A stretch of 64,000 nt of DNA from contig NZ_OBEH01000003.1 of the NCBI RefSeq assembly GCF_900215465.1, positions 496,001-560,000 on the forward strand, written 5' to 3'. The position numbers and the translations under genes are program-made. This DNA is from Flagellimonas pacifica. GTDB lineage: Bacteria > Bacteroidota > Bacteroidia > Flavobacteriales > Flavobacteriaceae. Shown here in pieces: positions 1 to 64,000 of this stretch (the first letter of the stretch is position 1; every line of letters starts with the position of its first letter). The notes under the pieces were generated by a model. The model made no database searches, was not told the DNA's origin, and worked only from the letters and a program-made list of their open reading frames with translations.

Positions 1-2
1 TT

Positions 3-581
3 ACGGATACCTTGGTCAAGGATTTTGATGGGGAGACGGTATTTTTGTCCAACGGAAATAAGATTCACTCCAAAAATCTTATTTGGGCGGCCGGGGTGTC
101 GGCCAAAACATTTCCAGGTTTTTCTAAAGATAGTTTTGGTACCGGTAGGAGATTGATGACCAATCAATTTAACCAAGTTCATTCATATAATAATATTTAC
201 GCATTGGGCGACTGTGCTTTGGTTTCTGGGGATAATAATTACCCTAAAGGGCATCCACAATTGGCGCAACCTGCTTTGCAGCAAGCAAAAAATCTGGCTG
301 GAAACTTAAGACGAAAAGATAATGCTTGGAAGCCGTTTAAATACCATGATAAAGGTTCCTTGGCCATTATAGGAAGAAATAAGGCAGTGTTGGATTTTCC
401 AGGACAGAAACAATTCTTTAAAGGTTTTGGAGCTTGGATGGTATGGATTTTTGTGCATATTATGGGGCTCGTCAACTTTAAGAACAAAATTAGAACCTTG
501 TACAACTGGCTTGGTTACTACATCTACAAGGACCAATATTTTAGAATGATCATTAAACCTACGGATAGAATCAATAAATAA
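3..581 (+). CDS. ndh: Type II NADH dehydrogenase, C-terminal part (cut by window start)
   Basis: The open frame enters from the left window edge, so only about the last 192 residues are seen. The visible part matches the C-terminal half of single-subunit FAD-dependent NADH:quinone oxidoreductases. It has the stretch LIWAAGV that closes the NAD-binding domain, then NIYALGDCA, the usual second FAD-contact motif, followed by QLAQPALQQAKNLAGN. A hydrophobic stretch near WMVWIFVHIMGLVNF is the probable membrane-contact region of this family. The expected role is non-proton-pumping electron transfer from NADH to menaquinone at the inner membrane. The gene ends ten bases before the next lipoprotein gene on the same strand. 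Identification is by motif recognition; another pyridine-nucleotide-disulphide oxidoreductase is possible. Confidence 0.85.
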   Translation, partial: TDTLVKDFDGETVFLSNGNKIHSKNLIWAAGVSAKTFPGFSKDSFGTGRRLMTNQFNQVHSYNNIYALGDCALVSGDNNYPKGHPQLAQPALQQAKNLAGNLRRKDNAWKPFKYHDKGSLAIIGRNKAVLDFPGQKQFFKGFGAWMVWIFVHIMGLVNFKNKIRTLYNWLGYYIYKDQYFRMIIKPTDRINK

Positions 582-590
582 TAGACTAGT

Positions 591-1346
591 ATGAAAACGT
601 ATAGCATAATGGCGACAGCAATATTTACAGCCCTAATTATGGGCTGCAATACGGAGAAATCGAAAAACAAAATTGAAAATAAGGATATCAGTAAAACTGA
701 GGTACTATCCGATACACTTACCAAGCACTTAAAACCGTTCAATCCCCAATTGCCAACTATTGGGCTCCTGATGTTCAATGGGGTTTTGCAGGGGGAGGTG
801 ATAGCCACTTCAGATGTTTTTGCGAAACCCAATCAAAAAATGGAGCAACTTTTTAACGTAATCACCGTAGCAGAAACCCTAAATCCGATAACCACAGAAG
901 AGGGTATGCATTTTGTTCCTGATTACACTTTTGAGAATTGTCCAAAATTAACGGCCTTATTTGTTCCCAGTGGATATGATATGTTCGCCCATGTGCGCAA
1001 TAAAAAAATGGTGGATTTTATCAGAAAGAAAAACGAGGAAACCCAGTATACGGTCAGTAATTGTGCTGGAGCGCAACTTATTGGTGCCTCTGGAATAGCT
1101 GATGGACATAAAATTGTCACCTATGTTGGCGGTGGAAAACAGTTACAGAAAGATTATCCCAATCTAAAAGTCCAAGATGATAGTTTGGTGACCTTTGTGG
1201 AGGATGGGAAGTTTAGTTCATCCAATGGAAACTTGACGAGCTACATTTCTGCATTGAATTTATTGGAAAAAATGACTAGTGTTGAACATAGGGAATTTGT
1301 AGAAAGCTATTTATACATTGACCAACTTCAAAATTGGAAAAGATAG
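591..1346 (+). CDS. DJ-1/PfpI-family lipoprotein
   Basis: The 251-residue protein begins with a short hydrophobic signal ending in LIMGC, a plausible lipobox with Cys19 as the lipidated residue. The rest is a DJ-1/PfpI (class I glutamine-amidotransferase-like) domain from about residue 55. The nucleophile elbow is VSNCAGAQ with Cys158, and GNLTSYISALNLLE is the typical helix after the catalytic region. Members act as ThiJ/isonitrile hydratase-like enzymes, chaperones or transcription regulators; which one applies here is not visible. A lipid-anchored, extracytoplasmic location is unusual for the family. The gene lies ten bases behind ndh and may be cotranscribed. It is the last gene before the cassette island, and its stop codon lies 72 bases before the first terminal repeat. 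Confidence 0.8.
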   Translation: MKTYSIMATAIFTALIMGCNTEKSKNKIENKDISKTEVLSDTLTKHLKPFNPQLPTIGLLMFNGVLQGEVIATSDVFAKPNQKMEQLFNVITVAETLNPITTEEGMHFVPDYTFENCPKLTALFVPSGYDMFAHVRNKKMVDFIRKKNEETQYTVSNCAGAQLIGASGIADGHKIVTYVGGGKQLQKDYPNLKVQDDSLVTFVEDGKFSSSNGNLTSYISALNLLEKMTSVEHREFVESYLYIDQLQNWKR

Positions 1347-1418
1347 GTATTGTAACAAATAATCTAGCGCCCTTTCCTTCAATTTACGTTAGATTTTTAG
1401 GTGGATTTTCCCGAACTT

Positions 1419-2402
1419 CACGTACCGGTTGCTAAGGAATCATTAACACGATTCTTAGATTAAACGCTGTACATAATTAAAAAAGTCAACTGTGAAACAT
1501 GAAATTGTAAGAAACATATTGATTTTTGGAATAGTTGTTTTATTGTCATTCCTTATTGATTATAAAAAATCTGTTAAGTATTGGTATGTGTTGCTACTCT
1601 TTTTTATAATTGGATTTGCAGATAACATATTAGGTACAATTACAATTGAATATCCTAACACACAACTAATAAAAACGCATAATTGGAATAATGCTTTAAA
1701 CTGTAATTGGAGTCCTAAAATTTATAGTATTGTTTTTGCTTTGCTCTTGTTAATTCCATTAAAAAAAATAATTACACCAGATGAAATTGGATTAAGATTA
1801 GGGCAAAACAAAAACTCAATTAAATTTTCTCTGACTGTAATAGTTTGCGTTTTTTTAACATCGTTGGTACCCGGACTATTAGGCAACAAAGGAGTATTTG
1901 ACACCAAAGCACTGTTGTTTATGGCAATTATGCCGGGATTAAATGAGGAATTAATTTATCGTGGATTTTTACTTGGATTTTTGAATAAGTTGTTCGACAA
2001 AAGATTTAAGTTTCTAGGAACAAATTTTGGATGGGGTGTAATTCTAACTTCAATCGTTTTTGGACTGCTTCATGGTTTTTATTTAACTGATACCTACCAA
2101 ATTGGATTCGATAATGTGCCGAATATTATATTAACTGGTGTTTATGGATTCGTTTTTGCGCTTATGAGAGAAAGAAGTGGAAGCTTGGTCTTTCCTATAA
2201 TTGCCCATAGTACAATTGATTTCTTTCACTTTCTATTTAGAATGATATAAACACCAAACACGACTATGCACAACATTTTGTATAAGTAATGGTACTCCAT
2301 GTGGTAAATATCAAGGTTTGTATCCCGCTCAAATTGTGTAATACTTTGATAGGAGAATGTGCCACGCAAACTGCCGCTTTTCATACAATTTACCGATAAG
2401 TG
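1419..2402 (+). mobile_element. Gene cassette 1 (CPBP protease cargo)
   Basis: The unit runs between an imperfect left terminal repeat CACGTACCGG (1419-1428) and a right repeat CCGATAAGTG (2393-2402). The left end folds as CTAAGGAATC/GATTC-TTAG (1432-1458) around the loop ATTAACAC, followed by TTAAACG (1460-1466). The right end is a long imperfect hairpin with arms TTGTAT (2278-2283) and ATACAA (2383-2388) and inner arms TATCAA (2309-2314) and TTGATA (2346-2351). No recombinase is encoded. The sequence left of it (from 1391, GATTTTTAGGTGGATTTT) resembles the flank of cassette 4. The sequence immediately to the right is a broken purB 3' end. Boundaries are inferred from comparing the four copies in this window. 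Confidence 0.6.
1492..2250 (+). CDS. CPBP-family intramembrane glutamic endopeptidase
   Basis: The product of 252 residues is rich in hydrophobic segments (about six to eight predicted by eye). It carries the CPBP (Abi/Rce1) protease signature: motif 1 EELIYR with Glu152, Glu153 and Arg157, motif 2 FGLLHGF with His194, and motif 3 IAHSTIDFF with His239. Such proteins cleave within or next to the membrane; in bacteria some serve bacteriocin immunity or prenyl-protein-like processing, but the substrate here is unknown. The start chosen is GTG at 1492; no in-frame ATG gives a better N-terminus. It is the sole cargo of cassette 1, is visibly more AT-rich than purB or ndh, and has no co-oriented partner, so horizontal acquisition is likely. 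Confidence 0.85.
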   Translation: MKHEIVRNILIFGIVVLLSFLIDYKKSVKYWYVLLLFFIIGFADNILGTITIEYPNTQLIKTHNWNNALNCNWSPKIYSIVFALLLLIPLKKIITPDEIGLRLGQNKNSIKFSLTVIVCVFLTSLVPGLLGNKGVFDTKALLFMAIMPGLNEELIYRGFLLGFLNKLFDKRFKFLGTNFGWGVILTSIVFGLLHGFYLTDTYQIGFDNVPNIILTGVYGFVFALMRERSGSLVFPIIAHSTIDFFHFLFRMI

Positions 2403-2600
2403 CAATCCCAGATTTCACAATTCTTCGAATGTAAAAACTGCGTATTAATCCTCGTATAATTTGCTGGGGTTATTTGTTTGAGCTCCCCTTTAATAGCATC
2501 TGAAACCTCAAGTGTATCAATAAAATCAGCAATAGACTTTTGGGTTATTTTTTCGTTGGTTCGGGTTAAGCCCTTAAGGGCTTCGCAGAGATTGGGGTAA
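2403..2600 (-). pseudogene. Broken copy of the purB 3' end (remnant A)
   Basis: Read on the minus strand, this piece encodes a near match to the last roughly 50 residues of the intact PurB at 6659-8002, including LKGLTRTNEKITQKS and ITPANYT, and it continues into the same 3' untranslated sequence. It lacks the rest of the gene. A one-base deletion near the end removes the stop codon, so the frame reads NYTRINTQ instead of NYTGI-stop. Its left edge starts exactly at the right terminal repeat of cassette 1, and its right edge passes into a 97-base block shared with remnant B. It is best read as a scar of repeated integration or recombination at the purB 3' end. Confidence 0.85.
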
Positions 2601-2697
2601 TCTTTCGGTCTATTTTGGTAATAAAAGTCACTTCTACGAATTCATATTCTACATCCATCAGTTTGCATTGGATTTTTAAACCGAAAACCTGTAACTT
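2601..2697. repeat. 97-base junction block, copy A
   Basis: This block joins purB remnant A to the left end of cassette 2. It matches positions 4816-4912 with only two differences in 97 bases by direct reading, much closer than the two purB remnants match each other. I see no gene in it. A minus-strand reading frame runs through it into the purB-like frame, but it does not resemble PurB upstream of the junction. Confidence 0.85.
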
Positions 2698-2770
2698 CAC
2701 TTATCGGACGATATAACCCATTAAAACGAGATTATAGCTTAAACGTTATATCCAAGTAAGAAAATCCAAT

Positions 2771-3484
2771 ATGGCATATTCAAATAACATGTCAAGATTA
2801 GCTCGATTAACTTCGATTTTATTGAAGTTACAATCTAAACCTTTTGTATCGGTTAACGATTTAGCCGAACAGTTTGAAGTAAGCAAAAGAACGATTTATA
2901 GAGATTTAGATTCACTTGAACAATCAGGGACACCAATTATTCCCATTGCAGGAAAGGGATACTCTTTAATGGAAGGTTACAATATTCCTCCAGTTATGTT
3001 TACGGAATCAGAAGCAAATGCTATACTCTTTGGACAAAAAATAATAGCCAAAACAAAGGATGAGTCACTTGTTAATGAATTCAACAAGGCGACTGATAAG
3101 ATAAAATCTGTTCTTTTAAACATCCAAAAAGAAAAAACGGATTTTCTTGCAAACAGAACAATAATCGGAAAGAATTTGAAGGAAGAAAGGACAAGTAATT
3201 ACCTTTCTGAAATTCAAAAAGCATTGACGAATTTCCAACTACTAAAAATAGAATACAAAAAAAAAGACACTAAGACAACTACAAGTAGAGAAATTGAACC
3301 ATTTGCCATTTATTATAATCCTTCAGAAAATTGGATTCTGATTGCTTGGTGTCGATTGCGAAAAGATTATAGGAATTTTAGAATAGATAGAATTCAAAAA
3401 TTGAGTAACGAATGGCAACAATTTACACCTCATGAAATGCCGCTGGAAGAATATGTGGAAATTCAAAAGAAAAAGATTTTTTAA
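2771..3484 (+). CDS. YafY-type HTH/WYL transcriptional regulator
   Basis: The protein has 237 residues: an N-terminal HTH_11 winged helix (about residues 7-60, with VSVNDLAEQFEVSKRTIYRD) and a C-terminal WYL-type ligand-sensing domain (about 140-225). The WYL core is seen as EIEPFAIYYNPSENWILIAWC, shortened here to its recognisable parts, followed by RNFRIDRI. Regulators of this class normally control the adjacent gene, so the dehalogenase-like gene 158 bases downstream is the natural target. That gap contains a near-perfect palindrome overlapping a promoter. The first ATG is at 2771; an internal ATG at 2789 (MSRLARL) matches the usual family N-terminus and may be the true start. It is cargo of cassette 2. 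Confidence 0.85.
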   Translation: MAYSNNMSRLARLTSILLKLQSKPFVSVNDLAEQFEVSKRTIYRDLDSLEQSGTPIIPIAGKGYSLMEGYNIPPVMFTESEANAILFGQKIIAKTKDESLVNEFNKATDKIKSVLLNIQKEKTDFLANRTIIGKNLKEERTSNYLSEIQKALTNFQLLKIEYKKKDTKTTTSREIEPFAIYYNPSENWILIAWCRLRKDYRNFRIDRIQKLSNEWQQFTPHEMPLEEYVEIQKKKIF

Positions 3485-3490
3485 AACTCC

Positions 3491-3510
3491 TGTGACAAAG
3501 GGTTGACACA
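3491..3510. promoter_or_regulatory. Probable operator palindrome for the WYL regulator
   Basis: TGTGACAA (3491-3498) and TTGACACA (3503-3510) form an inverted repeat with one mismatch and a four-base spacer. It starts seven bases after the regulator's stop codon and ends ten bases before the -7 box of the next gene, so bound protein would cover the upstream promoter region. Position and symmetry suggest the binding site of the cassette's own regulator; that is inference. Confidence 0.5.
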
Positions 3511-3519
3511 AGACATACT

Positions 3520-3527
3520 TAATTTTG
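3520..3527 (+). promoter_or_regulatory. -7 promoter box for the dehalogenase gene
   Basis: TAATTTTG fits the Bacteroidota -7 consensus TAnnTTTG. It lies 115 bases before the start codon and just after the TTGACACA palindrome arm, so the dehalogenase can be transcribed separately from the regulator. Confidence 0.5.
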
Positions 3528-3642
3528 TAATTACTAACAACCCAAATAGGGAAGTTCGTGCATATAAAAACAATCTTCATAGGTGCACTAAACTTATGCA
3601 GAAGGTTATATACTGATTGCATCAATAATAAAATTACCCAAT

Positions 3643-4500
3643 ATGAAATCACAAAATAAGTCTTGGTTAGACAAAAATGAATATCCGTTCAAGTCTAATT
3701 ATTTTGATCTACCAATAGGAAAAATGCATTATGTTGACGAAGGTACAGGAGCTCCAATTGTATTTGTTCACGGAAATCCAGGTTGGTCGTATGAATTTAG
3801 AAAATCAATTAAAGAGCTTTCAAAAACTAACAGATGTATTGCAGCTGACCATATCGGTTTTGGATTATCAGATAAACCATTCGATTGGAATTATTTACCC
3901 AAAAATCACGCAGATAATTTCGAGAGATTCATCAATCACCTAAAACTGGATAAATTTGTTTTAGTAGTGAACGATTGGGGTGGGCCAATTGGATTATCAT
4001 ATGCAGTAAATAATCCTGAAAGGATAAAACATCTTATGATTACTAATACTTGGATGTGGTCAGTAAAAAATAATCCATCCAGTAAAAGATTCAGCAATTT
4101 TGCAGGTGGAATGATCGGACGTTTCTTGATTAAGAATTTCAATTTCTTTGGTAAGGTAATAATCAAAAACTGTTTAGGAAATAAAAAGTATTTTGACCCA
4201 GCTATTTACAAACATCTTGAAAAACCAAATGATAGAAAAGGTTGTTGGACTTTCCCAAAACAAATAGTTGAATCTGATGATTGGGTACATAGTCTATGGC
4301 AAAAACGTAATAATATACGAGATTTACCAAAATCATTCATCTGGGGTATGAAGGACTTTGCGTTTAGTGAGAAAGACCTTAAAACTTGGATTGAAGAATT
4401 TAAACCTGAAACAGTAATAAAATTGGATGATGTAGGACATTATCCATACGAAGAAGCCACAAGCATATTTAATGAACAATTAAAAAATACCAGCACATAA
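3643..4500 (+). CDS. Haloalkane dehalogenase-like alpha/beta hydrolase
   Basis: This is a 285-residue alpha/beta hydrolase of the dehalogenase branch. The nucleophile elbow reads VVNDWGGPIGL, placing an aspartate (Asp111) where serine hydrolases have serine, with Trp112 following as a halide ligand. The oxyanion region is VFVHGNPGWSYEFR. The catalytic acid is probably Asp238 in WGMKDFAF and the base His266 in DVGHYPYEE. The NTWMWS stretch after the elbow resembles the third subfamily of haloalkane dehalogenases. The predicted reaction is hydrolysis of a carbon-halogen bond in the cytoplasm; the natural substrate is unknown. It is the second gene of cassette 2, probably controlled by the WYL regulator through the palindrome upstream. 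A haloacetate dehalogenase or epoxide hydrolase is less likely. Confidence 0.8.
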   Translation: MKSQNKSWLDKNEYPFKSNYFDLPIGKMHYVDEGTGAPIVFVHGNPGWSYEFRKSIKELSKTNRCIAADHIGFGLSDKPFDWNYLPKNHADNFERFINHLKLDKFVLVVNDWGGPIGLSYAVNNPERIKHLMITNTWMWSVKNNPSSKRFSNFAGGMIGRFLIKNFNFFGKVIIKNCLGNKKYFDPAIYKHLEKPNDRKGCWTFPKQIVESDDWVHSLWQKRNNIRDLPKSFIWGMKDFAFSEKDLKTWIEEFKPETVIKLDDVGHYPYEEATSIFNEQLKNTST

Positions 4501-4618
4501 CAATGTATACAGAAAATAGGTTAGATGGCAGTAAATTCAAGGAGTGTAGCCTCCACTTCAATTTTGCAACAGTTTGAAGCCCGTAATCGCCTATCTGCCA
4601 GATATTCACCAATAAGTG

Positions 4619-4815
4619 CAGCCTCAAATTTCACAATTACTCGAATGTGAAAACTGCATATTAAATCCCGTATAATTCGCTGGGGTTATTTGCTTAAGCT
4701 CGCTTTTTATTGCATCTAAAACTTCAAATGAATCGATAAAATCTGCGATGGATTTCTGGGTGATTTTTCATTGGTACGGGTCAAGCCCTTATGGGCTTCG
4801 CAGGGATTGGGGTAA
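4619..4815 (-). pseudogene. Broken copy of the purB 3' end (remnant B)
   Basis: On the minus strand this encodes the last part of PurB again, with the 3' untranslated sequence attached. It differs from the intact gene and from remnant A at many positions (roughly 15 percent by eye). A one-base deletion near the stop (ACGGGATTTAAT in place of ACTGGGATTTAAT) destroys termination, and the upstream frame is also disturbed. Its left edge abuts the right terminal repeat of cassette 2, and its right edge enters the second copy of the 97-base block. Confidence 0.85.
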
Positions 4816-4912
4816 TCTTTCGGTCTATTTTGGTAATAAAAGTCACTTCTACGAATTCATATTTTACATCCATCAGTTTGCATTGGATTTTTAAACGGAA
4901 AACCTGTAACTT
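4816..4912. repeat. 97-base junction block, copy B
   Basis: This is the second copy of the block at 2601-2697, with two substitutions. It again sits between a purB remnant and the left end of a cassette, here cassette 3. The near identity suggests a recent duplication, or repeated use of the same donor sequence. The intact purB has no corresponding copy. Confidence 0.85.
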
Positions 4913-4985
4913 CACTTGTCGGTCGATATAACCCATTAAAACGAGATTATATCTTAAACGTAGTGTGTAAGCTGAACAAAGGCAA

Positions 4986-5555
4986 ATGAAATACGAAAAT
5001 GTTTGGAATATATATGAAGATTGGTTGCGTAATTTCATCACTTCAAAAGTTGATGATGTCGAAGATGTAAATGATATTTTACAGGAGGTAAGTGTGAAAC
5101 TATACGTATCATTGTTGGAGGAGAAAGAGATCAGAAATCCAAAAAATTGGTTGTTCCAAGTAACTCGTAATACAATCTCTGACTTTTATAGAAAAAAATA
5201 TCTTCGGAAGAATACGTACGAAATATCAAGTGATTTATCAGAACAGACTTGTATTTGCGACTTATCAGATTTTGTGATTAAAAACTACTTGCCGAAAAAA
5301 TACGCGGACACACTTTTCTTAAGTGAAATAGAACAATTGTCGCAAAAAGAAGTTGCCAAAACTTTAGGGATTTCACTAACGGCAACCAAATCTAGAATTC
5401 TGCGCGGAAGAAAAATGTTTAAAGAACTAATCGAAGATTGCCTTAATATTTCTTACAATAAAAAAGGACAGGCAATTGATTTTGAGTTAAAAAACTCTTG
5501 TAGTTTACCAAATGACATCAAAGAAGAAATGCAAAGATTGAATTTGGTGCTCTAA
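4986..5555 (+). CDS. sigZ: RNA polymerase sigma factor SigZ (ECF type)
   Basis: The protein has 189 residues with sigma-70 region 2 at about 5-70 (VEDVNDILQEVSVKLY, WLFQVTRNTISDFYRKK) and region 4 at about 105-150 (QKEVAKTLGISLTATKSRI). The C-terminal tail NISYNKKGQAIDFELKNSC is the short extension typical of the SigZ group rather than of SusCD-type ECF factors. It would redirect RNA polymerase to a small regulon. No anti-sigma gene is adjacent, so control probably works by another route. It is the first gene of cassette 3 and precedes a membrane hydroxylase by 49 bases, its likely target or partner. Mobile cassettes pairing a regulator with an enzyme are a shared theme of cassettes 2 and 3. 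Confidence 0.85.
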   Translation: MKYENVWNIYEDWLRNFITSKVDDVEDVNDILQEVSVKLYVSLLEEKEIRNPKNWLFQVTRNTISDFYRKKYLRKNTYEISSDLSEQTCICDLSDFVIKNYLPKKYADTLFLSEIEQLSQKEVAKTLGISLTATKSRILRGRKMFKELIEDCLNISYNKKGQAIDFELKNSCSLPNDIKEEMQRLNLVL

Positions 5556-5581
5556 TTTGCATCTTTTTCAGTGCTTCTCAC

Positions 5582-5602
5582 GACTACAGTAAAAAAGTAG
5601 TC
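5582..5602 (+). promoter_or_regulatory. Hairpin in front of the hydroxylase start codon
   Basis: GACTAC (5582-5587) and GTAGTC (5597-5602) form a perfect six-base inverted repeat with a nine-base AT-rich loop, ending two bases before the ATG at 5605. In RNA it would occupy the ribosome-binding region and could dampen translation of the second gene. It could also be a DNA operator; the sequence alone does not decide. Confidence 0.4.
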
Positions 5603-5604
5603 AA

Positions 5605-6522
5605 ATGAACTCAAAAAAAGTATTGTCATTAACAGCCGTTCCTGCATTATTAACTATTAGTATGGTGTTTGGGTATGTTGCAATTTTAGAAGATTGGAAT
5701 TTGCTCTTATGCTCATTTATTATCTTATTTTTTTCTTTTAGCTCTATTTATTTTTTAGAAAGAATTATTCCTTTAAATGAAAGTTGGAGGATCCATAAGG
5801 GAACAATCCTAACCGAAGTTCTTCACTTTAGCATATCTATTGGACTTTTTGATGCTATTGGTAAAACGGTGGCTCTATGGTTTGTTCTATTAATTCAAAG
5901 TAACTTTTTTGAAGTAAACCCTACTTGGAGCTGGTTGCCATTTTGGTTAATCTTTATAATAGCAAATATTGTTGGGGAATTCCTACCATACTTATATCAT
6001 CGTATTAGCCATAAAGGAAATGCAAATTCTGTTTTCAGTCTTTTTCTTTGGCAAGTACATTCAATTCACCACATTTCAGAACAATTAAATTGGTTTAAAA
6101 CAAATTGGATGCATCCGTTAAATATGTTGCTGAACACTTTTTTAAAAATTGCACCACTCTTATTACTTGGGTTTAGCGAGTCCATCATATTTCTTGTAGG
6201 CATTTTTCATATAATGGTTGCTTATCTATCCCATTCCAATATATTGGTAAAAACTGGCTTTTTAGATTACATCATTGTTACACCTAAAATCCACCATTTT
6301 CATCACAGTAAAAAAATGGATGAGGCAAAGAATTATGGAAATATAATTCCTTTTTGGGATTTGGTTTTTGGTACATTCTACAACAGGAATGGTTATGTAG
6401 AAAAGGTTGGTGTCAATAAGGCCTTTTACAAATATCCAGAAAAGACAAATTATATTAAACAAGTAGTATTTCCTTTTAAAGGGTATAAATATTGTTGCAA
6501 CAAAACCATTTCAAAAAATTAA
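5605..6522 (+). CDS. Sterol desaturase/fatty acid hydroxylase family membrane protein
   Basis: This is a 305-residue integral membrane protein with about five or six hydrophobic segments. It has the histidine clusters of the di-iron fatty acid hydroxylase superfamily: HRISH from residue 132, HSIHH from 152 and HHFHH from 230. These ligands bind two irons and support O2-dependent hydroxylation or desaturation of a lipid, sterol-like or carotenoid substrate in the membrane. The true substrate is not visible. It follows sigZ by 49 bases within cassette 3 and its start is preceded by a small hairpin. The C-terminal tail is basic and cytoplasmic. It has no homologue elsewhere in the window, and its AT-rich composition fits acquisition with the cassette. 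Confidence 0.85.
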   Translation: MNSKKVLSLTAVPALLTISMVFGYVAILEDWNLLLCSFIILFFSFSSIYFLERIIPLNESWRIHKGTILTEVLHFSISIGLFDAIGKTVALWFVLLIQSNFFEVNPTWSWLPFWLIFIIANIVGEFLPYLYHRISHKGNANSVFSLFLWQVHSIHHISEQLNWFKTNWMHPLNMLLNTFLKIAPLLLLGFSESIIFLVGIFHIMVAYLSHSNILVKTGFLDYIIVTPKIHHFHHSKKMDEAKNYGNIIPFWDLVFGTFYNRNGYVEKVGVNKAFYKYPEKTNYIKQVVFPFKGYKYCCNKTISKN

Positions 6523-6658
6523 AACAACATTGGTTTTGTGAAATTTAAAAGCAAATCTAAACTGAAAAAACAGTGTATGAAAATCCGCTACTTATTGTTC
6601 ACGAACCAGATAAGTGCAACCCCAAATTTTACAATTTCTCGAATGTAAAAACGGCGTA

Positions 6659-8002
6659 TTAAATCCCAGTATAATTTGCTGGGGTTATTTTTTTGAGTTC
6701 CTCTTTAATAGCAACTGAAACCGTTAATGTGTCAATAAAATCTGCGATGGATTTCTGGGTGATTTTTTCGTTGGTACGGGTCAATCCTTTTAGAGCTTCA
6801 TACGGATTTGGATAGGCTTCGCGCCTCAATATGGTCTGAATAGCCTCGGCCACAACGGCCCAATTGTTTTCCAAATCCTGTTCAAACTTTTCAGCATTCA
6901 ACACCAATTTGTTCAATCCTTTAAGGGTGGACAAAAAGGCCACTTGGGTATGTGCAAAAGGCACTCCTGCATTTCTGAGTACGGTACTGTCCGTTAGGTC
7001 GCGCTGTAATCTGGAAACAGGCAGTTTAGCCGATAAATGTTCAAAAATGGCATTGGCCAAACCTAAATTCCCTTCAGAATTCTCAAAATCAATTGGATTT
7101 ACCTTGTGGGGCATGGCAGATGAACCAACTTCACCTTTTTTGATTTTCTGTTTAAAATAATCCATGGAGATATAGGTCCAGATGTCTCGGTTCAAATCAA
7201 TATAGATGGTATTGATGCGCTTCAAGCAATCGAACAAGGCCGCCATATGGTCGTAATGTTCAATTTGTGTGGTGGGGAAGGAGTGATAAAGCCCTAATTT
7301 CTCTTGAACAAATTGTTGTCCAAAAGCTTTCCAATCAATAGCTGGGTATGCCACTTTGTGGGCATTGTAATTTCCGGTTGCTCCACCAAATTTGGCTGCA
7401 CTTGGAATGTCGTTCAATAAATTGAACTGCTCTTTTAATCGCTCCACAAAAACATCAATTTCCTTGCCCAAGCGTGTAGGGGAGGCTGGTTGTCCATGGG
7501 TGCGCGCCAGCATGGGAATGTCGGCCCATTCAGTTGCCAACGCCTTTAGTTTTTCATAAACCTCAAAGTAAAGCGGAACATAAACATCGTTCATGGCCTC
7601 TTTAATGGATAATGGAACAGCTGTATTGTTAATATCTTGGGAAGTCAATCCAAAATGGATGAACTCTTTGTATTTTTCCAATCCAAGCGCGTCAAACTTT
7701 TGTTTGATAAAGTATTCAACAGCTTTTACATCGTGGTTGGTGGTCTTTTCAATCTCTTTAATAGCAGTTGCATCCTCAGTAGAAAAATCTTGATAGATTT
7801 TCTGCAGATCAGCGAACAGAGCTGTATTAAAATCGGCCAGCTGTGGAAGCGGAATCTCGCAGAGGGCAATAAAATATTCAATTTCTACCTGTACACGGTA
7901 TTTTATTAGTGCCTCTTCTGAAAAATAATTACCTAAAGCTTCAGTTTTGTTGCGATACCTACCATCTATTGGAGAGATGGCGTTAAGTTGGTTTAAAGAC
8001 AT
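6659..8002 (-). CDS. purB: Adenylosuccinate lyase
   Basis: PurB splits adenylosuccinate to AMP and fumarate, and SAICAR to AICAR and fumarate, in purine synthesis. The 447-residue protein has the superfamily signature SSAMPHKVNPIDFEN (about residues 290-305), the catalytic histidine regions TTNHDVKAVEYF and RTHGQPASPTRLGKE, and a normal C-terminus. I chose ATG at 8002 (MSLNQLNAISPIDGRY), because the longer frame from 8026 would overlap the -7 promoter box at 8024-8031. Its 3' end is the target of the cassette island: two broken copies of the last 150 or so coding bases lie downstream at 2403-2600 and 4619-4815. The intact copy has a normal stop. Confidence 0.97.
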   Translation of the reverse strand: MSLNQLNAISPIDGRYRNKTEALGNYFSEEALIKYRVQVEIEYFIALCEIPLPQLADFNTALFADLQKIYQDFSTEDATAIKEIEKTTNHDVKAVEYFIKQKFDALGLEKYKEFIHFGLTSQDINNTAVPLSIKEAMNDVYVPLYFEVYEKLKALATEWADIPMLARTHGQPASPTRLGKEIDVFVERLKEQFNLLNDIPSAAKFGGATGNYNAHKVAYPAIDWKAFGQQFVQEKLGLYHSFPTTQIEHYDHMAALFDCLKRINTIYIDLNRDIWTYISMDYFKQKIKKGEVGSSAMPHKVNPIDFENSEGNLGLANAIFEHLSAKLPVSRLQRDLTDSTVLRNAGVPFAHTQVAFLSTLKGLNKLVLNAEKFEQDLENNWAVVAEAIQTILRREAYPNPYEALKGLTRTNEKITQKSIADFIDTLTVSVAIKEELKKITPANYTGI

Positions 8003-8023
8003 TGACCGTTTTTTTTGAAAGCG

Positions 8024-8031
8024 CAAAGATA
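8024..8031 (-). promoter_or_regulatory. -7 promoter box for purB
   Basis: Read on the minus strand this is TATCTTTG, a perfect TAnnTTTG box 22 bases before the ATG at 8002. It rules out the upstream ATG at 8026 as a start. Confidence 0.6.
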
Positions 8032-8048
8032 CTTATTACTTAAGGAGT

Positions 8049-8621
8049 TTAAAAGCCAAGTTTCTTCAATTCTGCCAATGTTTTTTTCGCTCTAGATTTG
8101 TACCCAGCGCTATCCTTATGATTTTGTTGTTCCAAAACCATTTTTAGTTCGGGGTGTACCCAATCGTATTTTTGCCCTAAATAAAACAAGCTGCTCATGG
8201 CAAAGACCTTTACCGCTACTTTATGCTCGCCAATGAGCCAATCAAAACAAGTGGTCAATATGCGCTCCAATTGTTCTAATGTAATGTTTTGTGTAAATGC
8301 AGAGTCTTTGGCTTCAAAATACGCTTCCATTGAAAATTCACATACATGGGCCATGGAACGGATGATGGATTCAGATTTTAACCCTTCTAGCCCTTTTGTG
8401 AATTTTTCAAAATGAGGTAAGAGGTAAACCAATTTTTTGCGCATCAAATGATCAAATACCCAACTGGCATTGAAAGAATCTGTTTTGTCCTGATCAAATA
8501 TTTCTTGAAGCAAACGCCCAATTAATTCTGGTTGTGTGGCCAGTTGATCAACGAGTTGGATTACTTCTGCCTTGGAAAGCCGACCCGAGTTTAACGTTAC
8601 ATGCAATTGTTGTTCTGTCAC
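8049..8621 (-). CDS. Conserved helical protein next to purB
   Basis: This 190-residue protein looks all-helical by eye, with HEAT-like amphipathic stretches such as LGQKYDWVHPELKMVLEQQ. It has no signal peptide, no membrane segment and no catalytic motif I can name. Its position directly upstream of purB on the same strand (47 bases before the purB start) suggests coexpression, although purB also has its own -7 box in that gap. From general knowledge, proteins of this kind in Flavobacteriaceae are sometimes labelled adenylosuccinate lyase by neighbourhood; nothing in the sequence supports that name. Function unknown. Confidence 0.75.
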   Translation of the reverse strand: MTEQQLHVTLNSGRLSKAEVIQLVDQLATQPELIGRLLQEIFDQDKTDSFNASWVFDHLMRKKLVYLLPHFEKFTKGLEGLKSESIIRSMAHVCEFSMEAYFEAKDSAFTQNITLEQLERILTTCFDWLIGEHKVAVKVFAMSSLFYLGQKYDWVHPELKMVLEQQNHKDSAGYKSRAKKTLAELKKLGF

Positions 8622-8650
8622 AAAAACTTATTTTTACTTAAACGCACAGG

Positions 8651-9127
8651 ATGAAAATAGTAAAAAAAGCAGCCATAATCCTATTGATAGTTTTAATAGG
8701 GATGCAATTTTATAGACCAGAGAAAAATGAAGCTGATCTAGAAACTTACGTTTCAACTTTTGAAGCAGAAACAAAGCCTTCGGAAGATTTGAAAATGCTA
8801 TTGAAATCTGCCTGCTACGATTGCCACAGTGCCAACACACGCTACCCTTGGTACAACAAAATTGCACCGGTTTCATACTGGTTGCATGATCATATTGAAG
8901 AAGGTCGGGAACATTTGGACTTCTCAAGTTGGGAAAGTTATTCGGATAAAAAGAAAGACCACAAGCTGGAAGAGTTGATAGAAGAGGTAGGGGAAGGAGA
9001 GATGCCCTTGAATTCATACACTTGGACGCATCAAGATGCCCGACTGACCAAAGACCAAAAAAAATTACTTATGGACTGGGCCAAAGAGACTAGGTCAAAC
9101 TATCAGTTAGCTGAGCAACAAGATTAG
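8651..9127 (+). CDS. Haem-binding domain protein (Haem_bd type)
   Basis: The 158-residue protein starts with an N-terminal hydrophobic anchor (about residues 5-20, KAAIILLIVLIGMQF). It carries a single c-type haem motif, CYDCH, near residue 56, followed by SANTRYPWYNKIAPVSYWL. This arrangement is typical of the small periplasmic Haem_bd family of Bacteroidota, whose tryptophan- and tyrosine-rich segment packs around the haem. A role in periplasmic electron transfer or haem sensing is plausible but unproven. The gene diverges from the helical protein gene at 8621 with only 29 bases between starts. Its last 38 bases overlap the convergent sirtuin gene. Confidence 0.85.
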   Translation: MKIVKKAAIILLIVLIGMQFYRPEKNEADLETYVSTFEAETKPSEDLKMLLKSACYDCHSANTRYPWYNKIAPVSYWLHDHIEEGREHLDFSSWESYSDKKKDHKLEELIEEVGEGEMPLNSYTWTHQDARLTKDQKKLLMDWAKETRSNYQLAEQQD

Positions 9128-9788
9128 GAACGCCTTCGGTTGCGGGTTTTGGTATGACAGTTAAATTATGAAAATCTGAGGAAGCAACATTGGGCTTTGG
9201 GTCTACAAAGTATATTGGAGCTGGTTGAGGGGCAAAATTGATTAAGCTTGCTGCTGGGTATACCTGCATAGAAGTGCCAATAATGATTAAAATATCGGCC
9301 TGTTGGGTAATTTCCACTGCAGTTTCTAACATGGGAACCATTTCCCCAAACCAAACAATATGAGGCCTTAATTGATGGCCATTGTCATCCAAATCTCCTA
9401 AAACCAGATCTTTTTTCCAGTCCAATACATGATTTTCATTTACCGTACTGCGTACTTTAAACAATTCCCCATGTAAATGCGTCACATGGGAGCTTCCCGC
9501 TTGTTCATGCAGATTGTCCACATTTTGGGTAACGATGTTAACATCAAAATGGGCTTCTAATTCAACCAAGGCCCTGTGTCCTGCATTGGGAGAAACCTCT
9601 AAAAGTTGTTTGCGTCGCTGGTTGTAAAACTCCAGTACTAGTTCGGGATTTTTGGCAAACCCTTGGGGTGATGCAACTTCCATTACGTCATGGCCTTCCC
9701 AAAGGCCATTGGCATCCCTAAATGTTTTTAGACCACTTTCGGCACTCATTCCTGCACCCGTGAGTACGACTATTTTTTGTTTGCTCAT
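9090..9788 (-). CDS. Sirtuin-type NAD-dependent protein deacylase lacking zinc cysteines
   Basis: The protein of 232 residues has the full NAD-binding set of sirtuins: GAGMSAESG, QNVDNLHEQAG, the catalytic-histidine motif THLHGELF, and GTSMQVYPAA. A YNQR stretch fits the Tyr-x-x-Arg pair linked to succinyl/malonyl-lysine specificity in class III sirtuins such as CobB. The small domain between HGELF and VWFGEMVP has no cysteine; the whole chain has none, so the usual Cys4 zinc site is absent. Expected role: cytoplasmic lysine deacylation. The start ATG at 9788 (MSKQKIVV) fits the family; the open frame upstream to 9848 adds an unrelated tail. It overlaps the convergent haem-binding gene by 38 bases. 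Confidence 0.9.
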   Translation of the reverse strand: MSKQKIVVLTGAGMSAESGLKTFRDANGLWEGHDVMEVASPQGFAKNPELVLEFYNQRRKQLLEVSPNAGHRALVELEAHFDVNIVTQNVDNLHEQAGSSHVTHLHGELFKVRSTVNENHVLDWKKDLVLGDLDDNGHQLRPHIVWFGEMVPMLETAVEITQQADILIIIGTSMQVYPAASLINFAPQPAPIYFVDPKPNVASSDFHNLTVIPKPATEGVPNLVAQLTDSLT

Positions 9789-9963
9789 GATAGGATAAAA
9801 GTAAGGAATTGATATTGGGTTGTTGGATAACCTGTAGTTGTTTAACAAATAACGAAAACGGATTTCTTGTTTTTAAGGGAAGAAGTTTAAGGCTGCAAGT
9901 TAATGGATTATATATCTGACCTACGCACTTACTTACAGCCTGTTTTAAACATATGAAATTGAA

Positions 9964-10602
9964 TTACAACTTATAGCTTAACCCTATATGTGGTACCATA
10001 AAGAAAGTTGTTTGATCAAAAAATGGTGTTTGTCTGGTAAAATACATGCCCAAATAAAAATTGGCTCTCTTTGTTGAATATCCCACTGATAGTTTATTGG
10101 TCCCGTAGGTAAAGTTATTTATGCTAAAACCTTCACCCACATCAAACACTTCCTTTACAGAGAAATCAGTATTTCTGTTCATAAGGGAAATACCAAAATT
10201 TACAAAAAACTCATTGTTCCTGAATACTTTGAACTCATAACCAACATAAAAATGATGCTCAACGATGAGTTTATAATCGGCAGTGCCTACATTTAAACGG
10301 TTGTTGCCTAGGGGCATTGGCGAAATAACTAAATCATACCTGAAACCATTCCCATACCCCAAATAAAATCTATTGGTGAGGCGGCATTCCAAGGATGCAA
10401 TCAATGCTAGTCCGGAATTTTGGAAATCAACATTAGTAAAGCTTGTAACATCTGAAAAATCAGAGTCAACGTTATAAATAGGGGTAATTCGATATTCTGT
10501 TCCAATATTAAAACGCAGGGATTTTTTTACATCCCCTGAATTGTTTTGAGCAATCATATGGATTGGAAAAAAGATGAAGATTAAGATTTTAATATTTTTC
10601 AT
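9964..10602 (-). CDS. Outer-membrane beta-barrel-like protein
   Basis: The 212-residue protein has a signal peptide (IKILIFIFFPIHMIAQ) followed by alternating short strands rich in aromatic and polar residues. It ends in MVPHIGLSYKL, a terminal strand of the kind recognised by the barrel assembly machinery. Strand-like segments such as FYLGYGNGFRYDLV and HFYVGYEFKVFRN support an eight-stranded barrel. No specific family could be named. It lies 14 bases downstream of the coding piece at 10617-10820 and probably shares its transcript with the lipoprotein upstream. Confidence 0.75.
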   Translation of the reverse strand: MKNIKILIFIFFPIHMIAQNNSGDVKKSLRFNIGTEYRITPIYNVDSDFSDVTSFTNVDFQNSGLALIASLECRLTNRFYLGYGNGFRYDLVISPMPLGNNRLNVGTADYKLIVEHHFYVGYEFKVFRNNEFFVNFGISLMNRNTDFSVKEVFDVGEGFSINNFTYGTNKLSVGYSTKRANFYLGMYFTRQTPFFDQTTFFMVPHIGLSYKL

Positions 10603-10616
10603 ATAATTTGGGTGGA

Positions 10617-10820
10617 TTATTTAAGATTATATTCAATATCACTATTGTTTTGAGATATGTTTCTTCCGTTTATGAGATTATAAATATTGTTTGAATTGAA
10701 ATTGGCTAAAATTTGGCCGTAAGGAGATTGGTAAGACCTATATTCTATGGTGATTCTTTCCCCATTCACGTATTCTTCGAATTTACGAAGGCTAGCTGGC
10801 CAAGCATCATATTCAAACAC
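10617..10820 (-). pseudogene. Frame-shifted C-terminal piece of the upstream lipoprotein (probable)
   Basis: This frame starts only at a GTG but can be read further back, as KLQVAQLVVFEYDAWPASLRKF, to a stop near 10857. It overlaps the end of the lipoprotein gene in the next frame. The composition (YVNGERITIEYRSYQSPYG) looks like genuine coding sequence. It is most simply the true C-terminus of the protein encoded at 10813-11751, separated by a single-base frameshift or a sequencing error. It could also be a separate 67-residue protein, but it lacks a signal peptide and a good start. Only reads or a related genome can settle this. Confidence 0.55.
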
Positions 10821-11751
10821 GACAAGTTGTGCTACCTGTAGCTTGAAGAATCCCTAAATCTCTGTCTATTTTTCTTTTCTCATTGACCTCGCTATTTTTG
10901 CAATGAGCTAAAAAGCTTCCATTATAATAACATGTGCTTGGAATAGATTGACCGCAGTGTGTGGTATATTCCCCTGGTCTCAATGCACCAGGGCCGGATG
11001 TTGCAACTTCAAATTTTATATCTGCTTTCTCGAGCCAAGATTCTTTTTTGTCCTTTATTTTAATATATTCCATTTTTACCCATTCGCTAGAATTTTCGGA
11101 GGTTCCTCCCTCTGAACTTCCTCCTCCTGGACAGTTGCAATCATCATCAACTCCAATTTTGAAAACCTGGGTATGGTCATCTTTTGAAGCGCTGCTAAAA
11201 ATATCCTCTTCCTGAATGTAACCGTCCAGCATCTTAATTTCACCATTCTCATCAAATTCAAATCCAATCACTACTTGTTCTTCCAGGGTTTCATCATAAG
11301 ATGACATTAGAAAGATTGGATTACTTTCGTCCCCATCTTTCAATTTCTCTAATGTTGGATTCATTAGCACCTCTGACAAACCTTCAAAGGCATCAAGGGA
11401 AAACGAAATACTGTCACTTACGATTCTATTCTTGTTATCAACTGAATTTGATTGAATGATGTCACGAAAAAGAAGTAGTTGTCCAGTTTCATCTTTTTTG
11501 GCTTTTCCATAAAACATTGAATTGTAATCAATTCCTGACTTTACTACGCCTTGCATTAGACTTGATAAGTGATAAATCTTGTATTCTAATTGCTCTTTGA
11601 GAGAGGCCTCTTTAATATAATCTTTGTTGTATAAATTTGATTTATAGGAATTGTCAGATAAATCTATTTGTTCTTCTTTTTGACAAGAGGAGAAGAATAA
11701 GGGTAAAACAAGAACTGACAGCCTAAGCTTAGAAAAAAAATACTTTTTCAT
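10813..11751 (-). CDS. Secreted lipoprotein of unknown function, possibly frame-shifted
   Basis: The 312-residue product has a lipoprotein signal ending in LFFSSC (about Cys23). A polar domain follows, then a glycine/serine-rich linker with a CNC motif (about residue 205), and a cysteine-containing C-terminal part (TTHCGQSIPSTCYYNG, AHCKNS). I do not recognise the family. The last residues, QATGSTTCRV, end abruptly in the overlap with the next frame, where coding-like sequence continues, so the natural protein is probably some 65-70 residues longer. An outer-membrane beta-barrel protein follows, suggesting a surface pair. Confidence 0.7.
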   Translation of the reverse strand: MKKYFFSKLRLSVLVLPLFFSSCQKEEQIDLSDNSYKSNLYNKDYIKEASLKEQLEYKIYHLSSLMQGVVKSGIDYNSMFYGKAKKDETGQLLLFRDIIQSNSVDNKNRIVSDSISFSLDAFEGLSEVLMNPTLEKLKDGDESNPIFLMSSYDETLEEQVVIGFEFDENGEIKMLDGYIQEEDIFSSASKDDHTQVFKIGVDDDCNCPGGGSSEGGTSENSSEWVKMEYIKIKDKKESWLEKADIKFEVATSGPGALRPGEYTTHCGQSIPSTCYYNGSFLAHCKNSEVNEKRKIDRDLGILQATGSTTCRV

Positions 11752-11948
11752 AAGTAGATTAAGAATTAAAAGTTTATAAAATAAGATTGGGGAGCTGCAG
11801 AGGAAAGGTAACTATTTTGACAATAAAACCAATTGTGTAAAAACCTTAAAAATTCTGGGGTTTTTCTAGAACCTTGAATACAAAAGGAAAAAGGTTAGAT
11901 AGGAACTCTTGAAAAACTACAAATTCAATTTTCGTTATTTTGGTCTTT

Positions 11949-12602
11949 ATGTTTGACCATGATTTGTTCACATATCTTGAAGGTTTTTTGACCGAAGAAC
12001 GGAAGCAACGTTTTTTGGAGGTACTTCAAAATAGAACTAAGTACCTAACGGTTGCTATTGAGGATGTATTTCAACTGCACAATACTAGTGCCGTAATAAG
12101 AAGTTGTGATGCCTTTGGCATTCAAGAGGTTCATGTGGTTGAAGACCGATTTGGTAAACGTTTGGACAAGAACATTGCAATGGGTGCAGAGCAATGGGTG
12201 GATGTAAACCGTTATCAAACCACTTCTGAATGTATTGACAGCTTAAAGCAATCGGGCTTTCAAATTATTGCTACTACTCCGCATAATGATTCAAGATATC
12301 TTGCTGATTTTGAAGTTAATACCCCAACTGCCTTGTTCTTTGGGACTGAAAAAGAGGGACTTAGTGAAGAGGTGATGGAAAAAGCTGACGGGTTCTTGAA
12401 AATTCCGATGGTAGGATTTTCTGAGAGTTTGAATATCTCTGTTTCGGCGGCCATTATTATCCAACAGCTGACCCAAAAACTGAAAGAATCTAATGTGGAT
12501 TGGCAACTTTCCAAAGAAGAAATTCTTGAAAAACGGTTGGATTGGACCAAAAAATCCATCAAGGATGTGGAAGGGATTATCGAGAGATACCTTTCAGAAT
12601 GA
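11949..12602 (+). CDS. TrmH/SpoU-family RNA 2'-O-methyltransferase
   Basis: The product has 217 residues and the SPOUT motifs in order: motif 1 around LHNTSAVIRSCDAFGI with the conserved Asn and Arg, motif 2 ALFFGTEKEGLS, and motif 3 MVGFSESLNISVSAAI, which forms the knotted SAM site. It resembles tRNA Gm18 methyltransferase (TrmH) in length and in a C-terminal helical extension, and would methylate a ribose in tRNA or rRNA. I took ATG at 11949 because the frame from 11940 begins with a TTG inside a TATTTTGG promoter-like box. The downstream neighbour is a SRPBCC protein in the same direction. Confidence 0.85.
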   Translation: MFDHDLFTYLEGFLTEERKQRFLEVLQNRTKYLTVAIEDVFQLHNTSAVIRSCDAFGIQEVHVVEDRFGKRLDKNIAMGAEQWVDVNRYQTTSECIDSLKQSGFQIIATTPHNDSRYLADFEVNTPTALFFGTEKEGLSEEVMEKADGFLKIPMVGFSESLNISVSAAIIIQQLTQKLKESNVDWQLSKEEILEKRLDWTKKSIKDVEGIIERYLSE

Positions 12603-12642
12603 AGTTTTTTGTATTTTAGAAGACAACCAATTTTAAAAACAA

Positions 12643-13170
12643 ATGACTACACTACTTTACATTTTAGCAGGAATTGTTTTATTGATTTTGATATTGGCGA
12701 TGATTGCGCCAAAAAGTTATGATGTTTCTAGATCCATAGAAATTGCAAAACCAAAGAATGAGGTTTTTGAAAACCTACGGTTCCTAAAAAACCAGGATGC
12801 TTGGTCTCCTTGGAACAAAAAAGACCCGAATATGGAAAAGAAGTTCACGGGAACCGATGGTGAAGTGGGAGCTACAAGCTATTGGCTTGGAAACAAGGAT
12901 GTAGGTGAAGGGGAGCAGGAACTTACCAAAATTGTGGATGGAGAACGTGTAGAATCGGAACTTCGGTTCTTAAAACCATGGAAATCTACCTCTGATGCTT
13001 ATCTGATTACTGAGGAAGTTAGTACGGGAAGTACCAAAGTTACATGGGGCTTTTCTGGAAAGAATAAATTCCCGACCAGTATTTTTATGTTGTTCATGAA
13101 TATGGACAAAGCTGTTGGTGGGGATTTTGAAGAAGGATTGGCTAGTTTAAAAGAATTACTAGAGAAATAG
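12643..13170 (+). CDS. Membrane-anchored SRPBCC (START-like) domain protein
   Basis: The 175-residue protein starts with a single N-terminal transmembrane helix (LLYILAGIVLLILILAMIA, about residues 4-22). A polyketide-cyclase/SRPBCC domain follows, visible as YDVSRSIEIAKPKNEVFENL and WSPWNKKDPNMEKKF near its start and EGLASLKELLEK at its end. The fold binds hydrophobic ligands; no enzymatic residues can be assigned. Members are common in Flavobacteriaceae next to VOC-family genes, as here: the next gene starts two bases after the stop. The pair is probably one transcript. Confidence 0.8.
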   Translation: MTTLLYILAGIVLLILILAMIAPKSYDVSRSIEIAKPKNEVFENLRFLKNQDAWSPWNKKDPNMEKKFTGTDGEVGATSYWLGNKDVGEGEQELTKIVDGERVESELRFLKPWKSTSDAYLITEEVSTGSTKVTWGFSGKNKFPTSIFMLFMNMDKAVGGDFEEGLASLKELLEK

Positions 13171-13172
13171 CT

Positions 13173-13550
13173 ATGGAACAAAATATGGTAAGCTGGTTTG
13201 AGATTCCGGTTTCGGATATGAATCGAGCCAAAGCTTTTTATGATACAGTTTTTCAAATTGAAATTCAAGTACAGAATTTTGAAGGTACTTTGATGGGGTG
13301 GTTCCCTTGGGCTGAAGGAAAGCCTGGAGCCAACGGTTCCCTCATTCAACATGAAAGTTATAAACCTAGCGGCACAGAGGGAGTACTTATCTATTTTGCC
13401 AGTTCTGATGTGCAAAATGAAATGGATAGGGTGGAAGCTGCTGGCGGCAAAATACTAAAACCTAAAACACAGATCAGTCCAGAAGTGGGTTATATGGGAT
13501 TGTTCTTGGATTCAGAAGGTAATCGAATTGCATTACATTCTAGGGTGTGA
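13173..13550 (+). CDS. VOC-family (glyoxalase-like) protein
   Basis: The protein has 125 residues, the length of a single VOC module pair. It begins VSWFEIPVSDMNRAKAFYD, a classic first beta-alpha-beta unit, and ends with YMGLFLDSEGNRIALHS, where the metal-site glutamate of glyoxalase I is replaced in many relatives. Such small VOC proteins include glyoxalases, dioxygenase-like enzymes and resistance proteins; the substrate cannot be told. It starts two bases after the SRPBCC gene and ends exactly one base before the convergent amylase gene stop. Confidence 0.85.
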   Translation: MEQNMVSWFEIPVSDMNRAKAFYDTVFQIEIQVQNFEGTLMGWFPWAEGKPGANGSLIQHESYKPSGTEGVLIYFASSDVQNEMDRVEAAGGKILKPKTQISPEVGYMGLFLDSEGNRIALHSRV

Positions 13551-15236
13551 TCATTCCACCAACTCCAACAGTGCAATATCAAATTCGTTGTCCAAAATCA
13601 CCTTGCCTTTATTGACCATGACCTCGGTTTCGGAATAGGTGTCGTACAATTTAGTGCCATCACCAAAAAATCCCTTTACCCAAAGGGATTTTTTACCTTT
13701 AGGTAAATCCAAGCCAACCACGACTTTGTCCTTGTAATCTCCATTGACATAGGTTCTGGAGAAAACATAGGGAGATTTAGCCAATCTTTTATGCCTTCCT
13801 GCGCCAACAGCAGGATGATCTCGTCTAAACTGTCCCAACTTTTGCCAGTGCTTGTGAATTTTTTGAGTACGGGGCAGGCTATCTAGTTCTTTCCAGTTCA
13901 TAAAAGAACGCAAAGTGGCATCGCCCTCAGTTCCTTCAATGATCAAACTTCTTGCAGTTTCATCTCCATAATATACCTGTGAGGCTCCTGGTGTCAATAA
14001 GAGCACATTTGCGGTATAAAATGGCTTATTTCGCTCTTTGTCAAAAGGGCTCCCATCATCATGGGAGGTTAAATAGTTGAGAACGCTTTTGCCTTTTAAT
14101 TTGGTATTCAATAAACGATTGTATTTTTTGAAGATGCTTTGGTAATCCTTGTTCGCATCGTTCTTTAAATCAAAATTGATTAGGCTTTTGAAACCATATT
14201 CAAAGAAATCAACCTTTTTGTCTCCAAAATTGAATTCTCGACCACCAGAAATACCATAATTATAGACTTCCCCAACCATATAAAACGGGTTGTTGTCAAA
14301 AACATGATCAGGATTCTTTTTCTTCCAGGTGTCAAATGCATAGGTAGCTTCTTTGTAAAGATCGGTCCATGCATTTTCGTTTACGTGTTTTACGGTATCC
14401 ACTCTAAAACCATCTACACCAAAATCATTGATATAATCTGTCAACCATTTGATAATATAATATCTAGGTGCTCTTGGGTAACCTGTACGTTCAAAGAAAA
14501 GCTGGAGCTCATCAAGCTCTTGGCTCAATCTACCTTCCTCCTTCCATTTTGCTAGCAAAGCATCAGGTAGTTCCACCGGTTCGTCTGATTCAGTTAGAAT
14601 ATCAGGAAGGTTTTCCACCAAGGTACAAGCTGTGGTATTTTCGTAGCTAGTGAACTCACATTTAGGGTTCGTCCTCACCCATTCTTCTGGCCAAACAGGG
14701 TCTTTTTCAGTCACAGGCCCTGTATGGTTTAAAACTACATCCAATAAAATTCGAATACCTTTGGAATGTGCGGTTTTGACCAATTTTCCCAAATCTTTCT
14801 TTGTGCCAAAATTGGGATCAATCGCTGTCCAATCCTTGGCCCAATACCCATGATATCCGTAGGTGTTTCCTGTACCTTCGTTTGTGGCCCCGTGAATTTG
14901 CTCAACCACAGGAGTAAACCAAATAGCATTGATTCCAAGATCAGTAAAGTAACCTTCTTCAATTTTTTGGGTTATCCCTTCAATATCCCCTCCTTCAAAA
15001 CCTCTAAGAATAGCTGTTTCCTCTATCCTTTCAAAATTGATATCATTGTCAGGATTACCATTATTAAAACGGTCTGTTAAAAGAAAATAAATATTGGCTC
15101 CTTCCCAAACAAATGGAACTTCCTTTTTCTGAGGTGTTTCTTCAACTACTTTGGTGTCCTTTTTTGGAGATTTCTCTACCTTCTTACATCCAAAAAGACA
15201 TACCAACGTAATCATGACGATAAGTAGTTTTTTCAT
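13551..15236 (-). CDS. GH13 alpha-amylase-family lipoprotein
   Basis: The 561-residue protein starts with a lipoprotein signal ending in LVCLFGC. A (beta/alpha)8 GH13 domain follows with its four conserved regions: DVVLNHTGP, GFRVDTVKH with the aspartate nucleophile, GEVYNYG with the general acid glutamate, and YLTSHDDGSPF with the third acidic residue. A short C-terminal beta domain follows. It would hydrolyse alpha-1,4-glucans such as starch, glycogen or maltodextrin at the cell surface or in the periplasm. No SusC/SusD pair is adjacent, so it is not part of an obvious glucan utilisation locus. It ends next to the convergent VOC gene. Confidence 0.93.
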   Translation of the reverse strand: MKKLLIVMITLVCLFGCKKVEKSPKKDTKVVEETPQKKEVPFVWEGANIYFLLTDRFNNGNPDNDINFERIEETAILRGFEGGDIEGITQKIEEGYFTDLGINAIWFTPVVEQIHGATNEGTGNTYGYHGYWAKDWTAIDPNFGTKKDLGKLVKTAHSKGIRILLDVVLNHTGPVTEKDPVWPEEWVRTNPKCEFTSYENTTACTLVENLPDILTESDEPVELPDALLAKWKEEGRLSQELDELQLFFERTGYPRAPRYYIIKWLTDYINDFGVDGFRVDTVKHVNENAWTDLYKEATYAFDTWKKKNPDHVFDNNPFYMVGEVYNYGISGGREFNFGDKKVDFFEYGFKSLINFDLKNDANKDYQSIFKKYNRLLNTKLKGKSVLNYLTSHDDGSPFDKERNKPFYTANVLLLTPGASQVYYGDETARSLIIEGTEGDATLRSFMNWKELDSLPRTQKIHKHWQKLGQFRRDHPAVGAGRHKRLAKSPYVFSRTYVNGDYKDKVVVGLDLPKGKKSLWVKGFFGDGTKLYDTYSETEVMVNKGKVILDNEFDIALLELVE

Positions 15237-15334
15237 TTCTTGGGATTTTAGCTAAAACTATAAAATGCATGTGGAAATATAAAATTTATTTATCCGAAGA
15301 ACTTTATCTAAAAGCTAAAATTGGAAGAAGTTTT

Positions 15335-16111
15335 CTACCGCCTGTTAAGGACTTTGTATTCTTCGTAACAGCTAGAGATCGCATCTAAAATTTGAAGATC
15401 GTTTGCTGTATTGATGAATGATTTGGAATAATTACAGTTGTTAAGGATGTCCTCAATGTCAACTTTTTCCAGTTGGAGCAACTCCGTTAACGTTTCCCGG
15501 TCAAATTTTGAAGCCAACAAATTTCTAATGTCGTCATCCTCTTTCATTTGTCGAAGTTTCCGCATTTGCCTTGGTTTTTTCCCAAATAGATTCCGCAATA
15601 GATCTGCAGGATTTAAGATGGCACCCAAAACTTTGGTTACTGCACTGGGATTCTTGCTACCTGCTTCATAACTTTTTGAAAGACCTGAAATACTGTATTG
15701 ATAGGCATTGTTGATAGGGAGGTTCTTTACGTCAATCTCCAAATATCCAGTTAATTGGTAGGGTCTCACTATAACCTCTTCCAACGCATAAGCCAGTTCA
15801 GTCAAAGCAATTTCGGTATCCTCAAATTTGAACATGTCATTGGTAACACGAACTTTTTGGGATTTAAAACCCAAAAATGAAAGATACAAAGTATCGTTTA
15901 CGGCAGCCCTTATGGTAAATTTTCCTTTCTGGTCCGTTATAGTGCCAACTACCTTATTTAAGTTGACAACATGTACGCTTACCATTGGAAAATCGGTCTG
16001 GGCGTTGATTACCGTAGCTTTTAACTCGCCTTCAACGAGCTTATTATCCTCATTTTGAGCAAAACAAAAAAACGAAATGAAGAAAAAAAATGTAAGTAGA
16101 ACTCTTTTCAT
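15335..16111 (-). CDS. Secreted protein with CarboxypepD_reg-like domain
   Basis: The protein of 258 residues has a signal peptide ending near FFCFAQ. It then has a carboxypeptidase-regulatory-like beta-sandwich (about residues 28-110) seen as VINAQTDFPMVSVHVVN and TDQKGKFTIRAAVNDTLYLSFLGF. In TonB-dependent receptors this module sits at the N-terminus, but here it stands alone, followed by a helical, charged C-terminal part without a plug or barrel. Such stand-alone proteins are common in Flavobacteriaceae and of unknown role, probably in the periplasm or outer membrane. Confidence 0.8.
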   Translation of the reverse strand: MKRVLLTFFFFISFFCFAQNEDNKLVEGELKATVINAQTDFPMVSVHVVNLNKVVGTITDQKGKFTIRAAVNDTLYLSFLGFKSQKVRVTNDMFKFEDTEIALTELAYALEEVIVRPYQLTGYLEIDVKNLPINNAYQYSISGLSKSYEAGSKNPSAVTKVLGAILNPADLLRNLFGKKPRQMRKLRQMKEDDDIRNLLASKFDRETLTELLQLEKVDIEDILNNCNYSKSFINTANDLQILDAISSCYEEYKVLNRR

Positions 16112-16186
16112 GCAATCTTTGTAATCATAAAAGTACTAAACAAAGAAAAATAAATACGAGTCCATCATCATTTAATATAGAATTAA

Positions 16187-17968
16187 CTAATAAAAGCCAG
16201 GTCGTTTTTTTCCACCCCTTCTACCAGAACCTCCTTTTTTTCCTCCTCGGAAAGATTTGTTGTCACCACCTTTTCGGTAACCGCCATCTCCACCTTTTCT
16301 ATGACCACGTTTTCTATCGCGTTTTCTGCCACCTCTACCCGAACCCCCAGGATTCTTGGATACTTCAACATTGACAAAACGTCCATCTACCTTGAAATCG
16401 GTAAAAGTTTGAAGGACCAGTTCTGTCAGTTGTGCATCGGTGTTGAAAAAAGAAAAACTATCCTTGGTGTCTACATTAAAGACATCTTCTTTTTCAAGGT
16501 TAAGCGTGTCCCTAAGGAAATCTTTCAAGGACATCCAGTCATAACCATCACGCTCTCCAACATTTATGAAATAACGTACAGAGCCACTTGAAGGAATATC
16601 ATCTTTAGAGCGTTCACCTCTTTCACCGCGTTCCCTGCTATTATCAGAAGAGTTTAAATCCCTTGTTTTACTATAATAATTATAGAAACGGGTAAACTCT
16701 ACCGAAACAATTTTTTTGATAAGCTCTTCACGGTCAATACCATCCAAGACATCATTTATAGCAGGCAAATAGTTGTCTATCTCCGTGTTTATTTCAGTAT
16801 CCTTGATTTTGTTGGCCAGATGGTACAATTGAATCTCACAAATTTCAATTCCGGTGGGAATCTTTTTTGAAAGAAAATCTTGCTGGATCTTCTTTTCAAT
16901 GGCTTTTATTTTACGAATTTCCGATCTTGTGACAATGACCATTGAAATTCCTGACTTTCCTGCACGACCTGTTCTACCGCTTCGGTGAGTGTAGGTTTCT
17001 ATTTCATCAGGTAATTGATAGTTGATTACGTGTGTTATATCGTCAACATCAATTCCACGGGCAGCCACATCTGTAGCCACAAGCATCTGTACTTGTTTTT
17101 TTCTAAAGGCATTCATGACCAAATCTCGCTGATTTTGGCTTAAATCCCCGTGCAAGGCTCCTGCATTGTAACCATCTTCAATAAGTTTCTCAGCAACTTT
17201 CTGAGTATCCCGCTTGGTTCTGCAAAAGATTACCGAAAAAATACCGGGATTGGCATCAGCAAGGCGTTTAAGTGCTGGGTAACGATCACGTCCTCCAACT
17301 TGATAATATTCATGTTGAACGGTAGAAGCTCCGGCATTTTTTGTGCCCACAGTAATTTCTTGGGGCTTATGCATAAACTTTTTGGCAATGGTAGAAACTT
17401 CTTTTGGCATGGTGGCGGAAAACAACCATGTAAATTTTTCTTTGGGGGTGTTGGACAAAATGTCTTTGATATCTTCAAAAAAGCCCATGTTTAGCATTTC
17501 ATCAGCTTCATCAAGCACGCAGTAGTCAATTTTTGAAATATCGACCATTCCACGTCCGATCATATCCTTCATTCTGCCTGGAGTGGCCACTACAATTTGT
17601 GCACCACGTTTAATCTGTCTTGCCTGGTCGGTAATACTGGCTCCACCATAAATGGCAACAGTATTCAAACCTTTAACATATTTTGAATACAATTTTAGCT
17701 CGTTGGTGATCTGTAAACAGAGCTCACGGGTAGGAGATAATATAAGCCCTTGTGTGGTTCTACTATCGGCCTGTATTTTTTGAATCATTGGAAAGCCAAA
17801 AGCAGCTGTCTTTCCCGTTCCAGTTTGAGCCAAAGCAACCAAATCGGTATCTTCTTGTAATAAAAGTGGGATTGATTTTTCTTGTACTTCGGATGGAGTT
17901 TCAAATCCGAGGTCAGCAATAGCATCCAATAGGGGTTTGTCCAACCCCAGGGTTTCAAATTTTGTCAT
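16187..17968 (-). CDS. DEAD-box RNA helicase with RNA-binding and RGG-like tail
   Basis: The 593-residue protein is a complete DEAD-box helicase: Q motif at the start (FETLGLDKPLLDAI), motif I AQTGTGKTA, motif II LDEADEM (DEAD), motif III FSATMP, and motif VI HRSGRTGRAG. Residues about 455-540 match a DbpA-type RNA-binding domain (YFINVGERDGYDWMSLKDFL). The last 50 residues are a disordered glycine/arginine/lysine tail with RGG and RKGG repeats that would bind RNA non-specifically. Expected role: remodelling of rRNA or mRNA, cold adaptation, ribosome assembly. The start ATG at 17968 (MTKFETLGL) fits the family better than the open frame from 17992. Confidence 0.93.
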   Translation of the reverse strand: MTKFETLGLDKPLLDAIADLGFETPSEVQEKSIPLLLQEDTDLVALAQTGTGKTAAFGFPMIQKIQADSRTTQGLILSPTRELCLQITNELKLYSKYVKGLNTVAIYGGASITDQARQIKRGAQIVVATPGRMKDMIGRGMVDISKIDYCVLDEADEMLNMGFFEDIKDILSNTPKEKFTWLFSATMPKEVSTIAKKFMHKPQEITVGTKNAGASTVQHEYYQVGGRDRYPALKRLADANPGIFSVIFCRTKRDTQKVAEKLIEDGYNAGALHGDLSQNQRDLVMNAFRKKQVQMLVATDVAARGIDVDDITHVINYQLPDEIETYTHRSGRTGRAGKSGISMVIVTRSEIRKIKAIEKKIQQDFLSKKIPTGIEICEIQLYHLANKIKDTEINTEIDNYLPAINDVLDGIDREELIKKIVSVEFTRFYNYYSKTRDLNSSDNSRERGERGERSKDDIPSSGSVRYFINVGERDGYDWMSLKDFLRDTLNLEKEDVFNVDTKDSFSFFNTDAQLTELVLQTFTDFKVDGRFVNVEVSKNPGGSGRGGRKRDRKRGHRKGGDGGYRKGGDNKSFRGGKKGGSGRRGGKKRPGFY

Positions 17969-18108
17969 TGTGGTATATACCTTAAATCGCAAATATGTTG
18001 TGTTGCATAGAGCGATTCTGTAATACCTTTTTGAGCCCCGCGCAACACCATGCCCATACCGGCGGCGTTAATAAAGGCGCAAAGGTACACTTATTTACAG
18101 ACTTGTCA

Positions 18109-18690
18109 CTACAGTGTTTGTGTTTTAAGGAATGCAATCAGTTTTTGTACAGCTCTTCCACGATGGCTTATGGAATTTTTTGTTTTTGCTGGTAGTTCTC
18201 CAAAAGTTTCGGCAAACCCTTTGGGTTTAAAAATAGGGTCATAACCAAAACCCCTGACCCCTACAACATTTTCAGTGATGGAACCATTTACAATTCCTTC
18301 AAAGATATGGCTGCCGCCCTCAAGATTTAAGTGAATTACAGTCTTAAAATGGGCTTCCCTATTGGTTTTTCCTTTGAGTTCGGTTAAAACCTTGGTCATA
18401 TTGTCCTTAGCATTCTTTTGTCCTCCTGCATATCTGGCTGAATAAACTCCTGGGGCACCATTTAAGGCTTCAATTAGTAACCCAGTGTCATCAGAAAAAC
18501 AACTATGGCCATAGTTGTTTGTAACATAATCCGCCTTTATTTTGGCATTTTCTTCTAGGGTATCACCTGTTTCAGGAATTTCATCAAAACAACCAATGTC
18601 GTCCAATGATAAGAGCTCAATAGAAGAAGGTAAAAGTTGTTTGACCTCCTTCAGCTTATTGGGATTATGTGTAGCAAAAACAATTTTCAA
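18109..18690 (-). CDS. rdgB: XTP/dITP diphosphohydrolase (non-canonical purine NTP pyrophosphatase)
   Basis: The 193-residue protein has the full Ham1/RdgB signature: FATHNPNKLKEV at the N-terminus, SCFSDDTGLLIEALNGAPGVYS in the middle (shown here as two recognisable halves joined), and GFGYDPIFKP, with SHRGRAVQKL near the end. It removes ITP, dITP and XTP from the nucleotide pool by hydrolysis to the monophosphate and pyrophosphate, protecting DNA and RNA. It needs Mg2+ and works as a cytoplasmic dimer. It is divergent from the methyltransferase gene at 18760, with 69 bases between starts. Confidence 0.95.
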   Translation of the reverse strand: MKIVFATHNPNKLKEVKQLLPSSIELLSLDDIGCFDEIPETGDTLEENAKIKADYVTNNYGHSCFSDDTGLLIEALNGAPGVYSARYAGGQKNAKDNMTKVLTELKGKTNREAHFKTVIHLNLEGGSHIFEGIVNGSITENVVGVRGFGYDPIFKPKGFAETFGELPAKTKNSISHRGRAVQKLIAFLKTQTL

Positions 18691-18759
18691 AGCATGTTTT
18701 ATTTAGGAAAGGGTTAAAAGTAGTAATTTCGATTTTCACCATTTTTATTTTAAATTACA

Positions 18760-19206
18760 ATGAAGGTTTTACCAGTTTTGGCCATGCTTATTTTTGGAGG
18801 TCTAATGTATGTGTTGGACAAGTTTCTTCCATTTGGGGAATTTGATTTTTTTGGAAGGCAAAGGCTATACAAATTTCTACTGATTTTGGCTTTTTTGGTG
18901 ATTCTTTTTGGAATATTTCAATTTGCAAGGGCTAAGACGACCACAAACCCTATTGATCTTTCAAGAACAAGTAAATTGGTAACTAATGGTATTTATAAAT
19001 ATACGCGTAATCCCATGTATTTAGGTATGCTTTTGATTTTACTGGCATTTGGACTTAAATTGGGAAATGCCTTCAATACGCTATTGGCTGCTGGATTTGT
19101 ATATTATATGAATCACTTTCAAATTAAAAAAGAGGAGGAGGCTTTGTTGAAGTTATTTGGTAAGGAATATAGTATGTATTGCAAAGCAACAAGAAGATGG
19201 TTTTAG
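18760..19206 (+). CDS. Isoprenylcysteine carboxyl methyltransferase-like membrane protein
   Basis: The 148-residue integral membrane protein has about four hydrophobic segments. It carries the signature NGIYKYTRNPMYLGMLL (about residues 75-91), typical of the ICMT/PEMT superfamily, in which SAM binds at this region. It also has the C-terminal KKEEEALLKLFGKEYSMYC, the other half of the active site. Bacterial members methylate small lipids or unknown substrates; no isoprenylated protein is expected here. Probably monocistronic, as 146 bases without an obvious gene follow before the SerB-SerA fusion. Confidence 0.85.
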   Translation: MKVLPVLAMLIFGGLMYVLDKFLPFGEFDFFGRQRLYKFLLILAFLVILFGIFQFARAKTTTNPIDLSRTSKLVTNGIYKYTRNPMYLGMLLILLAFGLKLGNAFNTLLAAGFVYYMNHFQIKKEEEALLKLFGKEYSMYCKATRRWF

Positions 19207-19352
19207 CAAGTTAGAGGCCTGTTTTTCTTTATTTTAAAACTTTTTGCATACGTTTTTTGATATATCCATATTTCTGAGTCGTTTTTGGGGGCTTCCAATT
19301 TTGTGGATGGAATTAATGTTTATTTTTATTCCTTAATTTTTTCAGGAAATAC

Positions 19353-21245
19353 ATGGTAGAAGTGGGACGTAAGTATGTTTTTGATTTTGATAGTACCCTA
19401 ACCAGGGTAGAGGCATTGGATGTTTTGGCAGAAATGACCTTACAGGGCAAATCTAATAAGGATGAGATTATCCAAGAAATTCAGCACATTACCAATCTCG
19501 GAATTGATGGTGATATTTCGTTTACAGAATCTTTGGAACGAAGAATACAATTATTAAAAGCCCATAAGAATGATTTGGATGGTTTGGTTGATGAACTACG
19601 CCAGAAAATCTCCAAATCAATCGCTTCCAATAAGGAGTTTTTTGAAAAATTTTCAGATGATATTTATGTCATTTCCTGTGGATTCAAAGAATTTATTGAT
19701 CCTATTGTAGAAGAATACAATATACCATCAGACCGGGTATACGCCAATACCTTTAAATTTGATGAGGAAGGAAGTATAATTGGCTTTGATGAAGCTAATG
19801 TTCTGGCATCGCACAACGGAAAAATAGAGTGCCTGAAAAATCTTGATTTAGATGGAGAGGTTCAGGTAATAGGGGATGGGTATAGTGATTATGTAATGCG
19901 TGAGGCCGGTATTGCAGATAAGTTTTTCGCCTATACGGAAAATGTACATCGTGAAAAAGCCGCGAACAATGCGGACCATGTAACTCCCAATTTGGATGAG
20001 TTCCTGTATGTAAACGACTTGCCCAGAAATATATCGTACCCAAAAAACAGAATCAAAATCTTATTGTTGGAGAATGTTCACCCTGCAGCTTTTGATAATC
20101 TTTCTGAAGATGGTTTTTCGGTAGAATTGGTAAAGCATAGCTTGCCTGAGAATGAACTTATTGAAAAAATTAAGGGAGTACACGTATTGGGTATACGTTC
20201 CAAAACGCAAGTGACCCAAAAAGTGTTGGAAGCTGCTAATAAATTATTGGTAGTTGGGGCTTTTTGTATAGGAACCACTCAAATAGACCTAGAAGCAGCC
20301 AAGAAAAAAGGAGTTATTGTATTCAATGCACCTTACAGTAACACCAGGTCTGTGGTAGAGTTGGCCATAGGCCAGATTATAATGCTCATGCGAAATGTGT
20401 TTACCCGTAGTACTGAAATTCATAGTGGTCAATGGAACAAAACAGCAATTAATTCCAAAGAGGTTAGAGGTAAAAATCTTGGGATAGTTGGTTATGGAAA
20501 CATAGGGAAACAGTTGTCTGTTTTGGCGGAGGCCATTGGCATGCGCGTATATTATTATGATGTTTCTGATAGGCTGGCGTTGGGGAATGCAATAAAATGC
20601 AACACTTTGGAAGATTTGTTGTCGGTTTCGGACGTCGTGTCTTTACATGTGGATGACAATAAGGCCAACAAGAATTTTATTGGCGAACGAGAAATCAAAC
20701 AAATGCGGGATGGGGCAATTTTCATCAACCTTTCTAGAGGATTCGTAGTAGATATTGAAGCACTTTCAGAAGCTTTAAAAAGTGGAAAACTAGGGGGTGC
20801 TGCCGTAGATGTTTATCCTTCAGAACCAAGAAGCAATGGTGGTTTTCAAACTGCGCTTCAAGGATTGCCCAATGTAATTCTTACACCGCATGTTGGTGGT
20901 AGTACGGAGGAAGCACAACGCGATATTGCTGATTTTGTACCCAATAAGATTATGGATTACATCAATTCTGGAAATACGGTTGATGCGGTTAACTTTCCTA
21001 ATATTAGATTACCAAAGCAGACAAATGCACACCGTTTCTTGCATATTCATAAAAACGTTCCTGGAATCATGGCAAAAATTAGTGAGGTGTTGGCCAAATA
21101 TGAAATGAACATTACTGGTCAATATCTATCTACCGACAGCGAAGTAGGGTATGTAATTACTGATTTGGACAAAGAATATAATAAGGAGGTAATGAAGGCG
21201 CTAAAAAACGTGGAAAATACTATAAAGTTTAGAGTACTCTATTAA
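19353..21245 (+). CDS. serA: Phosphoserine phosphatase/3-phosphoglycerate dehydrogenase fusion
   Basis: The 630-residue chain joins two serine-pathway enzymes. Residues 1 to about 220 form a HAD phosphatase of SerB type, with DFDSTL as the aspartate nucleophile motif and VIGDGYSDYVM as motif IV. Residues about 230-560 form a D-3-phosphoglycerate dehydrogenase, with GIVGYGNIGKQL as NAD site, NLSRGFVVD and LTPHVGGST around the catalytic residues. An ACT domain follows (HKNVPGIMAKISEVL) that usually binds serine for feedback control. So the first and last steps of serine synthesis are on one polypeptide; the middle aminotransferase gene serC is not in the window. The arrangement is known in Bacteroidota. 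The start ATG at 19353 has a TTTATTTTTATTCC leader. Confidence 0.92.
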   Translation: MVEVGRKYVFDFDSTLTRVEALDVLAEMTLQGKSNKDEIIQEIQHITNLGIDGDISFTESLERRIQLLKAHKNDLDGLVDELRQKISKSIASNKEFFEKFSDDIYVISCGFKEFIDPIVEEYNIPSDRVYANTFKFDEEGSIIGFDEANVLASHNGKIECLKNLDLDGEVQVIGDGYSDYVMREAGIADKFFAYTENVHREKAANNADHVTPNLDEFLYVNDLPRNISYPKNRIKILLLENVHPAAFDNLSEDGFSVELVKHSLPENELIEKIKGVHVLGIRSKTQVTQKVLEAANKLLVVGAFCIGTTQIDLEAAKKKGVIVFNAPYSNTRSVVELAIGQIIMLMRNVFTRSTEIHSGQWNKTAINSKEVRGKNLGIVGYGNIGKQLSVLAEAIGMRVYYYDVSDRLALGNAIKCNTLEDLLSVSDVVSLHVDDNKANKNFIGEREIKQMRDGAIFINLSRGFVVDIEALSEALKSGKLGGAAVDVYPSEPRSNGGFQTALQGLPNVILTPHVGGSTEEAQRDIADFVPNKIMDYINSGNTVDAVNFPNIRLPKQTNAHRFLHIHKNVPGIMAKISEVLAKYEMNITGQYLSTDSEVGYVITDLDKEYNKEVMKALKNVENTIKFRVLY

Positions 21246-21373
21246 GCTTAATAGTGTTGTCTCTATAATGCGACTTTTCACATTCTGAAATCCTTGTTTC
21301 ACAACATTTTTAGAAGAACATCCTTTTTAAGAACTAAATTGTAGGCTAATTCTTACTATTTGAATTAACCTGC

Positions 21374-22303
21374 ATGAAAATCAAGAAGTTTAAAATTTTC
21401 AAAAAAGGCTTTAGAGCGTATTATCTTTTGGTAGTTTCTATTGTGTTTTTGACTATAGTTATACAGTCCATGACACAATATTCATTAAATAAACAGAGGG
21501 CTACAGCATTAAGTGTAAATCTTGCAGGTAAACAACGAACATTTAGTCAACAATTGCTGAACGAACTATACTCATGTAGATATCATAACTGTGATTATGC
21601 TGAGATGAAACTTGCTCTTACCAAGCTCTATCAAATGAATGGTTTTTTACAACATGGCAACAAAAGTTTGAAGATAGAACCGTTGGACAGCCCAGAAATT
21701 CTTAGAGAGTTTAGAAGATTAGACCCTCACTTGGAATGGTTGTATGCTGAACTGAAGGATTTCAAAAACTTTAAAAACCTATCTTTTAATGATGTAAAAT
21801 ATAGGGTTGACCGTTTCACAAACATTATGGATGTAATTGTTGGTCAATTTCAGAAAAAGGCTGATAATGATATTAAAACAACAATGATCATAGAACTGGA
21901 ACTGGCAATATTTTCAATTGTTATTATACTGTTCGAACTCTTTTTTATAGTCAACCCAATTATTAATAGAATCCTAAATCAAAAGAAAAAACTTTCAGAA
22001 ATAGCATGGCACCAGTCCCATGTGTTCAACTCGCACATGAAAAATATTGGTGATCTTCAATATGTATTAAAAGTTGAGAAAAACCCTGAAAGGCAGAGGG
22101 AAATATATGGGTTCATTGGAGAAGAGTTGAATCATTTGAAAAAAGTGTCAGCGGATATGGTAAAATCACTTGAAAAAACTGAGGAAGTTGCCAAACCACA
22201 TCATTTGGTATTGCAAAAAGTGGAAGGATTACTGGAAAAATACAAATTTCCATCCTCTAACAACATACCTATTGATGATGATAAGGTTCATTCCGTAGAA
22301 TAG
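21374..22303 (+). CDS. PilJ-type sensor membrane protein with decayed kinase core
   Basis: The 309-residue protein has two transmembrane helices (about 17-35 and 176-197) enclosing a periplasmic helical domain with AGKQRTFSQQLLNELY, typical of PilJ/NarX-like sensors. After TM2 comes a stretch EIAWHQSHVFNSHMKNI (His213, His216) that lines up with the phosphoacceptor helix of Bacteroidota histidine kinases, normally QSHxVRAP. The proline and arginine are gone, and there is no ATPase domain; the protein ends in a coiled-coil-like tail. It could be a signalling remnant, a docking protein or a phosphotransfer partner. Its end overlaps the convergent rlmH by 35 bases. Confidence 0.75.
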   Translation: MKIKKFKIFKKGFRAYYLLVVSIVFLTIVIQSMTQYSLNKQRATALSVNLAGKQRTFSQQLLNELYSCRYHNCDYAEMKLALTKLYQMNGFLQHGNKSLKIEPLDSPEILREFRRLDPHLEWLYAELKDFKNFKNLSFNDVKYRVDRFTNIMDVIVGQFQKKADNDIKTTMIIELELAIFSIVIILFELFFIVNPIINRILNQKKKLSEIAWHQSHVFNSHMKNIGDLQYVLKVEKNPERQREIYGFIGEELNHLKKVSADMVKSLEKTEEVAKPHHLVLQKVEGLLEKYKFPSSNNIPIDDDKVHSVE

Positions 22304-22742
22304 TGAATCCCCTGTACAATTGCTCAACCAAAAACAAACGTACCATTTGATGGGAAAAAGTCATTTTGGATAGGCTCAATTGCCCGTTACTACGTTGGTA
22401 CACCTGTTCACTAAAACCATAAGGTCCGCCAATGATTAAAACAAGGTTCTTCAGTCCGCTGTTCATTTTCTTTTGTAGAAATTGAGAAAACTCCATGGAT
22501 GAAAATTGCTTTCCCTTTTCATCCAAGATAGTAACCACATCCGCGGGTTGAATGTTACTAAGAATCAATTCCCCTTCCTTTTCCTTCTGCTGGGCTTCGG
22601 ATAGATTTTTGCTGTTCTTTATATCTGGAATAATGAGAAACTGAAACTTTATATAATGTTTCAACCGTTTTTCATAAAGAGTTATAAGTTTGGCCAGTTC
22701 GGGATTATCTGTTTTGCCAATCGCAATTAATGTAATCTGCAT
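22269..22742 (-). CDS. rlmH: 23S rRNA pseudouridine-1915 N3-methyltransferase
   Basis: The 157-residue SPOUT enzyme has the family core VLIIGGPYGFSEQV, which is part of the knotted SAM site, and the C-terminal motif LSKMTFSHQMVRLFLVEQLYRG, of which the segment MTFSHQMVRLFL is diagnostic. It methylates pseudouridine 1915 in helix 69 of 23S rRNA on the assembled ribosome. The start is ATG at 22742 (MQITLIAIGKT), placed just after a TAATTTTG box. The leader would then be only a few bases or absent. The convergent sensor gene overlaps its 3' end. Confidence 0.95.
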   Translation of the reverse strand: MQITLIAIGKTDNPELAKLITLYEKRLKHYIKFQFLIIPDIKNSKNLSEAQQKEKEGELILSNIQPADVVTILDEKGKQFSSMEFSQFLQKKMNSGLKNLVLIIGGPYGFSEQVYQRSNGQLSLSKMTFSHQMVRLFLVEQLYRGFTILRNEPYHHQ

Positions 22743-22745
22743 GCC

Positions 22746-22753
22746 CAAAATTA
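22746..22753 (-). promoter_or_regulatory. -7 promoter box for rlmH
   Basis: On the minus strand this reads TAATTTTG and lies three bases before the rlmH start codon. If active, the transcript would be leaderless or nearly so. Confidence 0.45.
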
Positions 22754-22834
22754 AACGTTTAAGACGAAACAATGACTATGGAGAACAGATCAGGAACAAT
22801 GTTTTTATTATTTTCGTCAAAACCCCATTTTTAA

Positions 22835-23692
22835 ATGATTACCAAAGATCAATTTCAAAAAGAACTCGATTTAATTATTGCCAATGCCATCCGTGAAGAT
22901 GTTGGAGATGGTGACCATAGTTCATTGGCCTGCATCCCAAGCAACGTAACGGGAAAAGCCAAATTACTGGTTAAGGATGAAGGTGTTATTGCAGGAATTG
23001 CATTTGCAAAGCAAGTTTTTGGACATGTTGATCCAGAATTGAAGGTTGAAACACTTATTTCTGATGGTGAAGAAGTAAAGTATGGCGATATTGCCTTTTA
23101 TGTAGAGGGAAGTTCCCAGAGCATTTTGAAAGCTGAGCGATTGGTACTCAATGCCATGCAACGCATGAGTGCCATTGCCACAAAAACCAAACAATATGTA
23201 ACATTGTTAGAGGGTACGCAGACTAAAATATTGGATACTCGTAAAACAACACCCGGAATTAGGGCTCTGGAAAAATGGGCTGTAAAAATTGGGGGAGGTG
23301 AGAACCATAGGTTTGCCCTGTATGATATGATCATGCTAAAAGATAACCACATTGATTTTGCCGGGGGAATTACCAAGGCTATCCAGAAAACCCAACGATA
23401 CCTTTTGGATACGAAAAGAGATCTAAAAATCATTGTGGAAGCCAGAAATTTGGATGAAGTGGAAGAAATATTACAGACAAAAGGAGTTTACAGGATTCTG
23501 TTGGATAACTTTGATTACGAAGAAACCAAAAAAGCCGTTGCTTTAATCGCGGACCAATGCTTGACAGAATCTTCAGGAGGGATTAATGAAAATACCATTC
23601 GTGATTATGCGCTGTGTGGGGTGGATTATATTTCTTCTGGTGCATTGACCCATTCTGTGCATAATATGGATCTTAGTTTAAAAGCAGTATAA
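22835..23692 (+). CDS. nadC: Nicotinate-nucleotide pyrophosphorylase (carboxylating)
   Basis: The 285-residue protein is a full-length quinolinate phosphoribosyltransferase: VLNAMQRMSAIATKTKQYV, TKILDTRKTTPGIRALEKWAV and the KDNHI motif around the active site are all present, as is SSGALTHSVHNMDLSL at the C-terminus. It converts quinolinate and PRPP to nicotinate mononucleotide in NAD synthesis. The motif strings are quoted in shortened recognisable pieces. It starts a run of four same-strand genes (nadC, YihY-like, DUF2147, priA) with spacings of a few bases or overlaps, so it is probably the first gene of an operon. Confidence 0.96.
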   Translation: MITKDQFQKELDLIIANAIREDVGDGDHSSLACIPSNVTGKAKLLVKDEGVIAGIAFAKQVFGHVDPELKVETLISDGEEVKYGDIAFYVEGSSQSILKAERLVLNAMQRMSAIATKTKQYVTLLEGTQTKILDTRKTTPGIRALEKWAVKIGGGENHRFALYDMIMLKDNHIDFAGGITKAIQKTQRYLLDTKRDLKIIVEARNLDEVEEILQTKGVYRILLDNFDYEETKKAVALIADQCLTESSGGINENTIRDYALCGVDYISSGALTHSVHNMDLSLKAV

Positions 23693-23696
23693 TTAT

Positions 23697-24680
23697 ATGT
23701 CGGTGGCAATTGAAGAACGGTTAGAGAAGATTCCAATCATAAATTGGTTGGTTCGTCTCCTCAAGAGCATTAAACTAAAAGCTTTTGAGGGACTATCTTT
23801 CTATGACCTTTTGGAAATGTACTTATTGGGCATTGTTAAAGGAACCCTTTCCGCACGGGCAAGTTCCATTGCTTTTAGCTTGTTTATGGCGCTCTTTCCA
23901 TTATTAATTTTCTTAGTGACCCTAGTGCCCTGGATAATACCCTATGCAAGTGTGGGAAACGAAAATTTTGATTCTCAATTTCTCGTTTTTTTGGAATCTT
24001 TTTTGCCGTCAGCTACCAGTGATTATTTTGGGGATATCTATCAGCAGATCAAAGATCAAAAGCGCGGAGGATTATTATCATCTGCTTTTTTGCTTTCTAT
24101 TTTTTTGGTGGCCAACGGTGTAAATGCCATTTTTGGCGGATTCGAAAATTCTTATCACGTAGAGTTGACTCGGAATTTCTTCAGACAATATGCTTATGCG
24201 TTAATGGTGGGCATGATTTTGTCTATTCTGTTGATTTTGGGTGCTGTAGCTTTCGTATATTTTGAATTCTATATAGTTGAGTACACCAGTGAATATTTAG
24301 GTAAGACCTTGGGCTATGATGTGGAAAAAGGCGATACCGTAGGAGTTCAGGTGACCAAGATTTTATTCTTTATGCTGTTATCTTATTTGACCACAGCCAT
24401 TTTATATTATTTCGGTACGGCAGAAGGCAGAAAGGCAAAGTTCTTTTCTGCGGGAGCATTGATGACCACATTGCTATTTGTACTTACCTCTTATCTTTTT
24501 GGTGTGTATGTGGAAAAATTTGCCAGATACAACGAATTATACGGAGCTTTAGGAGGATTATTGATTTTAATGGTGTTCATTTGGCTAAACTCCAACATCC
24601 TATTATTGGGGTTTGAATTGAACGCAACGCTAAATTCCTTAAAGAAAAAGCATGAAAGACAACAGCAAGGTACTACATAA
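23697..24680 (+). CDS. YihY/virulence factor BrkB-family membrane protein
   Basis: The 327-residue protein has six hydrophobic segments in the YihY/BrkB pattern. The conserved N-terminal stretch ARASSIAFSLFMALFPLLIF lies near residue 55, and the C-terminal YGALGGLLILMVFIWLNSNIL near residue 285. These proteins are often labelled RNase BN, but that is an old misassignment; transport or envelope roles are suspected. It begins four bases after nadC and its end overlaps the DUF2147 gene by 29 bases, so the genes are translationally linked. Confidence 0.9.
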   Translation: MSVAIEERLEKIPIINWLVRLLKSIKLKAFEGLSFYDLLEMYLLGIVKGTLSARASSIAFSLFMALFPLLIFLVTLVPWIIPYASVGNENFDSQFLVFLESFLPSATSDYFGDIYQQIKDQKRGGLLSSAFLLSIFLVANGVNAIFGGFENSYHVELTRNFFRQYAYALMVGMILSILLILGAVAFVYFEFYIVEYTSEYLGKTLGYDVEKGDTVGVQVTKILFFMLLSYLTTAILYYFGTAEGRKAKFFSAGALMTTLLFVLTSYLFGVYVEKFARYNELYGALGGLLILMVFIWLNSNILLLGFELNATLNSLKKKHERQQQGTT

Positions 24681-25104
24681 AATACTGATGATCATTTTTA
24701 TGTTTGTATTCCATTTTTCATGGTCACAGACTGTATTTGGAAAATGGAAAACTGTGGATGACCGCAATGGAATTACCAAAGCCATTGTGGAAGTTTATGA
24801 AGAAAATGGCCTTCTACAAGCCAAGATTTTAAAGATTCTTGAAAAAGGAAAAGAAAACGCACTTTGCGTTAAGTGTAAAGGAGATTTAAAGAATAAGCCT
24901 GTTACCGGGATGAAGATAATGGATAACTATAAGAGAAACAGCAAAGGCGAGTATAAAGGGAATAGGCTTTTTGATCCAGAACAGGCAATGACATTTAGAG
25001 GAAAGGTATGGTTAGACCCCAAAGACACAAACAAGCTAAAAGTAAGAGGCTATTTAGCATTTTTATATAGAACCCAGACTTGGCATAGGGTTATTGAGGA
25101 ATAG
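24652..25104 (+). CDS. DUF2147 secreted protein
   Basis: The 150-residue protein has a signal peptide ending around FHFSWSQ. The DUF2147 body begins VFGKWKTVDDRNGITKAIVE and contains the paired cysteines CVKCKGD near residue 75. RGKVWLDPKDTNKLKVRGYL and the end YRTQTWHRV match the family, a lipocalin-like small beta barrel. The function is unknown; members are secreted. The start lies inside the last codons of the YihY gene, and it ends three bases before priA. Confidence 0.88.
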   Translation: MKDNSKVLHKILMIIFMFVFHFSWSQTVFGKWKTVDDRNGITKAIVEVYEENGLLQAKILKILEKGKENALCVKCKGDLKNKPVTGMKIMDNYKRNSKGEYKGNRLFDPEQAMTFRGKVWLDPKDTNKLKVRGYLAFLYRTQTWHRVIEE

Positions 25105-25107
25105 CGT

Positions 25108-27564
25108 ATGGGATTTTTTTTAGATGTTGTACTTCCCATTCCTCTGGAAAGGCTCTTTACCTACAAGGTTTCTGAGCAAGAAGCCTATTTTTTAAAAGCT
25201 GGAATGCGGGTTGCTGTTCCCTTTGGAAAGTCCAAGATTTACACGGCACTGGCATTCAATATCCATCAGAGCGGACCAGAGGCCTATGAAGCCAAGGAAA
25301 TCTATCAGATTCTTGATGAAACTCCCTTGGTGAATGAATTTCAATTAAAACATTGGCAGTGGATTGCCCAATATTACATGTGTACTTTGGGAGAAGTCCT
25401 TCGAAGTGCATTGCCAAGCGCATTTCTATTAGAAAGTGAAACCTTGGTTTTACCCAACAAGGAAGTGGAAATTGATGAAATGGAGCTAAAGGACGATGAG
25501 TTCCTGATTTTCGAAGCCCTGCAACATCAAACATCGCTAAAGATTGGAGAAATCAGTGGCATTGTTGACAAAAAGAATGTATTGCCCTTGGTTAACCGAT
25601 TGGTACAGAAAGGAGTCGTACTTCAAAAAGAAGAGCTTTACGAACAATATAAACCCAAATTGGTGCGCTATGTAAAACTTGGAAAGGCACATCAAAGTGA
25701 GGAAAAACTGGAAGAATTACTGCAAAGCCTTACTAGGGCCCCAAAGCAAAGCCAAGTGGTACTGTCCCTGTTTCAACTTCAGGCAAAATCCAAAAAACCA
25801 ATTCCTGTTACAGATTTGGAAAAGGAAAGTGGTAGTTCCAGAGCGGTTATAAAAGCACTTATTGATAAATCCATTCTTGAGGAATACCATATTCAAACGG
25901 ATAGGGTTCAGTATGAAGTAGATGTGGATAAGGTGGTGGGAATTACCTTAAATTCCTATCAACAAGAAGCATTTGAGTCAATCAAAAAGAGTTTTGAGTT
26001 AAATAAAACTGCTTTGTTGCACGGGGTAACTTCCTCAGGAAAAACCGAGGTTTATATTAAATTAATAGAAAATTGTTTGGCTCAACGGAAGCAAGCTCTC
26101 TATTTATTGCCTGAAATTGCCTTGACTTCGCAATTGATCAACAGGCTCCGTCAGTACTTTGGAAATAAAGTAGCGATCTATCACTCAAAATACAGTATCC
26201 ATGAACGTGTTGAGGTATGGAACAATGTGCTTACCAATGCGGATAAGGCGCAAATTGTAATAGGTGCCAGATCATCCTTGTTCTTACCATTTTCTAATTT
26301 AGGGTTGGTGGTTGTGGATGAGGAACATGAGAGTTCCTTTAAACAATTTGATCCAGCTCCCCGTTACCATGCCCGGGATGCAGCTGTTGTTTTGGCAGCG
26401 CTGCACAATGCTCATTGTGTATTGGGGTCTGCCACACCAAGCATAGAGAGCATGGACAACGCCAAAAAAGGAAAATATGGTTATGCATCTATTAAATATC
26501 GTTTTGGAGATGTGTTAATGCCAGATATTTCCTTGGTAGATATTAAAGAGGCGACACGAAAAAAGCGAATGAAAGGTCATTTTTCGGAAACCTTGTTCAA
26601 TGCAATTGCCGAAACTTTGGAAGAAGGAGAACAAATCATTCTTTTCCAGAACCGTAGAGGTTTTTCACCTATCATTGAATGTACTACTTGTGGACATGTG
26701 GCCCAATGCCCTAACTGTGATGTTAGTTTAACCTATCATCAACATAGAAACCAATTGCGGTGCCACTATTGTGGACATCATATGGCATTGCAGCTAAGTT
26801 GTTTGGCATGTGGAAGCCATACGTTGGATAAAAAAGGATTTGGAACCGAACAGATTCAGCAGGAGTTACAGCAACTTTTTCCAGACATCAACGTGGGCAG
26901 GATGGATTTGGATACCACAAGGGGAAAGTATGCATATGAAAAGATAATCACAGCGTTTGAACAGCAAGAGATGGATGTGCTTGTGGGTACGCAAATGGTA
27001 ACAAAAGGATTGGATTTTAGAAATGTGAGTTTAGTGGGCATTATGAACGCCGATTCTCTATTGAATTTTCCGGATTATCGTGCCCATGAACGAAGTTTTC
27101 AAATGTTGACACAGGTAGCAGGCAGAGCAGGTAGAACAAAGAAAAGAGGTAAGGTGCTAATTCAGACGTATAATCCTTATCATCAAATTCTGCAACAAGT
27201 GACCACCAACAATTATGACAAAATGTTTGAGGAGCAGTATTATGAACGAGAACAATTTAAGTATCCACCTTTGGTGCGTATAATAAAGCTTACCCTAAAA
27301 GATAGGGATTATAATAAATTGAATGATGCTTCCCAATGGTTTGCAAGTTCATTGCGAAATGTATTGGGGCAACAAATACTTGGACCGGAGTATCCGCCTG
27401 TGGCTAGAATTCGCAGAGAGTATCTTAAAAATATCTTGATTAAAATTCCAAAAGGTCAGTCAATGGCCCAAACAAAAAACAGCATTAAAAGAATAGAAAA
27501 ATCCTTTAATGCTATTTCTAAGTATAAGAGTATAAGACTGGTCTATAATGTAGACCACATATAA
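25108..27564 (+). CDS. priA: Primosomal replication restart helicase PriA
   Basis: The 818-residue protein has all PriA parts: the N-terminal 3'-DNA-binding domain, Walker A GVTSSGKTEVYI near residue 305, DEEH box, and ALGSATPSIES-like motif III (here VLGSATPSIES). The cysteine pairs CTTCGHVAQCPNCD and CHYCGH...CLACGS bind two zincs, and motif VI appears as TQVAGRAGR. PriA recognises stalled forks and reloads the replicative helicase. It is the last gene of the nadC operon and converges on the LytTR regulator gene with four bases between stops. Confidence 0.97.
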   Translation: MGFFLDVVLPIPLERLFTYKVSEQEAYFLKAGMRVAVPFGKSKIYTALAFNIHQSGPEAYEAKEIYQILDETPLVNEFQLKHWQWIAQYYMCTLGEVLRSALPSAFLLESETLVLPNKEVEIDEMELKDDEFLIFEALQHQTSLKIGEISGIVDKKNVLPLVNRLVQKGVVLQKEELYEQYKPKLVRYVKLGKAHQSEEKLEELLQSLTRAPKQSQVVLSLFQLQAKSKKPIPVTDLEKESGSSRAVIKALIDKSILEEYHIQTDRVQYEVDVDKVVGITLNSYQQEAFESIKKSFELNKTALLHGVTSSGKTEVYIKLIENCLAQRKQALYLLPEIALTSQLINRLRQYFGNKVAIYHSKYSIHERVEVWNNVLTNADKAQIVIGARSSLFLPFSNLGLVVVDEEHESSFKQFDPAPRYHARDAAVVLAALHNAHCVLGSATPSIESMDNAKKGKYGYASIKYRFGDVLMPDISLVDIKEATRKKRMKGHFSETLFNAIAETLEEGEQIILFQNRRGFSPIIECTTCGHVAQCPNCDVSLTYHQHRNQLRCHYCGHHMALQLSCLACGSHTLDKKGFGTEQIQQELQQLFPDINVGRMDLDTTRGKYAYEKIITAFEQQEMDVLVGTQMVTKGLDFRNVSLVGIMNADSLLNFPDYRAHERSFQMLTQVAGRAGRTKKRGKVLIQTYNPYHQILQQVTTNNYDKMFEEQYYEREQFKYPPLVRIIKLTLKDRDYNKLNDASQWFASSLRNVLGQQILGPEYPPVARIRREYLKNILIKIPKGQSMAQTKNSIKRIEKSFNAISKYKSIRLVYNVDHI

Positions 27565-27568
27565 CTAA

Positions 27569-28261
27569 CTATACATTGGCAAGCGCTTCTGCCAACTCTG
27601 TCTTTTTATTTCTACTTAATGGAATCTGTCTTCCCCCAACCTCAACATTTTTACTGTTGAACTTTTCTATCTTTTCTAGATTCACAATGTAAGATTTATG
27701 GATTCTCAAAAACTTTTCGGCCGGTAATTGCTTCTCAAAAGCTTTCATGGTGGAAAGAATTACAATATTGGCTTCGTCGGTCACCAATTTAATATAATCT
27801 CCCAATGCCTCAATCCATTTAATATCATTTAAGATAACCTTACGTTTTTTAAGGTTACTTTTTACAAAAATATGCTCCTCATCCTCATCAACCCTGTTCA
27901 ATTGCTCGTATTTGGCAACCGCTCTTTTTACTGAGGATTCAAAACGTGCTAATGTAATGGGTTTGTGCAGGTAATCGGTAACATCATAATCAAAAGCCTT
28001 GAGTGCGTAATCAGGCTTCCCTGTGATTAAAATTACTTGTGGAGGGTTCTCCAAGGCCTCTAAAAGGTCAAAACCACTTATGATTGGCATTTCAACATCT
28101 AAAAAAATAAGGTCGATGTCGTGGTTCTTAAGCCCGTTCTTGGCCTCAATAGCATTACTATACTCGGCTACAAGGGCAAGATGAGGGTGATTGTTGACCA
28201 ATTTAGCAACGGCCATCCGTTGCATTGAGGAGTCGTCTACAATTATACTTTTTAATTTCAT
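27569..28261 (-). CDS. LytTR-family response regulator
   Basis: The protein of 230 residues has an N-terminal receiver domain (about 3-120), with the phosphoacceptor aspartate in LIFLDVEMPIISGFDL and the lysine in YLHKPI. A C-terminal LytTR DNA-binding domain follows (about 130-228; FLRIHKSYIVNLEKIEKFNS is diagnostic, quoted in part). It would respond to a LytS/histidine-kinase partner that is not in this window, making it an orphan regulator here. The gene is divergent from rpsF, with 236 bases between starts. Confidence 0.93.
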   Translation of the reverse strand: MKLKSIIVDDSSMQRMAVAKLVNNHPHLALVAEYSNAIEAKNGLKNHDIDLIFLDVEMPIISGFDLLEALENPPQVILITGKPDYALKAFDYDVTDYLHKPITLARFESSVKRAVAKYEQLNRVDEDEEHIFVKSNLKKRKVILNDIKWIEALGDYIKLVTDEANIVILSTMKAFEKQLPAEKFLRIHKSYIVNLEKIEKFNSKNVEVGGRQIPLSRNKKTELAEALANV

Positions 28262-28467
28262 AGAATGGGGTGATTTGTAGGGTTTTAAATCATCGGCAAA
28301 TTACACAAAAATGACGTTTAACTGCAACAAAAGATGTAAACATGGTCTATTTTGTTGTGTACATTACCATATACGTTACGTAGGTTTAATTGGTTCATGA
28401 ATGTTAATAACTCTTGTGCTTTAAACGAAGATTTTTAGCTTTTCTTGCGCAAAGAACTATTTATCAC

Positions 28468-28475
28468 TAATTTTG
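28468..28475 (+). promoter_or_regulatory. -7 promoter box of the rpsF operon
   Basis: TAATTTTG lies 22 bases before the rpsF start codon, with TTG at 28445-28447 in the expected -33 region. It fits the Bacteroidota housekeeping promoter. Confidence 0.6.
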
Positions 28476-28497
28476 CGCTCCTTTAAAAATATAATAT

Positions 28498-28836
28498 ATG
28501 AACCATTACGAAACTGTTTTCATTTTGAATCCCGTTCTGTCTGAAACGCAGATAGAGGAAACAGTTAAGAAATTTGAAGATTTCTTAATTAAGAATGGTG
28601 GCAAAATGGTCTCCAAAGAAAACTGGGGACTTAAGAAATTGGCCTATCCCATTCAACACAAGAAAAGTGGTTTTTACCACTTATTTGAATTCACCGTTCC
28701 TGGTGAAGTAATTTCTCCTTACGAGCTAGAATTTAGAAGAGATGAGCGCATTATGCGTTTTCTAACTGTTAAGTTGGACAAACACGCTATTTCTTGGGCA
28801 GAAAGAAGAAGAACTAAATTAAAAGCAAAGGCATAG
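28498..28836 (+). CDS. rpsF: 30S ribosomal protein S6
   Basis: The 112-residue S6 protein has the family's usual opening [15 protein letters not shown] and the core [19 protein letters not shown], ending near residue 105 with a basic tail. S6 binds the central domain of 16S rRNA together with S18. It is the first gene of the rpsF-rpsR-rplI operon, the conserved arrangement in Bacteroidota without ssb between the first two genes, and has a clear promoter just upstream. Four bases separate it from rpsR. Confidence 0.98.
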
Positions 28837-28840
28837 GGTT

Positions 28841-29137
28841 ATGGCATCTATAGAACAACAAGCAAAATCAAAAAAAGATGGGGAAATCAGGTATTTGACC
28901 CCATTGAACATTGAGACCAATAAACAAAAGAAGTATTGTAGGTTCAAGAAATCTGGTATCAAGTATATTGATTATAAAGATCCTGATTTTTTGATGAAGT
29001 TGGTAAACGAGCAAGGTAAATTGCTTCCTAGAAGACTTACAGGTACCTCTTTAAAGTATCAAAGAAAAGTGGCCCAAGCCGTTAAACGTGCTCGTCACCT
29101 AGCCTTAATGCCGTATGTTGGCGATATGTTGAAATAA
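28841..29137 (+). CDS. rpsR: 30S ribosomal protein S18
   Basis: The 98-residue protein has an N-terminal extension of about 30 residues, typical of Bacteroidota, before the S18 core [20 protein letters not shown]. The C-terminal block [20 protein letters not shown] is the rRNA- and S6-contacting part. S18 forms a heterodimer with S6, encoded four bases upstream. The next gene, rplI, follows after 13 bases. No sign of regulation apart from the shared promoter. Confidence 0.98.
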
Positions 29138-29150
29138 AAAACACTGAAGA

Positions 29151-29603
29151 ATGGAACTTATTCTAAAAGAAGATATACAGGATTTAGGTTTTAAGGACGA
29201 TGTCGTAACAGTTAAGAACGGTTATGGAAGAAACTACCTTATCCCTAAAGGATTGGCAGCTTTAGCAACCCCTTCTGCAAAGAAAGTGTTGGCAGAAAAC
29301 CTAAAGCAACGTGCCCATAAAGAAAAGAAGGTCATTGATGAGGCCAATAAAAAAGCCGAAGCATTAAAACAATTGGAAATCCGTATTCCTGCAAAAGTAG
29401 GTGCAGGTGATAAATTGTTTGGTTCGGTAAACAATATTGATTTGGCTACCGCTTTAGATAAAGCTGGTCATCAAATAGACAGAAAGTTTATCAATATAAA
29501 AGGAGGGACAATTAAAAGAGTTGGGCCATATGATGCCCAGATCAGACTTCACAGAGAAGTTATTGTTGATTTCCCTTTCGAAGTAGTAGCCGAAGCAAAA
29601 TAA
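29151..29603 (+). CDS. rplI: 50S ribosomal protein L9
   Basis: The 150-residue protein starts with the L9 N-terminal domain (MELILKEDIQDLGFKDD), continues with GYGRNYLIPKGLA, a long connecting helix rich in lysine and alanine, and a C-terminal domain ending VIVDFPFEVVAEAK. L9 binds the base of the L1 stalk in 23S rRNA. It closes the operon, and a strong intrinsic terminator starts 30 bases after the stop codon. Confidence 0.98.
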   Translation: MELILKEDIQDLGFKDDVVTVKNGYGRNYLIPKGLAALATPSAKKVLAENLKQRAHKEKKVIDEANKKAEALKQLEIRIPAKVGAGDKLFGSVNNIDLATALDKAGHQIDRKFINIKGGTIKRVGPYDAQIRLHREVIVDFPFEVVAEAK

Positions 29604-29633
29604 CTACAGTTTAAATTTCGGTTAATAAATTAT

Positions 29634-29665
29634 AAAGAGCTATGCGTGCATAGCTCTTTTTTTTG
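29634..29665 (+). terminator. Intrinsic terminator of the rpsF-rpsR-rplI operon
   Basis: AAAGAGCTATGC (29634-29645) and GCATAGCTCTTT (29648-29659) form a perfect twelve-pair stem with a two-base gap and a run of T after it. The next promoter box begins three bases beyond. Confidence 0.85.
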
Positions 29666-29667
29666 TC

Positions 29668-29675
29668 TATGTTTG
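29668..29675 (+). promoter_or_regulatory. -7 promoter box of the TonB receptor gene
   Basis: TATGTTTG fits TAnnTTTG and lies 30 bases before the chosen start ATG at 29705. The terminator's T-run precedes it directly, so the two signals are packed back to back. Confidence 0.5.
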
Positions 29676-29704
29676 TAGATACTCAAAAAACTAACTCACA
29701 TATT

Positions 29705-32700
29705 ATGAAGAAAATTTTACCATTAATGGTACTATTTTTAGTAGTATCCATTTCGGCATTTTCCCAAGTAACCACTTCCAACATACGGGGAACCGTTGTT
29801 GATGACCAACAAGTACCACTTTTAGGAGCTAATGTTGTAGCTGTTCACACACCAACAGGAACTCGTTATGGAGCAATTACCAATGATGAAGGTAGATTTA
29901 ATCTCCTCAATCTTAGGGTCGGTGGCCCTTACGAGATTACTATCTCATATGTTGGATTCAAGAGCAATGTTAAGAATGATGTTTTTCTTACGTTGGGTAA
30001 GACCTTTAACCACAATGTTGCTTTAACATCAGATAGTCAAGTTTTGGATGAGGTTGTTGTAGTTTCTGACCAAACCGGAACATTTGGAAGTGATAGAACT
30101 GGAGCTGAAACCAGTGTAGGCCGAAGAGAGCTCACTAGATTGCCCACAATTTCTAGATCGGCGCAGGACTTTACCAGATTGGAGCCCTCTTCAACAGGAA
30201 ACTCATTTGGAGGTAGAAATGATCAGTACAATAATTTTTCGTTGGATGGCGCAATTTTTAACAACCCATTTGGATTGGATGCCCCAACTCCAGGAGGACA
30301 AACAGATGCTCAACCCATTTCTCTTGATGCCATTGATCAAATACAGGTGGCCATAGCACCTTATGATGTTACTCAATCTGGTTTTACGGGGGCTTCCGTT
30401 AACGCGGTGACCAAAAGTGGAACCAATGAGTTCCACGGTACTGTCTATGGCTTTTTTAGAAATGAAAGCTTAACAGGGAATAAAATTGCTGGTGAAGAAG
30501 CTATAAGGCCAGATTTAAAACAAAATCAATACGGTTTTAGTATTGGTGGGCCTTTGGTAAAAAACAAACTATTCTTCTTTGCCAATTTTGAAAAGGATGA
30601 ACGAACCGATTTGGGTTCTAATGGCTTTGTTCCCAATACAGGTTCTGGAGCAAGTAATGAATCTAGGGTTTTAGAATCTGATTTGATGGCTGTACAGACT
30701 GCTTTAGCAGGTTTGGGCTATGACACGGGACTTTATGAAGGCTTCACCTATGGCTCTAAATCTACCAAGGGAATCTTTAAACTGGATTGGAATATTAACG
30801 AGAACAATAGATTGGCATTGATTTATAATTTCTTGGATGCTTCTAAGGAAAAACCTGCCCACCCAACAGCAATTGGTGTTAGGGGACCAAGTTTACAGAC
30901 ACTTCAGTTCCAAAATTCAGGATATGAAATTAATAATAAGATTCAATCTGTTCAGCTTGAATTAAATTCTACACTATCTAATGAAGTAATCAATAAACTT
31001 CAGGTGGGCTATACCCATTTTGATGATTTTAGGAATCCGCTATCCTCTCCGGCACCTGCCATTACCATTCGTGATGGAGCAGGAACCAACTATATTATTG
31101 CGGGGCATGAGCCATTTTCGATTAACAATGAACTGGACCAAAAAGTATTTCAGTTGACCAATAACCTAAATTATTTTAAAGGTAACCATACCTATACTAT
31201 TGGTTTTTCTTTTGAAAAATTCCAGTTTGCCAACTCCTTTAACCTTGGAGCCTATGGCTATGATGAAAATGGGGATTTTCAACAAGAAGTTGGTGTTTTT
31301 GCAGCCTACAATGACCTCAATGCCTTTTTTACTGATGTAAATGATGGCACTATGGCGGCTGCATTGAGCAATGCTAGGAATGTTTTTAACGGAAGTAATG
31401 CAGCTGGAGTTGGTAATCCTGGTGGATGGGCCCTGGCCGAGACCAATGTAGGCCAAATGGCATTTTATCTGCAAGATGAATGGGATGTTACCGATGACTT
31501 TAAATTGACATACGGAATCCGGTTTGATAAACCACTTTATTTTGATACACGCGAGAAGATCAGGGAAAATATAGCAAGAAAGCCCTTTACGTTCAGTCCG
31601 GGAATCTCATACTTCAATCCGCAGACCGATCAAGAAACTCTTTTGGATTCGGAAACATTACCAAGCAATGATTTCTTAATATCGCCCCGAGTAGGCTTTA
31701 ATTGGGACGTACATGGAAACCAAAACACCCAAATACGTGGTGGAAGTGGGATATTTACCGGTCGCTTTCCATTTGTATGGTTAGGAAACCAAGTTCAAGG
31801 ATTGGACTTTTTCTTCTACCAGATTGTAGATCCAGATTTTAAATGGCCACAAGTTTGGAGAACCAATATTGGAGGGGACCATCGCTTTGAAAATGGTCTG
31901 GTAGCTACCATTGATGTTTCCTATACTAAGGATATTAATGGGGCACATGTGCAAAACTGGGGATTGAGAAACCCATCACAAACATTGAATGCCCCTGGTG
32001 ATAATAGACCATTTTATGCTGCGGGAGATAGGGGTAACAACGCTTACGTCTTTACAAATTCTGATAAGGGAAGAATATGGAATACAACCCTAAAAGCACA
32101 AAAAACATGGAATGGTGGATTATATGCAAGCCTTGCGTACAACTATCTTAATGCAAAAGATGTAAATTCCATAGAAGCGGAGATTACCGGTGATGCTTTC
32201 GATTTTAACCCAACAACCGGAAATGCCAACCAAGATGTACTTTCCTTTTCCAAATATGGGGACACACACCGTTTTGTAGGGGTAGTGTCCAAGCAATTTG
32301 TGTATGGAAACAATGACCGATGGGGAACAACGCTTTCCACATTTTTTGAATACGCCAAAGGAGGAAGGTTCAATTACACCTATGGAGGCAACATAAATGG
32401 AGACAGTTCTTTCCAGAATAATGACCTTTTGTACATTCCAACAACTTCTGAAGTACAGCAAATGCAGTTTGTAGATCCTTCTATGGCCAACGACTTTGAA
32501 GCTTATATTCAACAAGATGACTATTTAAGTGATAACAGAGGTAGTTATATGGAGCGTTATGGTGCATTGGCACCTTGGAGAAGCAGATGGGATGTTAAAC
32601 TGTTGCAAGACTATAATTTCTATATCAATGAGAAAAAACACACTGTTCAGTTTAGTGTGGATGTCTTGAATTTTGGTAATTTGATAAGCTCCGATTGGGG

Positions 32701-32872
32701 ATTGATTCAATTACCGAACAATCAAAATCCATTGTCCGTTACATCTATTGATGCCAACAATACACCAACATATTCTTTTGATACATCATTGAACCAAAGA
32801 GGAACCTTTGGTTATGACCAAAGCCTTTTATCCAGATGGCAAGCACAATTTGGTATTCGATATATATTTTAA
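29705..32872 (+). CDS. Oar-like TonB-dependent outer-membrane receptor
   Basis: The protein of 1055 residues begins with a signal peptide (KKILPLMVLFLVVSISAFSQ). A carboxypeptidase-regulatory-like domain follows (about 24-105, IRGTVVDDQQVPLLGANVV), then a TonB plug (about 110-260), then a large beta barrel ending RWQAQFGIRYIF. The plug segment with SLDAIDQIQVAIAPYDVTQSGFTG and NAVTKSGTNEFHGTVYGFF is characteristic of the Oar/OmpA-related group, whose members export or import large substrates. No substrate-binding lipoprotein lies next to it. I chose ATG at 29705; the frame from 29663 begins inside the terminator/promoter. Confidence 0.9.
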   Translation: MKKILPLMVLFLVVSISAFSQVTTSNIRGTVVDDQQVPLLGANVVAVHTPTGTRYGAITNDEGRFNLLNLRVGGPYEITISYVGFKSNVKNDVFLTLGKTFNHNVALTSDSQVLDEVVVVSDQTGTFGSDRTGAETSVGRRELTRLPTISRSAQDFTRLEPSSTGNSFGGRNDQYNNFSLDGAIFNNPFGLDAPTPGGQTDAQPISLDAIDQIQVAIAPYDVTQSGFTGASVNAVTKSGTNEFHGTVYGFFRNESLTGNKIAGEEAIRPDLKQNQYGFSIGGPLVKNKLFFFANFEKDERTDLGSNGFVPNTGSGASNESRVLESDLMAVQTALAGLGYDTGLYEGFTYGSKSTKGIFKLDWNINENNRLALIYNFLDASKEKPAHPTAIGVRGPSLQTLQFQNSGYEINNKIQSVQLELNSTLSNEVINKLQVGYTHFDDFRNPLSSPAPAITIRDGAGTNYIIAGHEPFSINNELDQKVFQLTNNLNYFKGNHTYTIGFSFEKFQFANSFNLGAYGYDENGDFQQEVGVFAAYNDLNAFFTDVNDGTMAAALSNARNVFNGSNAAGVGNPGGWALAETNVGQMAFYLQDEWDVTDDFKLTYGIRFDKPLYFDTREKIRENIARKPFTFSPGISYFNPQTDQETLLDSETLPSNDFLISPRVGFNWDVHGNQNTQIRGGSGIFTGRFPFVWLGNQVQGLDFFFYQIVDPDFKWPQVWRTNIGGDHRFENGLVATIDVSYTKDINGAHVQNWGLRNPSQTLNAPGDNRPFYAAGDRGNNAYVFTNSDKGRIWNTTLKAQKTWNGGLYASLAYNYLNAKDVNSIEAEITGDAFDFNPTTGNANQDVLSFSKYGDTHRFVGVVSKQFVYGNNDRWGTTLSTFFEYAKGGRFNYTYGGNINGDSSFQNNDLLYIPTTSEVQQMQFVDPSMANDFEAYIQQDDYLSDNRGSYMERYGALAPWRSRWDVKLLQDYNFYINEKKHTVQFSVDVLNFGNLISSDWGLIQLPNNQNPLSVTSIDANNTPTYSFDTSLNQRGTFGYDQSLLSRWQAQFGIRYIF

Positions 32873-32896
32873 GGTAAAAAGAAGTATTAGTTACAT

Positions 32897-32926
32897 AAAA
32901 GGCTGCGCAAAAGCGCGGCCTTTTTT
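32897..32926 (+). terminator. Intrinsic terminator after the TonB receptor
   Basis: AAAAGGCTGCGC and GCGCGGCCTTTT form a nearly perfect stem around AAAA, followed by a T-rich run. It ends the receptor transcript 24 bases after the stop codon. Confidence 0.8.
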
Positions 32927-32933
32927 ATTTTTG
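32926..32933 (+). promoter_or_regulatory. -7 promoter box of the DUF6495 gene
   Basis: TATTTTTG overlaps the T-run of the preceding terminator by one base and lies 20 bases before the ATG at 32954, again a terminator and promoter in tandem. Confidence 0.5.
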
Positions 32934-32953
32934 CCGAATTAAATGAAGGTTAG

Positions 32954-33424
32954 ATGAAATATGCACGACTGACGCAGCAACAATTAGAGGAATTACACCC
33001 TGAGTTCATTAACTTTTTGGCTACCCAATCCATTACAGCGGATGAATGGGCCAACATTAAAGCAGAAAAGCCCCAAGTTGCCGAAGAAGAGATAGATGTA
33101 TTCAGTGATCTGGTCTGGGAAGGTGTGCTTTCCAAAGTGGAGTACCTAGAAAACATTTCTGAACTGCAGATGCATTTGTTTCATTTAACGGAAAAGGAAA
33201 TGAAGCTGTTTTCGGTAAAAGTGATGAACCCGGAGATAGATTTGCGAACCGAGGAAGGTTTTGGCTGGTTCAAACGCAACTTCCAATCTGATTTTGTGGA
33301 ATACCTTACCGCTTCCAAAGCCTACTCTGAAGATAAAAACGCAGATAAATTTGAGCTTATTAAGCAAGGTGCTGTTATTACCAAAGGAGAACTCTACCAA
33401 TGGTTTGATAAGATCATGGAATAA
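32954..33424 (+). CDS. DUF6495-family protein
   Basis: The 156-residue soluble protein opens with MKYARLTQQQLEELHPEFIN, typical of a conserved Flavobacteriaceae family (DUF6495). It is acidic, predicted helical, and has no signal peptide. YENISELQMHLFHLTEKEM-like text occurs in the middle (here LENISELQMHLFHLTE), and QGAVITKGELYQWFDKIM is the conserved C-terminus. No activity is known. The stop is followed by an 80-base gap and then the outer end of cassette 4. Confidence 0.8.
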   Translation: MKYARLTQQQLEELHPEFINFLATQSITADEWANIKAEKPQVAEEEIDVFSDLVWEGVLSKVEYLENISELQMHLFHLTEKEMKLFSVKVMNPEIDLRTEEGFGWFKRNFQSDFVEYLTASKAYSEDKNADKFELIKQGAVITKGELYQWFDKIME

Positions 33425-33504
33425 AGTGAAGTTGGATTGTTCATTTAAATGATAACTTTTTCCTCATGGTTTACAAAAGCGATAAAATTGTTTTTTTTGG
33501 ATTG

Positions 33505-34364
33505 CACTTATCGTTCCGTGTATGGACAGTAGGGCAGATTCGAAGCACTTCACTTTCGGTTTACCACTAAGCCAAAACAAACGTTTTTACCTTTAATTTT
33601 CTATTTGTTAAACGTCAAAACTTTGTTTTGGCGTTGCCTGCTCAAAGAACAGAACTTTCAATTTATCACTAAACGCCCTATTGGCTATACACCTTGTTGT
33701 AGCACGTTTTTTTCTTTTTACATTCCATCTTCGCGGTCAGAAAGCCAATCCACGTATTTAGCTTTAAGTCTGTCTCTTTTTTCGGTCGAGTCAACAATCA
33801 CATCAACTCCACCCTCATAAGGTGCAATGACACATTTTTTTGACGGACTGACAAACATTGCTCTTATTTCATCATCAGCAATAGCTTTGAGTATTTCGTT
33901 TCTGCTTCCGTTTTTCCAACTTTCAGTTTTCACATAAATGTCAAAATACGTTTCGTCTTCATATTCCTCTGGTCTTTCTTTTTGCAAATCAATTCTCAAG
34001 ACCTTTTGAAATTCTCCAAAGTCGGTTAACTCTTTATAATTGTCATTAGTTGAATCCCACCTGTAGAGTCCGAATGATATTGCTACTTCCGATTCTTCTC
34101 CAATCAGGTCGTTAATCAATTGGTTTTGTCGGTCAAGTATGATTTTATACTCGTCTTCATTTTCAGCGTATCTTTTTGATTCAGGAAGACTATGAATTCT
34201 AAACCACCTGTCAGGATATACCATTTTCAATTCGTGATTGATTGGCAACGATTCTTTGTATTCCTTATTCCAATAGTCTATGAATTCGCTTTCTGTCATT
34301 TCTTTAATGTGCTACAACGTTTAAGATATCGCTCGTTTTAATGAGCTATATCGCCCGATAAGTG
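33505..34364 (-). mobile_element. Gene cassette 4 (DUF3885-like cargo, opposite strand)
   Basis: Read on the minus strand, the unit begins with CACTTATCGG (34364-34355) and ends with CGATAAGTG (33513-33505). The left-end hairpin is the clearest of the family: GATAT and GCTC pair with GAGC and ATATC around the loop ATTAAAAC (34325-34352), followed by TTAAACG (34324-34318). The right end has arms GTGTAT and TAGGGC matched by GCCCTA and ATACAC. GTTGTAGCAC (33696-33705) and GTGCTACAAC (34309-34318) flank the gene itself as a perfect ten-base inverted pair. No recombinase and no purB sequence are present here, so the family is not tied to purB. Confidence 0.65.
33718..34299 (-). CDS. DUF3885-like protein
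   Basis: The 193-residue soluble protein contains PDRWFRIHSLPESKRYAENE (about residues 29-48), the recognisable block of the DUF3885 family. EEYKIILDRQN-like text follows (here DEYKIILDRQNQLIND), and a C-terminal block CVIAPYEGGVDVIVDS. It has no signal peptide or membrane segment. The function is unknown; the family is scattered in Firmicutes and Bacteroidota, consistent with mobility. It is the only gene of cassette 4, in an otherwise plus-strand neighbourhood between DUF6495 and hisS. Ten-base inverted repeats lie directly outside its start and stop. Confidence 0.7.
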   Translation of the reverse strand: MTESEFIDYWNKEYKESLPINHELKMVYPDRWFRIHSLPESKRYAENEDEYKIILDRQNQLINDLIGEESEVAISFGLYRWDSTNDNYKELTDFGEFQKVLRIDLQKERPEEYEDETYFDIYVKTESWKNGSRNEILKAIADDEIRAMFVSPSKKCVIAPYEGGVDVIVDSTEKRDRLKAKYVDWLSDREDGM

Positions 34365-34414
34365 AAGATCGGAAAATTTAACTTAAAATTCCACCTAAAA
34401 TTTATGAATACCCC

Positions 34415-34475
34415 TTTTTGGATTGATGGATAGGGTTTGGATTATTGGATACTTGGATTGTTGGGGCTCTGGATG
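34415..34475. repeat. Degenerate TTGGAT-rich direct repeats
   Basis: Several variants of TTGGATT (TTTGGATTATTGGATACTT, CTTGGATTGTTGG) occur in a row upstream of hisS. Short runs like this are common between genes in Bacteroidota. I see no gene or structure in it. Confidence 0.4.
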
Positions 34476-34545
34476 TCCGATGTCTGATATGAGAAAATCC
34501 TTGAAATTCGCACTAATCCCCATGATAAAGAATCGGATAAGAACT

Positions 34546-34553
34546 TATATTTG
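34546..34553 (+). promoter_or_regulatory. -7 promoter box of hisS
   Basis: TATATTTG is a perfect -7 box 17 bases before the hisS start codon at 34571. Confidence 0.6.
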
Positions 34554-34570
34554 CAGCAGAATTTTAACGC

Positions 34571-35959
34571 ATGCCACAAAAACCATCTATACCTAAAGGG
34601 ACCAGGGATTTTTCACCCATTGAAGTTGCCAAACGCAATTACATCATCAATACCATTAAAAAGCATTTTGAGGTCTATGGTTTTCAGCCTATAGAAACAC
34701 CGTCTTTTGAAAATTCGGATACTTTGATGGGAAAATACGGTGATGAAGGCGACCGCTTGATCTTTAAGATTTTGAATTCAGGGGATTTTATCTCCAAGGT
34801 GGACGATGTAACTTACAGTTCCAAGAACTCAACTTCGTTGACGCCCAAGATTTCAGAAAAGGCATTGCGTTATGATCTTACGGTTCCGTTTGCACGTTAT
34901 GTGGTCATGCACCAAAATGAAATTGACTTTCCATTTAAACGATACCAAGTTCAACCCGTTTGGAGAGCAGATAGGCCCCAAAAAGGACGTTTTCGAGAGT
35001 TTTACCAGTGTGATGCCGATGTAGTTGGAGCAAATTCGCTATTGCAAGAAGTAGAGTTCGTACAATTGTACGATGCCGTTTTTACCGATTTAGGATTAAC
35101 AGGTACTACCATTAAACTCAATAATAGAAAGGTACTTTCTGGTATTGCCGAAGTGATAGGGGCTAAACATTTGCTGATCGACTTTACGGTGGCTTTGGAC
35201 AAATTGGACAAGATAGGAGAGGAGAAGGTGAAGGAAGAAATGAAGGCCAAAGGTATTTCTGAGCAAGCTGTGGAGAAGGCCTCACCTTTGTTTGCCATGT
35301 CAGGTTCTGCGGCAGAACAATTGAACCGGTTAAAATCCCTTTTGGAGACATCAGAAATTGGCATGCAAGGTGTTGTTGAACTGGAAGAGATTGTAAACAC
35401 TGTTGAGAAAATAGGTTTGCAATCAGCAAAATTACAATTGGATGTCACTTTGGCGCGCGGTCTTAACTATTATACTGGTGCCATTTTTGAGGTGAGCGCC
35501 CCGGAAGGTGTAAAAATGGGATCTATTGGTGGTGGTGGCCGGTATGATGACCTTACAAGTATATTTGGATTAAAAGGTGTGAGCGGTGTGGGTATTTCCT
35601 TTGGATTGGATCGTACGTATCTGGTTCTAGAAGAACTTGGACTGTTCCCAGAAACTTTGGACAAATCTATTGATGTGCTCTGTATCAATTTTGGTAAGGC
35701 AGAAAGTTTGGCTTGCTTAAAATTGGTTGGGCAACTACGAAATCAAGGAATCAAGGCAGAAGTATATCCAACGGCGACCAAAATGCAAAAGCAGATGAAG
35801 TACGCCAACAATCGGAATGTTCCTTATGTAATCATGATTGGCGACCAAGAGCTCTCCAAAAGGGAGTTTGTGGTCAAAAATATGGTCAACGGTGAGCAGC
35901 AGACCTATGCTTTGGATAAATACGAAGCGTTTGTGGCTAATCTACAATCCACCAAATAA
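34571..35959 (+). CDS. hisS: Histidine-tRNA ligase
   Basis: The 462-residue class II aminoacyl-tRNA synthetase starts PQKPSIPKGTRDFSP, has motif 2 as RADRPQKGRFREFYQCDAD and the histidine A motif LARGLNYYTGAIFEV, and motif 3 as GISFGLDRTYL. The C-terminal anticodon-binding domain lies at about 370-455 (VLCINFGKAESLACLKLV). It charges tRNA-His. The chain carries a helical insertion typical of Bacteroidota around residues 210-280. Its own promoter lies just upstream, and the downstream spacer holds a palindromic repeat. Confidence 0.97.
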   Translation: MPQKPSIPKGTRDFSPIEVAKRNYIINTIKKHFEVYGFQPIETPSFENSDTLMGKYGDEGDRLIFKILNSGDFISKVDDVTYSSKNSTSLTPKISEKALRYDLTVPFARYVVMHQNEIDFPFKRYQVQPVWRADRPQKGRFREFYQCDADVVGANSLLQEVEFVQLYDAVFTDLGLTGTTIKLNNRKVLSGIAEVIGAKHLLIDFTVALDKLDKIGEEKVKEEMKAKGISEQAVEKASPLFAMSGSAAEQLNRLKSLLETSEIGMQGVVELEEIVNTVEKIGLQSAKLQLDVTLARGLNYYTGAIFEVSAPEGVKMGSIGGGGRYDDLTSIFGLKGVSGVGISFGLDRTYLVLEELGLFPETLDKSIDVLCINFGKAESLACLKLVGQLRNQGIKAEVYPTATKMQKQMKYANNRNVPYVIMIGDQELSKREFVVKNMVNGEQQTYALDKYEAFVANLQSTK

Positions 35960-35979
35960 TCTTGATTATATCAAGAATT

Positions 35980-36092
35980 CCTTTCCCTTCGTTGTAGGGA
36001 AAGGTGGTGTTACGTAGTAACAGCGGAAAGGGTAGACCTAAAACAATTCCTTCCGTCCTTTGGACACCTTCCCTTGATTTAAGGTAAGGAAC
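35980..36092. repeat. Interspersed palindromic repeat between hisS and the Nudix gene
   Basis: A chain of hairpins: CCTTTCCCT/AGGGAAAGG (35980-36004), GTTAC/GTAAC (36009-36021), GTCC/GGAC near 36055, and CCTT/AAGG near 36080, with AGGAA and TTCCT at the outer edges. It sits between two convergent stops and may serve as a two-way terminator. Similar repeats are scattered in Bacteroidota genomes. Confidence 0.6.
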
Positions 36093-36143
36093 TATTCTCA
36101 GTAACATTTTGAGCAAGTTCAAAATAACAAGGAAAACGAAAGA

Positions 36144-36689
36144 TTATATTCTTCTCTCGATTTCGGAGATTGTTGTTTGGTAATAGGATAATTCATGTGG
36201 AACAAATCCCTCCAATTGGTTTTGCTCCACTTTTTTCTTAAAATCTTCCCAGGCAAACAGTTTTAAATCATCCACTTCGCTTTCTTGCCTTTTTAATTCC
36301 GATAAAGGAACCTTTAGCACGCACAAAAAGTTATGGTGGAATTCATTGTCGATTAGGGTTTCAGAGTGTTGGTGCATGGATTTGAACATTCCAATCCCCT
36401 CTAAATCCGAGATTGCAATGGTCAATCCTATCTCTTCTTCAACTTCCCTGGTCGCTGCTATTTTTATATCCTCACCGGCGCCAATATGTCCGGCCACAGA
36501 AACATCCCATAGTGATGGAAAGGTATCTTTGTTCCTTGCTCTTTTTTGAAATAGCAGCTGTCCTTCCAAAGTATAGAACCAAACATGAATGGTAGGATGG
36601 AAAAGACCTTTTAAATGAGCTTCCGATTTTAGGCATGTCCGCCCAGTAGGGTTTCCGCTTTCATCTAAAATGTCGATTAGCTCGTCCAT
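36144..36689 (-). CDS. Nudix hydrolase (isopentenyl-diphosphate isomerase-like)
   Basis: The 181-residue protein begins MDELIDILDESGNPTG and contains the Nudix box GHIGAGEDIKIAATRE plus EVEEEIGL (about residues 70-93). This metal-binding helix hydrolyses nucleoside diphosphates linked to other groups. The layout DELIDILDE.GN.TG, then HVWFY, and a late KSMHQHSETLIDNEFHH resembles the IDI-like Nudix subgroup. I chose ATG at 36689, because the longer frame (to 36746) is made only by translating a genomic repeat, giving MIILRDPSIALEVTKQ. The converging hisS gene lies 184 bases away. Confidence 0.88.
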   Translation of the reverse strand: MDELIDILDESGNPTGRTCLKSEAHLKGLFHPTIHVWFYTLEGQLLFQKRARNKDTFPSLWDVSVAGHIGAGEDIKIAATREVEEEIGLTIAISDLEGIGMFKSMHQHSETLIDNEFHHNFLCVLKVPLSELKRQESEVDDLKLFAWEDFKKKVEQNQLEGFVPHELSYYQTTISEIERRI

Positions 36690-36702
36690 CAAAACTCTTT
36701 GC

Positions 36703-36780
36703 TTTGTCACCTCGAGCGCAATCGATGGGTCACGAAGTATAATCATATAGTTCTCGACTGCGCTCGAACTGACAATGGTT
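36703..36780. repeat. Inverted pair of the TGTCA-GAGCGCAGTCGA repeat
   Basis: TTTGTCACCTCGAGCGCAAT (from 36703) and, on the other strand, TTGTCAGTTCGAGCGCAGTC (ending about 36777) are two copies of one repeat facing each other around a 25-base AT-rich loop. The same family occurs inside prmC near 63627. The pair fills the gap between the Nudix and M42 peptidase genes and falsely lengthens the Nudix frame. Confidence 0.8.
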
Positions 36781-36782
36781 CT

Positions 36783-37871
36783 TTAGTCAAAATAACTGAA
36801 CGTTTCCCCATCCTTTAAAGTGAGAAGCGTTTCATATATCAAGCGAATCACGTTCTCAACATCATCCTTATGCACTGTTTCCACCGTGGTATGCATATAA
36901 CGGAGTGGTAAGGAAATCAAAGCTGAAGCCACACCACCATTGCTATAGGCAAAGGCATCCGTATCTGTTCCCGTATAGCGGGAAGACGCCAATCGTTGAA
37001 ATGGTATTTTATGGGCTTCGGCGGTCTCAATAATTCGTTCTCTAAGCTTATTTTGTACTGCTGGGGCATAAGAAATCACAGGTCCGGCACCAATAGATGT
37101 TTCACCTTCTTTCTTTTTATCGATCATTGGGGTGGTGGTATCATGGCACACATCTGTAACGATGGCAACATTTGGTTTAATGGTCTGTGTAATCATTTCG
37201 GCCCCTCGCAACCCAATCTCTTCTTGTACTGAGTTAGTAATGTACAATCCAAAAGGTAATTTCTTTTTGTTTTCATGCAACAAGCGAGCAACCTCCGCAA
37301 TCATAAACCCACCAGCACGGTTGTCCAACGCACGGCATACAAACTTGTTCTTATTCAACACTTGAAATTCATCGGGATAGGTAATCACACAACCTACATG
37401 AACGCCCATTTTTTCAACTTCTTCTTTATCCTTGGCACCGATATCAATAAAAATGTTGTCCAGTTTTGGTGGTTCTTCTTTTGCCCTATTTCTCGTATGG
37501 ATGGCAGGCCATCCAAAAACGCCTTTTACCACTCCTTTTTTGGTATGAATGTTAACCCATTTTGATGGTGCAATTTGATGATCGCTACCTCCATTTCTTA
37601 TAACATAGAGCAGTCCATTGTCTGTAATATAGTTCACATACCATGAAATTTCATCAGAATGCCCTTCAATGACCACTTTGTAGGGAGCATCAGGATTTAC
37701 AACCGCTACTGCAGTGCCATAGGTGTCCGTGATAAAATCGTCCACATAGGGTTTAAGATAGTCCATCCAAATTTTTTGCCCTTCCCACTCGTAACCGGTT
37801 GGGGATGCATTGTTCAGATATTTTTCAAAGAACTTTAGTGATTTAGCGGTAATTATTTTTGATGCTGCCAT
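36783..37871 (-). CDS. M42-family metallopeptidase (glutamyl/deblocking aminopeptidase type)
   Basis: The 362-residue protein carries the paired-metal ligands of M42 peptidases: EGHSDEISWYV, CRALDNRAGGF, SVQEEIGLRGAE with the catalytic and bridging glutamates, VTDVCHDTTTP, and the final histidine in MHTTVETVH. Such enzymes form dodecameric tetrahedral particles in the cytoplasm and trim peptides from the N-terminus. The start ATG at 37871 (MAASKIIT) is preferred over the ATG at 37880. The gene is divergent from the DUF4294 gene, with 99 bases between starts. Confidence 0.92.
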   Translation of the reverse strand: MAASKIITAKSLKFFEKYLNNASPTGYEWEGQKIWMDYLKPYVDDFITDTYGTAVAVVNPDAPYKVVIEGHSDEISWYVNYITDNGLLYVIRNGGSDHQIAPSKWVNIHTKKGVVKGVFGWPAIHTRNRAKEEPPKLDNIFIDIGAKDKEEVEKMGVHVGCVITYPDEFQVLNKNKFVCRALDNRAGGFMIAEVARLLHENKKKLPFGLYITNSVQEEIGLRGAEMITQTIKPNVAIVTDVCHDTTTPMIDKKKEGETSIGAGPVISYAPAVQNKLRERIIETAEAHKIPFQRLASSRYTGTDTDAFAYSNGGVASALISLPLRYMHTTVETVHKDDVENVIRLIYETLLTLKDGETFSYFD

Positions 37872-37940
37872 GTATATCATTTAGTCCACAAACATAACAA
37901 TATTCACTTTTATTTAATAGCTGGATTAGGGGTTTATCCT

Positions 37941-37948
37941 TAATTTTG
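37941..37948 (+). promoter_or_regulatory. -7 promoter box of the DUF4294 gene
   Basis: TAATTTTG lies 22 bases before the ATG at 37971 and matches the -7 consensus. Confidence 0.5.
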
Positions 37949-37970
37949 GCTAAATTTCAGACTGTCCCGA

Positions 37971-38651
37971 ATGTTTAGATATTGTACCATTCTGTTTTTT
38001 ATGCTAGTGGGTGCCCTTGGACTTTCGCAGGAAATGGAAAAGGATTCTATCCAGGATTATTATGTGCGATTTGAAGGGGATTCCATTCTTCATAGCTCCA
38101 TAGCTCTGGATGAAGTGTATCTATTTGGTAAATTGGAGTTTGCAGATAGAAAGGAGAAACTTAGATACTATATTCTTAGGAGAAAGACACTTAAGGTTTA
38201 TCCGTATGCCAAGTTGGCTGCAGAGCGACTGGCAGAAATGAATGATAGTCTTACAAAAATCAAAAAGAGGAGACATCGAAAAAAATATACCAAAACTGTT
38301 CAAAAATATGTTGAGGGTGAGTTTTCATCTGAACTGAAAAAATTAACACGTACCGAAGGCCAGATTCTGATAAAATTAATTTATAGGCAAACAGGAAATA
38401 CTGCATTTAATTTGGTCAAGGAACTTCGCAATGGGTGGCGGGCCTTTTGGTATAACACTACTGCAAAAGCCTTTAAAATAAGTATAAAGGAGGAATTTCA
38501 TCCTGAAAGAATTCACGAAGATTATTTAATCGAAGATATTTTACAACGAGCATTTGCTGCAGATAAGCTGCAACGGCAAAAATCTGTCTTGGATTATGAC
38601 TATGCGCAGTTGAGCAATAAATGGAAGAAGGAATCCAAACAAAAGGATTAG
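37971..38651 (+). CDS. DUF4294 secreted protein
   Basis: The 226-residue protein has a signal peptide (FRYCTILFFMLVGALGLSQ) and then the DUF4294 domain, seen as RRKTLKVYPYAKLAAERLAE, RTEGQILIKLIYRQTGNTAF and FNLVKELRNGWRAFWYNTTA (pieces of one continuous domain, about 60-185). The domain is restricted to Bacteroidota and has no known activity. The last four bases overlap the convergent DUF6095 gene. In related genomes this gene lies next to the M42 peptidase, as here. Confidence 0.85.
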   Translation: MFRYCTILFFMLVGALGLSQEMEKDSIQDYYVRFEGDSILHSSIALDEVYLFGKLEFADRKEKLRYYILRRKTLKVYPYAKLAAERLAEMNDSLTKIKKRRHRKKYTKTVQKYVEGEFSSELKKLTRTEGQILIKLIYRQTGNTAFNLVKELRNGWRAFWYNTTAKAFKISIKEEFHPERIHEDYLIEDILQRAFAADKLQRQKSVLDYDYAQLSNKWKKESKQKD

Positions 38652-38881
38652 TTCTTAGGTTTCTTCCCAAATAAGGAATCCATAAAGATTTTGATGGTGT
38701 AAAACCCAAGACCAATAGCTGCAATGGCTAAGATAATTCCTATAATTAAAACAGGTATGTAGGCAGGATGCTCCTGATTCTTAAAAGCTTGATATATTGT
38801 AAAAGGTGCCAAGAACATTAAAGCTACGGTGTAACCAATGAATTTGAGCCCTTTTACTAAAAGTTCCTTGTCTGTGTGCAC
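38648..38881 (-). CDS. DUF6095 small membrane protein
   Basis: The 77-residue protein has two transmembrane helices (FIGYTVALMFLAPFTIYQ and YIPVLIIGIILAIAAIGLGF) joined by a short loop, and a C-terminal basic tail ending in FGKKPKN. It matches the small conserved DUF6095 family of Flavobacteriaceae. Its function is unknown, and nothing suggests an enzyme. Its stop overlaps that of the convergent DUF4294 gene by four bases; the GntP permease gene starts 57 bases from its start on the other strand. Confidence 0.8.
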   Translation of the reverse strand: MHTDKELLVKGLKFIGYTVALMFLAPFTIYQAFKNQEHPAYIPVLIIGIILAIAAIGLGFYTIKIFMDSLFGKKPKN

Positions 38882-38937
38882 AAAGTAAAAGTAGGAATAT
38901 TAGCTTATATTTAAATGCTATTCCCTAAAAATTGAGC

Positions 38938-40260
38938 ATGGAAATACTTGTATTGATTCTAGTGGTTTTATTTATAGTTATTGCCACTGTTCAATTTAAG
39001 ATGCACCCGATTTTTTCATTGACTATTGCTGCAGTGGCTTCTGGATTTCTTTTAGGGCTTTCTCCCAAGGATGTCATGAATACCATAGGTGAAGGTTTTG
39101 GAAAAACACTATCGAGTATTGGACTTGTAATAGCATTTGGAACCGTAATTGGTGTTTATTTGGAGAAAACTGGAGCAACCAAGGTTTTGGCCAATTCGGT
39201 GCTGAAGATTGTAGGATTGAAACGCTCACCTTTAGCCATCAATCTGGCCGGGTATATCATCTCAATTCCTGTATTTTGTGATTCAGGATTTATTATTCTT
39301 TCATCGTTGAATAAAGCATTGAGCAAAAAAACGGGCATTTCTGTTTTGGTTTTTGCCATTTCATTAGCCACAGGGCTTTACGCTGCACATGTATTTGTAC
39401 CTCCAACCCCTGGACCTTTGGCCGCTGCCGCCATTTTGGAAGCAGATTTGGGAATGGTTTTGGTGTTTGGTCTTTTGGTATCTGTTCCAGTGTCTCTAAT
39501 GGGTTACTTTTGGGCACGATTCATTGGAAAATCCCTTAAGGAGAAAAAAGAGGAACAAACCATAACATCTAAAGAAGAGGAATTGGATAATGGTATAAAA
39601 CCTATTCATGCCTTTCTTCCACTTTTGGTGCCTATCTGTTTGATTGCAATGAAATCCGTCGTAAACTATCCAACATTTCCTTTAGGAAAAGATGTGCTGT
39701 TTCAGGTTTTTGATTTTCTTGGAAATCCAATTATTGCTTTATTGGTTGGAGTTTTTTTTGCTTTTTTCTTAGCAAGAGAATCATCTACAAAACAAAAAGA
39801 GAGTTGGGTGGCCGATGCATTTAAACAGGCTGGTTCTATAGTTTTGATTACAGGAGCTGGTGGAGCATTTGGAGCTATTTTACGAACCATGGATGTTGCT
39901 TCAATTCTAAATCTTCAGTCAACTTCTGGAACTGGAGGACTGTTAATTGCTTTCGCCATTGCTGCGGTGTTGAAAACTGCCCAGGGCTCCTCAACGGTGG
40001 CAATAATAACGACTTCGGCCATAATTGCCCCTTTATTGGATATTTTTGGGTTGATATCAATTACTGATAAGGCATTTGCGGTGTTGGCCATTGGAGCAGG
40101 GGCTATGACAATTTCACATATTAATGACAGCTATTTTTGGGTGGTGTCCCAATTTTCAAACATTAATGTAAAAACAGCTTTAAGAGGACATACCTTGGGA
40201 ACTTTGTTGCAAGGAATTGTTGGGATAACAATGGTTTTGTTATTGTATCATATTGTTTAG
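38938..40260 (+). CDS. GntP-family permease (gluconate or other hydroxy-acid/proton symporter)
   Basis: The 440-residue membrane protein has about 12-14 hydrophobic segments in the GntP arrangement, including SIPVFCDSGFIILSSLNKAL and HVFVPPTPGPLAAAAIL in the first half and TAQGSSTVAIITTSAI and ISHINDSYFWVVSQF in the second. It should import a sugar acid such as gluconate with protons; other family members take up idonate, fructuronate, serine or glycerate. No kinase or dehydrogenase gene for such a substrate is next to it. ATG at 38938 is the start; the frame from 38932 begins with TTG. Confidence 0.92.
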   Translation: MEILVLILVVLFIVIATVQFKMHPIFSLTIAAVASGFLLGLSPKDVMNTIGEGFGKTLSSIGLVIAFGTVIGVYLEKTGATKVLANSVLKIVGLKRSPLAINLAGYIISIPVFCDSGFIILSSLNKALSKKTGISVLVFAISLATGLYAAHVFVPPTPGPLAAAAILEADLGMVLVFGLLVSVPVSLMGYFWARFIGKSLKEKKEEQTITSKEEELDNGIKPIHAFLPLLVPICLIAMKSVVNYPTFPLGKDVLFQVFDFLGNPIIALLVGVFFAFFLARESSTKQKESWVADAFKQAGSIVLITGAGGAFGAILRTMDVASILNLQSTSGTGGLLIAFAIAAVLKTAQGSSTVAIITTSAIIAPLLDIFGLISITDKAFAVLAIGAGAMTISHINDSYFWVVSQFSNINVKTALRGHTLGTLLQGIVGITMVLLLYHIV

Positions 40261-40265
40261 CAAAT

Positions 40266-41168
40266 TTATTGTTGAATAGTGATGGCCTGTTTGTATTCTT
40301 GGACTACAGCAAAATATCCCAGTGGAAATATATTGGGTTGTTCCACATTATCAAGCAAATCAATATTATCCAAATCAGTAACATCAAACATATTTCCCCT
40401 AACCGTTGCTGCAGGAGTTTCAAAAACTCCACCATCATTTTGGGTTTGTTCTACCAATAGATTCATGTAATTAAAGAATTGCTGATCCGCTCCCATAATG
40501 CTAATTTCTACTTCTTGGTTTGGTTCTAAATCTTTTTGATAGAAGTAGGAGAATTCAAATTGTTGTCCATCAATGAACTCATCTTCCAGAGCCAAAAATT
40601 CACCGAAACCAAAATCAAAAACGTAATAATTGTCTTCATCAAGTGCATCGGTGAAAGTTATCTTGATTTCAGTATCATCTTCATCAAAAAGGGTTTCATC
40701 TCCCTGAACCAAGTTATCTATTGGTGTTGTTTTTGAGTATGGAGTCCTGGCGGCATAGCTTCTGCCTTTATGATCTATTAGAAGAGTAAATATTGTATTG
40801 GGCAATAATGAAGCTGTTTGAATACGCTGATCGACATCAAATGTAGGGTCGGGAATATAAATTCCAGACCCCGGCGGAGATTCTGCTAAGGCTGATGTTG
40901 CCAAATTATCAAGAAGTTCTGGGGCGTCAGGATTTGGTTGTCCGTATATGATCAAGGCATTTTCAAGTTGGGTCACAGGTGTTTCACCAAAAAAATTATT
41001 GGTCTCGGTTACTTTAATTTCTACAGGAACAAAAACTTTACTTTCATCTACCCTAATGATTCCATTGATAATCAATCTGGGTTCTTCCTGGGGCACATCA
41101 ATTTGAACGACATCTTCACAAGAAATTAGGGCAAAAACAAAAAATAAGAAAGGAATGAACTTTTTCAT
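40266..41168 (-). CDS. DUF4249 lipoprotein, copy 2 (downstream of TonB receptor)
   Basis: The 300-residue lipoprotein has a signal ending in FALISC and the DUF4249 body: RLIINGIIRVDE near the start, then a long beta-rich domain, then ALEDEFIDGQQFEFSYFYQ and AATVRGNMFDVTD near residues 200-270. It is a clear paralogue of the protein encoded at 43640-44449 on the other side of the receptor. DUF4249 proteins are surface lipoproteins that partner TonB-dependent receptors; the ligand is unknown. It starts seven bases after the receptor's stop. Confidence 0.88.
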   Translation of the reverse strand: MKKFIPFLFFVFALISCEDVVQIDVPQEEPRLIINGIIRVDESKVFVPVEIKVTETNNFFGETPVTQLENALIIYGQPNPDAPELLDNLATSALAESPPGSGIYIPDPTFDVDQRIQTASLLPNTIFTLLIDHKGRSYAARTPYSKTTPIDNLVQGDETLFDEDDTEIKITFTDALDEDNYYVFDFGFGEFLALEDEFIDGQQFEFSYFYQKDLEPNQEVEISIMGADQQFFNYMNLLVEQTQNDGGVFETPAATVRGNMFDVTDLDNIDLLDNVEQPNIFPLGYFAVVQEYKQAITIQQ

Positions 41169-41175
41169 GCCGCAA

Positions 41176-43575
41176 TTAAAATTTAAAGTTATATGTTATT
41201 GCCGGAATAACCCCAAAAATTGAGGTTCGTATTGCCTCGTTTCTTCCTGTGTCTTGATTTTGTCTGAAGTTGATGGAAGCCGCATTTTTTCTATTGTACG
41301 CATTGTATACACTAAACACCCATTCCGATTGAAATGTTTTATTGGTCTTTTTTTTTGATTTAAATGTTGCTGAAACGTCCAATCGATGATAATTTGGTAG
41401 TCTTTCTTTGTTCCTAAGCCCATAATATGGTACCACAAGCCCTTGAAACTCAAATTGACCTACGGGATAGTTTGTTGGTTGCCCTGTTTGGAAGATAAAA
41501 TTGGCATTGAAGTTCCAACGGTCATTAAGGTCATAGCTGCCGTAAAGCGCCAAATCGTGTGTTTTATCAAATGGGGTATTGTACCATTCTCCCAGATTTA
41601 TTCCAGTTTCCAAATTTGACCTTCCGTTGTCCAATGTTGAAGTTCTACCTGGAGTTCTCTGTTCAGACTTGGATAATGTATAGGCCAACCAGCCTTTCAA
41701 TCGACCCTCATTTTTACGGAGTAAAAACTCTAGGCCATATGCCCTTGCCTCACCATTTAAAATGACCTGTTCAATGGCGTTGTTGGCAATAAGGTTTGCT
41801 CCATCAATGTAATCTATCCTATTATCAATATCCTTATAAAAAGCCTCTGTCTCAAAAGAATATTTACCACCTTGAATGTTCTTGAAATATCCAATTGCAT
41901 ATTGGTCAAGCAATTGAGGCTCTATAAATGGGCCACTAGGTGTCCATACATCTAAAGGAGTGGGAGAGCTGGTATTTGATAATAGATGTAGGTATTGTGC
42001 CAGCCGGGTATAACTGGCTTTTACTGAACTTTTACCATTGAAATTATAAGAAAGAGAAATTCTCGGTTCTAGATTAACGAATTTTTTCAGAGTACCACTT
42101 CTTCCCGGATTGATAGTTTCTATGGGTTCCGCTTCTTTATATACCAGTGTAAATGGATCAAATATTACAGGGTTGTTATTTTCATATACAAAAAACTCAT
42201 CTTGTCCAAACCTGTTGAATTGACTGGCTCGTAAACCGTACTCAACGCTTAGATTTTCGGTTAGCTGATGTTCCACATCTATATATACCGCATTTTCGTT
42301 GGCATATTTTTTTGTGAGTTGATCTTCTACAATTCCAGAATCTGGACTATTTGGTTTGATTTTACCCGGATTAAATACATAATAGATATTATGGAGTCCA
42401 AAGTTTAGTTGAAGTTTATCATTCACATAGTTTTTAAGGTCGTATTTAAGGTTAAAGTTTTGAATACCGGAGTCCCATTCAAAACCTACAAAATCAAGTT
42501 CTAAGCCATAGAAATAATCAGAATAAATCAGTGATAGGTTAGCGAATAATTTGTTAGAGAATAAATGGTTCCACCTAAAATTGCCCACAGCGTTGCCGTA
42601 GGTGTTAACAAAGCTATCGTTGATACTGAATAAATCGCGACCAAAATAACCAGAAAGGTAGATGTTATTTCTCTCATTGATCTTATGGTTGAATTTAGTA
42701 TTCAAATCAAAGAAATATGCTTTGTTGTCAATATCAAATAAGGGCAGGAACAGATGCGCATAGGAAGCCCTTCCGCCGATCAGAAAAGCGGTTCTATCTT
42801 TTGTTATGGGGCCTTCTACCAACAATCTACTGGCCACGGCGCCAATACCACCATTTATTTTTAGTTCCTTACTGTTGCCTTCTTTCTGAAATATTTCCAG
42901 CACTGATGAAACCCTTCCTCCATATCTAGCCGGAATACCACCTTTGAACAACTTTACATCTTTAATGGCATCCGGATTAAAAACGGAGAAGAACCCAAAC
43001 AAATGCGATGAGTTAAAAATGGTAGCTTCATCCAATAAAATCAAATTTTGATCTGCAGCACCTCCTCTAACATTGAAACCAGATGAGGCTTCCCCAGCAT
43101 TTGTTACCCCTGGAAGCAATAATAATGATTTTATAACATCTGCCTCACCAAGCACAACAGGAATCTGTTTTATGGTCTGGACAGCGAGTGTATTTACACT
43201 CATTTGAGGTTTTTTAATATCCAATCGCTCAGCATCGTCCGTAACCACAACTTCATCCAATTGTTCTGCTTCTACGGAAAGACTAAAGTCCTTTTTGATA
43301 TTTTTTTTGAGAGATATTGTTTCCCGTATATCTTGAAAACCTAAATAACTTACAATAAGATCGTATTCCCCCTCAGGTAGTGTGATGGAATAAAATCCAT
43401 ATTCATTTGTAGTTACTCCTGTTTTTAAGTTTGGAAAAGCGATGGTGACACCAATCAAAGTCTCATTACTGCTAGCTTCAGAAACAGTTCCGCTTAATGT
43501 ATGTTTTTGCTGGGCCTGAACTATAAAACCACTGAGAATCAGTATTAAATGGAGCGCAATGTATTTTTTTGACAT
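41176..43575 (-). CDS. TonB-dependent receptor paired with DUF4249 lipoproteins
   Basis: The 799-residue receptor has a signal peptide (IALHLILILSGFIVQAQ), a carboxypeptidase-regulatory-like domain (about 24-110), and a plug with SSGFNVRGGAADQNLILLDE (about 165-184). The barrel ends in IFGVIPAITYNFKF. The plug and barrel lack the SusC length of over 950 residues, and the partner genes are DUF4249, not SusD, so this is a distinct uptake type. It lies between two DUF4249 genes on the same strand, with 64 and 7 bases of spacing, and is probably one operon starting at 44449. The transported compound is unknown. Confidence 0.92.
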   Translation of the reverse strand: MSKKYIALHLILILSGFIVQAQQKHTLSGTVSEASSNETLIGVTIAFPNLKTGVTTNEYGFYSITLPEGEYDLIVSYLGFQDIRETISLKKNIKKDFSLSVEAEQLDEVVVTDDAERLDIKKPQMSVNTLAVQTIKQIPVVLGEADVIKSLLLLPGVTNAGEASSGFNVRGGAADQNLILLDEATIFNSSHLFGFFSVFNPDAIKDVKLFKGGIPARYGGRVSSVLEIFQKEGNSKELKINGGIGAVASRLLVEGPITKDRTAFLIGGRASYAHLFLPLFDIDNKAYFFDLNTKFNHKINERNNIYLSGYFGRDLFSINDSFVNTYGNAVGNFRWNHLFSNKLFANLSLIYSDYFYGLELDFVGFEWDSGIQNFNLKYDLKNYVNDKLQLNFGLHNIYYVFNPGKIKPNSPDSGIVEDQLTKKYANENAVYIDVEHQLTENLSVEYGLRASQFNRFGQDEFFVYENNNPVIFDPFTLVYKEAEPIETINPGRSGTLKKFVNLEPRISLSYNFNGKSSVKASYTRLAQYLHLLSNTSSPTPLDVWTPSGPFIEPQLLDQYAIGYFKNIQGGKYSFETEAFYKDIDNRIDYIDGANLIANNAIEQVILNGEARAYGLEFLLRKNEGRLKGWLAYTLSKSEQRTPGRTSTLDNGRSNLETGINLGEWYNTPFDKTHDLALYGSYDLNDRWNFNANFIFQTGQPTNYPVGQFEFQGLVVPYYGLRNKERLPNYHRLDVSATFKSKKKTNKTFQSEWVFSVYNAYNRKNAASINFRQNQDTGRNEAIRTSIFGVIPAITYNFKF

Positions 43576-43639
43576 TTGATTGATTTTCTTAAAGTTATGG
43601 AATATTGATGACCAAAAGACTCAAATCTCTCTCTTTTTC

Positions 43640-44449
43640 TTACTCAATCGTTATAGTTTTTGTGTCATATTCACTTAGGGCAAAATATCCAAAAGGAAAG
43701 TTCTTTGGATTGGTGGTATTGATAATATTTCCTCTAACTGATGCGGGTGGAGTAGCAAATGGACCACCACCATCTTCACCAGATTGAACAAGGGCTAGGG
43801 ATACATAATCAGCAAATTCCTTATCAATGCCAAATAAGGTTACTGTAAGTAAATCTCCTGGGTCAACATTTTCATAGAAATATGAAAATGTTAATTGACT
43901 ATCCTCGAAAAACTCATCTTCTATAACTAAAAAATTACCAAACCCAAATGAAAACAAATAGTGATTTGGTTCACCAAGTATATCGGTAAATGACACTTTG
44001 ACTTCTGTCTCCTCATCTTCATCAAACAAAAAATCATCTCCTTGCTCAAGATTATCGATCAGTGAGGAGGACATTAAGTGCTGGGTAGCTGTATACACTT
44101 CATTGTTGTAATTGACCATCAAAGTATAGTCTTTATTGAATTCAATATCAGGAAGTCCTAAACTAAAAACTCCGGGTTCGTTTTCCTGTAATTCAAATAT
44201 TTGCCCGGTTTGATCATCAATTATGGAAACAGAAGCGTTTTCAGCAGGTGGAATTTCTTCTTGTAGAAAGGGAGCGGTCAGGGTTAATTTTACTTGACCA
44301 ACAGTTATGGGATTACCATTATTCTCATTAAAACCAAGTAAAGCATCAATTACCAATCTTGCCTCGGGAGAGGGTAAGTCCACATTAATGGCATCTTCAC
44401 AACTTGTGGTAATCCATAGGGCAATTAAGACAAATAAACTGTTTTTCAA
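43640..44449 (-). CDS. DUF4249 lipoprotein, copy 1 (upstream of TonB receptor)
   Basis: The 269-residue lipoprotein has a signal ending in WITTSC followed by EDAINVDLPSPEARLVIDAL, the family's N-terminus. Its later blocks match copy 2: VIEDEFFEDSQLTFSYFYEN aligns with the same position in copy 2, and PPASVRGNIINTTNPKNFPF with its PAATVRGN block. The pair probably arose by duplication and then diverged in the N-terminal half. It is the first gene of the receptor operon. I see no perfect promoter box directly upstream. Confidence 0.88.
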   Translation of the reverse strand: MKNSLFVLIALWITTSCEDAINVDLPSPEARLVIDALLGFNENNGNPITVGQVKLTLTAPFLQEEIPPAENASVSIIDDQTGQIFELQENEPGVFSLGLPDIEFNKDYTLMVNYNNEVYTATQHLMSSSLIDNLEQGDDFLFDEDEETEVKVSFTDILGEPNHYLFSFGFGNFLVIEDEFFEDSQLTFSYFYENVDPGDLLTVTLFGIDKEFADYVSLALVQSGEDGGGPFATPPASVRGNIINTTNPKNFPFGYFALSEYDTKTITIE

Positions 44450-44545
44450 ACTGTTTTAATTGACATTAGAAAATCTAAAATAGACAATCAAAAGGTCAAA
44501 CTATACGGTTTAACAGTTTATTAAATATGCTTTTTCAACTAATTG

Positions 44546-46768
<2,223 letters not shown>

Positions 46769-46792
46769 CTAGGTAATTTTATTAAGGCGGAG

Positions 46793-46800
46793 CAAATATA
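46793..46800 (-). promoter_or_regulatory. -7 promoter box of icd
   Basis: On the minus strand this reads TATATTTG, 25 bases before the icd start codon. Confidence 0.6.
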
Positions 46801-46874
46801 CAATTTATGGCTGTTGCTATACTAAGCGATATTGCTAAAAAAAGGAGTGTTTTATTGAAGGAATATGAAAAACA

Positions 46875-46910
46875 AAAGCCATATCTATGTGTGAACATTG
46901 ATATGGCTTT
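46875..46910 (-). terminator. Hairpin upstream of icd, possible terminator
   Basis: AAAGCCATATC (46875-46885) pairs perfectly with GATATGGCTTT (46900-46910) around a 14-base loop. On the minus strand it is followed by TTTTGTTTTT, as in an intrinsic terminator. What it would terminate is the unexplained region upstream. Confidence 0.5.
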
Positions 46911-46912
46911 CT

Positions 46913-47340
46913 GAAAAGGACTAAAAGATATCATTTTGTGTTGCCACAAAATCGCAACCATTGATTGCATCCGTTGCCCCTTTGACGTTTACTCAACATT
47001 ATGCTTTTAATTTTTCAACTAAACCGCATATTGTAAAGTGTCCTAAGTTTCCTAAATTTTATCAAAACGTGAAATTGCTCTCACGTCCGCACATAAAATT
47101 TATGATTTTCTCTTTAAGGCTGGCCGAAGCTTCCCAAAATTTGAAATTCCTTTTGTGATTAGTAGTGTTACCAATTAAAAAGGGAAACATCAGTATTTAA
47201 AGAACGTCAACTTTAAATTTAAAATCAAACTTTGATATAATCTCCTTTTGATTTCTTAGACTAAATTAGGATAAAGTCTTAGATATCCAAATTTTATAAC
47301 GGATTAAAAATCAACAATGTATGAACCATGGTTATTAACA
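46913..47340. other. Gene-poor gap between icd and rplS
   Basis: About 430 bases with no gene I recognise. A minus-strand frame of 42 residues (47062-47190, MFPFLIGNTTNHKRNFKFWE at its start) and a plus-strand frame of 65 residues overlap each other; neither has a clear ribosome-binding site or family. A minus-strand terminator-like hairpin follows at 46875-46910, which would fit a small RNA or a decayed gene read leftward. No rRNA or tRNA pattern is visible. Confidence 0.4.
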
Positions 47341-47352
47341 ATTGTTCATAAA

Positions 47353-47376
47353 AAAAGCACCTTGATAGGTGCTTTT
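47353..47376 (-). terminator. Intrinsic terminator of rplS
   Basis: AAAAGCACCT and AGGTGCTTTT form a ten-pair stem with a TGAT loop. On the minus strand a T-run follows. It lies 23 bases after the rplS stop codon. Confidence 0.8.
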
Positions 47377-47398
47377 CACTATTGTTATGGAATAGGAA

Positions 47399-47749
47399 TT
47401 ATCCTCTAATCTCCTTAATACGGGCTTTTTTACCTGTAAGTTTCCTGAAGTAGAAGATTCTAGATCTACGTACTTTACCTTTTTTGTTTACCTCAATTCT
47501 TTGAAGTGCGGGCATGTTGATTGGGAAAATTCTCTCCACACCAACAGTACCTGACATTTTTCTAATGGTAAAAGTTTCAGTGGCACCCGTTCCTCTACGT
47601 TGGATTACAACTCCTTTAAAGAACTGGGTACGTGTTTTTTCACCTTCCTTAATTTCATAGTACACTGTGATAGTGTCTCCTGATGAAAATTTTGGAAAAT
47701 CTTTTTTTGGAACAAATTCGTCTTCAACAAATTTTATTAAGGATTCCAT
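47399..47749 (-). CDS. rplS: 50S ribosomal protein L19
   Basis: The 116-residue protein has the L19 core: FSSGDTITVYYEIKEGEKTR, RTQFFKGVVIQRRGTGATET in pieces, and the conserved C-terminal GVERIFPINMPALQRIEVNK. The length is normal. L19 bridges the 30S and 50S subunits. A TACTTTTG box lies 69 bases upstream and a terminator follows, so it is transcribed alone, unlike the rpsP-rimM-trmD-rplS operon of many other bacteria, although trmD is only 450 bases away. Confidence 0.98.
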   Translation of the reverse strand: MESLIKFVEDEFVPKKDFPKFSSGDTITVYYEIKEGEKTRTQFFKGVVIQRRGTGATETFTIRKMSGTVGVERIFPINMPALQRIEVNKKGKVRRSRIFYFRKLTGKKARIKEIRG

Positions 47750-47817
47750 TTTATAATTTTTTATTGTTTAACAAGATCAACTTTCACGAGTTTCGTCAGA
47801 GGTTAATTTTGCGATTG

Positions 47818-47825
47818 CAAAAGTA
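47818..47825 (-). promoter_or_regulatory. -7 promoter box of rplS
   Basis: On the minus strand this is TACTTTTG, 69 bases before the rplS start codon, leaving room for a leader of about 60 bases. Confidence 0.5.
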
Positions 47826-47873
47826 ATGCAATATTTAGAATTGACAAGATGTTTCTTGTTTTTTGACAGGATT

Positions 47874-48194
47874 TTAGATGCCATTGGTTTTTTTTAGGTA
47901 CTTAATCCCATAGAGTAGTAGCCCCAAACCAAATATGAGTGTTGGAAGATTTGTCAAAACATTTATGATTCCTGTAGTTCTTACAAGTGATTGAGCGCTT
48001 TCCCGAGCAGAAATCAATGTCCAAACAAAACCTGAAACAGCGAAAAGGGTATTTAGAATAGCACCTGCTAGCATTAAAGCAGTTCCTAAATTTCGTTGTT
48101 TTGACACTAGAAAAAAACAGCCTACAATTATGATAAATTGGGCAATGTAAGCTAAAATGCCCCCCAATAAATGAACAAGTTCAATATTTTCCAT
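47874..48194 (-). CDS. Small membrane protein, unknown function
   Basis: The 106-residue protein has three or four hydrophobic segments (LGGILAYIAQFIIIVGCFFLV, TALMLAGAILNTLFAVSGFVW, LTNLPTLIFGLGLLLYGIKYL, each quoted in part) and a short basic end. I do not recognise a family. It begins one base after the trmD stop codon on the same strand, so it is probably cotranscribed with trmD. No lipobox or catalytic motif is visible. Confidence 0.7.
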   Translation of the reverse strand: MENIELVHLLGGILAYIAQFIIIVGCFFLVSKQRNLGTALMLAGAILNTLFAVSGFVWTLISARESAQSLVRTTGIINVLTNLPTLIFGLGLLLYGIKYLKKTNGI

Positions 48195-48195
48195 A

Positions 48196-48870
48196 TTATT
48201 TTAATAAATCAGGCCTTCTTTCCGTTGTTCGTTCCAAGGCTTTTTCCTCTCGCCATTTCTCAATTTTTGGAAAATCACCACTCAATAAAATTTTAGGAAC
48301 CTCTATGCCTTTATAATTTGAAGGTCTGGTATAAACGGGCGGAGCCAATAAGTTGTCTTGAAAAGTATCTGTTAAAGCCGAGGTTTCATCATTCAATACG
48401 CCCGGAAGCAGACGAATTATAGAATCGCATAGGACAGCCGCTGCCAATTCGCCACCTGAGAGCACGTAATCCCCTATGGAAATTTCACGGGTAATAAATA
48501 AATCCCGTACTCTTTGATCAACACCTTTATAATGACCGCAAAGAATAATGATATTCTTTTTTAGGGAAATTTCGTTGGATACCCCCTGATTTAATGTTTT
48601 TCCATCCGGGGTCATGTAAATGATTTCATCATACTCCCGTTCATTTTTGAGTTTGGAAATGCACTTATCAATGGGTTCTATCATCATTACCATTCCAGCA
48701 CCTCCTCCAAATTGGTAATCATCTATTTGTTTGTAGTTGCCTATGGAATAATCTCTAAGATTATGGAAATGTATTTCTACCAATCCTTTTTCTATTGCCC
48801 TCTTCAAAATTGAGGCCTCAAAAGGACTTGACAGCAATTCAGGTAAAACAGTGATAATATCTATCCTCAT
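48196..48870 (-). CDS. trmD: tRNA (guanine-N1-)-methyltransferase
   Basis: The 224-residue SPOUT enzyme opens [20 protein letters not shown] and contains the SAM-knot motifs [14 protein letters not shown] and [16 protein letters not shown], plus the substrate-binding [16 protein letters not shown]. It adds a methyl group to N1 of G37 next to the anticodon, preventing frameshifts. I chose ATG at 48870, which lies 18 bases from a TATTTTTG box on the minus strand, rather than the ATG at 48891, which falls inside that box. Confidence 0.96.
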
Positions 48871-48888
48871 GTGGCTATAAGATATTGG

Positions 48889-48896
48889 CAAAAATA
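48889..48896 (-). promoter_or_regulatory. -7 promoter box of trmD
   Basis: On the minus strand this reads TATTTTTG. It excludes the ATG at 48891 as the translation start. Confidence 0.5.
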
Positions 48897-48900
48897 AGGC

Positions 48901-49350
48901 TTAATTTATAGCAGGGTTCTTCCAAAAGTAATGAAAGTAATCTGTGTCCTTTTCCCATTCCAATCGTTCATATAATTTTTGAGCCGGATTGTCCATACCG
49001 GTCTCTAGAGCCAACCCTTTATAGTTTAATTCCTGGCAATATTGTTTTGCATGGTTTAATAGGGCTTCGCCAACTCCTTTTTTTCTGAATTCGGGTATCA
49101 CGAATAAATCATTCAATATATAGAATGACTTCAAGGATACTGAAGAGAAGGTTGTATATAACTGTGTGAATCCTAATGGAGCGTCATCTTTCATTGCTAG
49201 AAAAATAACATTTTCGTTGTTGGAAAAACGTTCTTTTAGAAATAAACGAGCCGCGTCAAAGTTGGATTCTTGATCATAAAATACCCTATAGGCATCAAAT
49301 AGCGGCACTATCAGTTCCAAATCCGATGATGTGGCATTTCTTATTTCCAT
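48901..49350 (-). CDS. GNAT-family N-acetyltransferase
   Basis: The 149-residue protein is a compact GNAT enzyme. It starts MEIRNATSSDLELIVPLFDAY, has the acetyl-CoA loop FVIPEFRKKGVGEALLNHA (about residues 88-106, with the RxxGxG/A core KKGVGE), and ends NPAQKLYERLEWEKDTDYFHY, where a tyrosine typically contributes to catalysis. The acetyl acceptor, small molecule or protein, cannot be identified. It is 31 bases upstream of trmD on the same strand but separated by a promoter box. Confidence 0.88.
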   Translation of the reverse strand: MEIRNATSSDLELIVPLFDAYRVFYDQESNFDAARLFLKERFSNNENVIFLAMKDDAPLGFTQLYTTFSSVSLKSFYILNDLFVIPEFRKKGVGEALLNHAKQYCQELNYKGLALETGMDNPAQKLYERLEWEKDTDYFHYFWKNPAIN

Positions 49351-49424
49351 TGGTTATGTGATTTGGTTCATCTTGGTTGATGACGCCAAAATAAATTTAG
49401 GGCATAAAGAAATACTTTGTGAGG

Positions 49425-50033
49425 CTATTTGTTTTTTTGTTTGTTCAATTCATCTTGAAGTTGACGGCTAATTTTTTGCTCACGCTCCAAAGCTCTTCTT
49501 CGGTGCTCTTCAAATTCTTTTTCTACATCTGCTAAAGCAGTTTTAGCCTGATGGGTCAAAAAATTACTATTTCTAAATCTGTAGATGAAGAACAAAAGAA
49601 ATAGAAGCAATCCAAAAATAATCGACCATAGAATTAACTTGTAAGTACCCTTACTTACCATGGCTCCAAAAAATGACATGCTATCCTTTTCTGAGGTAAC
49701 ATTATTTAAATTATTGGTAGTCTCCTGTAGTTTTGTATTTAAATCATCAATCTGCGCCTTATTGCTGGCAATGGTCGTGGATAATTCCTTTATAGATTTA
49801 TTGGCAGTGTTAATGGAATCAAAAATGTTGGTCTTGATTCTATTAAGGTCTACCAATTTTATCACTTCGTAACGGATGCCATTAGCTCTGTAGTTACCAG
49901 ACTTTCTTTCCAACTCCCTAAACTGTCCAACCAGTGTTTCATCATTGGTTGAGGCTGTGCTTTGTTCTTGTGCTATAAGTGGTGAAAAAGTGATTAGTAG
50001 GGTAAGGGTGAAAAGAGCTCGTAAACATTTCAT
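49425..50033 (-). CDS. Envelope coiled-coil protein with one transmembrane helix
   Basis: The protein of 202 residues has a signal peptide (LRALFTLTLLITFSPLIAQ), a periplasmic part with a long coiled coil (IKELSTTIASNKAQIDDLNT, about 80-120), a transmembrane helix (LILWSIIFGLLLFLLFFIY, about 133-151), and a cytoplasmic charged coiled coil (HRRRALEREQKISRQLQDEL). I know no function. From general knowledge, such proteins near trmD in this family are sometimes mislabelled tRNA methyltransferase; nothing here supports it. The start is ATG at 50033; the frame to 50039 begins with TTG. Confidence 0.75.
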   Translation of the reverse strand: MKCLRALFTLTLLITFSPLIAQEQSTASTNDETLVGQFRELERKSGNYRANGIRYEVIKLVDLNRIKTNIFDSINTANKSIKELSTTIASNKAQIDDLNTKLQETTNNLNNVTSEKDSMSFFGAMVSKGTYKLILWSIIFGLLLFLLFFIYRFRNSNFLTHQAKTALADVEKEFEEHRRRALEREQKISRQLQDELNKQKNK

Positions 50034-50103
50034 GGTCAATATTCTTATTTAATTTAGATTAAGGGTAGAGCGAAATTACACCAATAAACTAAAAATCAAA
50101 AGA

Positions 50104-50137
50104 AAATCCTGTTTCCTAATAAAGGGAAACAGGATTT
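50104..50137 (-). terminator. Intrinsic terminator of the GAPDH gene
   Basis: AAATCCTGTTTCC (50104-50116) and GGAAACAGGATTT (50125-50137) form a thirteen-pair perfect stem with an eight-base loop. It begins five bases downstream of the stop codon. A T-rich stretch follows on the minus strand. Confidence 0.85.
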
Positions 50138-50141
50138 AGTA

Positions 50142-51590
50142 TTAATAATAGGTATAGCGTCTTACTTTGGAAATGTATTTTGCCAACCTTATCACTTGAT
50201 GTGAATATCCATACTCATTATCATACCAAATGTAAAGTACGATGCTTTTTCCGTCTGCTGACACCAAAGTTGCTTTGCTATCATATATAGAGGGAGCGGA
50301 TGCACCCACAATGTCAGAAGAAACAAGTTCGTTGCTAAGCGAGTATTTGATTTGCTCCACTAAATCACCCTCGAGTGCATATTTCTTTAATATGGTATTA
50401 ATGCTTTCTTTTGAAGTCTTGTTTTTTACTTCAAGGTTTAAAATGGCCAGAGATCCGTTGGGTACGGGAACACGAATGGCATTGGAGGTCAATTTTCCTT
50501 TTAATGCGGGTAGGGCCTTGGCAACTGCTGCACCAGCGCCTGTCTCCGTAATTACCATATTTAATGCCGCAGCGCGACCTCTTCGGTATTTTTTGTGCAT
50601 ATTATCTACCAAGTTCTGGTCGTTGGTGTATGCATGTATTGTTTCCAAATGGCCTTTTTTAACTCCAAGAGAATCTTCAATGACCTTTAAAATAGGAGTA
50701 ATTGCGTTGGTGGTACAAGATGCAGCTGAATAGATTTTGGTTTTATCAGGATCAAAGTCTGTTTGGTTTACCCCATGAACAATATTGGGCACTTCTTTAC
50801 CTGGAGCGGTAAGCAGCACTTTACTAGCCCCTTTGGCTTCCAAATGTCTTGAAAGTTCTTTTTTATCTCTAAATGCGCCGGTATTATCAATGATTAAAGC
50901 ATTATATATGCCGTATTTGGTATAATCAATGGACTCGGGCTTATCTGCATTAATGAATTTTACGGTTGTGCCATTGATAATTAGAGCCTGATTTTTGGTA
51001 TCTACATCAACAGTACCCATAAACTGACCGTGAACCGAATCGGTTTTTAGCAGTGCGGCTCTCTTTTCCAAAATTTCTTGATTGGCCTCGCCACGAACTA
51101 CCACAGCTCTTAACCTTAACTGACTTCCTCTACCGGTTTTGGCCATAAGTTCCCGAGCCACCAATCTTCCAATTCTTCCAAAACCATAAAGCACTACGTC
51201 TTTTGGCTTTATTTCTTTGGAAGCCTGGGCATCTTTTAGTTTTTCTAGAACAAATGCCTTAACATTTAGATGGTTGTTATCATCCGAATGGTATTCGTAC
51301 GTGAGTTTACCAATATCAAGTTTAGCAGGGGGCAGGCTAATATCATTAATTGCTCTAAGAATTTCTACAGAATCAAAAATTGAAATAGGCTTTTGGACAA
51401 ATTCACCAGCGTATTCGTGCAAGTTGATAATATCGCTGACATTTTTGTCTATGATTTGATTCTTGAAAAGGACCACTTCTATGGCTTTGTCGTACCAAAG
51501 ATCGCTTATGATCTTAATAAATTCTGTGGTAGCTTTTCTTCTGTCTGCCTGAAAGGCAAGTTCCTTTTCGTAAGACTTATTATCTCCCAT
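50142..51590 (-). CDS. gap: Glyceraldehyde-3-phosphate dehydrogenase, long form
   Basis: The 482-residue protein contains a complete GAPDH: Rossmann start YGFGRIGRLVARELM (about residue 130), the catalytic cysteine in SAASCTTNAITPILK, and the end YIWYDNEYGYSHQVIRLAKY. An N-terminal extension of about 125 residues (starting GDNKSYEKELAFQADRRKAT) has no obvious domain. This long form is typical of one of the two GAPDH types of Bacteroidota and may serve the biosynthetic direction. It has its own promoter and terminator. The cofactor preference cannot be read. Confidence 0.93.
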   Translation of the reverse strand: MGDNKSYEKELAFQADRRKATTEFIKIISDLWYDKAIEVVLFKNQIIDKNVSDIINLHEYAGEFVQKPISIFDSVEILRAINDISLPPAKLDIGKLTYEYHSDDNNHLNVKAFVLEKLKDAQASKEIKPKDVVLYGFGRIGRLVARELMAKTGRGSQLRLRAVVVRGEANQEILEKRAALLKTDSVHGQFMGTVDVDTKNQALIINGTTVKFINADKPESIDYTKYGIYNALIIDNTGAFRDKKELSRHLEAKGASKVLLTAPGKEVPNIVHGVNQTDFDPDKTKIYSAASCTTNAITPILKVIEDSLGVKKGHLETIHAYTNDQNLVDNMHKKYRRGRAAALNMVITETGAGAAVAKALPALKGKLTSNAIRVPVPNGSLAILNLEVKNKTSKESINTILKKYALEGDLVEQIKYSLSNELVSSDIVGASAPSIYDSKATLVSADGKSIVLYIWYDNEYGYSHQVIRLAKYISKVRRYTYY

Positions 51591-51624
51591 GGGATTTAGT
51601 TGAATTGTAGTTTGAGTTTGCCGG

Positions 51625-51632
51625 CAAAATTA
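51625..51632 (-). promoter_or_regulatory. -7 promoter box of the GAPDH gene
   Basis: On the minus strand this is TAATTTTG, 35 bases before the start codon at 51590. It follows the HtrA terminator. Confidence 0.5.
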
Positions 51633-51672
51633 TATATTTCAAACGTTTTCGTGAAAGATTTTACAAATAAAA

Positions 51673-51696
51673 AAAGCACCCTTGATAGAGTGCTTT
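51673..51696 (-). terminator. Intrinsic terminator of the HtrA gene
   Basis: AAAGCAC and GTGCTTT form the stem base, with CCT and AGA nearly continuing it around TGAT; a T-run follows on the minus strand. It lies 24 bases after the stop codon of the protease gene. Confidence 0.75.
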
Positions 51697-51719
51697 GTAT
51701 GGCAATATATTCTTTTAAC

Positions 51720-53111
51720 TTATTGAAGTATTAAACGTTCTTTTTCACCTTTTTCATTAAGCATGGTAAAGCTTGTTCTTCCGTATTTGGAAATTTCCCC
51801 GAAATACTCTTTTGCATCATCTATATTTCCAATCTCCTTGTCATCAACTTCGACGATTACTTTATTCTTTAAATTATACCTACCATAACCTTCGGGAACA
51901 TCTATTATTTTTACTCCTTTTTTAACCCCGAATGTTTTTTTGTCTTTTTCAGATAGATTTTTCACCATAAAACCGGTAGCGGGCAAAATAATAGTTTGCT
52001 GTTTTTTGAGGGTTACATTTTTGGTGAGTCTTTTTCCATCACGATCTATGGCTACCTCTACCAAATCACCTGGTCGTTTCGAAGAAAGATATCCGGTTAA
52101 CTCAGAAAACTTACGCACCAAGATGTTGTCAACTTGCTTTATAACATCCCCTTCCTTGAGACCAGCTTCTTCCGCTCCTGAATCTTCACTGACTTGGGAG
52201 ATGTACACTCCTTCAATTTCATCTATACCAAGCTCCATGGCTTCTTTAGAATTGACATTTGCCGCAGAAATACCTAACAGGCCACGTTGTACATTGCCAA
52301 ATTCCATAATATCTTCCACTACTTTTTTGGCAATATTGCTGGGTACAGCAAAGGAATAACCTACATATGAGCCTGTTTGTGAGGTAATGGCAGTATTGAT
52401 TCCAATAAGGTCACCATTGGTGTTGACCAAGGCACCGCCACTATTCCCGGGATTTACCGCAGCATCAGTTTGTATAAAAGATTGATTCCGCCCCAAAGAT
52501 CTTGCTTTTGCACTGACAATTCCTGCAGTTACCGTTGAAGTAAGACTGAACGGATTACCAACTGCCAGAACCCATTCTCCAATTTTGGAATTATCCGAAT
52601 TGCCAAAAGCCAAATATGGAAGAGGTCTGTCTACATCTATTTTTAAAAGTGCAATATCCGAATCTGCATCAGCCCCAATTATGTCAGCCTTGTAGGCCTT
52701 TTTATTGTTTAAGATCACCTCTAACTGGCTGGCATTTGCAATTACATGATTATTGGTGACGATAAATCCATCTGGAGAAATAATGACTCCAGATCCGGTA
52801 CCAACTTGCGGTGTTTGCTTACGCTCAAAACCATAGAAGAAATCTGAAAGGTTGGAAGGCCCTCTGTTTATGGATACATTTTTAACGTGTACCACGGCAT
52901 TCACAGTTTTTTCAGCAGCGATGGTGAAATCAACTTCATTGATTCCGGCCCCTTTGGCTGATGTTGCTATGGCGCTGGTATTTAAAAAAGGAGTTTTCTG
53001 ATTTTCAACAACCCATTGATAAGTATCTTTTTCAAAAAATAATTTATATGCACCTAAAGTAATTGCTCCAGCAAATAAGGATACTAAAAACAAACTGGCT
53101 ATTCTTTTCAT
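51720..53111 (-). CDS. degP: HtrA/DegP-type periplasmic serine protease
   Basis: The 463-residue protein has an N-terminal signal or anchor (IASLFLVSLFAGAITLGAY). The trypsin-like catalytic triad is in FIVTNNHVIA (His), SDIALLKID (Asp) and NPGNSGGALV (Ser). A first PDZ domain (about 280-365, SEDSGAEEAGLKEGDVIKQV) and a second, weaker PDZ-like domain at the C-terminus follow. It degrades or refolds damaged envelope proteins, with PDZ domains sensing exposed C-termini. It is monocistronic, with its own promoter and terminator. The symbol is by type; DegQ or DegS-like naming would be equally defensible. Confidence 0.93.
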   Translation of the reverse strand: MKRIASLFLVSLFAGAITLGAYKLFFEKDTYQWVVENQKTPFLNTSAIATSAKGAGINEVDFTIAAEKTVNAVVHVKNVSINRGPSNLSDFFYGFERKQTPQVGTGSGVIISPDGFIVTNNHVIANASQLEVILNNKKAYKADIIGADADSDIALLKIDVDRPLPYLAFGNSDNSKIGEWVLAVGNPFSLTSTVTAGIVSAKARSLGRNQSFIQTDAAVNPGNSGGALVNTNGDLIGINTAITSQTGSYVGYSFAVPSNIAKKVVEDIMEFGNVQRGLLGISAANVNSKEAMELGIDEIEGVYISQVSEDSGAEEAGLKEGDVIKQVDNILVRKFSELTGYLSSKRPGDLVEVAIDRDGKRLTKNVTLKKQQTIILPATGFMVKNLSEKDKKTFGVKKGVKIIDVPEGYGRYNLKNKVIVEVDDKEIGNIDDAKEYFGEISKYGRTSFTMLNEKGEKERLILQ

Positions 53112-53142
53112 AATTCAATAATAATTTAACATTAAGCTTTAG

Positions 53143-53150
53143 CAAAATTA
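53143..53150 (-). promoter_or_regulatory. -7 promoter box of the HtrA gene
   Basis: On the minus strand this is TAATTTTG, 32 bases before the start at 53111. Confidence 0.5.
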
Positions 53151-53219
53151 GATGAATTCATTTTTCCATTTGTCGGTTTAACTCGTTTTTAACTACAAAA
53201 AAATCCTTAAAGAATACCC

Positions 53220-53227
53220 TATCTTTG
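53220..53227 (+). promoter_or_regulatory. -7 promoter box of the dapF operon
   Basis: TATCTTTG lies 18 bases before the ATG at 53245. It means the TTG frame from 53233 would start almost at the transcription start, so ATG 53245 is the better start. Confidence 0.55.
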
Positions 53228-53244
53228 TTTCTTTGCAGTCAATT

Positions 53245-54018
53245 ATGGTACTACAATTTTTTAAATATCAAGGTACGGGCAATGATTTTGTGGTCATTGA
53301 TAATCGCGAGGATTTTTTCCCAAAAAACAATATTACACTGATTACAAAACTCTGTGATAGGAGATTTGGTGTAGGAGGGGATGGACTTATTCTTTTGGAA
53401 AATGACCCAGCTTCAGATTTTAAGATGGAATATTTTAATTCAGATGGAAGTCAGAGCATGTGTGGTAATGGAGGAAGGTGCGTAGTGGCTTTTGCCCATT
53501 ATTTAGGTGTTATTGGCAAGGATGCCACTTTTAATGCTATTGATGGATTGCACTATGCAACTATTGAAGGAGATATAGTGAATTTGAAGATGAATGATGT
53601 TGATGGGATAAAAGAAAAACCGGCCTATAGTTTTTTGGATACAGGATCGCCCCACCATGTTCAACTTGTACAAAATCTGAATGATCTTGATGTGAAGATT
53701 GAAGGTGCTAAACTGCGGTATGGACTTTATGGGAAATCAGGAAGTAATATCAACTTTGTTGAGCAATCTAATGCAGATACGTTCAAAGTACGCACGTATG
53801 AAAGAGGTGTTGAAGATGAGACGCTGTCTTGTGGGACTGGGGTTACCGCAGTTGCCATTGCAATGCACAAAGAAGGTAAAACCATATCTAAAAATGTAAA
53901 AATCAATGCAGTTGGGGGTGATTTGACAATCAGTTTTGAGCAACAAAATGGATCATATACCGACATTTTTCTAAAAGGACCTGCCAAACAGATATATAAA
54001 GGAGAGATTGAATGCTGA
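53245..54018 (+). CDS. dapF: Diaminopimelate epimerase
   Basis: The 257-residue protein has both active-site cysteine motifs: SMCGNGGRC near residue 70 and LSCGTGV near 195, as well as YQGTGNDFVVIDNRE at the start (here KYQGTGNDFVVIDN). It interconverts LL- and meso-diaminopimelate for lysine and peptidoglycan synthesis. It opens a run dapF-GNAT-mltG in which each gene overlaps the next by 7 and 11 bases. The combination links precursor supply with peptidoglycan processing. Confidence 0.96.
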   Translation: MVLQFFKYQGTGNDFVVIDNREDFFPKNNITLITKLCDRRFGVGGDGLILLENDPASDFKMEYFNSDGSQSMCGNGGRCVVAFAHYLGVIGKDATFNAIDGLHYATIEGDIVNLKMNDVDGIKEKPAYSFLDTGSPHHVQLVQNLNDLDVKIEGAKLRYGLYGKSGSNINFVEQSNADTFKVRTYERGVEDETLSCGTGVTAVAIAMHKEGKTISKNVKINAVGGDLTISFEQQNGSYTDIFLKGPAKQIYKGEIEC

Positions 54019-54545
54019 ACTTAAAAGGGAAACAGGTTTATTTACGAGCTTTAGAGCCAGAGGATTTGGATTTTCTGTACCAGTTGGAAAACGATACCTC
54101 TATTTGGGAGATTAGTGGCACTCTAAAACCTTACTCAAAAAAAGTCCTCCGATTTTATTTGGAGAATGCACATCGCGATATCTATGATGTGAAACAATTA
54201 AGGCTATGCATCTGTAATATGAAAAGTGATTGTGTAGGACTGATTGATATTTTTGATTTTGACCCCAAGCATAAAAGAGCTGGAATGGGCATTGTTATTG
54301 CTAAAACGGATGAAAGAAATAAGGGAATAGGAGCAGAGGCCATTTCGTTGGTCTGTGACTATGCTTTTTCTTTGCTAGACCTTCATCAACTATATGCGAA
54401 CATTTTAGAAGAAAACGAAGCCAGCATCCATTTGTTTGAAAAAATGGGCTTTGAGAAGATAGGAGTCAAAAAAGAATGGATAAGAACCAGCACAGGTTTT
54501 AAAAATGAATTGATGTTTCAAAAAATAAATTCCAATGCATCTTAA
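54012..54545 (+). CDS. GNAT-family N-acetyltransferase (RimJ-like)
   Basis: The 177-residue protein begins GKQVYLRALEPEDLDFLYQL, the usual start of RimJ/RimL-type acetyltransferases, with the acetyl-CoA site DERNKGIGAEAISLVCDYAF near residue 100 and LEENEASIHLFEKMGFEKIG near the end. Acceptors in this group include ribosomal protein N-termini and sugars, but spermidine acetyltransferase-like activity is also possible. It overlaps dapF by 7 bases and mltG by 11, so the three are translationally coupled. Confidence 0.88.
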   Translation: MLNLKGKQVYLRALEPEDLDFLYQLENDTSIWEISGTLKPYSKKVLRFYLENAHRDIYDVKQLRLCICNMKSDCVGLIDIFDFDPKHKRAGMGIVIAKTDERNKGIGAEAISLVCDYAFSLLDLHQLYANILEENEASIHLFEKMGFEKIGVKKEWIRTSTGFKNELMFQKINSNAS

Positions 54546-55578
54546 AAAAGTACTTTGGGCCACTGCCATTTTAGGGCTTTTGATATGTGGTTTTATTGCC
54601 TATCAAATATATAGCGCCATTTTTAGCCCTAATACAAAGTTTAACAATGAAGAGGCATTTGTTTATATAAGTTCAGACGCTTCTCTCTCTGATGTGAAAA
54701 ACAGTTTGGAGCCCCTGGTAAAAGATTTGTCCACATTTGAAGCTGTGGCTGAACGCAAAGGGTATGTCACCAATATTAAAGGAGGTAAGTTTGCCATTAG
54801 GAAAGGGATGAACAATAACGAGATTATTAACTCCCTACGCAGTAATAACATACCTGTGAAAGTATCATTCAATAATCAAGAATCCTTGCCATTGTTGGCT
54901 GGAAGGATAGCTGAACAGATTGAAGCAGATAGTGTTTCATTGTTAAAGGCATTCAATGATACAGCATTCCTTAAGGAATCTGGTTTTGATGATGATACAA
55001 AATTAGGAATGTACTTGCCCAATACCTATGAGCTCTTTTGGAACACCAATGCACAAGGTTTCAGGGGCCGAATGCTTAAAGAATATAATAGGTATTGGAA
55101 CGAAGATCGTCTTCAAAAGGCAAAGCAATTGAACCTTTCCCCAGCTAAGGTCATAGCATTGGCGGCAATAGTACAAAAAGAAACAGCAAAAGCGGATGAG
55201 AGACCAAGAGTGGCTGGAGTTTATCTTAACAGGATAAGAAGAGGAATGTTATTGCAAGCAGATCCTACGGTTATTTATGCAATTAAAAAAGAAACTGGAA
55301 ATTTTGACACCATTATTAAACGGGTTTTATATCGAGATCTTGAGATGGATTCACCTTATAACACCTATAAGTATAAAGGAGTTCCTCCTGGCCCAATTGC
55401 CATGCCGGACATTTCTTCAGTAGAGGCAGTTTTGAACCCAGAGAAGCATGATTACCTTTATTTTGTAGTTGATGTTTCTAATTTTGGGTATCACATGTTT
55501 GCAAAATCATTGGCGCAACATAACCGAAATAAAGTACACTATATCAGGTGGCTTGATTCTAAAAAAGTACTTAGATAA
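54535..55578 (+). CDS. mltG: Endolytic peptidoglycan transglycosylase MltG
   Basis: The 347-residue protein has a single N-terminal membrane anchor (VLWATAILGLLICGFIAYQI), an intermediate domain, and the YceG-like catalytic domain. In that domain VIALAAIVQKETAKADERPR contains the catalytic glutamate, and YNTYKYKGVPPGPIAMPDIS is the family's second signature. It cuts nascent glycan strands and so sets their length. Coupled to the acetyltransferase upstream. A good hairpin terminator follows 43 bases after the stop. Confidence 0.95.
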   Translation: MHLKKVLWATAILGLLICGFIAYQIYSAIFSPNTKFNNEEAFVYISSDASLSDVKNSLEPLVKDLSTFEAVAERKGYVTNIKGGKFAIRKGMNNNEIINSLRSNNIPVKVSFNNQESLPLLAGRIAEQIEADSVSLLKAFNDTAFLKESGFDDDTKLGMYLPNTYELFWNTNAQGFRGRMLKEYNRYWNEDRLQKAKQLNLSPAKVIALAAIVQKETAKADERPRVAGVYLNRIRRGMLLQADPTVIYAIKKETGNFDTIIKRVLYRDLEMDSPYNTYKYKGVPPGPIAMPDISSVEAVLNPEKHDYLYFVVDVSNFGYHMFAKSLAQHNRNKVHYIRWLDSKKVLR

Positions 55579-55618
55579 TACACTTTACCGTTAATTTTCA
55601 GCTGTTTAACGCAATTTA

Positions 55619-55648
55619 GGGCTCATTTAAGAAAATCTTATGAGCTTT
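55619..55648 (+). terminator. Terminator hairpin after mltG
   Basis: GCTCAT (55621-55626) pairs with ATGAGC (55640-55645), and TAAGA with TCTTA continues the stem inside; TTTAT follows. It is moderately T-rich and could end the dapF-mltG transcript. Confidence 0.5.
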
Positions 55649-55674
55649 ATACTTGTTTAAAAAAAGTCTCCCCC

Positions 55675-55682
55675 TATATTTG
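55675..55682 (+). promoter_or_regulatory. -7 promoter box upstream of the lysozyme-like gene
   Basis: TATATTTG matches the -7 consensus exactly. It lies 63 bases before the chosen start at 55738. Confidence 0.55.
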
Positions 55683-55737
55683 CCGGCCAAATTTATTTCC
55701 AATGCTTTTGAGTGTTGGAACCTTAAATATGAGAGTT

Positions 55738-56382
55738 ATGAAAAGATGGATAGGTTTTATTTTGCATCTTGCCATGATTGTGATTTTGACAAGTTTTGGT
55801 TCTTATACCATAACGAAGAAAGTGGACTATAAAGTTCCAGATTCGTTAAAGGTAGATTTGAGCTTTGAATCTTTGGTACAACCAGACTCGGTTGAAGTCT
55901 TAAAGGATGCGTTGATTGACCCTCCCTTTTTAGGAAATGCCTATAATGGTTTTAAAGAAGCTTTGGCTTTTAAAGAATCTCAGGGAAGGTATGATGTGGT
56001 AAATACTTTGGGATACCTTGGAAAATACCAATTTGGATTAAGCACTTTGAATTTAATGGGAGTCTACAATGCCAAAGATTTTCTCAATGACCCCATACTA
56101 CAAGAAAGAACCTTTGAAACAAATATTGCCCGCAATAAATGGATATTGCGAAGGGATATAAAGCGTTTTAATGGGAAGCGGATAAGAGGGGTTGTAATTA
56201 CAGAATCGGGAATTTTAGCAGCAGCGCATTTAGCTGGGGCCGGTAATGTAAAAAAATATCTACGTTCTTATGGAAAGAATGATGTAGCTGATGCTTACGG
56301 GAGCAGTATCTCATACTACATGAGAAAATTTGCTGGCTTTGATATTTCTACTATAGAACAAAAAAGAAACGCAAAGGTGTAA
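55738..56382 (+). CDS. Exported lysozyme-like/transglycosylase-fold protein
   Basis: Taken from ATG 55738 the protein has 214 residues: an N-terminal export signal or anchor (RWIGFILHLAMIVILTSFG), then a domain beginning FKEALAFKESQGRYDVVNTL with GYLGKYQFG, the pattern of a lysozyme-like fold with a possible catalytic glutamate in KES. VITESGILAAAHLAGAGNVK and YGSSISYYMRKFAGFD follow. Whether it has hydrolase activity is unknown. Longer starts at 55702 and 55729 exist; the shorter one puts the signal peptide at the N-terminus. A cell-wall role fits the neighbour mltG. Confidence 0.7.
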   Translation: MKRWIGFILHLAMIVILTSFGSYTITKKVDYKVPDSLKVDLSFESLVQPDSVEVLKDALIDPPFLGNAYNGFKEALAFKESQGRYDVVNTLGYLGKYQFGLSTLNLMGVYNAKDFLNDPILQERTFETNIARNKWILRRDIKRFNGKRIRGVVITESGILAAAHLAGAGNVKKYLRSYGKNDVADAYGSSISYYMRKFAGFDISTIEQKRNAKV

Positions 56383-56432
56383 ATAAGTATTTGCGATTTG
56401 GATTAAGGCCCGGAATTTTTCCCTGGGTTTTT

Positions 56433-57161
56433 TTATGCCTGAACAATGAAAATTGTGGGACGCTTGTTCAAGTCAAGCCCAATTTCATTCCACTCATGAA
56501 CGCTTTTAGTCTGGATAAACTCTGTAGGAAGTGTAATATCAGCAGCAATACACAGTCTGGTGCTCTTATGAAGGGTTTTGATGAGTTCCTTTAAAAGTTT
56601 GTCATTTCTATATGGTGTCTCCATAAAAATTTGAGACTGCCCTTTTTCCTTGGAAAGTCTTTCCAAACTTTTGATCATTGCCTTTCGTTCAGCAGCATCA
56701 ATAGGTAAATAACCATTAAAAGCAAAGCTCTGTCCATTCATTCCGCTGGACATCATGGCCATTAAGATTGAAGAAGGTCCAATCAGTGGTACTACTTGTA
56801 TCCTTTTCTCATGTGCCACTTTTACGACTGCAGCTCCTGGATCGGCAATGCCTGGACATCCAGCTTCCGAGAGTACCCCAATGTTATGTCCGGATATGCA
56901 AGGATCCAAGTAGGAGGGAATGACTGTCTGGTCCGTAAACTTGTTTAAGGTTTCAATATGCAGATTGGGTTGTGACTTGCTCGGACTTATTTTTTTGATG
57001 AAACGTCGAGCAGTTTTTTCATTTTCCACAATGTAGTGGTCAATATTCTCTATGGCCCTTTTAATGGAGATGGGAAGTACTTCCAGAGGAGCATTGTCTC
57101 CCAGAGTGGTCGGAATTAGGTAAACTTTTCCTGAAACTAAACTTGGTTTTACTTCTTCCAT
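56433..57161 (-). CDS. RsmI-like SAM-dependent methyltransferase (tetrapyrrole methylase fold)
   Basis: The 242-residue protein has the tetrapyrrole-methylase fold, with GKVYLIPTTLGDNAPLEVLP at the start, HNIGVLSEAGCPGIADPGA (SAM-site motif), and VPLIGPSSILMAMMSSGMNG. It resembles the 16S rRNA C1402 ribose methyltransferase RsmI but is shorter and diverged at the N-terminus, as is usual for a Bacteroidota subgroup. It lies four bases behind the low-molecular-weight phosphatase gene in the dnaA transcript direction. Confidence 0.85.
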   Translation of the reverse strand: MEEVKPSLVSGKVYLIPTTLGDNAPLEVLPISIKRAIENIDHYIVENEKTARRFIKKISPSKSQPNLHIETLNKFTDQTVIPSYLDPCISGHNIGVLSEAGCPGIADPGAAVVKVAHEKRIQVVPLIGPSSILMAMMSSGMNGQSFAFNGYLPIDAAERKAMIKSLERLSKEKGQSQIFMETPYRNDKLLKELIKTLHKSTRLCIAADITLPTEFIQTKSVHEWNEIGLDLNKRPTIFIVQA

Positions 57162-57165
57162 GAAA

Positions 57166-57618
57166 TCACATCAATTTTTTGGCAATGGCCTCACACGCAA
57201 GATCGACCATTTGAAAGACTTTTTCAAATCCATCTGCACCACCATAATAAGGATCTGGCACTTCGTTTAATTCAAAATCCACTTCATCCAATAAAAGCTT
57301 TACTTTTCGTTCTTCCCCCGTGTTTCTGGCGAGTTTTATAATATTGGAAAAATTACTTGCGTCCATTGCGTATATACGGTCAAACACTTCAAAATCCATT
57401 TCGGTAAATCGTCTGCATTTTTGGGCACTGATATCGAGTCCATATTTTTGGGCTACTGCAATTGATCTTTCGTCAGGTGTATTTCCAACATGATAACCCG
57501 CTGTTCCGGCAGAATCCACAAAAACTTTTGAAGAATCTACTTTGGATTTCAAAATGCCTTCGGCCAAAGGTGATCTACAAATATTGCCTAAGCAGACCAT
57601 CAAAACTTTGGTTTTCAT
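57166..57618 (-). CDS. Low-molecular-weight protein tyrosine phosphatase
   Basis: The 150-residue protein has the P-loop CLGNICRSPLAEG (C-x5-R-S) at residues 9-21 and the acid motif DPYYGGADGFEKVF near residue 122. The general acid aspartate and the substrate-gating tyrosines are present. It should dephosphorylate protein tyrosines, possibly of a polysaccharide tyrosine kinase, or low-molecular-weight substrates. It sits between dnaA (seven bases upstream) and the RsmI-like gene (four bases downstream), all on the minus strand, probably one transcript. Confidence 0.95.
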   Translation of the reverse strand: MKTKVLMVCLGNICRSPLAEGILKSKVDSSKVFVDSAGTAGYHVGNTPDERSIAVAQKYGLDISAQKCRRFTEMDFEVFDRIYAMDASNFSNIIKLARNTGEERKVKLLLDEVDFELNEVPDPYYGGADGFEKVFQMVDLACEAIAKKLM

Positions 57619-57625
57619 GAAATAG

Positions 57626-59050
57626 TTATGAGAATTTTTTACTCAGATCTTCAATATATTTTCTGAATTGCTTATCTGTCTCTGCTAGATTGTCAACAGT
57701 TTTGCAGGCATGTAAAACAGTGGCATGATCTCTTTTGCCAATTTGAGAACCAATACTTGCCAGAGAAGCTTTAGTGAATTTTTTGGCAAAGAACATAGCT
57801 AATTGCCTGGCCTGTACAATATGTCTTTTTCTGGTCTTTGATTGCAAAGTGGCCACATCCATTTCAAAATAGTCTGAAACCACTTTTTGTATATAATCAA
57901 TGGAGACTTCTCGTTTCGTATTCTTTACAAACTTCTCCACAACTTGTTGGGCCAGTTCCAAGGTCACCTCACGTTTGTTGAATGAGGATTGCGCAATCAA
58001 CGAGATTATGGCACCTTCAAGCTCTCGGATATTGGTTTTGATGTTTTTGGCCACATGATCTATAATGTCCTCGGGCATTTCAACTCCATCACGATAAAGC
58101 TTGTTTTTTAAGATGGAAACCCTTGTTTCATAATCAGGACTTTGCAGTTCTGCGGATAGCCCCCATTTAAAACGAGATAACAAACGCTGCTCGATATCCT
58201 GCATATCTACAGGAGCTTTGTCCGAAGTAAGGATGACCTGCTTGCCATTTTGATGTAAATGGTTGAATATGTGGAAAAATACGTCTTGAGTACCAGATTT
58301 ACCGGATAAGAACTGCACATCATCAATAATGAGTACATCAATTAATTGATAAAAATGGATGAAATCGTTCCTGGTATTCTTTTTAACCGATTCAATATAT
58401 TGTTGGGTGAATTTCTCTGCGGAAATATATAGCACCGTCTTTTCAGGGTACTTATCCTTTATTTCAACACCAATGGCATGGGCTAAATGTGTTTTGCCCA
58501 AACCAACACCTCCAAAAACCAACAAAGGGTTAAACGATGTGCCTCCCGGCTTATTGGCCACGGCCATACCGGCAGATCTTGCCAGCCTATTGGAATCTCC
58601 TTCCAAGAAACTTTCAAAACTGTAGTTTGGATTCAGCTGTGACTCAATCTTGATGTTTCGAATACCAGGAATCACAAAAGGGTTCTTCAGTTCTGGGCTT
58701 TTTGAAGTAATGGGCACATCCAATTCCTGTGGCCCAACCGCTGTGCGATTTGCACTCGGAATCTGTTCGGTAAATGGTTCCTTATTACCATACTTATTTT
58801 CCATCTTAATAATGTAAATAAGTTTTGCGTTGGTTCCCAATTCTTTAGTGAGAGCTACTTTTAATAGCTTTACATAATGCTCTTCCAACCACTCATAGAA
58901 AAATTTGCTTGGAACTTGTATACTAAGTGCTTTGTCTGTTAACTTGATGGGCTTTATAGGCTCAAACCAGGTTTTGAATGCCTGCGGTTGGATATTATCC
59001 TTGATAAAAGCCAAACAGTTGTTCCATACGGAATTTGCAGTAACACTCAT
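57626..59050 (-). CDS. dnaA: Chromosomal replication initiator DnaA
   Basis: The 474-residue protein has all four domains: N-terminal helicase-loading domain (about 1-85), a linker, the AAA+ module (Walker A GGVGLGKTHLAHAIG, Walker B VLIIDDVQFLSG), and the DNA-binding domain with GKRDHATVLHACKTV near the C-terminus. It opens the replication origin. I saw no convincing cluster of DnaA boxes (TTATCCACA) in the surrounding gaps, so the origin is probably elsewhere. An inverted repeat lies in the upstream region. Confidence 0.98.
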   Translation of the reverse strand: MSVTANSVWNNCLAFIKDNIQPQAFKTWFEPIKPIKLTDKALSIQVPSKFFYEWLEEHYVKLLKVALTKELGTNAKLIYIIKMENKYGNKEPFTEQIPSANRTAVGPQELDVPITSKSPELKNPFVIPGIRNIKIESQLNPNYSFESFLEGDSNRLARSAGMAVANKPGGTSFNPLLVFGGVGLGKTHLAHAIGVEIKDKYPEKTVLYISAEKFTQQYIESVKKNTRNDFIHFYQLIDVLIIDDVQFLSGKSGTQDVFFHIFNHLHQNGKQVILTSDKAPVDMQDIEQRLLSRFKWGLSAELQSPDYETRVSILKNKLYRDGVEMPEDIIDHVAKNIKTNIRELEGAIISLIAQSSFNKREVTLELAQQVVEKFVKNTKREVSIDYIQKVVSDYFEMDVATLQSKTRKRHIVQARQLAMFFAKKFTKASLASIGSQIGKRDHATVLHACKTVDNLAETDKQFRKYIEDLSKKFS

Positions 59051-59097
59051 AAAAGAATTTCCTTAGTTTTTATTGGTTAGCTTTAAAGTTTTAATCA

Positions 59098-59123
59098 AGA
59101 TATCCAAGGGGAACTAGATATCT
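59098..59123. repeat. Inverted repeat upstream of dnaA
   Basis: AGATATC (59098-59104) and GATATCT (59117-59123) are perfect seven-base arms with a twelve-base loop. It lies 48 bases before the dnaA start, between the promoter-like CATATTTG box (59135-59142, minus strand) and the gene, so it would be in the mRNA leader. A regulatory role is possible but untested. Confidence 0.4.
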
Positions 59124-59254
59124 TTTGGATGCGACAAATATGTGAACAAATCTTTGAAAAAAAAAATGATTTAGTGGTTGAATATTCTGTTTTTTTTTCG
59201 CATGTTTCCTTAACGATAACCAAGCCTCTAAATATATAATTTTTCAGTTAATAT

Positions 59255-59653
59255 ATGAGATTAAATTCATTTTCTTTTAGGGTCAGATACGGAGAAACTG
59301 ACCAAATGGGTGTGGTATACCATGGCAACTATGCTCAGTACCTAGAAATGGGAAGACTTGAGTGGTTAAGAGCTTTGGGAGTTACTTATAAGAGCATGGA
59401 GGAAAATGGAATCATGCTCCCTGTAATTTCCTTACAAATCAATTATAAAAAATCCGCTTTGTATGACGACCTACTTACAGTGGAAACCACAATCAAAAAA
59501 TCTCCTTTAGTAAAGATTGAATTTGAATATAGAATATTTAATGAAGCTAAGGAATTATTGACAGAGGCCAATACGGTTTTAGCCTTTATAGATATGAAGA
59601 CAGGTAAACCCATAAAATGTCCAGATTACATTCTTGAAAAACTAGTTTTTTAG
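59255..59653 (+). CDS. YbgC/4-hydroxybenzoyl-CoA-type thioesterase
   Basis: The 132-residue hot-dog-fold protein has the family start RVRYGETDQMGVVYHGNYAQ, with the catalytic aspartate in ETDQMGVVYH, and LEMGRLEWLRALG following. It should hydrolyse short or medium acyl-CoA or acyl-ACP thioesters in the cytoplasm. In other bacteria such genes sit in the Tol-Pal cluster; here it is between dnaA (divergent) and a YigZ-type gene (convergent, overlap of four bases). Probably transcribed alone from the 204-base gap upstream. Confidence 0.92.
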   Translation: MRLNSFSFRVRYGETDQMGVVYHGNYAQYLEMGRLEWLRALGVTYKSMEENGIMLPVISLQINYKKSALYDDLLTVETTIKKSPLVKIEFEYRIFNEAKELLTEANTVLAFIDMKTGKPIKCPDYILEKLVF

Positions 59654-60258
59654 TTAAAATTTCGGATATCGACACGTTGCATGTCTTGGAACAATTGAAA
59701 AATGTGTTCGGACTCACTTTCTCGTACAGAAACGACCAGCGCACAGTTGAGTTCCATTTTTTGTGAAACTATGGTAATTCCTTTTTGTTTGACAGCTCTC
59801 ATAACCCTGTCCATCTCAGGATAACCAAACTTTAGTTCAAACTGGGATTCAATGGTTTTCTCAATAATCAATGAATTTTCCAGAGCCATTTGGGCGGCTG
59901 TTTTGTAGGCTTGGATCAATCCTCCAACGCCTAGCTTGGTTCCTCCAAAAATTCGAACAACGGCAATCAAGATATTGGTCACATCAAAAGATTGGATTTG
60001 GCCATAAATGGGTGTACCTGCTGAATTGTTGGGCTCGCCATCATCATTGGCGCGGTATGTATGTTTCTTTTCGCCCAATTGCCATGCATAACATACATGG
60101 TTGGCCGTATGATGTTTTTTTCTCAGGGATTCAATAATTGATTTGACCTCGTTCACGTCGGAGATAGGAAATGCATAGCCATAGAATTTACTTTTCCTAT
60201 CCTTGTGTAAGATTTCAGGAGAAGCTGCTTTTATGGTTCTGTAGATATCTTCCTTCAT
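59650..60258 (-). CDS. YigZ/IMPACT-family protein
   Basis: The 202-residue protein has the UPF0029/IMPACT N-terminal domain: KSKFYGYAFPISDVNEVKS, HTANHVCYAWQLG, DDGEPNNSAGTPIYGQI and VVRIFGGTKLGVGGLIQAYK are diagnostic, and a C-terminal DUF1949 domain follows. Homologues bind nucleic acids or modulate translation factors; the precise role is unknown. ATG at 60258 fits the family start and overlaps the DMT gene's stop by one base, so the two are translationally coupled. The open frame to 60312 is translated from the DMT gene's own coding sequence. Confidence 0.93.
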   Translation of the reverse strand: MKEDIYRTIKAASPEILHKDRKSKFYGYAFPISDVNEVKSIIESLRKKHHTANHVCYAWQLGEKKHTYRANDDGEPNNSAGTPIYGQIQSFDVTNILIAVVRIFGGTKLGVGGLIQAYKTAAQMALENSLIIEKTIESQFELKFGYPEMDRVMRAVKQKGITIVSQKMELNCALVVSVRESESEHIFQLFQDMQRVDIRNFN

Positions 60259-61121
60259 CAAAACAAAGCTACAAGAACGATGCTCACTACCGCCAGGGCT
60301 ATTCCTCCCCAATTTTTGGGACTCATTTTTTCCTTGAATAGCAAAATGCCCAAAAGTGTTGTAAGCATTACAATGGCTACATTGTTAAGGGTAAATATTG
60401 CTGCACTATCCAATTTGCCATGTTGAAGCGCTTTCAACAAAAAGAAAATGGAAAAGTAATTGGGCACCCCTAAAAAGATTCCGCCCAATACGTTTTTGAA
60501 ATTTACTTTTATAGGTTTTTTAACTGCCTTTACGCCAATAAAACAAAACCCTGAGATGGCTGCAAATCCAAAGAGCATTGCTGAGAAAATAGAAACCTCC
60601 TCCGGTTCTAAATGAACAGCTTCAAAATACTTTATACTGGTATCAATGACCCCAGAACCTAAAAACACTAACAAGGGTAAGATCAATGTTTTTTTGGAAA
60701 TGGCCATGCCACCTTCTTTCATGGAGGCAAAATAAACCGCAGCAAGCGCTAGAAATATCCCTAATATTTGAAGACCTGAGAGTTTCTCTTGATAAAGAAT
60801 GACCCCAAAGACCACAGGAATGACAAGCGACATTTTTGTGGCCACTGAAGCAACTGAAACTCCAGCAACCTGCGCAGTCTTTGCCATTAAATTAAAAACA
60901 AAAATGAAAAATATTCCTAAAGCAATAGCTCCCATAAACCAGGATTTTGCAATCACTTCATCAAAACTGAAAGAACTCTCAGATAGTAATAAGCCAACAG
61001 TACAGGCCACTACATAATTTGCTACAATGGCGTATAGGGTCTGTATTTTGAAAACATCAAACAGTTTAAAAATCACAAAAATCAAACTTGTACAAAGTAC
61101 ACTTAAAACTAAATACAACAT
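60258..61121 (-). CDS. DMT-superfamily (EamA-type) transporter
   Basis: The 287-residue protein has ten hydrophobic segments forming two EamA repeats, with the paired motif of drug/metabolite transporters. Recognisable pieces are IFVIFKLFDVFKIQTLYAIV near the N-terminus and NNVAIVMLTTLLGILLFKEK near the C-terminus. It probably exports an amino acid or metabolite. It lies between the HAD hydrolase (stop directly before its start) and the YigZ gene, in the same minus-strand series that begins with ribD. Confidence 0.9.
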   Translation of the reverse strand: MLYLVLSVLCTSLIFVIFKLFDVFKIQTLYAIVANYVVACTVGLLLSESSFSFDEVIAKSWFMGAIALGIFFIFVFNLMAKTAQVAGVSVASVATKMSLVIPVVFGVILYQEKLSGLQILGIFLALAAVYFASMKEGGMAISKKTLILPLLVFLGSGVIDTSIKYFEAVHLEPEEVSIFSAMLFGFAAISGFCFIGVKAVKKPIKVNFKNVLGGIFLGVPNYFSIFFLLKALQHGKLDSAAIFTLNNVAIVMLTTLLGILLFKEKMSPKNWGGIALAVVSIVLVALF

Positions 61122-61730
61122 TTATAGGTATGATTTTAACTGTGTAATGTCTTCCTTACCAACTTGGAGATGCCATGATTTGATTCCTATACTGGAAGCT
61201 GCATCCGTATTTTCTTTGGTATCATCAATGAACAAGGTTTCGGAAGCGACCAAATTGTCTGTTTTTAAGACAAACTCAAAAATTTCTACATCGGGTTTTC
61301 GCATCCCCATCTCATAACTTAGGTGGAATGTCTCAAAAGAATTTTTAAAACGGTTGAATTTGTCCTTGCCTATTTGTTCTTCTACATATCTAATATGTAT
61401 ATCGTTGGTATTGCTCAACAAGAATAATCTATAGTTGTTCTCCTTGGCCAAATGTTCTACAAATTCTAACCTGCTATCAGGAAAATCTTTTAAAATGGCA
61501 TTCCATGCATCAATCAAATCTTTTTCGCTGGCTTTGGGAAAATACGTGGCCACTTTCTGTAAAAAATTAGGTGAACTTATCACCCCTTTTTCATATTCCT
61601 TAAAAATAGCATCTAGTTCAGGAGTTAGGTTTTTAAATCCAAATTTTTCCATGGCTCTTGCGGTTGCGGGTTTGTCCAGGTCGATAAAAATATCTCCAAA
61701 ATCAAAAATAATGTTCTTAATCATTGACAT
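61122..61730 (-). CDS. HAD-family hydrolase
   Basis: The 202-residue protein carries HAD motif I as IIFDFGDIFIDLD (the second aspartate position differs from the usual DxD, giving DFGDIF, which is common in this subgroup), motif II LLSNTNDIH, and motif IV LFIDDTKENTDAA. A four-helix cap sits in between. It likely dephosphorylates a small metabolite; in Flavobacteriaceae such proteins next to ribD could dephosphorylate the riboflavin precursor, but that is inference. It overlaps ribD by 14 bases and abuts the DMT gene. Confidence 0.88.
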   Translation of the reverse strand: MSMIKNIIFDFGDIFIDLDKPATARAMEKFGFKNLTPELDAIFKEYEKGVISSPNFLQKVATYFPKASEKDLIDAWNAILKDFPDSRLEFVEHLAKENNYRLFLLSNTNDIHIRYVEEQIGKDKFNRFKNSFETFHLSYEMGMRKPDVEIFEFVLKTDNLVASETLFIDDTKENTDAASSIGIKSWHLQVGKEDITQLKSYL

Positions 61731-62769
61731 AAGTTGTTAAGGTATCTGATAAAATGGGTATTGTTTTCAAAAGTTTCCCTGAAACAATAGGGGCGGAAAT
61801 CCCATTTTCAAAAATTGTTGCACCGGTAAAAATTCTGGCTTCATCCCAAAATCCTTCATCAATAAAGGTTTGAAGGGTCTGCGAACCACCCTCGATTAAA
61901 ATACTGGTTATGGAATGTTTATGTAAGACCCCACAAATTTGCGAAGCCAAAGAATTTGAGAAGTCGATTACTTCGTAATCGATTCCACCTAAGTATTTTG
62001 ATTCCTCCTTTACTTCAGTGAGCACAATAGTCTTTACACTCCCGTCCATCACATGAAATTCTTCAGAAATCTTCAAACCACTGTCTAAAATCACTCTAAT
62101 GGGATTTTTACCCTTCCAATTTCTGGTTGTCAATTTAGGGTTGTCCTCTAAAACAGTTTTGGTTCCAACCAAAATTGCCTGTTCTTCACTTCGCCATTGG
62201 TGTACCATTTGCTTGGAGTAGGTGTTGGTAATCCAAAAAGGTTGTGGGTTTTCAGTTCTTTGCGATTTGTTTGGGGCAAGAAAACCATCTTGGGCTTCGG
62301 CCCATTTTAATATAATGTAGGGGCGATTTTTTTCATGAAAAACCAAAAAACGTTTGTGATGCCTTCGGCATTCATCTTCAAGAACGCCAACACTTACCTT
62401 GCATCCTGATGCTTCCAATTTTTTGATTCCCTTTCCGGCTACTTTATCATGCGGATCTTTAAGCCCAATGATTACTTCGGGAATTTGATGTTTAATGATT
62501 AAAGCGGAACAGGGAGGGGTCTTGCCATGGTGGGAACAAGGTTCTAAAGTCACATATAAGGTTGATTTTGAGAGCAGTGATTTGTCCACTACTGATTCAA
62601 TAGCATTCACTTCTGCATGATTGCCTCCGTATGGACTTGTAAAGCCTTCTCCAATAATTTTTTCATGATACACAATAACACACCCTACCATTGGATTTGG
62701 TGCGGTGTTTCCGAGTCCTTTTTTGCCTAATTGAATGCACCGCAACATGTATTTTTCATGTATCTTCAC
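61717..62769 (-). CDS. ribD: Bifunctional riboflavin deaminase/reductase RibD
   Basis: The 350-residue protein has an N-terminal cytidine-deaminase-like domain with the zinc-binding HAEVNAIE and PCSHHGKTPPC (about residues 50-90) and a C-terminal dihydrofolate-reductase-like domain (about 150-345, KWAEAQDGFLAP, EGGSQTLQTFID). It performs the deamination and side-chain reduction steps of riboflavin synthesis. The start at 62769 (MKIHEKYMLRC) matches the family; a TATTTTTG box lies five bases beyond, so the leader is extremely short. The HAD gene overlaps its end. Confidence 0.95.
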   Translation of the reverse strand: MKIHEKYMLRCIQLGKKGLGNTAPNPMVGCVIVYHEKIIGEGFTSPYGGNHAEVNAIESVVDKSLLSKSTLYVTLEPCSHHGKTPPCSALIIKHQIPEVIIGLKDPHDKVAGKGIKKLEASGCKVSVGVLEDECRRHHKRFLVFHEKNRPYIILKWAEAQDGFLAPNKSQRTENPQPFWITNTYSKQMVHQWRSEEQAILVGTKTVLEDNPKLTTRNWKGKNPIRVILDSGLKISEEFHVMDGSVKTIVLTEVKEESKYLGGIDYEVIDFSNSLASQICGVLHKHSITSILIEGGSQTLQTFIDEGFWDEARIFTGATIFENGISAPIVSGKLLKTIPILSDTLTTYVND

Positions 62770-62773
62770 CCAA

Positions 62774-62781
62774 CAAAAATA
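62774..62781 (-). promoter_or_regulatory. -7 promoter box of ribD
   Basis: On the minus strand this is TATTTTTG, five bases before the ribD start codon, implying an almost leaderless transcript. Confidence 0.45.
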
Positions 62782-62798
62782 GGATAATAAAATACAAT

Positions 62799-63284
62799 AT
62801 GGATCAAGTTGTAATTCGGGAAATTACCCCTGAGGACAATGAGCAGGTAGCTAAAGTGATTCGTGAAGTTCTGTTGGAAATGGGGGTTCCAAAAGTAGGT
62901 ACAGCCTATGCCGATAAGGCTTTAGATGATATGTATGGAACCTATAATATTCCTAAGGCCACATATTATGCAGTGATAGTCGATGGTAAGATTATTGGAT
63001 GCGCAGGGGTTGCGCAATTGGATAATTATGAAGGTAACGTCTGTGAGCTTCAGAAAATGTATTTATTGTCCGATGCTAGAGGGAAGGGAGTTGGAACAAA
63101 GTTGATATCCGTTTGCCTTGAAAAAGCCAGGGAATTTGGATTTGAAAAATGTTATCTGGAGACCATGCCCTACATGAAAGCTGCCCAAAAATTATATCAG
63201 AACAACGGATTTGAATATATAGATGCCCCAATGGGCAATACCGGACATTATTCGTGCCCAGTTTGGATGCTTAAAACACTGTAG
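62799..63284 (+). CDS. GNAT-family N-acetyltransferase
   Basis: Taken from ATG 62799 the protein has 161 residues and a standard GNAT fold: VVIREITPEDNEQVAKVIRE at the start, acetyl-CoA loop LSDARGKGVGTKLISVCLEK (about residues 90-110, RGKGVG core), and LYQNNGFEYIDAPMGN near the end. The layout resembles bacterial phosphinothricin/amino-acid acetyltransferases, though the substrate is unknown. The longer open frame from 62691 is translated through the divergent ribD start and is not real. The prmC gene begins three bases after the stop. Confidence 0.88.
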   Translation: MDQVVIREITPEDNEQVAKVIREVLLEMGVPKVGTAYADKALDDMYGTYNIPKATYYAVIVDGKIIGCAGVAQLDNYEGNVCELQKMYLLSDARGKGVGTKLISVCLEKAREFGFEKCYLETMPYMKAAQKLYQNNGFEYIDAPMGNTGHYSCPVWMLKTL

Positions 63285-63286
63285 TA

Positions 63287-64000
63287 TTGTTACTAAAGGA
63301 AATCAAGACTATCTTTCATAAAGAATTGGATGCAATCTATCCGACAGAAGAGGTCGACACTTTTTTTTATTTGGCTATTGAGCATTTTCTAAAACTGGAG
63401 CGGTTTGTTCTGGTGTTACAACCCGACTTGGCCTTAACTAAAGAAGAACAACAACCACTTTTTGAAACCTTGACCCAACTTAAACAGGAAAGACCCATTC
63501 AATATATATTGGGGAAGACCCATTTTATGGATTTGGAGTTACTGGTGAACGAACATGTGCTTATTCCAAGACCAGAAACCGAAGAGTTGGTACAATGGAT
63601 TCTTGATTATTGTCAGGTCGAGCAATGTCATCCTGAGCGCAGTCGAAGGAGCAGTAGAGACCTGAATATTTTGGACATAGGAACAGGCAGTGGATGTATT
63701 GCCATTGGATTAGCTAAGAATTTCCCAAAGGCAAAAGTGCATGCCCTTGATGTTTCTGAAAAAGCTTTGGATGTGGCAAAACAAAATGCTGAATTGAACA
63801 AGGTGGATATCATCTTTCTTCAAAAAGATATTCTTGACCCTGAATTTGAACTAGAATCCAATTTCGACATTATCGTATCCAATCCACCTTATGTTCGGGA
63901 GCTGGAAAAATCAGAAATGAAAAAGAATGTGATGGATTATGAACCTGATTTGGCGCTTTTTGTCCCTGACAATAACGCATTGATTTTTTACGAAGCGATT
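63287..64000 (+). CDS. prmC: Release-factor glutamine methyltransferase, N-terminal part (cut by window end)
   Basis: The reading frame starts with TTG at 63287 (LLKEIKTIFHKELDAIYPTE) and runs off the right edge. It has the N-terminal helical domain, IPRPETEELVQWIL, the SAM motif ILDIGTGSGCIAIGL and the catalytic NPPYV. PrmC methylates the glutamine of the GGQ motif in release factors. Between QWIL and ILDIG the chain has an extra stretch reading CQVEQCHPERSRRSSRD, which is the translation of a genomic repeat. It stays in frame, so the enzyme may be functional with a loop insertion. The symbol follows the family; the start is unusual, but no in-frame ATG is close. Confidence 0.9.
   Translation, partial: MLLKEIKTIFHKELDAIYPTEEVDTFFYLAIEHFLKLERFVLVLQPDLALTKEEQQPLFETLTQLKQERPIQYILGKTHFMDLELLVNEHVLIPRPETEELVQWILDYCQVEQCHPERSRRSSRDLNILDIGTGSGCIAIGLAKNFPKAKVHALDVSEKALDVAKQNAELNKVDIIFLQKDILDPEFELESNFDIIVSNPPYVRELEKSEMKKNVMDYEPDLALFVPDNNALIFYEAI
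63622..63650 (+). repeat. TGTCATCCTGAGCGCAGTCGA repeat inside prmC
   Basis: From 63627 the sequence TGTCATCCTGAGCGCAGTCG continues with AAGGAGC. It is the same interspersed repeat as the inverted pair at 36703-36780. It is a multiple of three bases here and is read as CHPERSRRS within PrmC, between the N-terminal domain and the SAM motif. Confidence 0.8.

Follow-up and report, generated by a model that had tools for sequence, protein, structure and literature searches.

Three units stand in tandem behind purB in Flagellimonas pacifica, and the question raised by this locus is what these units are and by what means they came to occupy it. The window analysed is a stretch of 64,000 nt (C8:496001-560000, contig NZ_OBEH01000003.1). 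A preliminary description took the units for trans-mobilised cassettes with hairpin ends, and named an integron-like system with non-canonical sites and an HUH (Y1) transposase as candidates. On sequence grounds it is very probable that they are integron gene cassettes, each of which was inserted alone into a copy of a dispersed docking site, here called H, with the recombinase encoded elsewhere in the genome.

Tandem units behind purB

Comparison of the copies confirmed the positions of the three units and that both ends are common to all of them. The motif CACTTATCGG, with at most one mismatch, occurs eight times in the window against 2.1 expected and a maximum of five across 100 shuffles; seven of the copies are unit ends and one lies inside purB. 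The pattern ATTAAMACN{5,20}TTAAACG has eight matches in the whole genome and its reversed control has one. The ends quoted in the preliminary description are indeed common to the units, but the true recombination boundaries lie inside them, at 1467-2395 (u1), 2746-4611 (u2) and 4961-6609 (u3) on the plus strand and at 34317-33512 on the minus strand for a fourth unit (u4), and CACTTATCGG and CCGATAAGTG are the carriers of the two halves of a target hairpin. Energy folding of the six unit ends gave no signal (best z-score -1.0); it is the copy comparison that supports the hairpin ends.

The left half of the first docking hairpin (H1, 1419-1466) ends in TTAAACG but has the variant CACGTACCGG with loop ATTAACAC, and the claim of a left end common to the three units holds with this exception. 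Cassette u1 (1467-2395) carries a CPBP/Rce1-like protease gene (1492-2250; PF02517) and an attC-like 3' site (about 2266-2395) with degenerate arms. It is followed by spacer B1 (2396-2745), made up of the H right half ATAAGTG (2396-2402), a purB 3' fragment (about 2403-2605), a conserved flank and H2 (2698-2745), and then by cassette u2 (2746-4611) with a WYL/HTH regulator (2771-3484), an alpha/beta hydrolase (3643-4500) and an attC-like site (about 4492-4611) with weak arms. Spacer B2 (4612-4960) has an H right half, a purB 3' fragment and a conserved flank and ends with the left half of H3 (4913-4960), after which cassette u3 (4961-6609) encodes a SigZ-like sigma factor (4986-5555) and a fatty acid hydroxylase (5605-6522; PF04116) and holds within it a degenerate attC-like site. 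All of these features are on the plus strand, as is the right half of H3 (ATAAGTG, 6610-6616), which lies about 42 nt past the stop of the intact purB (6659-8026, minus strand) that flanks the hot spot. The purB 3' fragments in the segments between the units were absent from the preliminary description.

The fourth unit occupies 33505-34364 on the minus strand of the same window. The left half of its hairpin (H4, 34318-34364) has the stem GATATAGCTC/GAGCGATATC, the cassette (33512-34317) carries a DUF3885 gene (33718-34299) and starts with GTTGTAGCAC, which pairs with GTGCTACAAC, the attC-like site (about 33512-33705) is clean with a pairing of 10 nt, and the right half ATAAGTG is at 33505-33511.

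It had been stated that no recombinase is encoded in or near the units. This is correct for the neighbourhood, there being no match to PF00589 (E<=0.001) in the window and a sole match on its contig at C8:11549, but not for the genome, which has two recombinases elsewhere. With Rfam the one gathering-level match in the window was an unrelated L19 leader, and the eight unit loci gave matches below gathering scores only.

The docking hairpin

H can be written CACTTATCG–stem–ATTAAAAC–stem–TTAAACG^ATAAGTG, with the cassette sitting at the caret, and is an inverted repeat with outer stem CACTTATCG/CGATAAGTG, an inner stem and loop ATTAAAAC. The family is structured and covers 69 positions (about 70 nt). 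It recurs at about 15 loci of the chromosome, and all 15 sites read are filled. Among the genomes sampled H is nearly confined to Flagellimonas, where the ends recur genus-wide and are not peculiar to this window. Within the genus about 25 pattern sites, two of them empty, were picked by eye as true; matches to the unit-end pattern outside it (50 of 118 genomes matched overall) were dropped, their counts resembling those of the reversed control.

Filled sites read TTAAACG^TTNNNN...cassette...ACCG^ATAAGTG. The empty form was predicted from the filled copies and then searched for as an exact pattern, and was present in 2 of 71 genomes; a further empty H is at L107. Reading by eye of relatives' H loci found 11 of 29 empty, a figure that refers to the best-scoring match per genome, where empty sites have the higher scores. 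In an alignment of 21 H sites, 18 of which are flanks joined by the authors, two-sided changes occur in 5 of 18 pairs, all in the inner stem; the outer stem has none, and GTTATCG variants are out of register there. In the GTTATCG variant the right side is ATAACG in all four loci where it is visible (L106, L107, L112, L118). The left arm of H pairs with the first bases of the sequence that follows H on the right, which is an attC-like arm rule. Model R1 of the family (A5) leaves out L104, L106, L114 and L120, which have an extra insert in the hairpin, together with units lacking a clear right end.

H and the cassette might instead move as one. In that case a non-autonomous transposon (HUH/Y1, REP-like or served in trans by another transposase) would terminate in H and carry the cassette as a passive passenger. 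H is dispersed, with up to 21 matches per genome in a model search (E<=1), and about 30 nt are conserved at H outside CACTTATCGG. Furthermore, none of the 29 relatives' loci orthologous to u4, all of which were searched and 19 of which gave a readable gap, has a match to H, and therefore H there came with or before the cassette. A Y1 gene does exist in the genome, but it is a single weak match to Y1_Tnp (E<=0.01) at C5:110531 (29.8 bits, cut-off 23), and the H matches listed on that contig are all more than 100 kb away, the nearest at C5:214435. Cassettes without H are found in the platforms described below, H is found without cassettes, the crossover point is common, and the pairing of cassette starts with their own sites is not predicted by joint movement. 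IS200/IS605-like and REP/RAYT elements have hairpin ends and dispersed small repeats, as seen here, but no Y1 gene lies near the units, cassettes without H stand in arrays, and the junctions and arms follow integron logic. Movement as a transposon end is considered unlikely, and there is little support for the HUH branch of the preliminary description.

Cassette ends

In integrons the attC site has the layout R''-L''-L'-R', the junction is G^TT and the cassette start is complementary to its own R''. The cassettes here start G^TTNNNN, with variants in u1 and u3, and the start is complementary to R'' (the first arm) of the cassette's own 3' attC-like site. Among the 22 units with both ends defined, start and R'' paired over at least 8 nt in 14, versus 10 of 462 mismatched pairs, with a mean pairing of 7.5 nt for the own arm and 3.6 nt for others (permutation, 0 of 20000). 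For complementarity between the L'' and L' boxes, in 20 of those units, the mean was 6.3 for a unit's own boxes and 4.9 for others (again 0 of 20000). By both permutation tests, in which the cassettes are partly related to each other and so not fully independent, paired R and L boxes are present across the set; within the window the arms of u4 pair well, those of u2 weakly (5 nt) and those of u1 and u3 are degenerate. The pair counts do not draw on alignment A7 (joined attC arms, MAFFT), which was out of register.

The purB units, u4 and cassettes of other genomes all have the same boundaries. Between platform attC sites and the attC ends of some H cassettes the match is 88-96% across 120-141 nt, and in one genome (G024) an 866-bp cassette has no mismatches between the copy adjoining the recombinase gene and the copy in an H site. 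This cassette, together with the platforms in the same genome as the units, supports the earlier proposal of trans-mobilised, integron-like cassettes with non-canonical sites. None of the matches listed from 69 relatives (four candidate places scored per genome) covers the cargo of u1 or u3, which is weak evidence against its being made up of ordinary vertical genes.

Recombinases and cassette platforms

An integrase does co-occur with the units, in the form of two tyrosine-recombinase genes of the same genome (contigs C12 and C13), each beside an array of cassettes with attC-like ends. Counted by eye, the platform sites number nine on C12 and at least four on C13; scans with fixed L-box patterns, which had no control, also returned chance pairs. 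Both recombinases resemble XerA, and the insertion specific to IntI, which lies between the catalytic patches, is missing from them. TIGR02249 aligned to the C12 protein at 9-179 and 244-314 (216 bits) and to that of C13 at 7-179 and 239-313 (205.9 bits), and over the whole genome nothing exceeded the cut-off of 265. The alignment to IntI4 2a3v was similarly split, and an insert of IntI-specific size was absent from all 28 aligned homologues (alignment A6, which leaves out L293, L298, L301, L313 and L314). In a fold comparison that re-ranked Foldseek matches only, a recombinase model gave Z 19.0 and rmsd 3.5 over 250/317 residues with IntI4 2a3v, and Z 23.3 and rmsd 9.6 over 255/266 residues with XerA 4a8e. 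PMC8138268 regards the IntI-specific insertion as essential for integron function; the present proteins would be cassette recombinases without this part, and the need for it becomes directly testable.

Relatives of the recombinases adjoin cassette chains in several Bacteroidota. Chains of at least three cassettes were found at 13 of 80 named recombinase loci versus 5 of 400 resampled controls, whereas chains of exactly two (29/80 versus 94/400) and single arm pairs (38 of 60 loci versus 427 of 1200 windows) were modestly above their controls. Across the 60 of 80 named loci used, there are seven in which the first cassette-like start follows the recombinase gene by 47-50 nt and six, of Flagellimonas type, in which it lies 102 nt upstream; the attI-like site sequences differ between classes.

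It could be argued that the cassettes come from a canonical IntI integron and that the XerA-like genes beside the arrays are bystanders. In layout (R''-L''-L'-R') the attC-like sites do agree with integron attC. Recombination between attI1 and the attC of a Polaribacter phage by IntI1 is reported in PMC9892861, and integrons are reported from Bacteroidota (PMC8618304, PMC9668308 and PMC2426708). However, with no TIGR02249 match above cut-off in the genome and XerA-like genes at a near-constant distance from the first cassettes in several species, such a source is decidedly unlikely. Among the titles and abstracts listed in literature searches, subscription papers and preprints lying outside their scope, none describes platforms of this type in Flavobacteriaceae.

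Relation to known systems and proposed mechanism

As in integrons, a tyrosine-recombinase gene adjoins an array of small gene cassettes, with attC-like R''/L''/L'/R' inverted repeats, a G^TT junction and a start complementary to its own R''; unlike in integrons, the recombinase lacks the IntI-specific insertion and falls under the TIGR02249 cut-off. XerCD/dif-type gene modules rely on dif-like sites of 28 bp to which the chromosomal XerC and XerD bind. Loot et al. (2024) reportedly observed cassette insertions at attG sites. PMC12444791 describes attG insertions spread across many E. coli loci, and the attG work of Loot et al. is cited in PMC11023631. The units resemble CALINs and attG insertions in that the cassettes lie at a distance from the recombinase and occupy sites other than platform attI or array attC. 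They differ from attG, as far as these sources describe it, in that the target sites belong to a single family of structured repeats, about 70 nt long and found both empty and filled, and that several species use such a site at the orthologous purB position; beside the many loci of attG, H stands at about 15 loci here, is structured and itself has the attC-like arm rule.

What can be read from the sequence itself is where the junctions lie, that H exists empty and filled, that the cassette ends are built like attC, that the same genome has platforms, and that one relative has an identical cassette in each of the two settings. We infer a mechanism, possibly still active, in which a circular cassette would recombine with H through its attC-like end, the crossover in H following the G in TTAAACG^ATAAGTG, and the catalyst would be a tyrosine recombinase of the C12/C13 platform kind, encoded away from the units. 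Folded single strands would be used, as by IntI, and the inserted product would have the filled form given above. Points that sit against insertion of cassettes into H are that all 15 H sites read in this genome are filled, that the arms of u1 and u3 are poor, that the IntI insertion is absent, that the identical cassette comes from a single genome, that the relatives' loci orthologous to u4 lack H, that the outer stem has no two-sided changes in the alignment, and that the excess of two-cassette chains and of single arm pairs near recombinases is modest.

The integron-like reading is supported, and the system would be a variant form of integrons with dispersed hairpin docking sites; a capture strategy over many marked loci instead of one array is indicated. 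Integron-type gene exchange is also indicated as common in part of the Bacteroidota, where the standard detector reports very few integrons; PMC9024848 gives, for IntegronFinder 2.0, one complete integron in Bacteroidetes (Salinibacter) and, before, integrase-without-cassette cases only. A broader reading, put forward tentatively and at slightly under an even chance, is that Bacteroidota have their own integron lineage (XerA-like, without the IntI insertion), which one genus couples to dispersed docking hairpins, 15-20 loci serving as one-slot integrons, with the purB spacers perhaps a second cassette type.

The purB hot spot

A cassette right end was found downstream of purB in 9 of the 30 loci read and the attC ends at this site vary among species. 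The left H was found at purB regions by pattern search at L191 only, to which model R1 adds L183, L184, L189 and, weakly, L190; the same model did not find it at the purB gap of G015, G026, G004 and G027.

The purB 3' fragments in B1 and B2 differ from the genome's own purB (84% by DNA match) and from each other (81% identity over 165 nt), and the junctions of both spacers to the flank look alike. These features, and the weak or degenerate arms of u1-u3, would suit a history in which purB ends were imported and recombined, homologously or illegitimately, and the cassettes are old and immobile. That explanation leaves unaccounted for the boundaries that the purB cassettes have in common with u4 and with cassettes of other genomes, and the species-varying attC ends at the purB site, and for the tandem as a whole it is highly improbable; as the origin of the spacers, recombination of purB ends may still apply. 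If cassettes are inserted into H, as preferred here, the spacers with purB fragments may be a second cassette type with H as its attC, because H obeys the attC arm rule, and the purB locus would then be a mixed array of two families.

Anatomy of the units

Behind purB stand three tandem units (u1, u2 and u3), with a fourth (u4) inverted, on the minus strand, at 33505-34364 of the window. Four further copies lie elsewhere in the Flagellimonas pacifica genome, at C5:237.8k, C5:278.4k, C5:603.5k and C8:92.6k (contig:position), and because these could be compared, a unit is seen to have two separable parts, a docking hairpin (H) outside and a cassette inside. H comprises an outer stem (CACTTATCG / CGATAAGTG), an inner stem, the loop ATTAAAAC and TTAAACG preceding the insertion point; the cassette starts G^TTNNNN and ends ...ACCG^ATAAGTG. 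No right end can be recognised in the C5:603.5k copy, and units u1, u2 and u3 deviate from the cassette-end rule at one or other end. Some H sites (loci L104, L106, L114, L120, and L227 and L229 of the same genome as the window) hold an extra insert (for example ...ACTGAACTTGTTTCAGT...), either between outer arm and loop or inside the outer arm; such sites look like the landing place of a further small repeat.

The cargo is a CPBP-type protease in u1, a WYL regulator and a hydrolase in u2, a SigZ-like sigma factor and a fatty acid hydroxylase in u3 and DUF3885 in u4, while units elsewhere carry AraC with AHSA1, and glyoxalase, YCII and sigma/DUF6596. When the DNA of 1466-6609 was searched for in 69 relatives, with four candidate places scored per genome, the matches listed comprised purB fragments, H and parts of attC-like ends, together with the WYL gene (69% over 763 nt in genome G027) and several shorter matches inside u2. 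No match listed extends over the cargo of u1 or u3, a weak absence since it concerns only the matches listed and the four places per genome. An L19-Flavobacteria ribosomal protein leader lies at 47778-47805 (-).

Empty and filled docking hairpins

The empty form predicted from the filled units, TTAAACG^ATAAG, was found by pattern search in 2/71 genomes, and a third empty H, an ATAACG variant, occurs in L107, a locus of G042. In all four loci that show both sides of the H variant CGTTATCG, the right half is ATAACG. A covariance model of H (R1) detected it at E<=1 in 66/70 genomes of the genus, with up to 21 per genome and 16 in F. pacifica; at E<=1e-4 with strict filters 15 remained in F. pacifica, and among other sampled genomes of the order only 1/195 had matches (G120, same family, four matches). 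Reading 44 matches (15 from F. pacifica and the best of each of 29 relatives) showed all 15 of the former to be filled. Among the relatives 18 were filled and 11 judged empty, four of these with imperfect or shifted stems, a share biased upwards because empty sites score higher.

Pair statistics were based on 21 sites, 18 of them assembled by joining flanks. In these 91.4% of cells pair, and two-sided changes were seen in 5/18 pairs, all in the inner stem. Shuffled alignments reached the two-sided count in 7/500 cases and the number of pair types in 32/500, but none of the 500 attained the level of paired cells or the covariation score. H has also been gained and lost over time.

The purB hot spot

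The C-terminus of purB was located in 68/70 genomes. In nine of the 30 loci read, that of F. pacifica included, a right end like CACTTATCG lies 10-50 nt past the purB stop, and the attC-like ends that come after it vary; two loci are doubtful and 19 lack the right end. Within the purB gap, R1 placed a left H in G035, G022, G006 and the doubtful G009, a weak one in the doubtful G058, and none in G015, G026, G004 and G027. In the regions read the ORFs of the gap vary in length and start. In contrast to purB, H was found in 0/29 relatives' loci at the site of u4. G042, which has no cassette right end in its purB gap, carries an empty H ~1.1 kb from purB, at G042:C1:3590977 (L161, 327-395).

The spacers between u1, u2 and u3 carry fragments of the purB 3' end, two copies being 81% alike over 165 nt and matching the purB of the same genome at 84% (DNA). 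Elsewhere, L107 1500-4000 holds three tandem H with a common ~150-nt spacer, the first empty and the others filled. In both triples the second and third H have a left flank in common and the first a different one, a pattern that would fit spacers behaving as H-ended cassettes; duplication followed by later exchange is a viable alternative origin for them.

Cassette ends

Pairing was measured as the longest cassette-start prefix whose reverse complement occurs in the last 300 nt, using 22 units with both ends set by H (7 from F. pacifica, 15 from relatives), which are not fully independent because a few cassettes are related. Own start/end pairs averaged 7.5 nt against 3.6 nt for mismatched pairs (permutation 0/20000), and at least 8 nt paired in 14/22 own versus 10/462 mismatched pairs. 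Where this pairing is clear (14 units), the arm complementary to the start begins 104-194 nt from the cassette end. After it come boxes such as GTGTATAA, GGCTATAA or GTATAACCG, which pair with the opposite side (20 units; permutation 0/20000). Arms and boxes so arranged are the layout of integron attC sites. Within the window the arm is clean in u4 (10 nt), weak in u2 (5) and degenerate in u1 and u3. The segment G000:C16:283384-283533 and the attC end of u1 are 76% alike.

Recombinase platforms

The F. pacifica genome has 19 PF00589 (tyrosine recombinase) matches at E<=0.001. The best two to TIGR02249, the integron integrase (IntI) profile, at C12:247068 (375 aa) and C13:30066 (272 aa), each adjoin cassettes with the same type of ends as those borne by H. 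The first C12 cassette starts GTTACAGGCA and ends TGCCTGTAACACGGTGTATAA...CATACACAAGACC^GTTAGCG, and nine attC-like sites then follow over ~9 kb, counted by eye; one cassette is split by a transposase pair, IS3-like by eye (L030, ~6760-8030). The first C13 cassette is GTTGGCAAAC...GTTTGCCAACATTGTATAACCGC, with at least three further attC-like sites behind; a transposase-like ORF, again by eye, lies within a cassette there (L031, ~12640-14260).

One 866-bp cassette was found in both settings, twice on contig C2 of G024 with 0 mismatches. The copy near C2:4087.7k (L152) adjoins a 355-aa recombinase gene, TTATTTACGT^GTTACCACAT...ACACAAACCG^TTGTACAC, and that near C2:3450.8k (L099) lies inside H, CTTAAACG^TTACCACAT...ACACAAACCG^ATAAGTG. 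No second pair of this kind occurs among the loci compared. Some other units match platform sites at the attC end and not in the cargo: C8a with the C12 array (88% over 122 nt), G060b with L250 (96% over 120 nt), G026 with L146 (91% over 141 nt) and G024 with L305 (90% over 137 nt), consistent with different cargo on related recombination sites. Cassette C5b of F. pacifica corresponds to L119 of G061 at ~90% over 2.45 kb.

Relation to known integrons

The C12 and C13 proteins score above the cut-off of NF040815 (229 and 238.5 bits vs 220) and below that of TIGR02249 (216 and 205.9 vs 265). The predicted recombinase structure (mean pLDDT 84.4) aligns with XerA 4a8e at Z 23.3 (rmsd 9.6, 255/266 residues) and with IntI4 2a3v at Z 19.0 (rmsd 3.5, 250/317 residues). 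Unlike in integrons, the IntI-specific insertion, a defining feature of IntI, is absent, as the unmatched middle of TIGR02249, the split IntI4 match, a 28-row alignment and the predicted structure agree. Smyshlyaev et al. (PMC8138268) describe the insertion as essential for integron function and as incompletely conserved in an integron-like subgroup.

General reports of integrons exist for Bacteroidota (PMC8618304, PMC9668308) and for the Bacteroidetes/Chlorobi group (PMC2426708); within Bacteroidetes, IntegronFinder 2.0 gave a single complete integron (PMC9024848). Sites of the attC type have been described in a Polaribacter phage, and one of them was reported to recombine with attI1 (PMC9892861); insertions outside integrons are known at attG sites (cited in PMC11023631; described in PMC12444791). 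A literature search found no report of the cassette/H system. Dispersed docking hairpins are, to our knowledge, new; with these, the missing IntI insertion and what, judged from sequence, appears to be integron-like working, the system is considered a novel form of integron.

Distribution of the recombinase

Relatives of the recombinase at E<=1e-45 were found in 44/118 genomes, F. pacifica included, and in 19/30 recombinase loci read, a control-free count, an L-box-like motif accompanies arms that pair exactly over 9 nt. A scan of named genomes gave at least 80 recombinase loci, mostly from Bacteroidota. Among the 80 listed, 13 have chains of at least three cassettes versus 5/400 resampled controls, and 29 have exactly two versus 94/400. 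The longest, of six, are in Maribacter caenipelagi, starting 47 nt past the gene, and in Arundinibacter roseus. For single arm pairs the excess near recombinases is no more than moderate (38/60 loci vs 427/1200 control windows). Acinetobacter records (L295-L297), including the A. portensis chromosome and plasmid pJNE5-X3_NDM-1, hold a related recombinase, 55-56% over ~230 aa.
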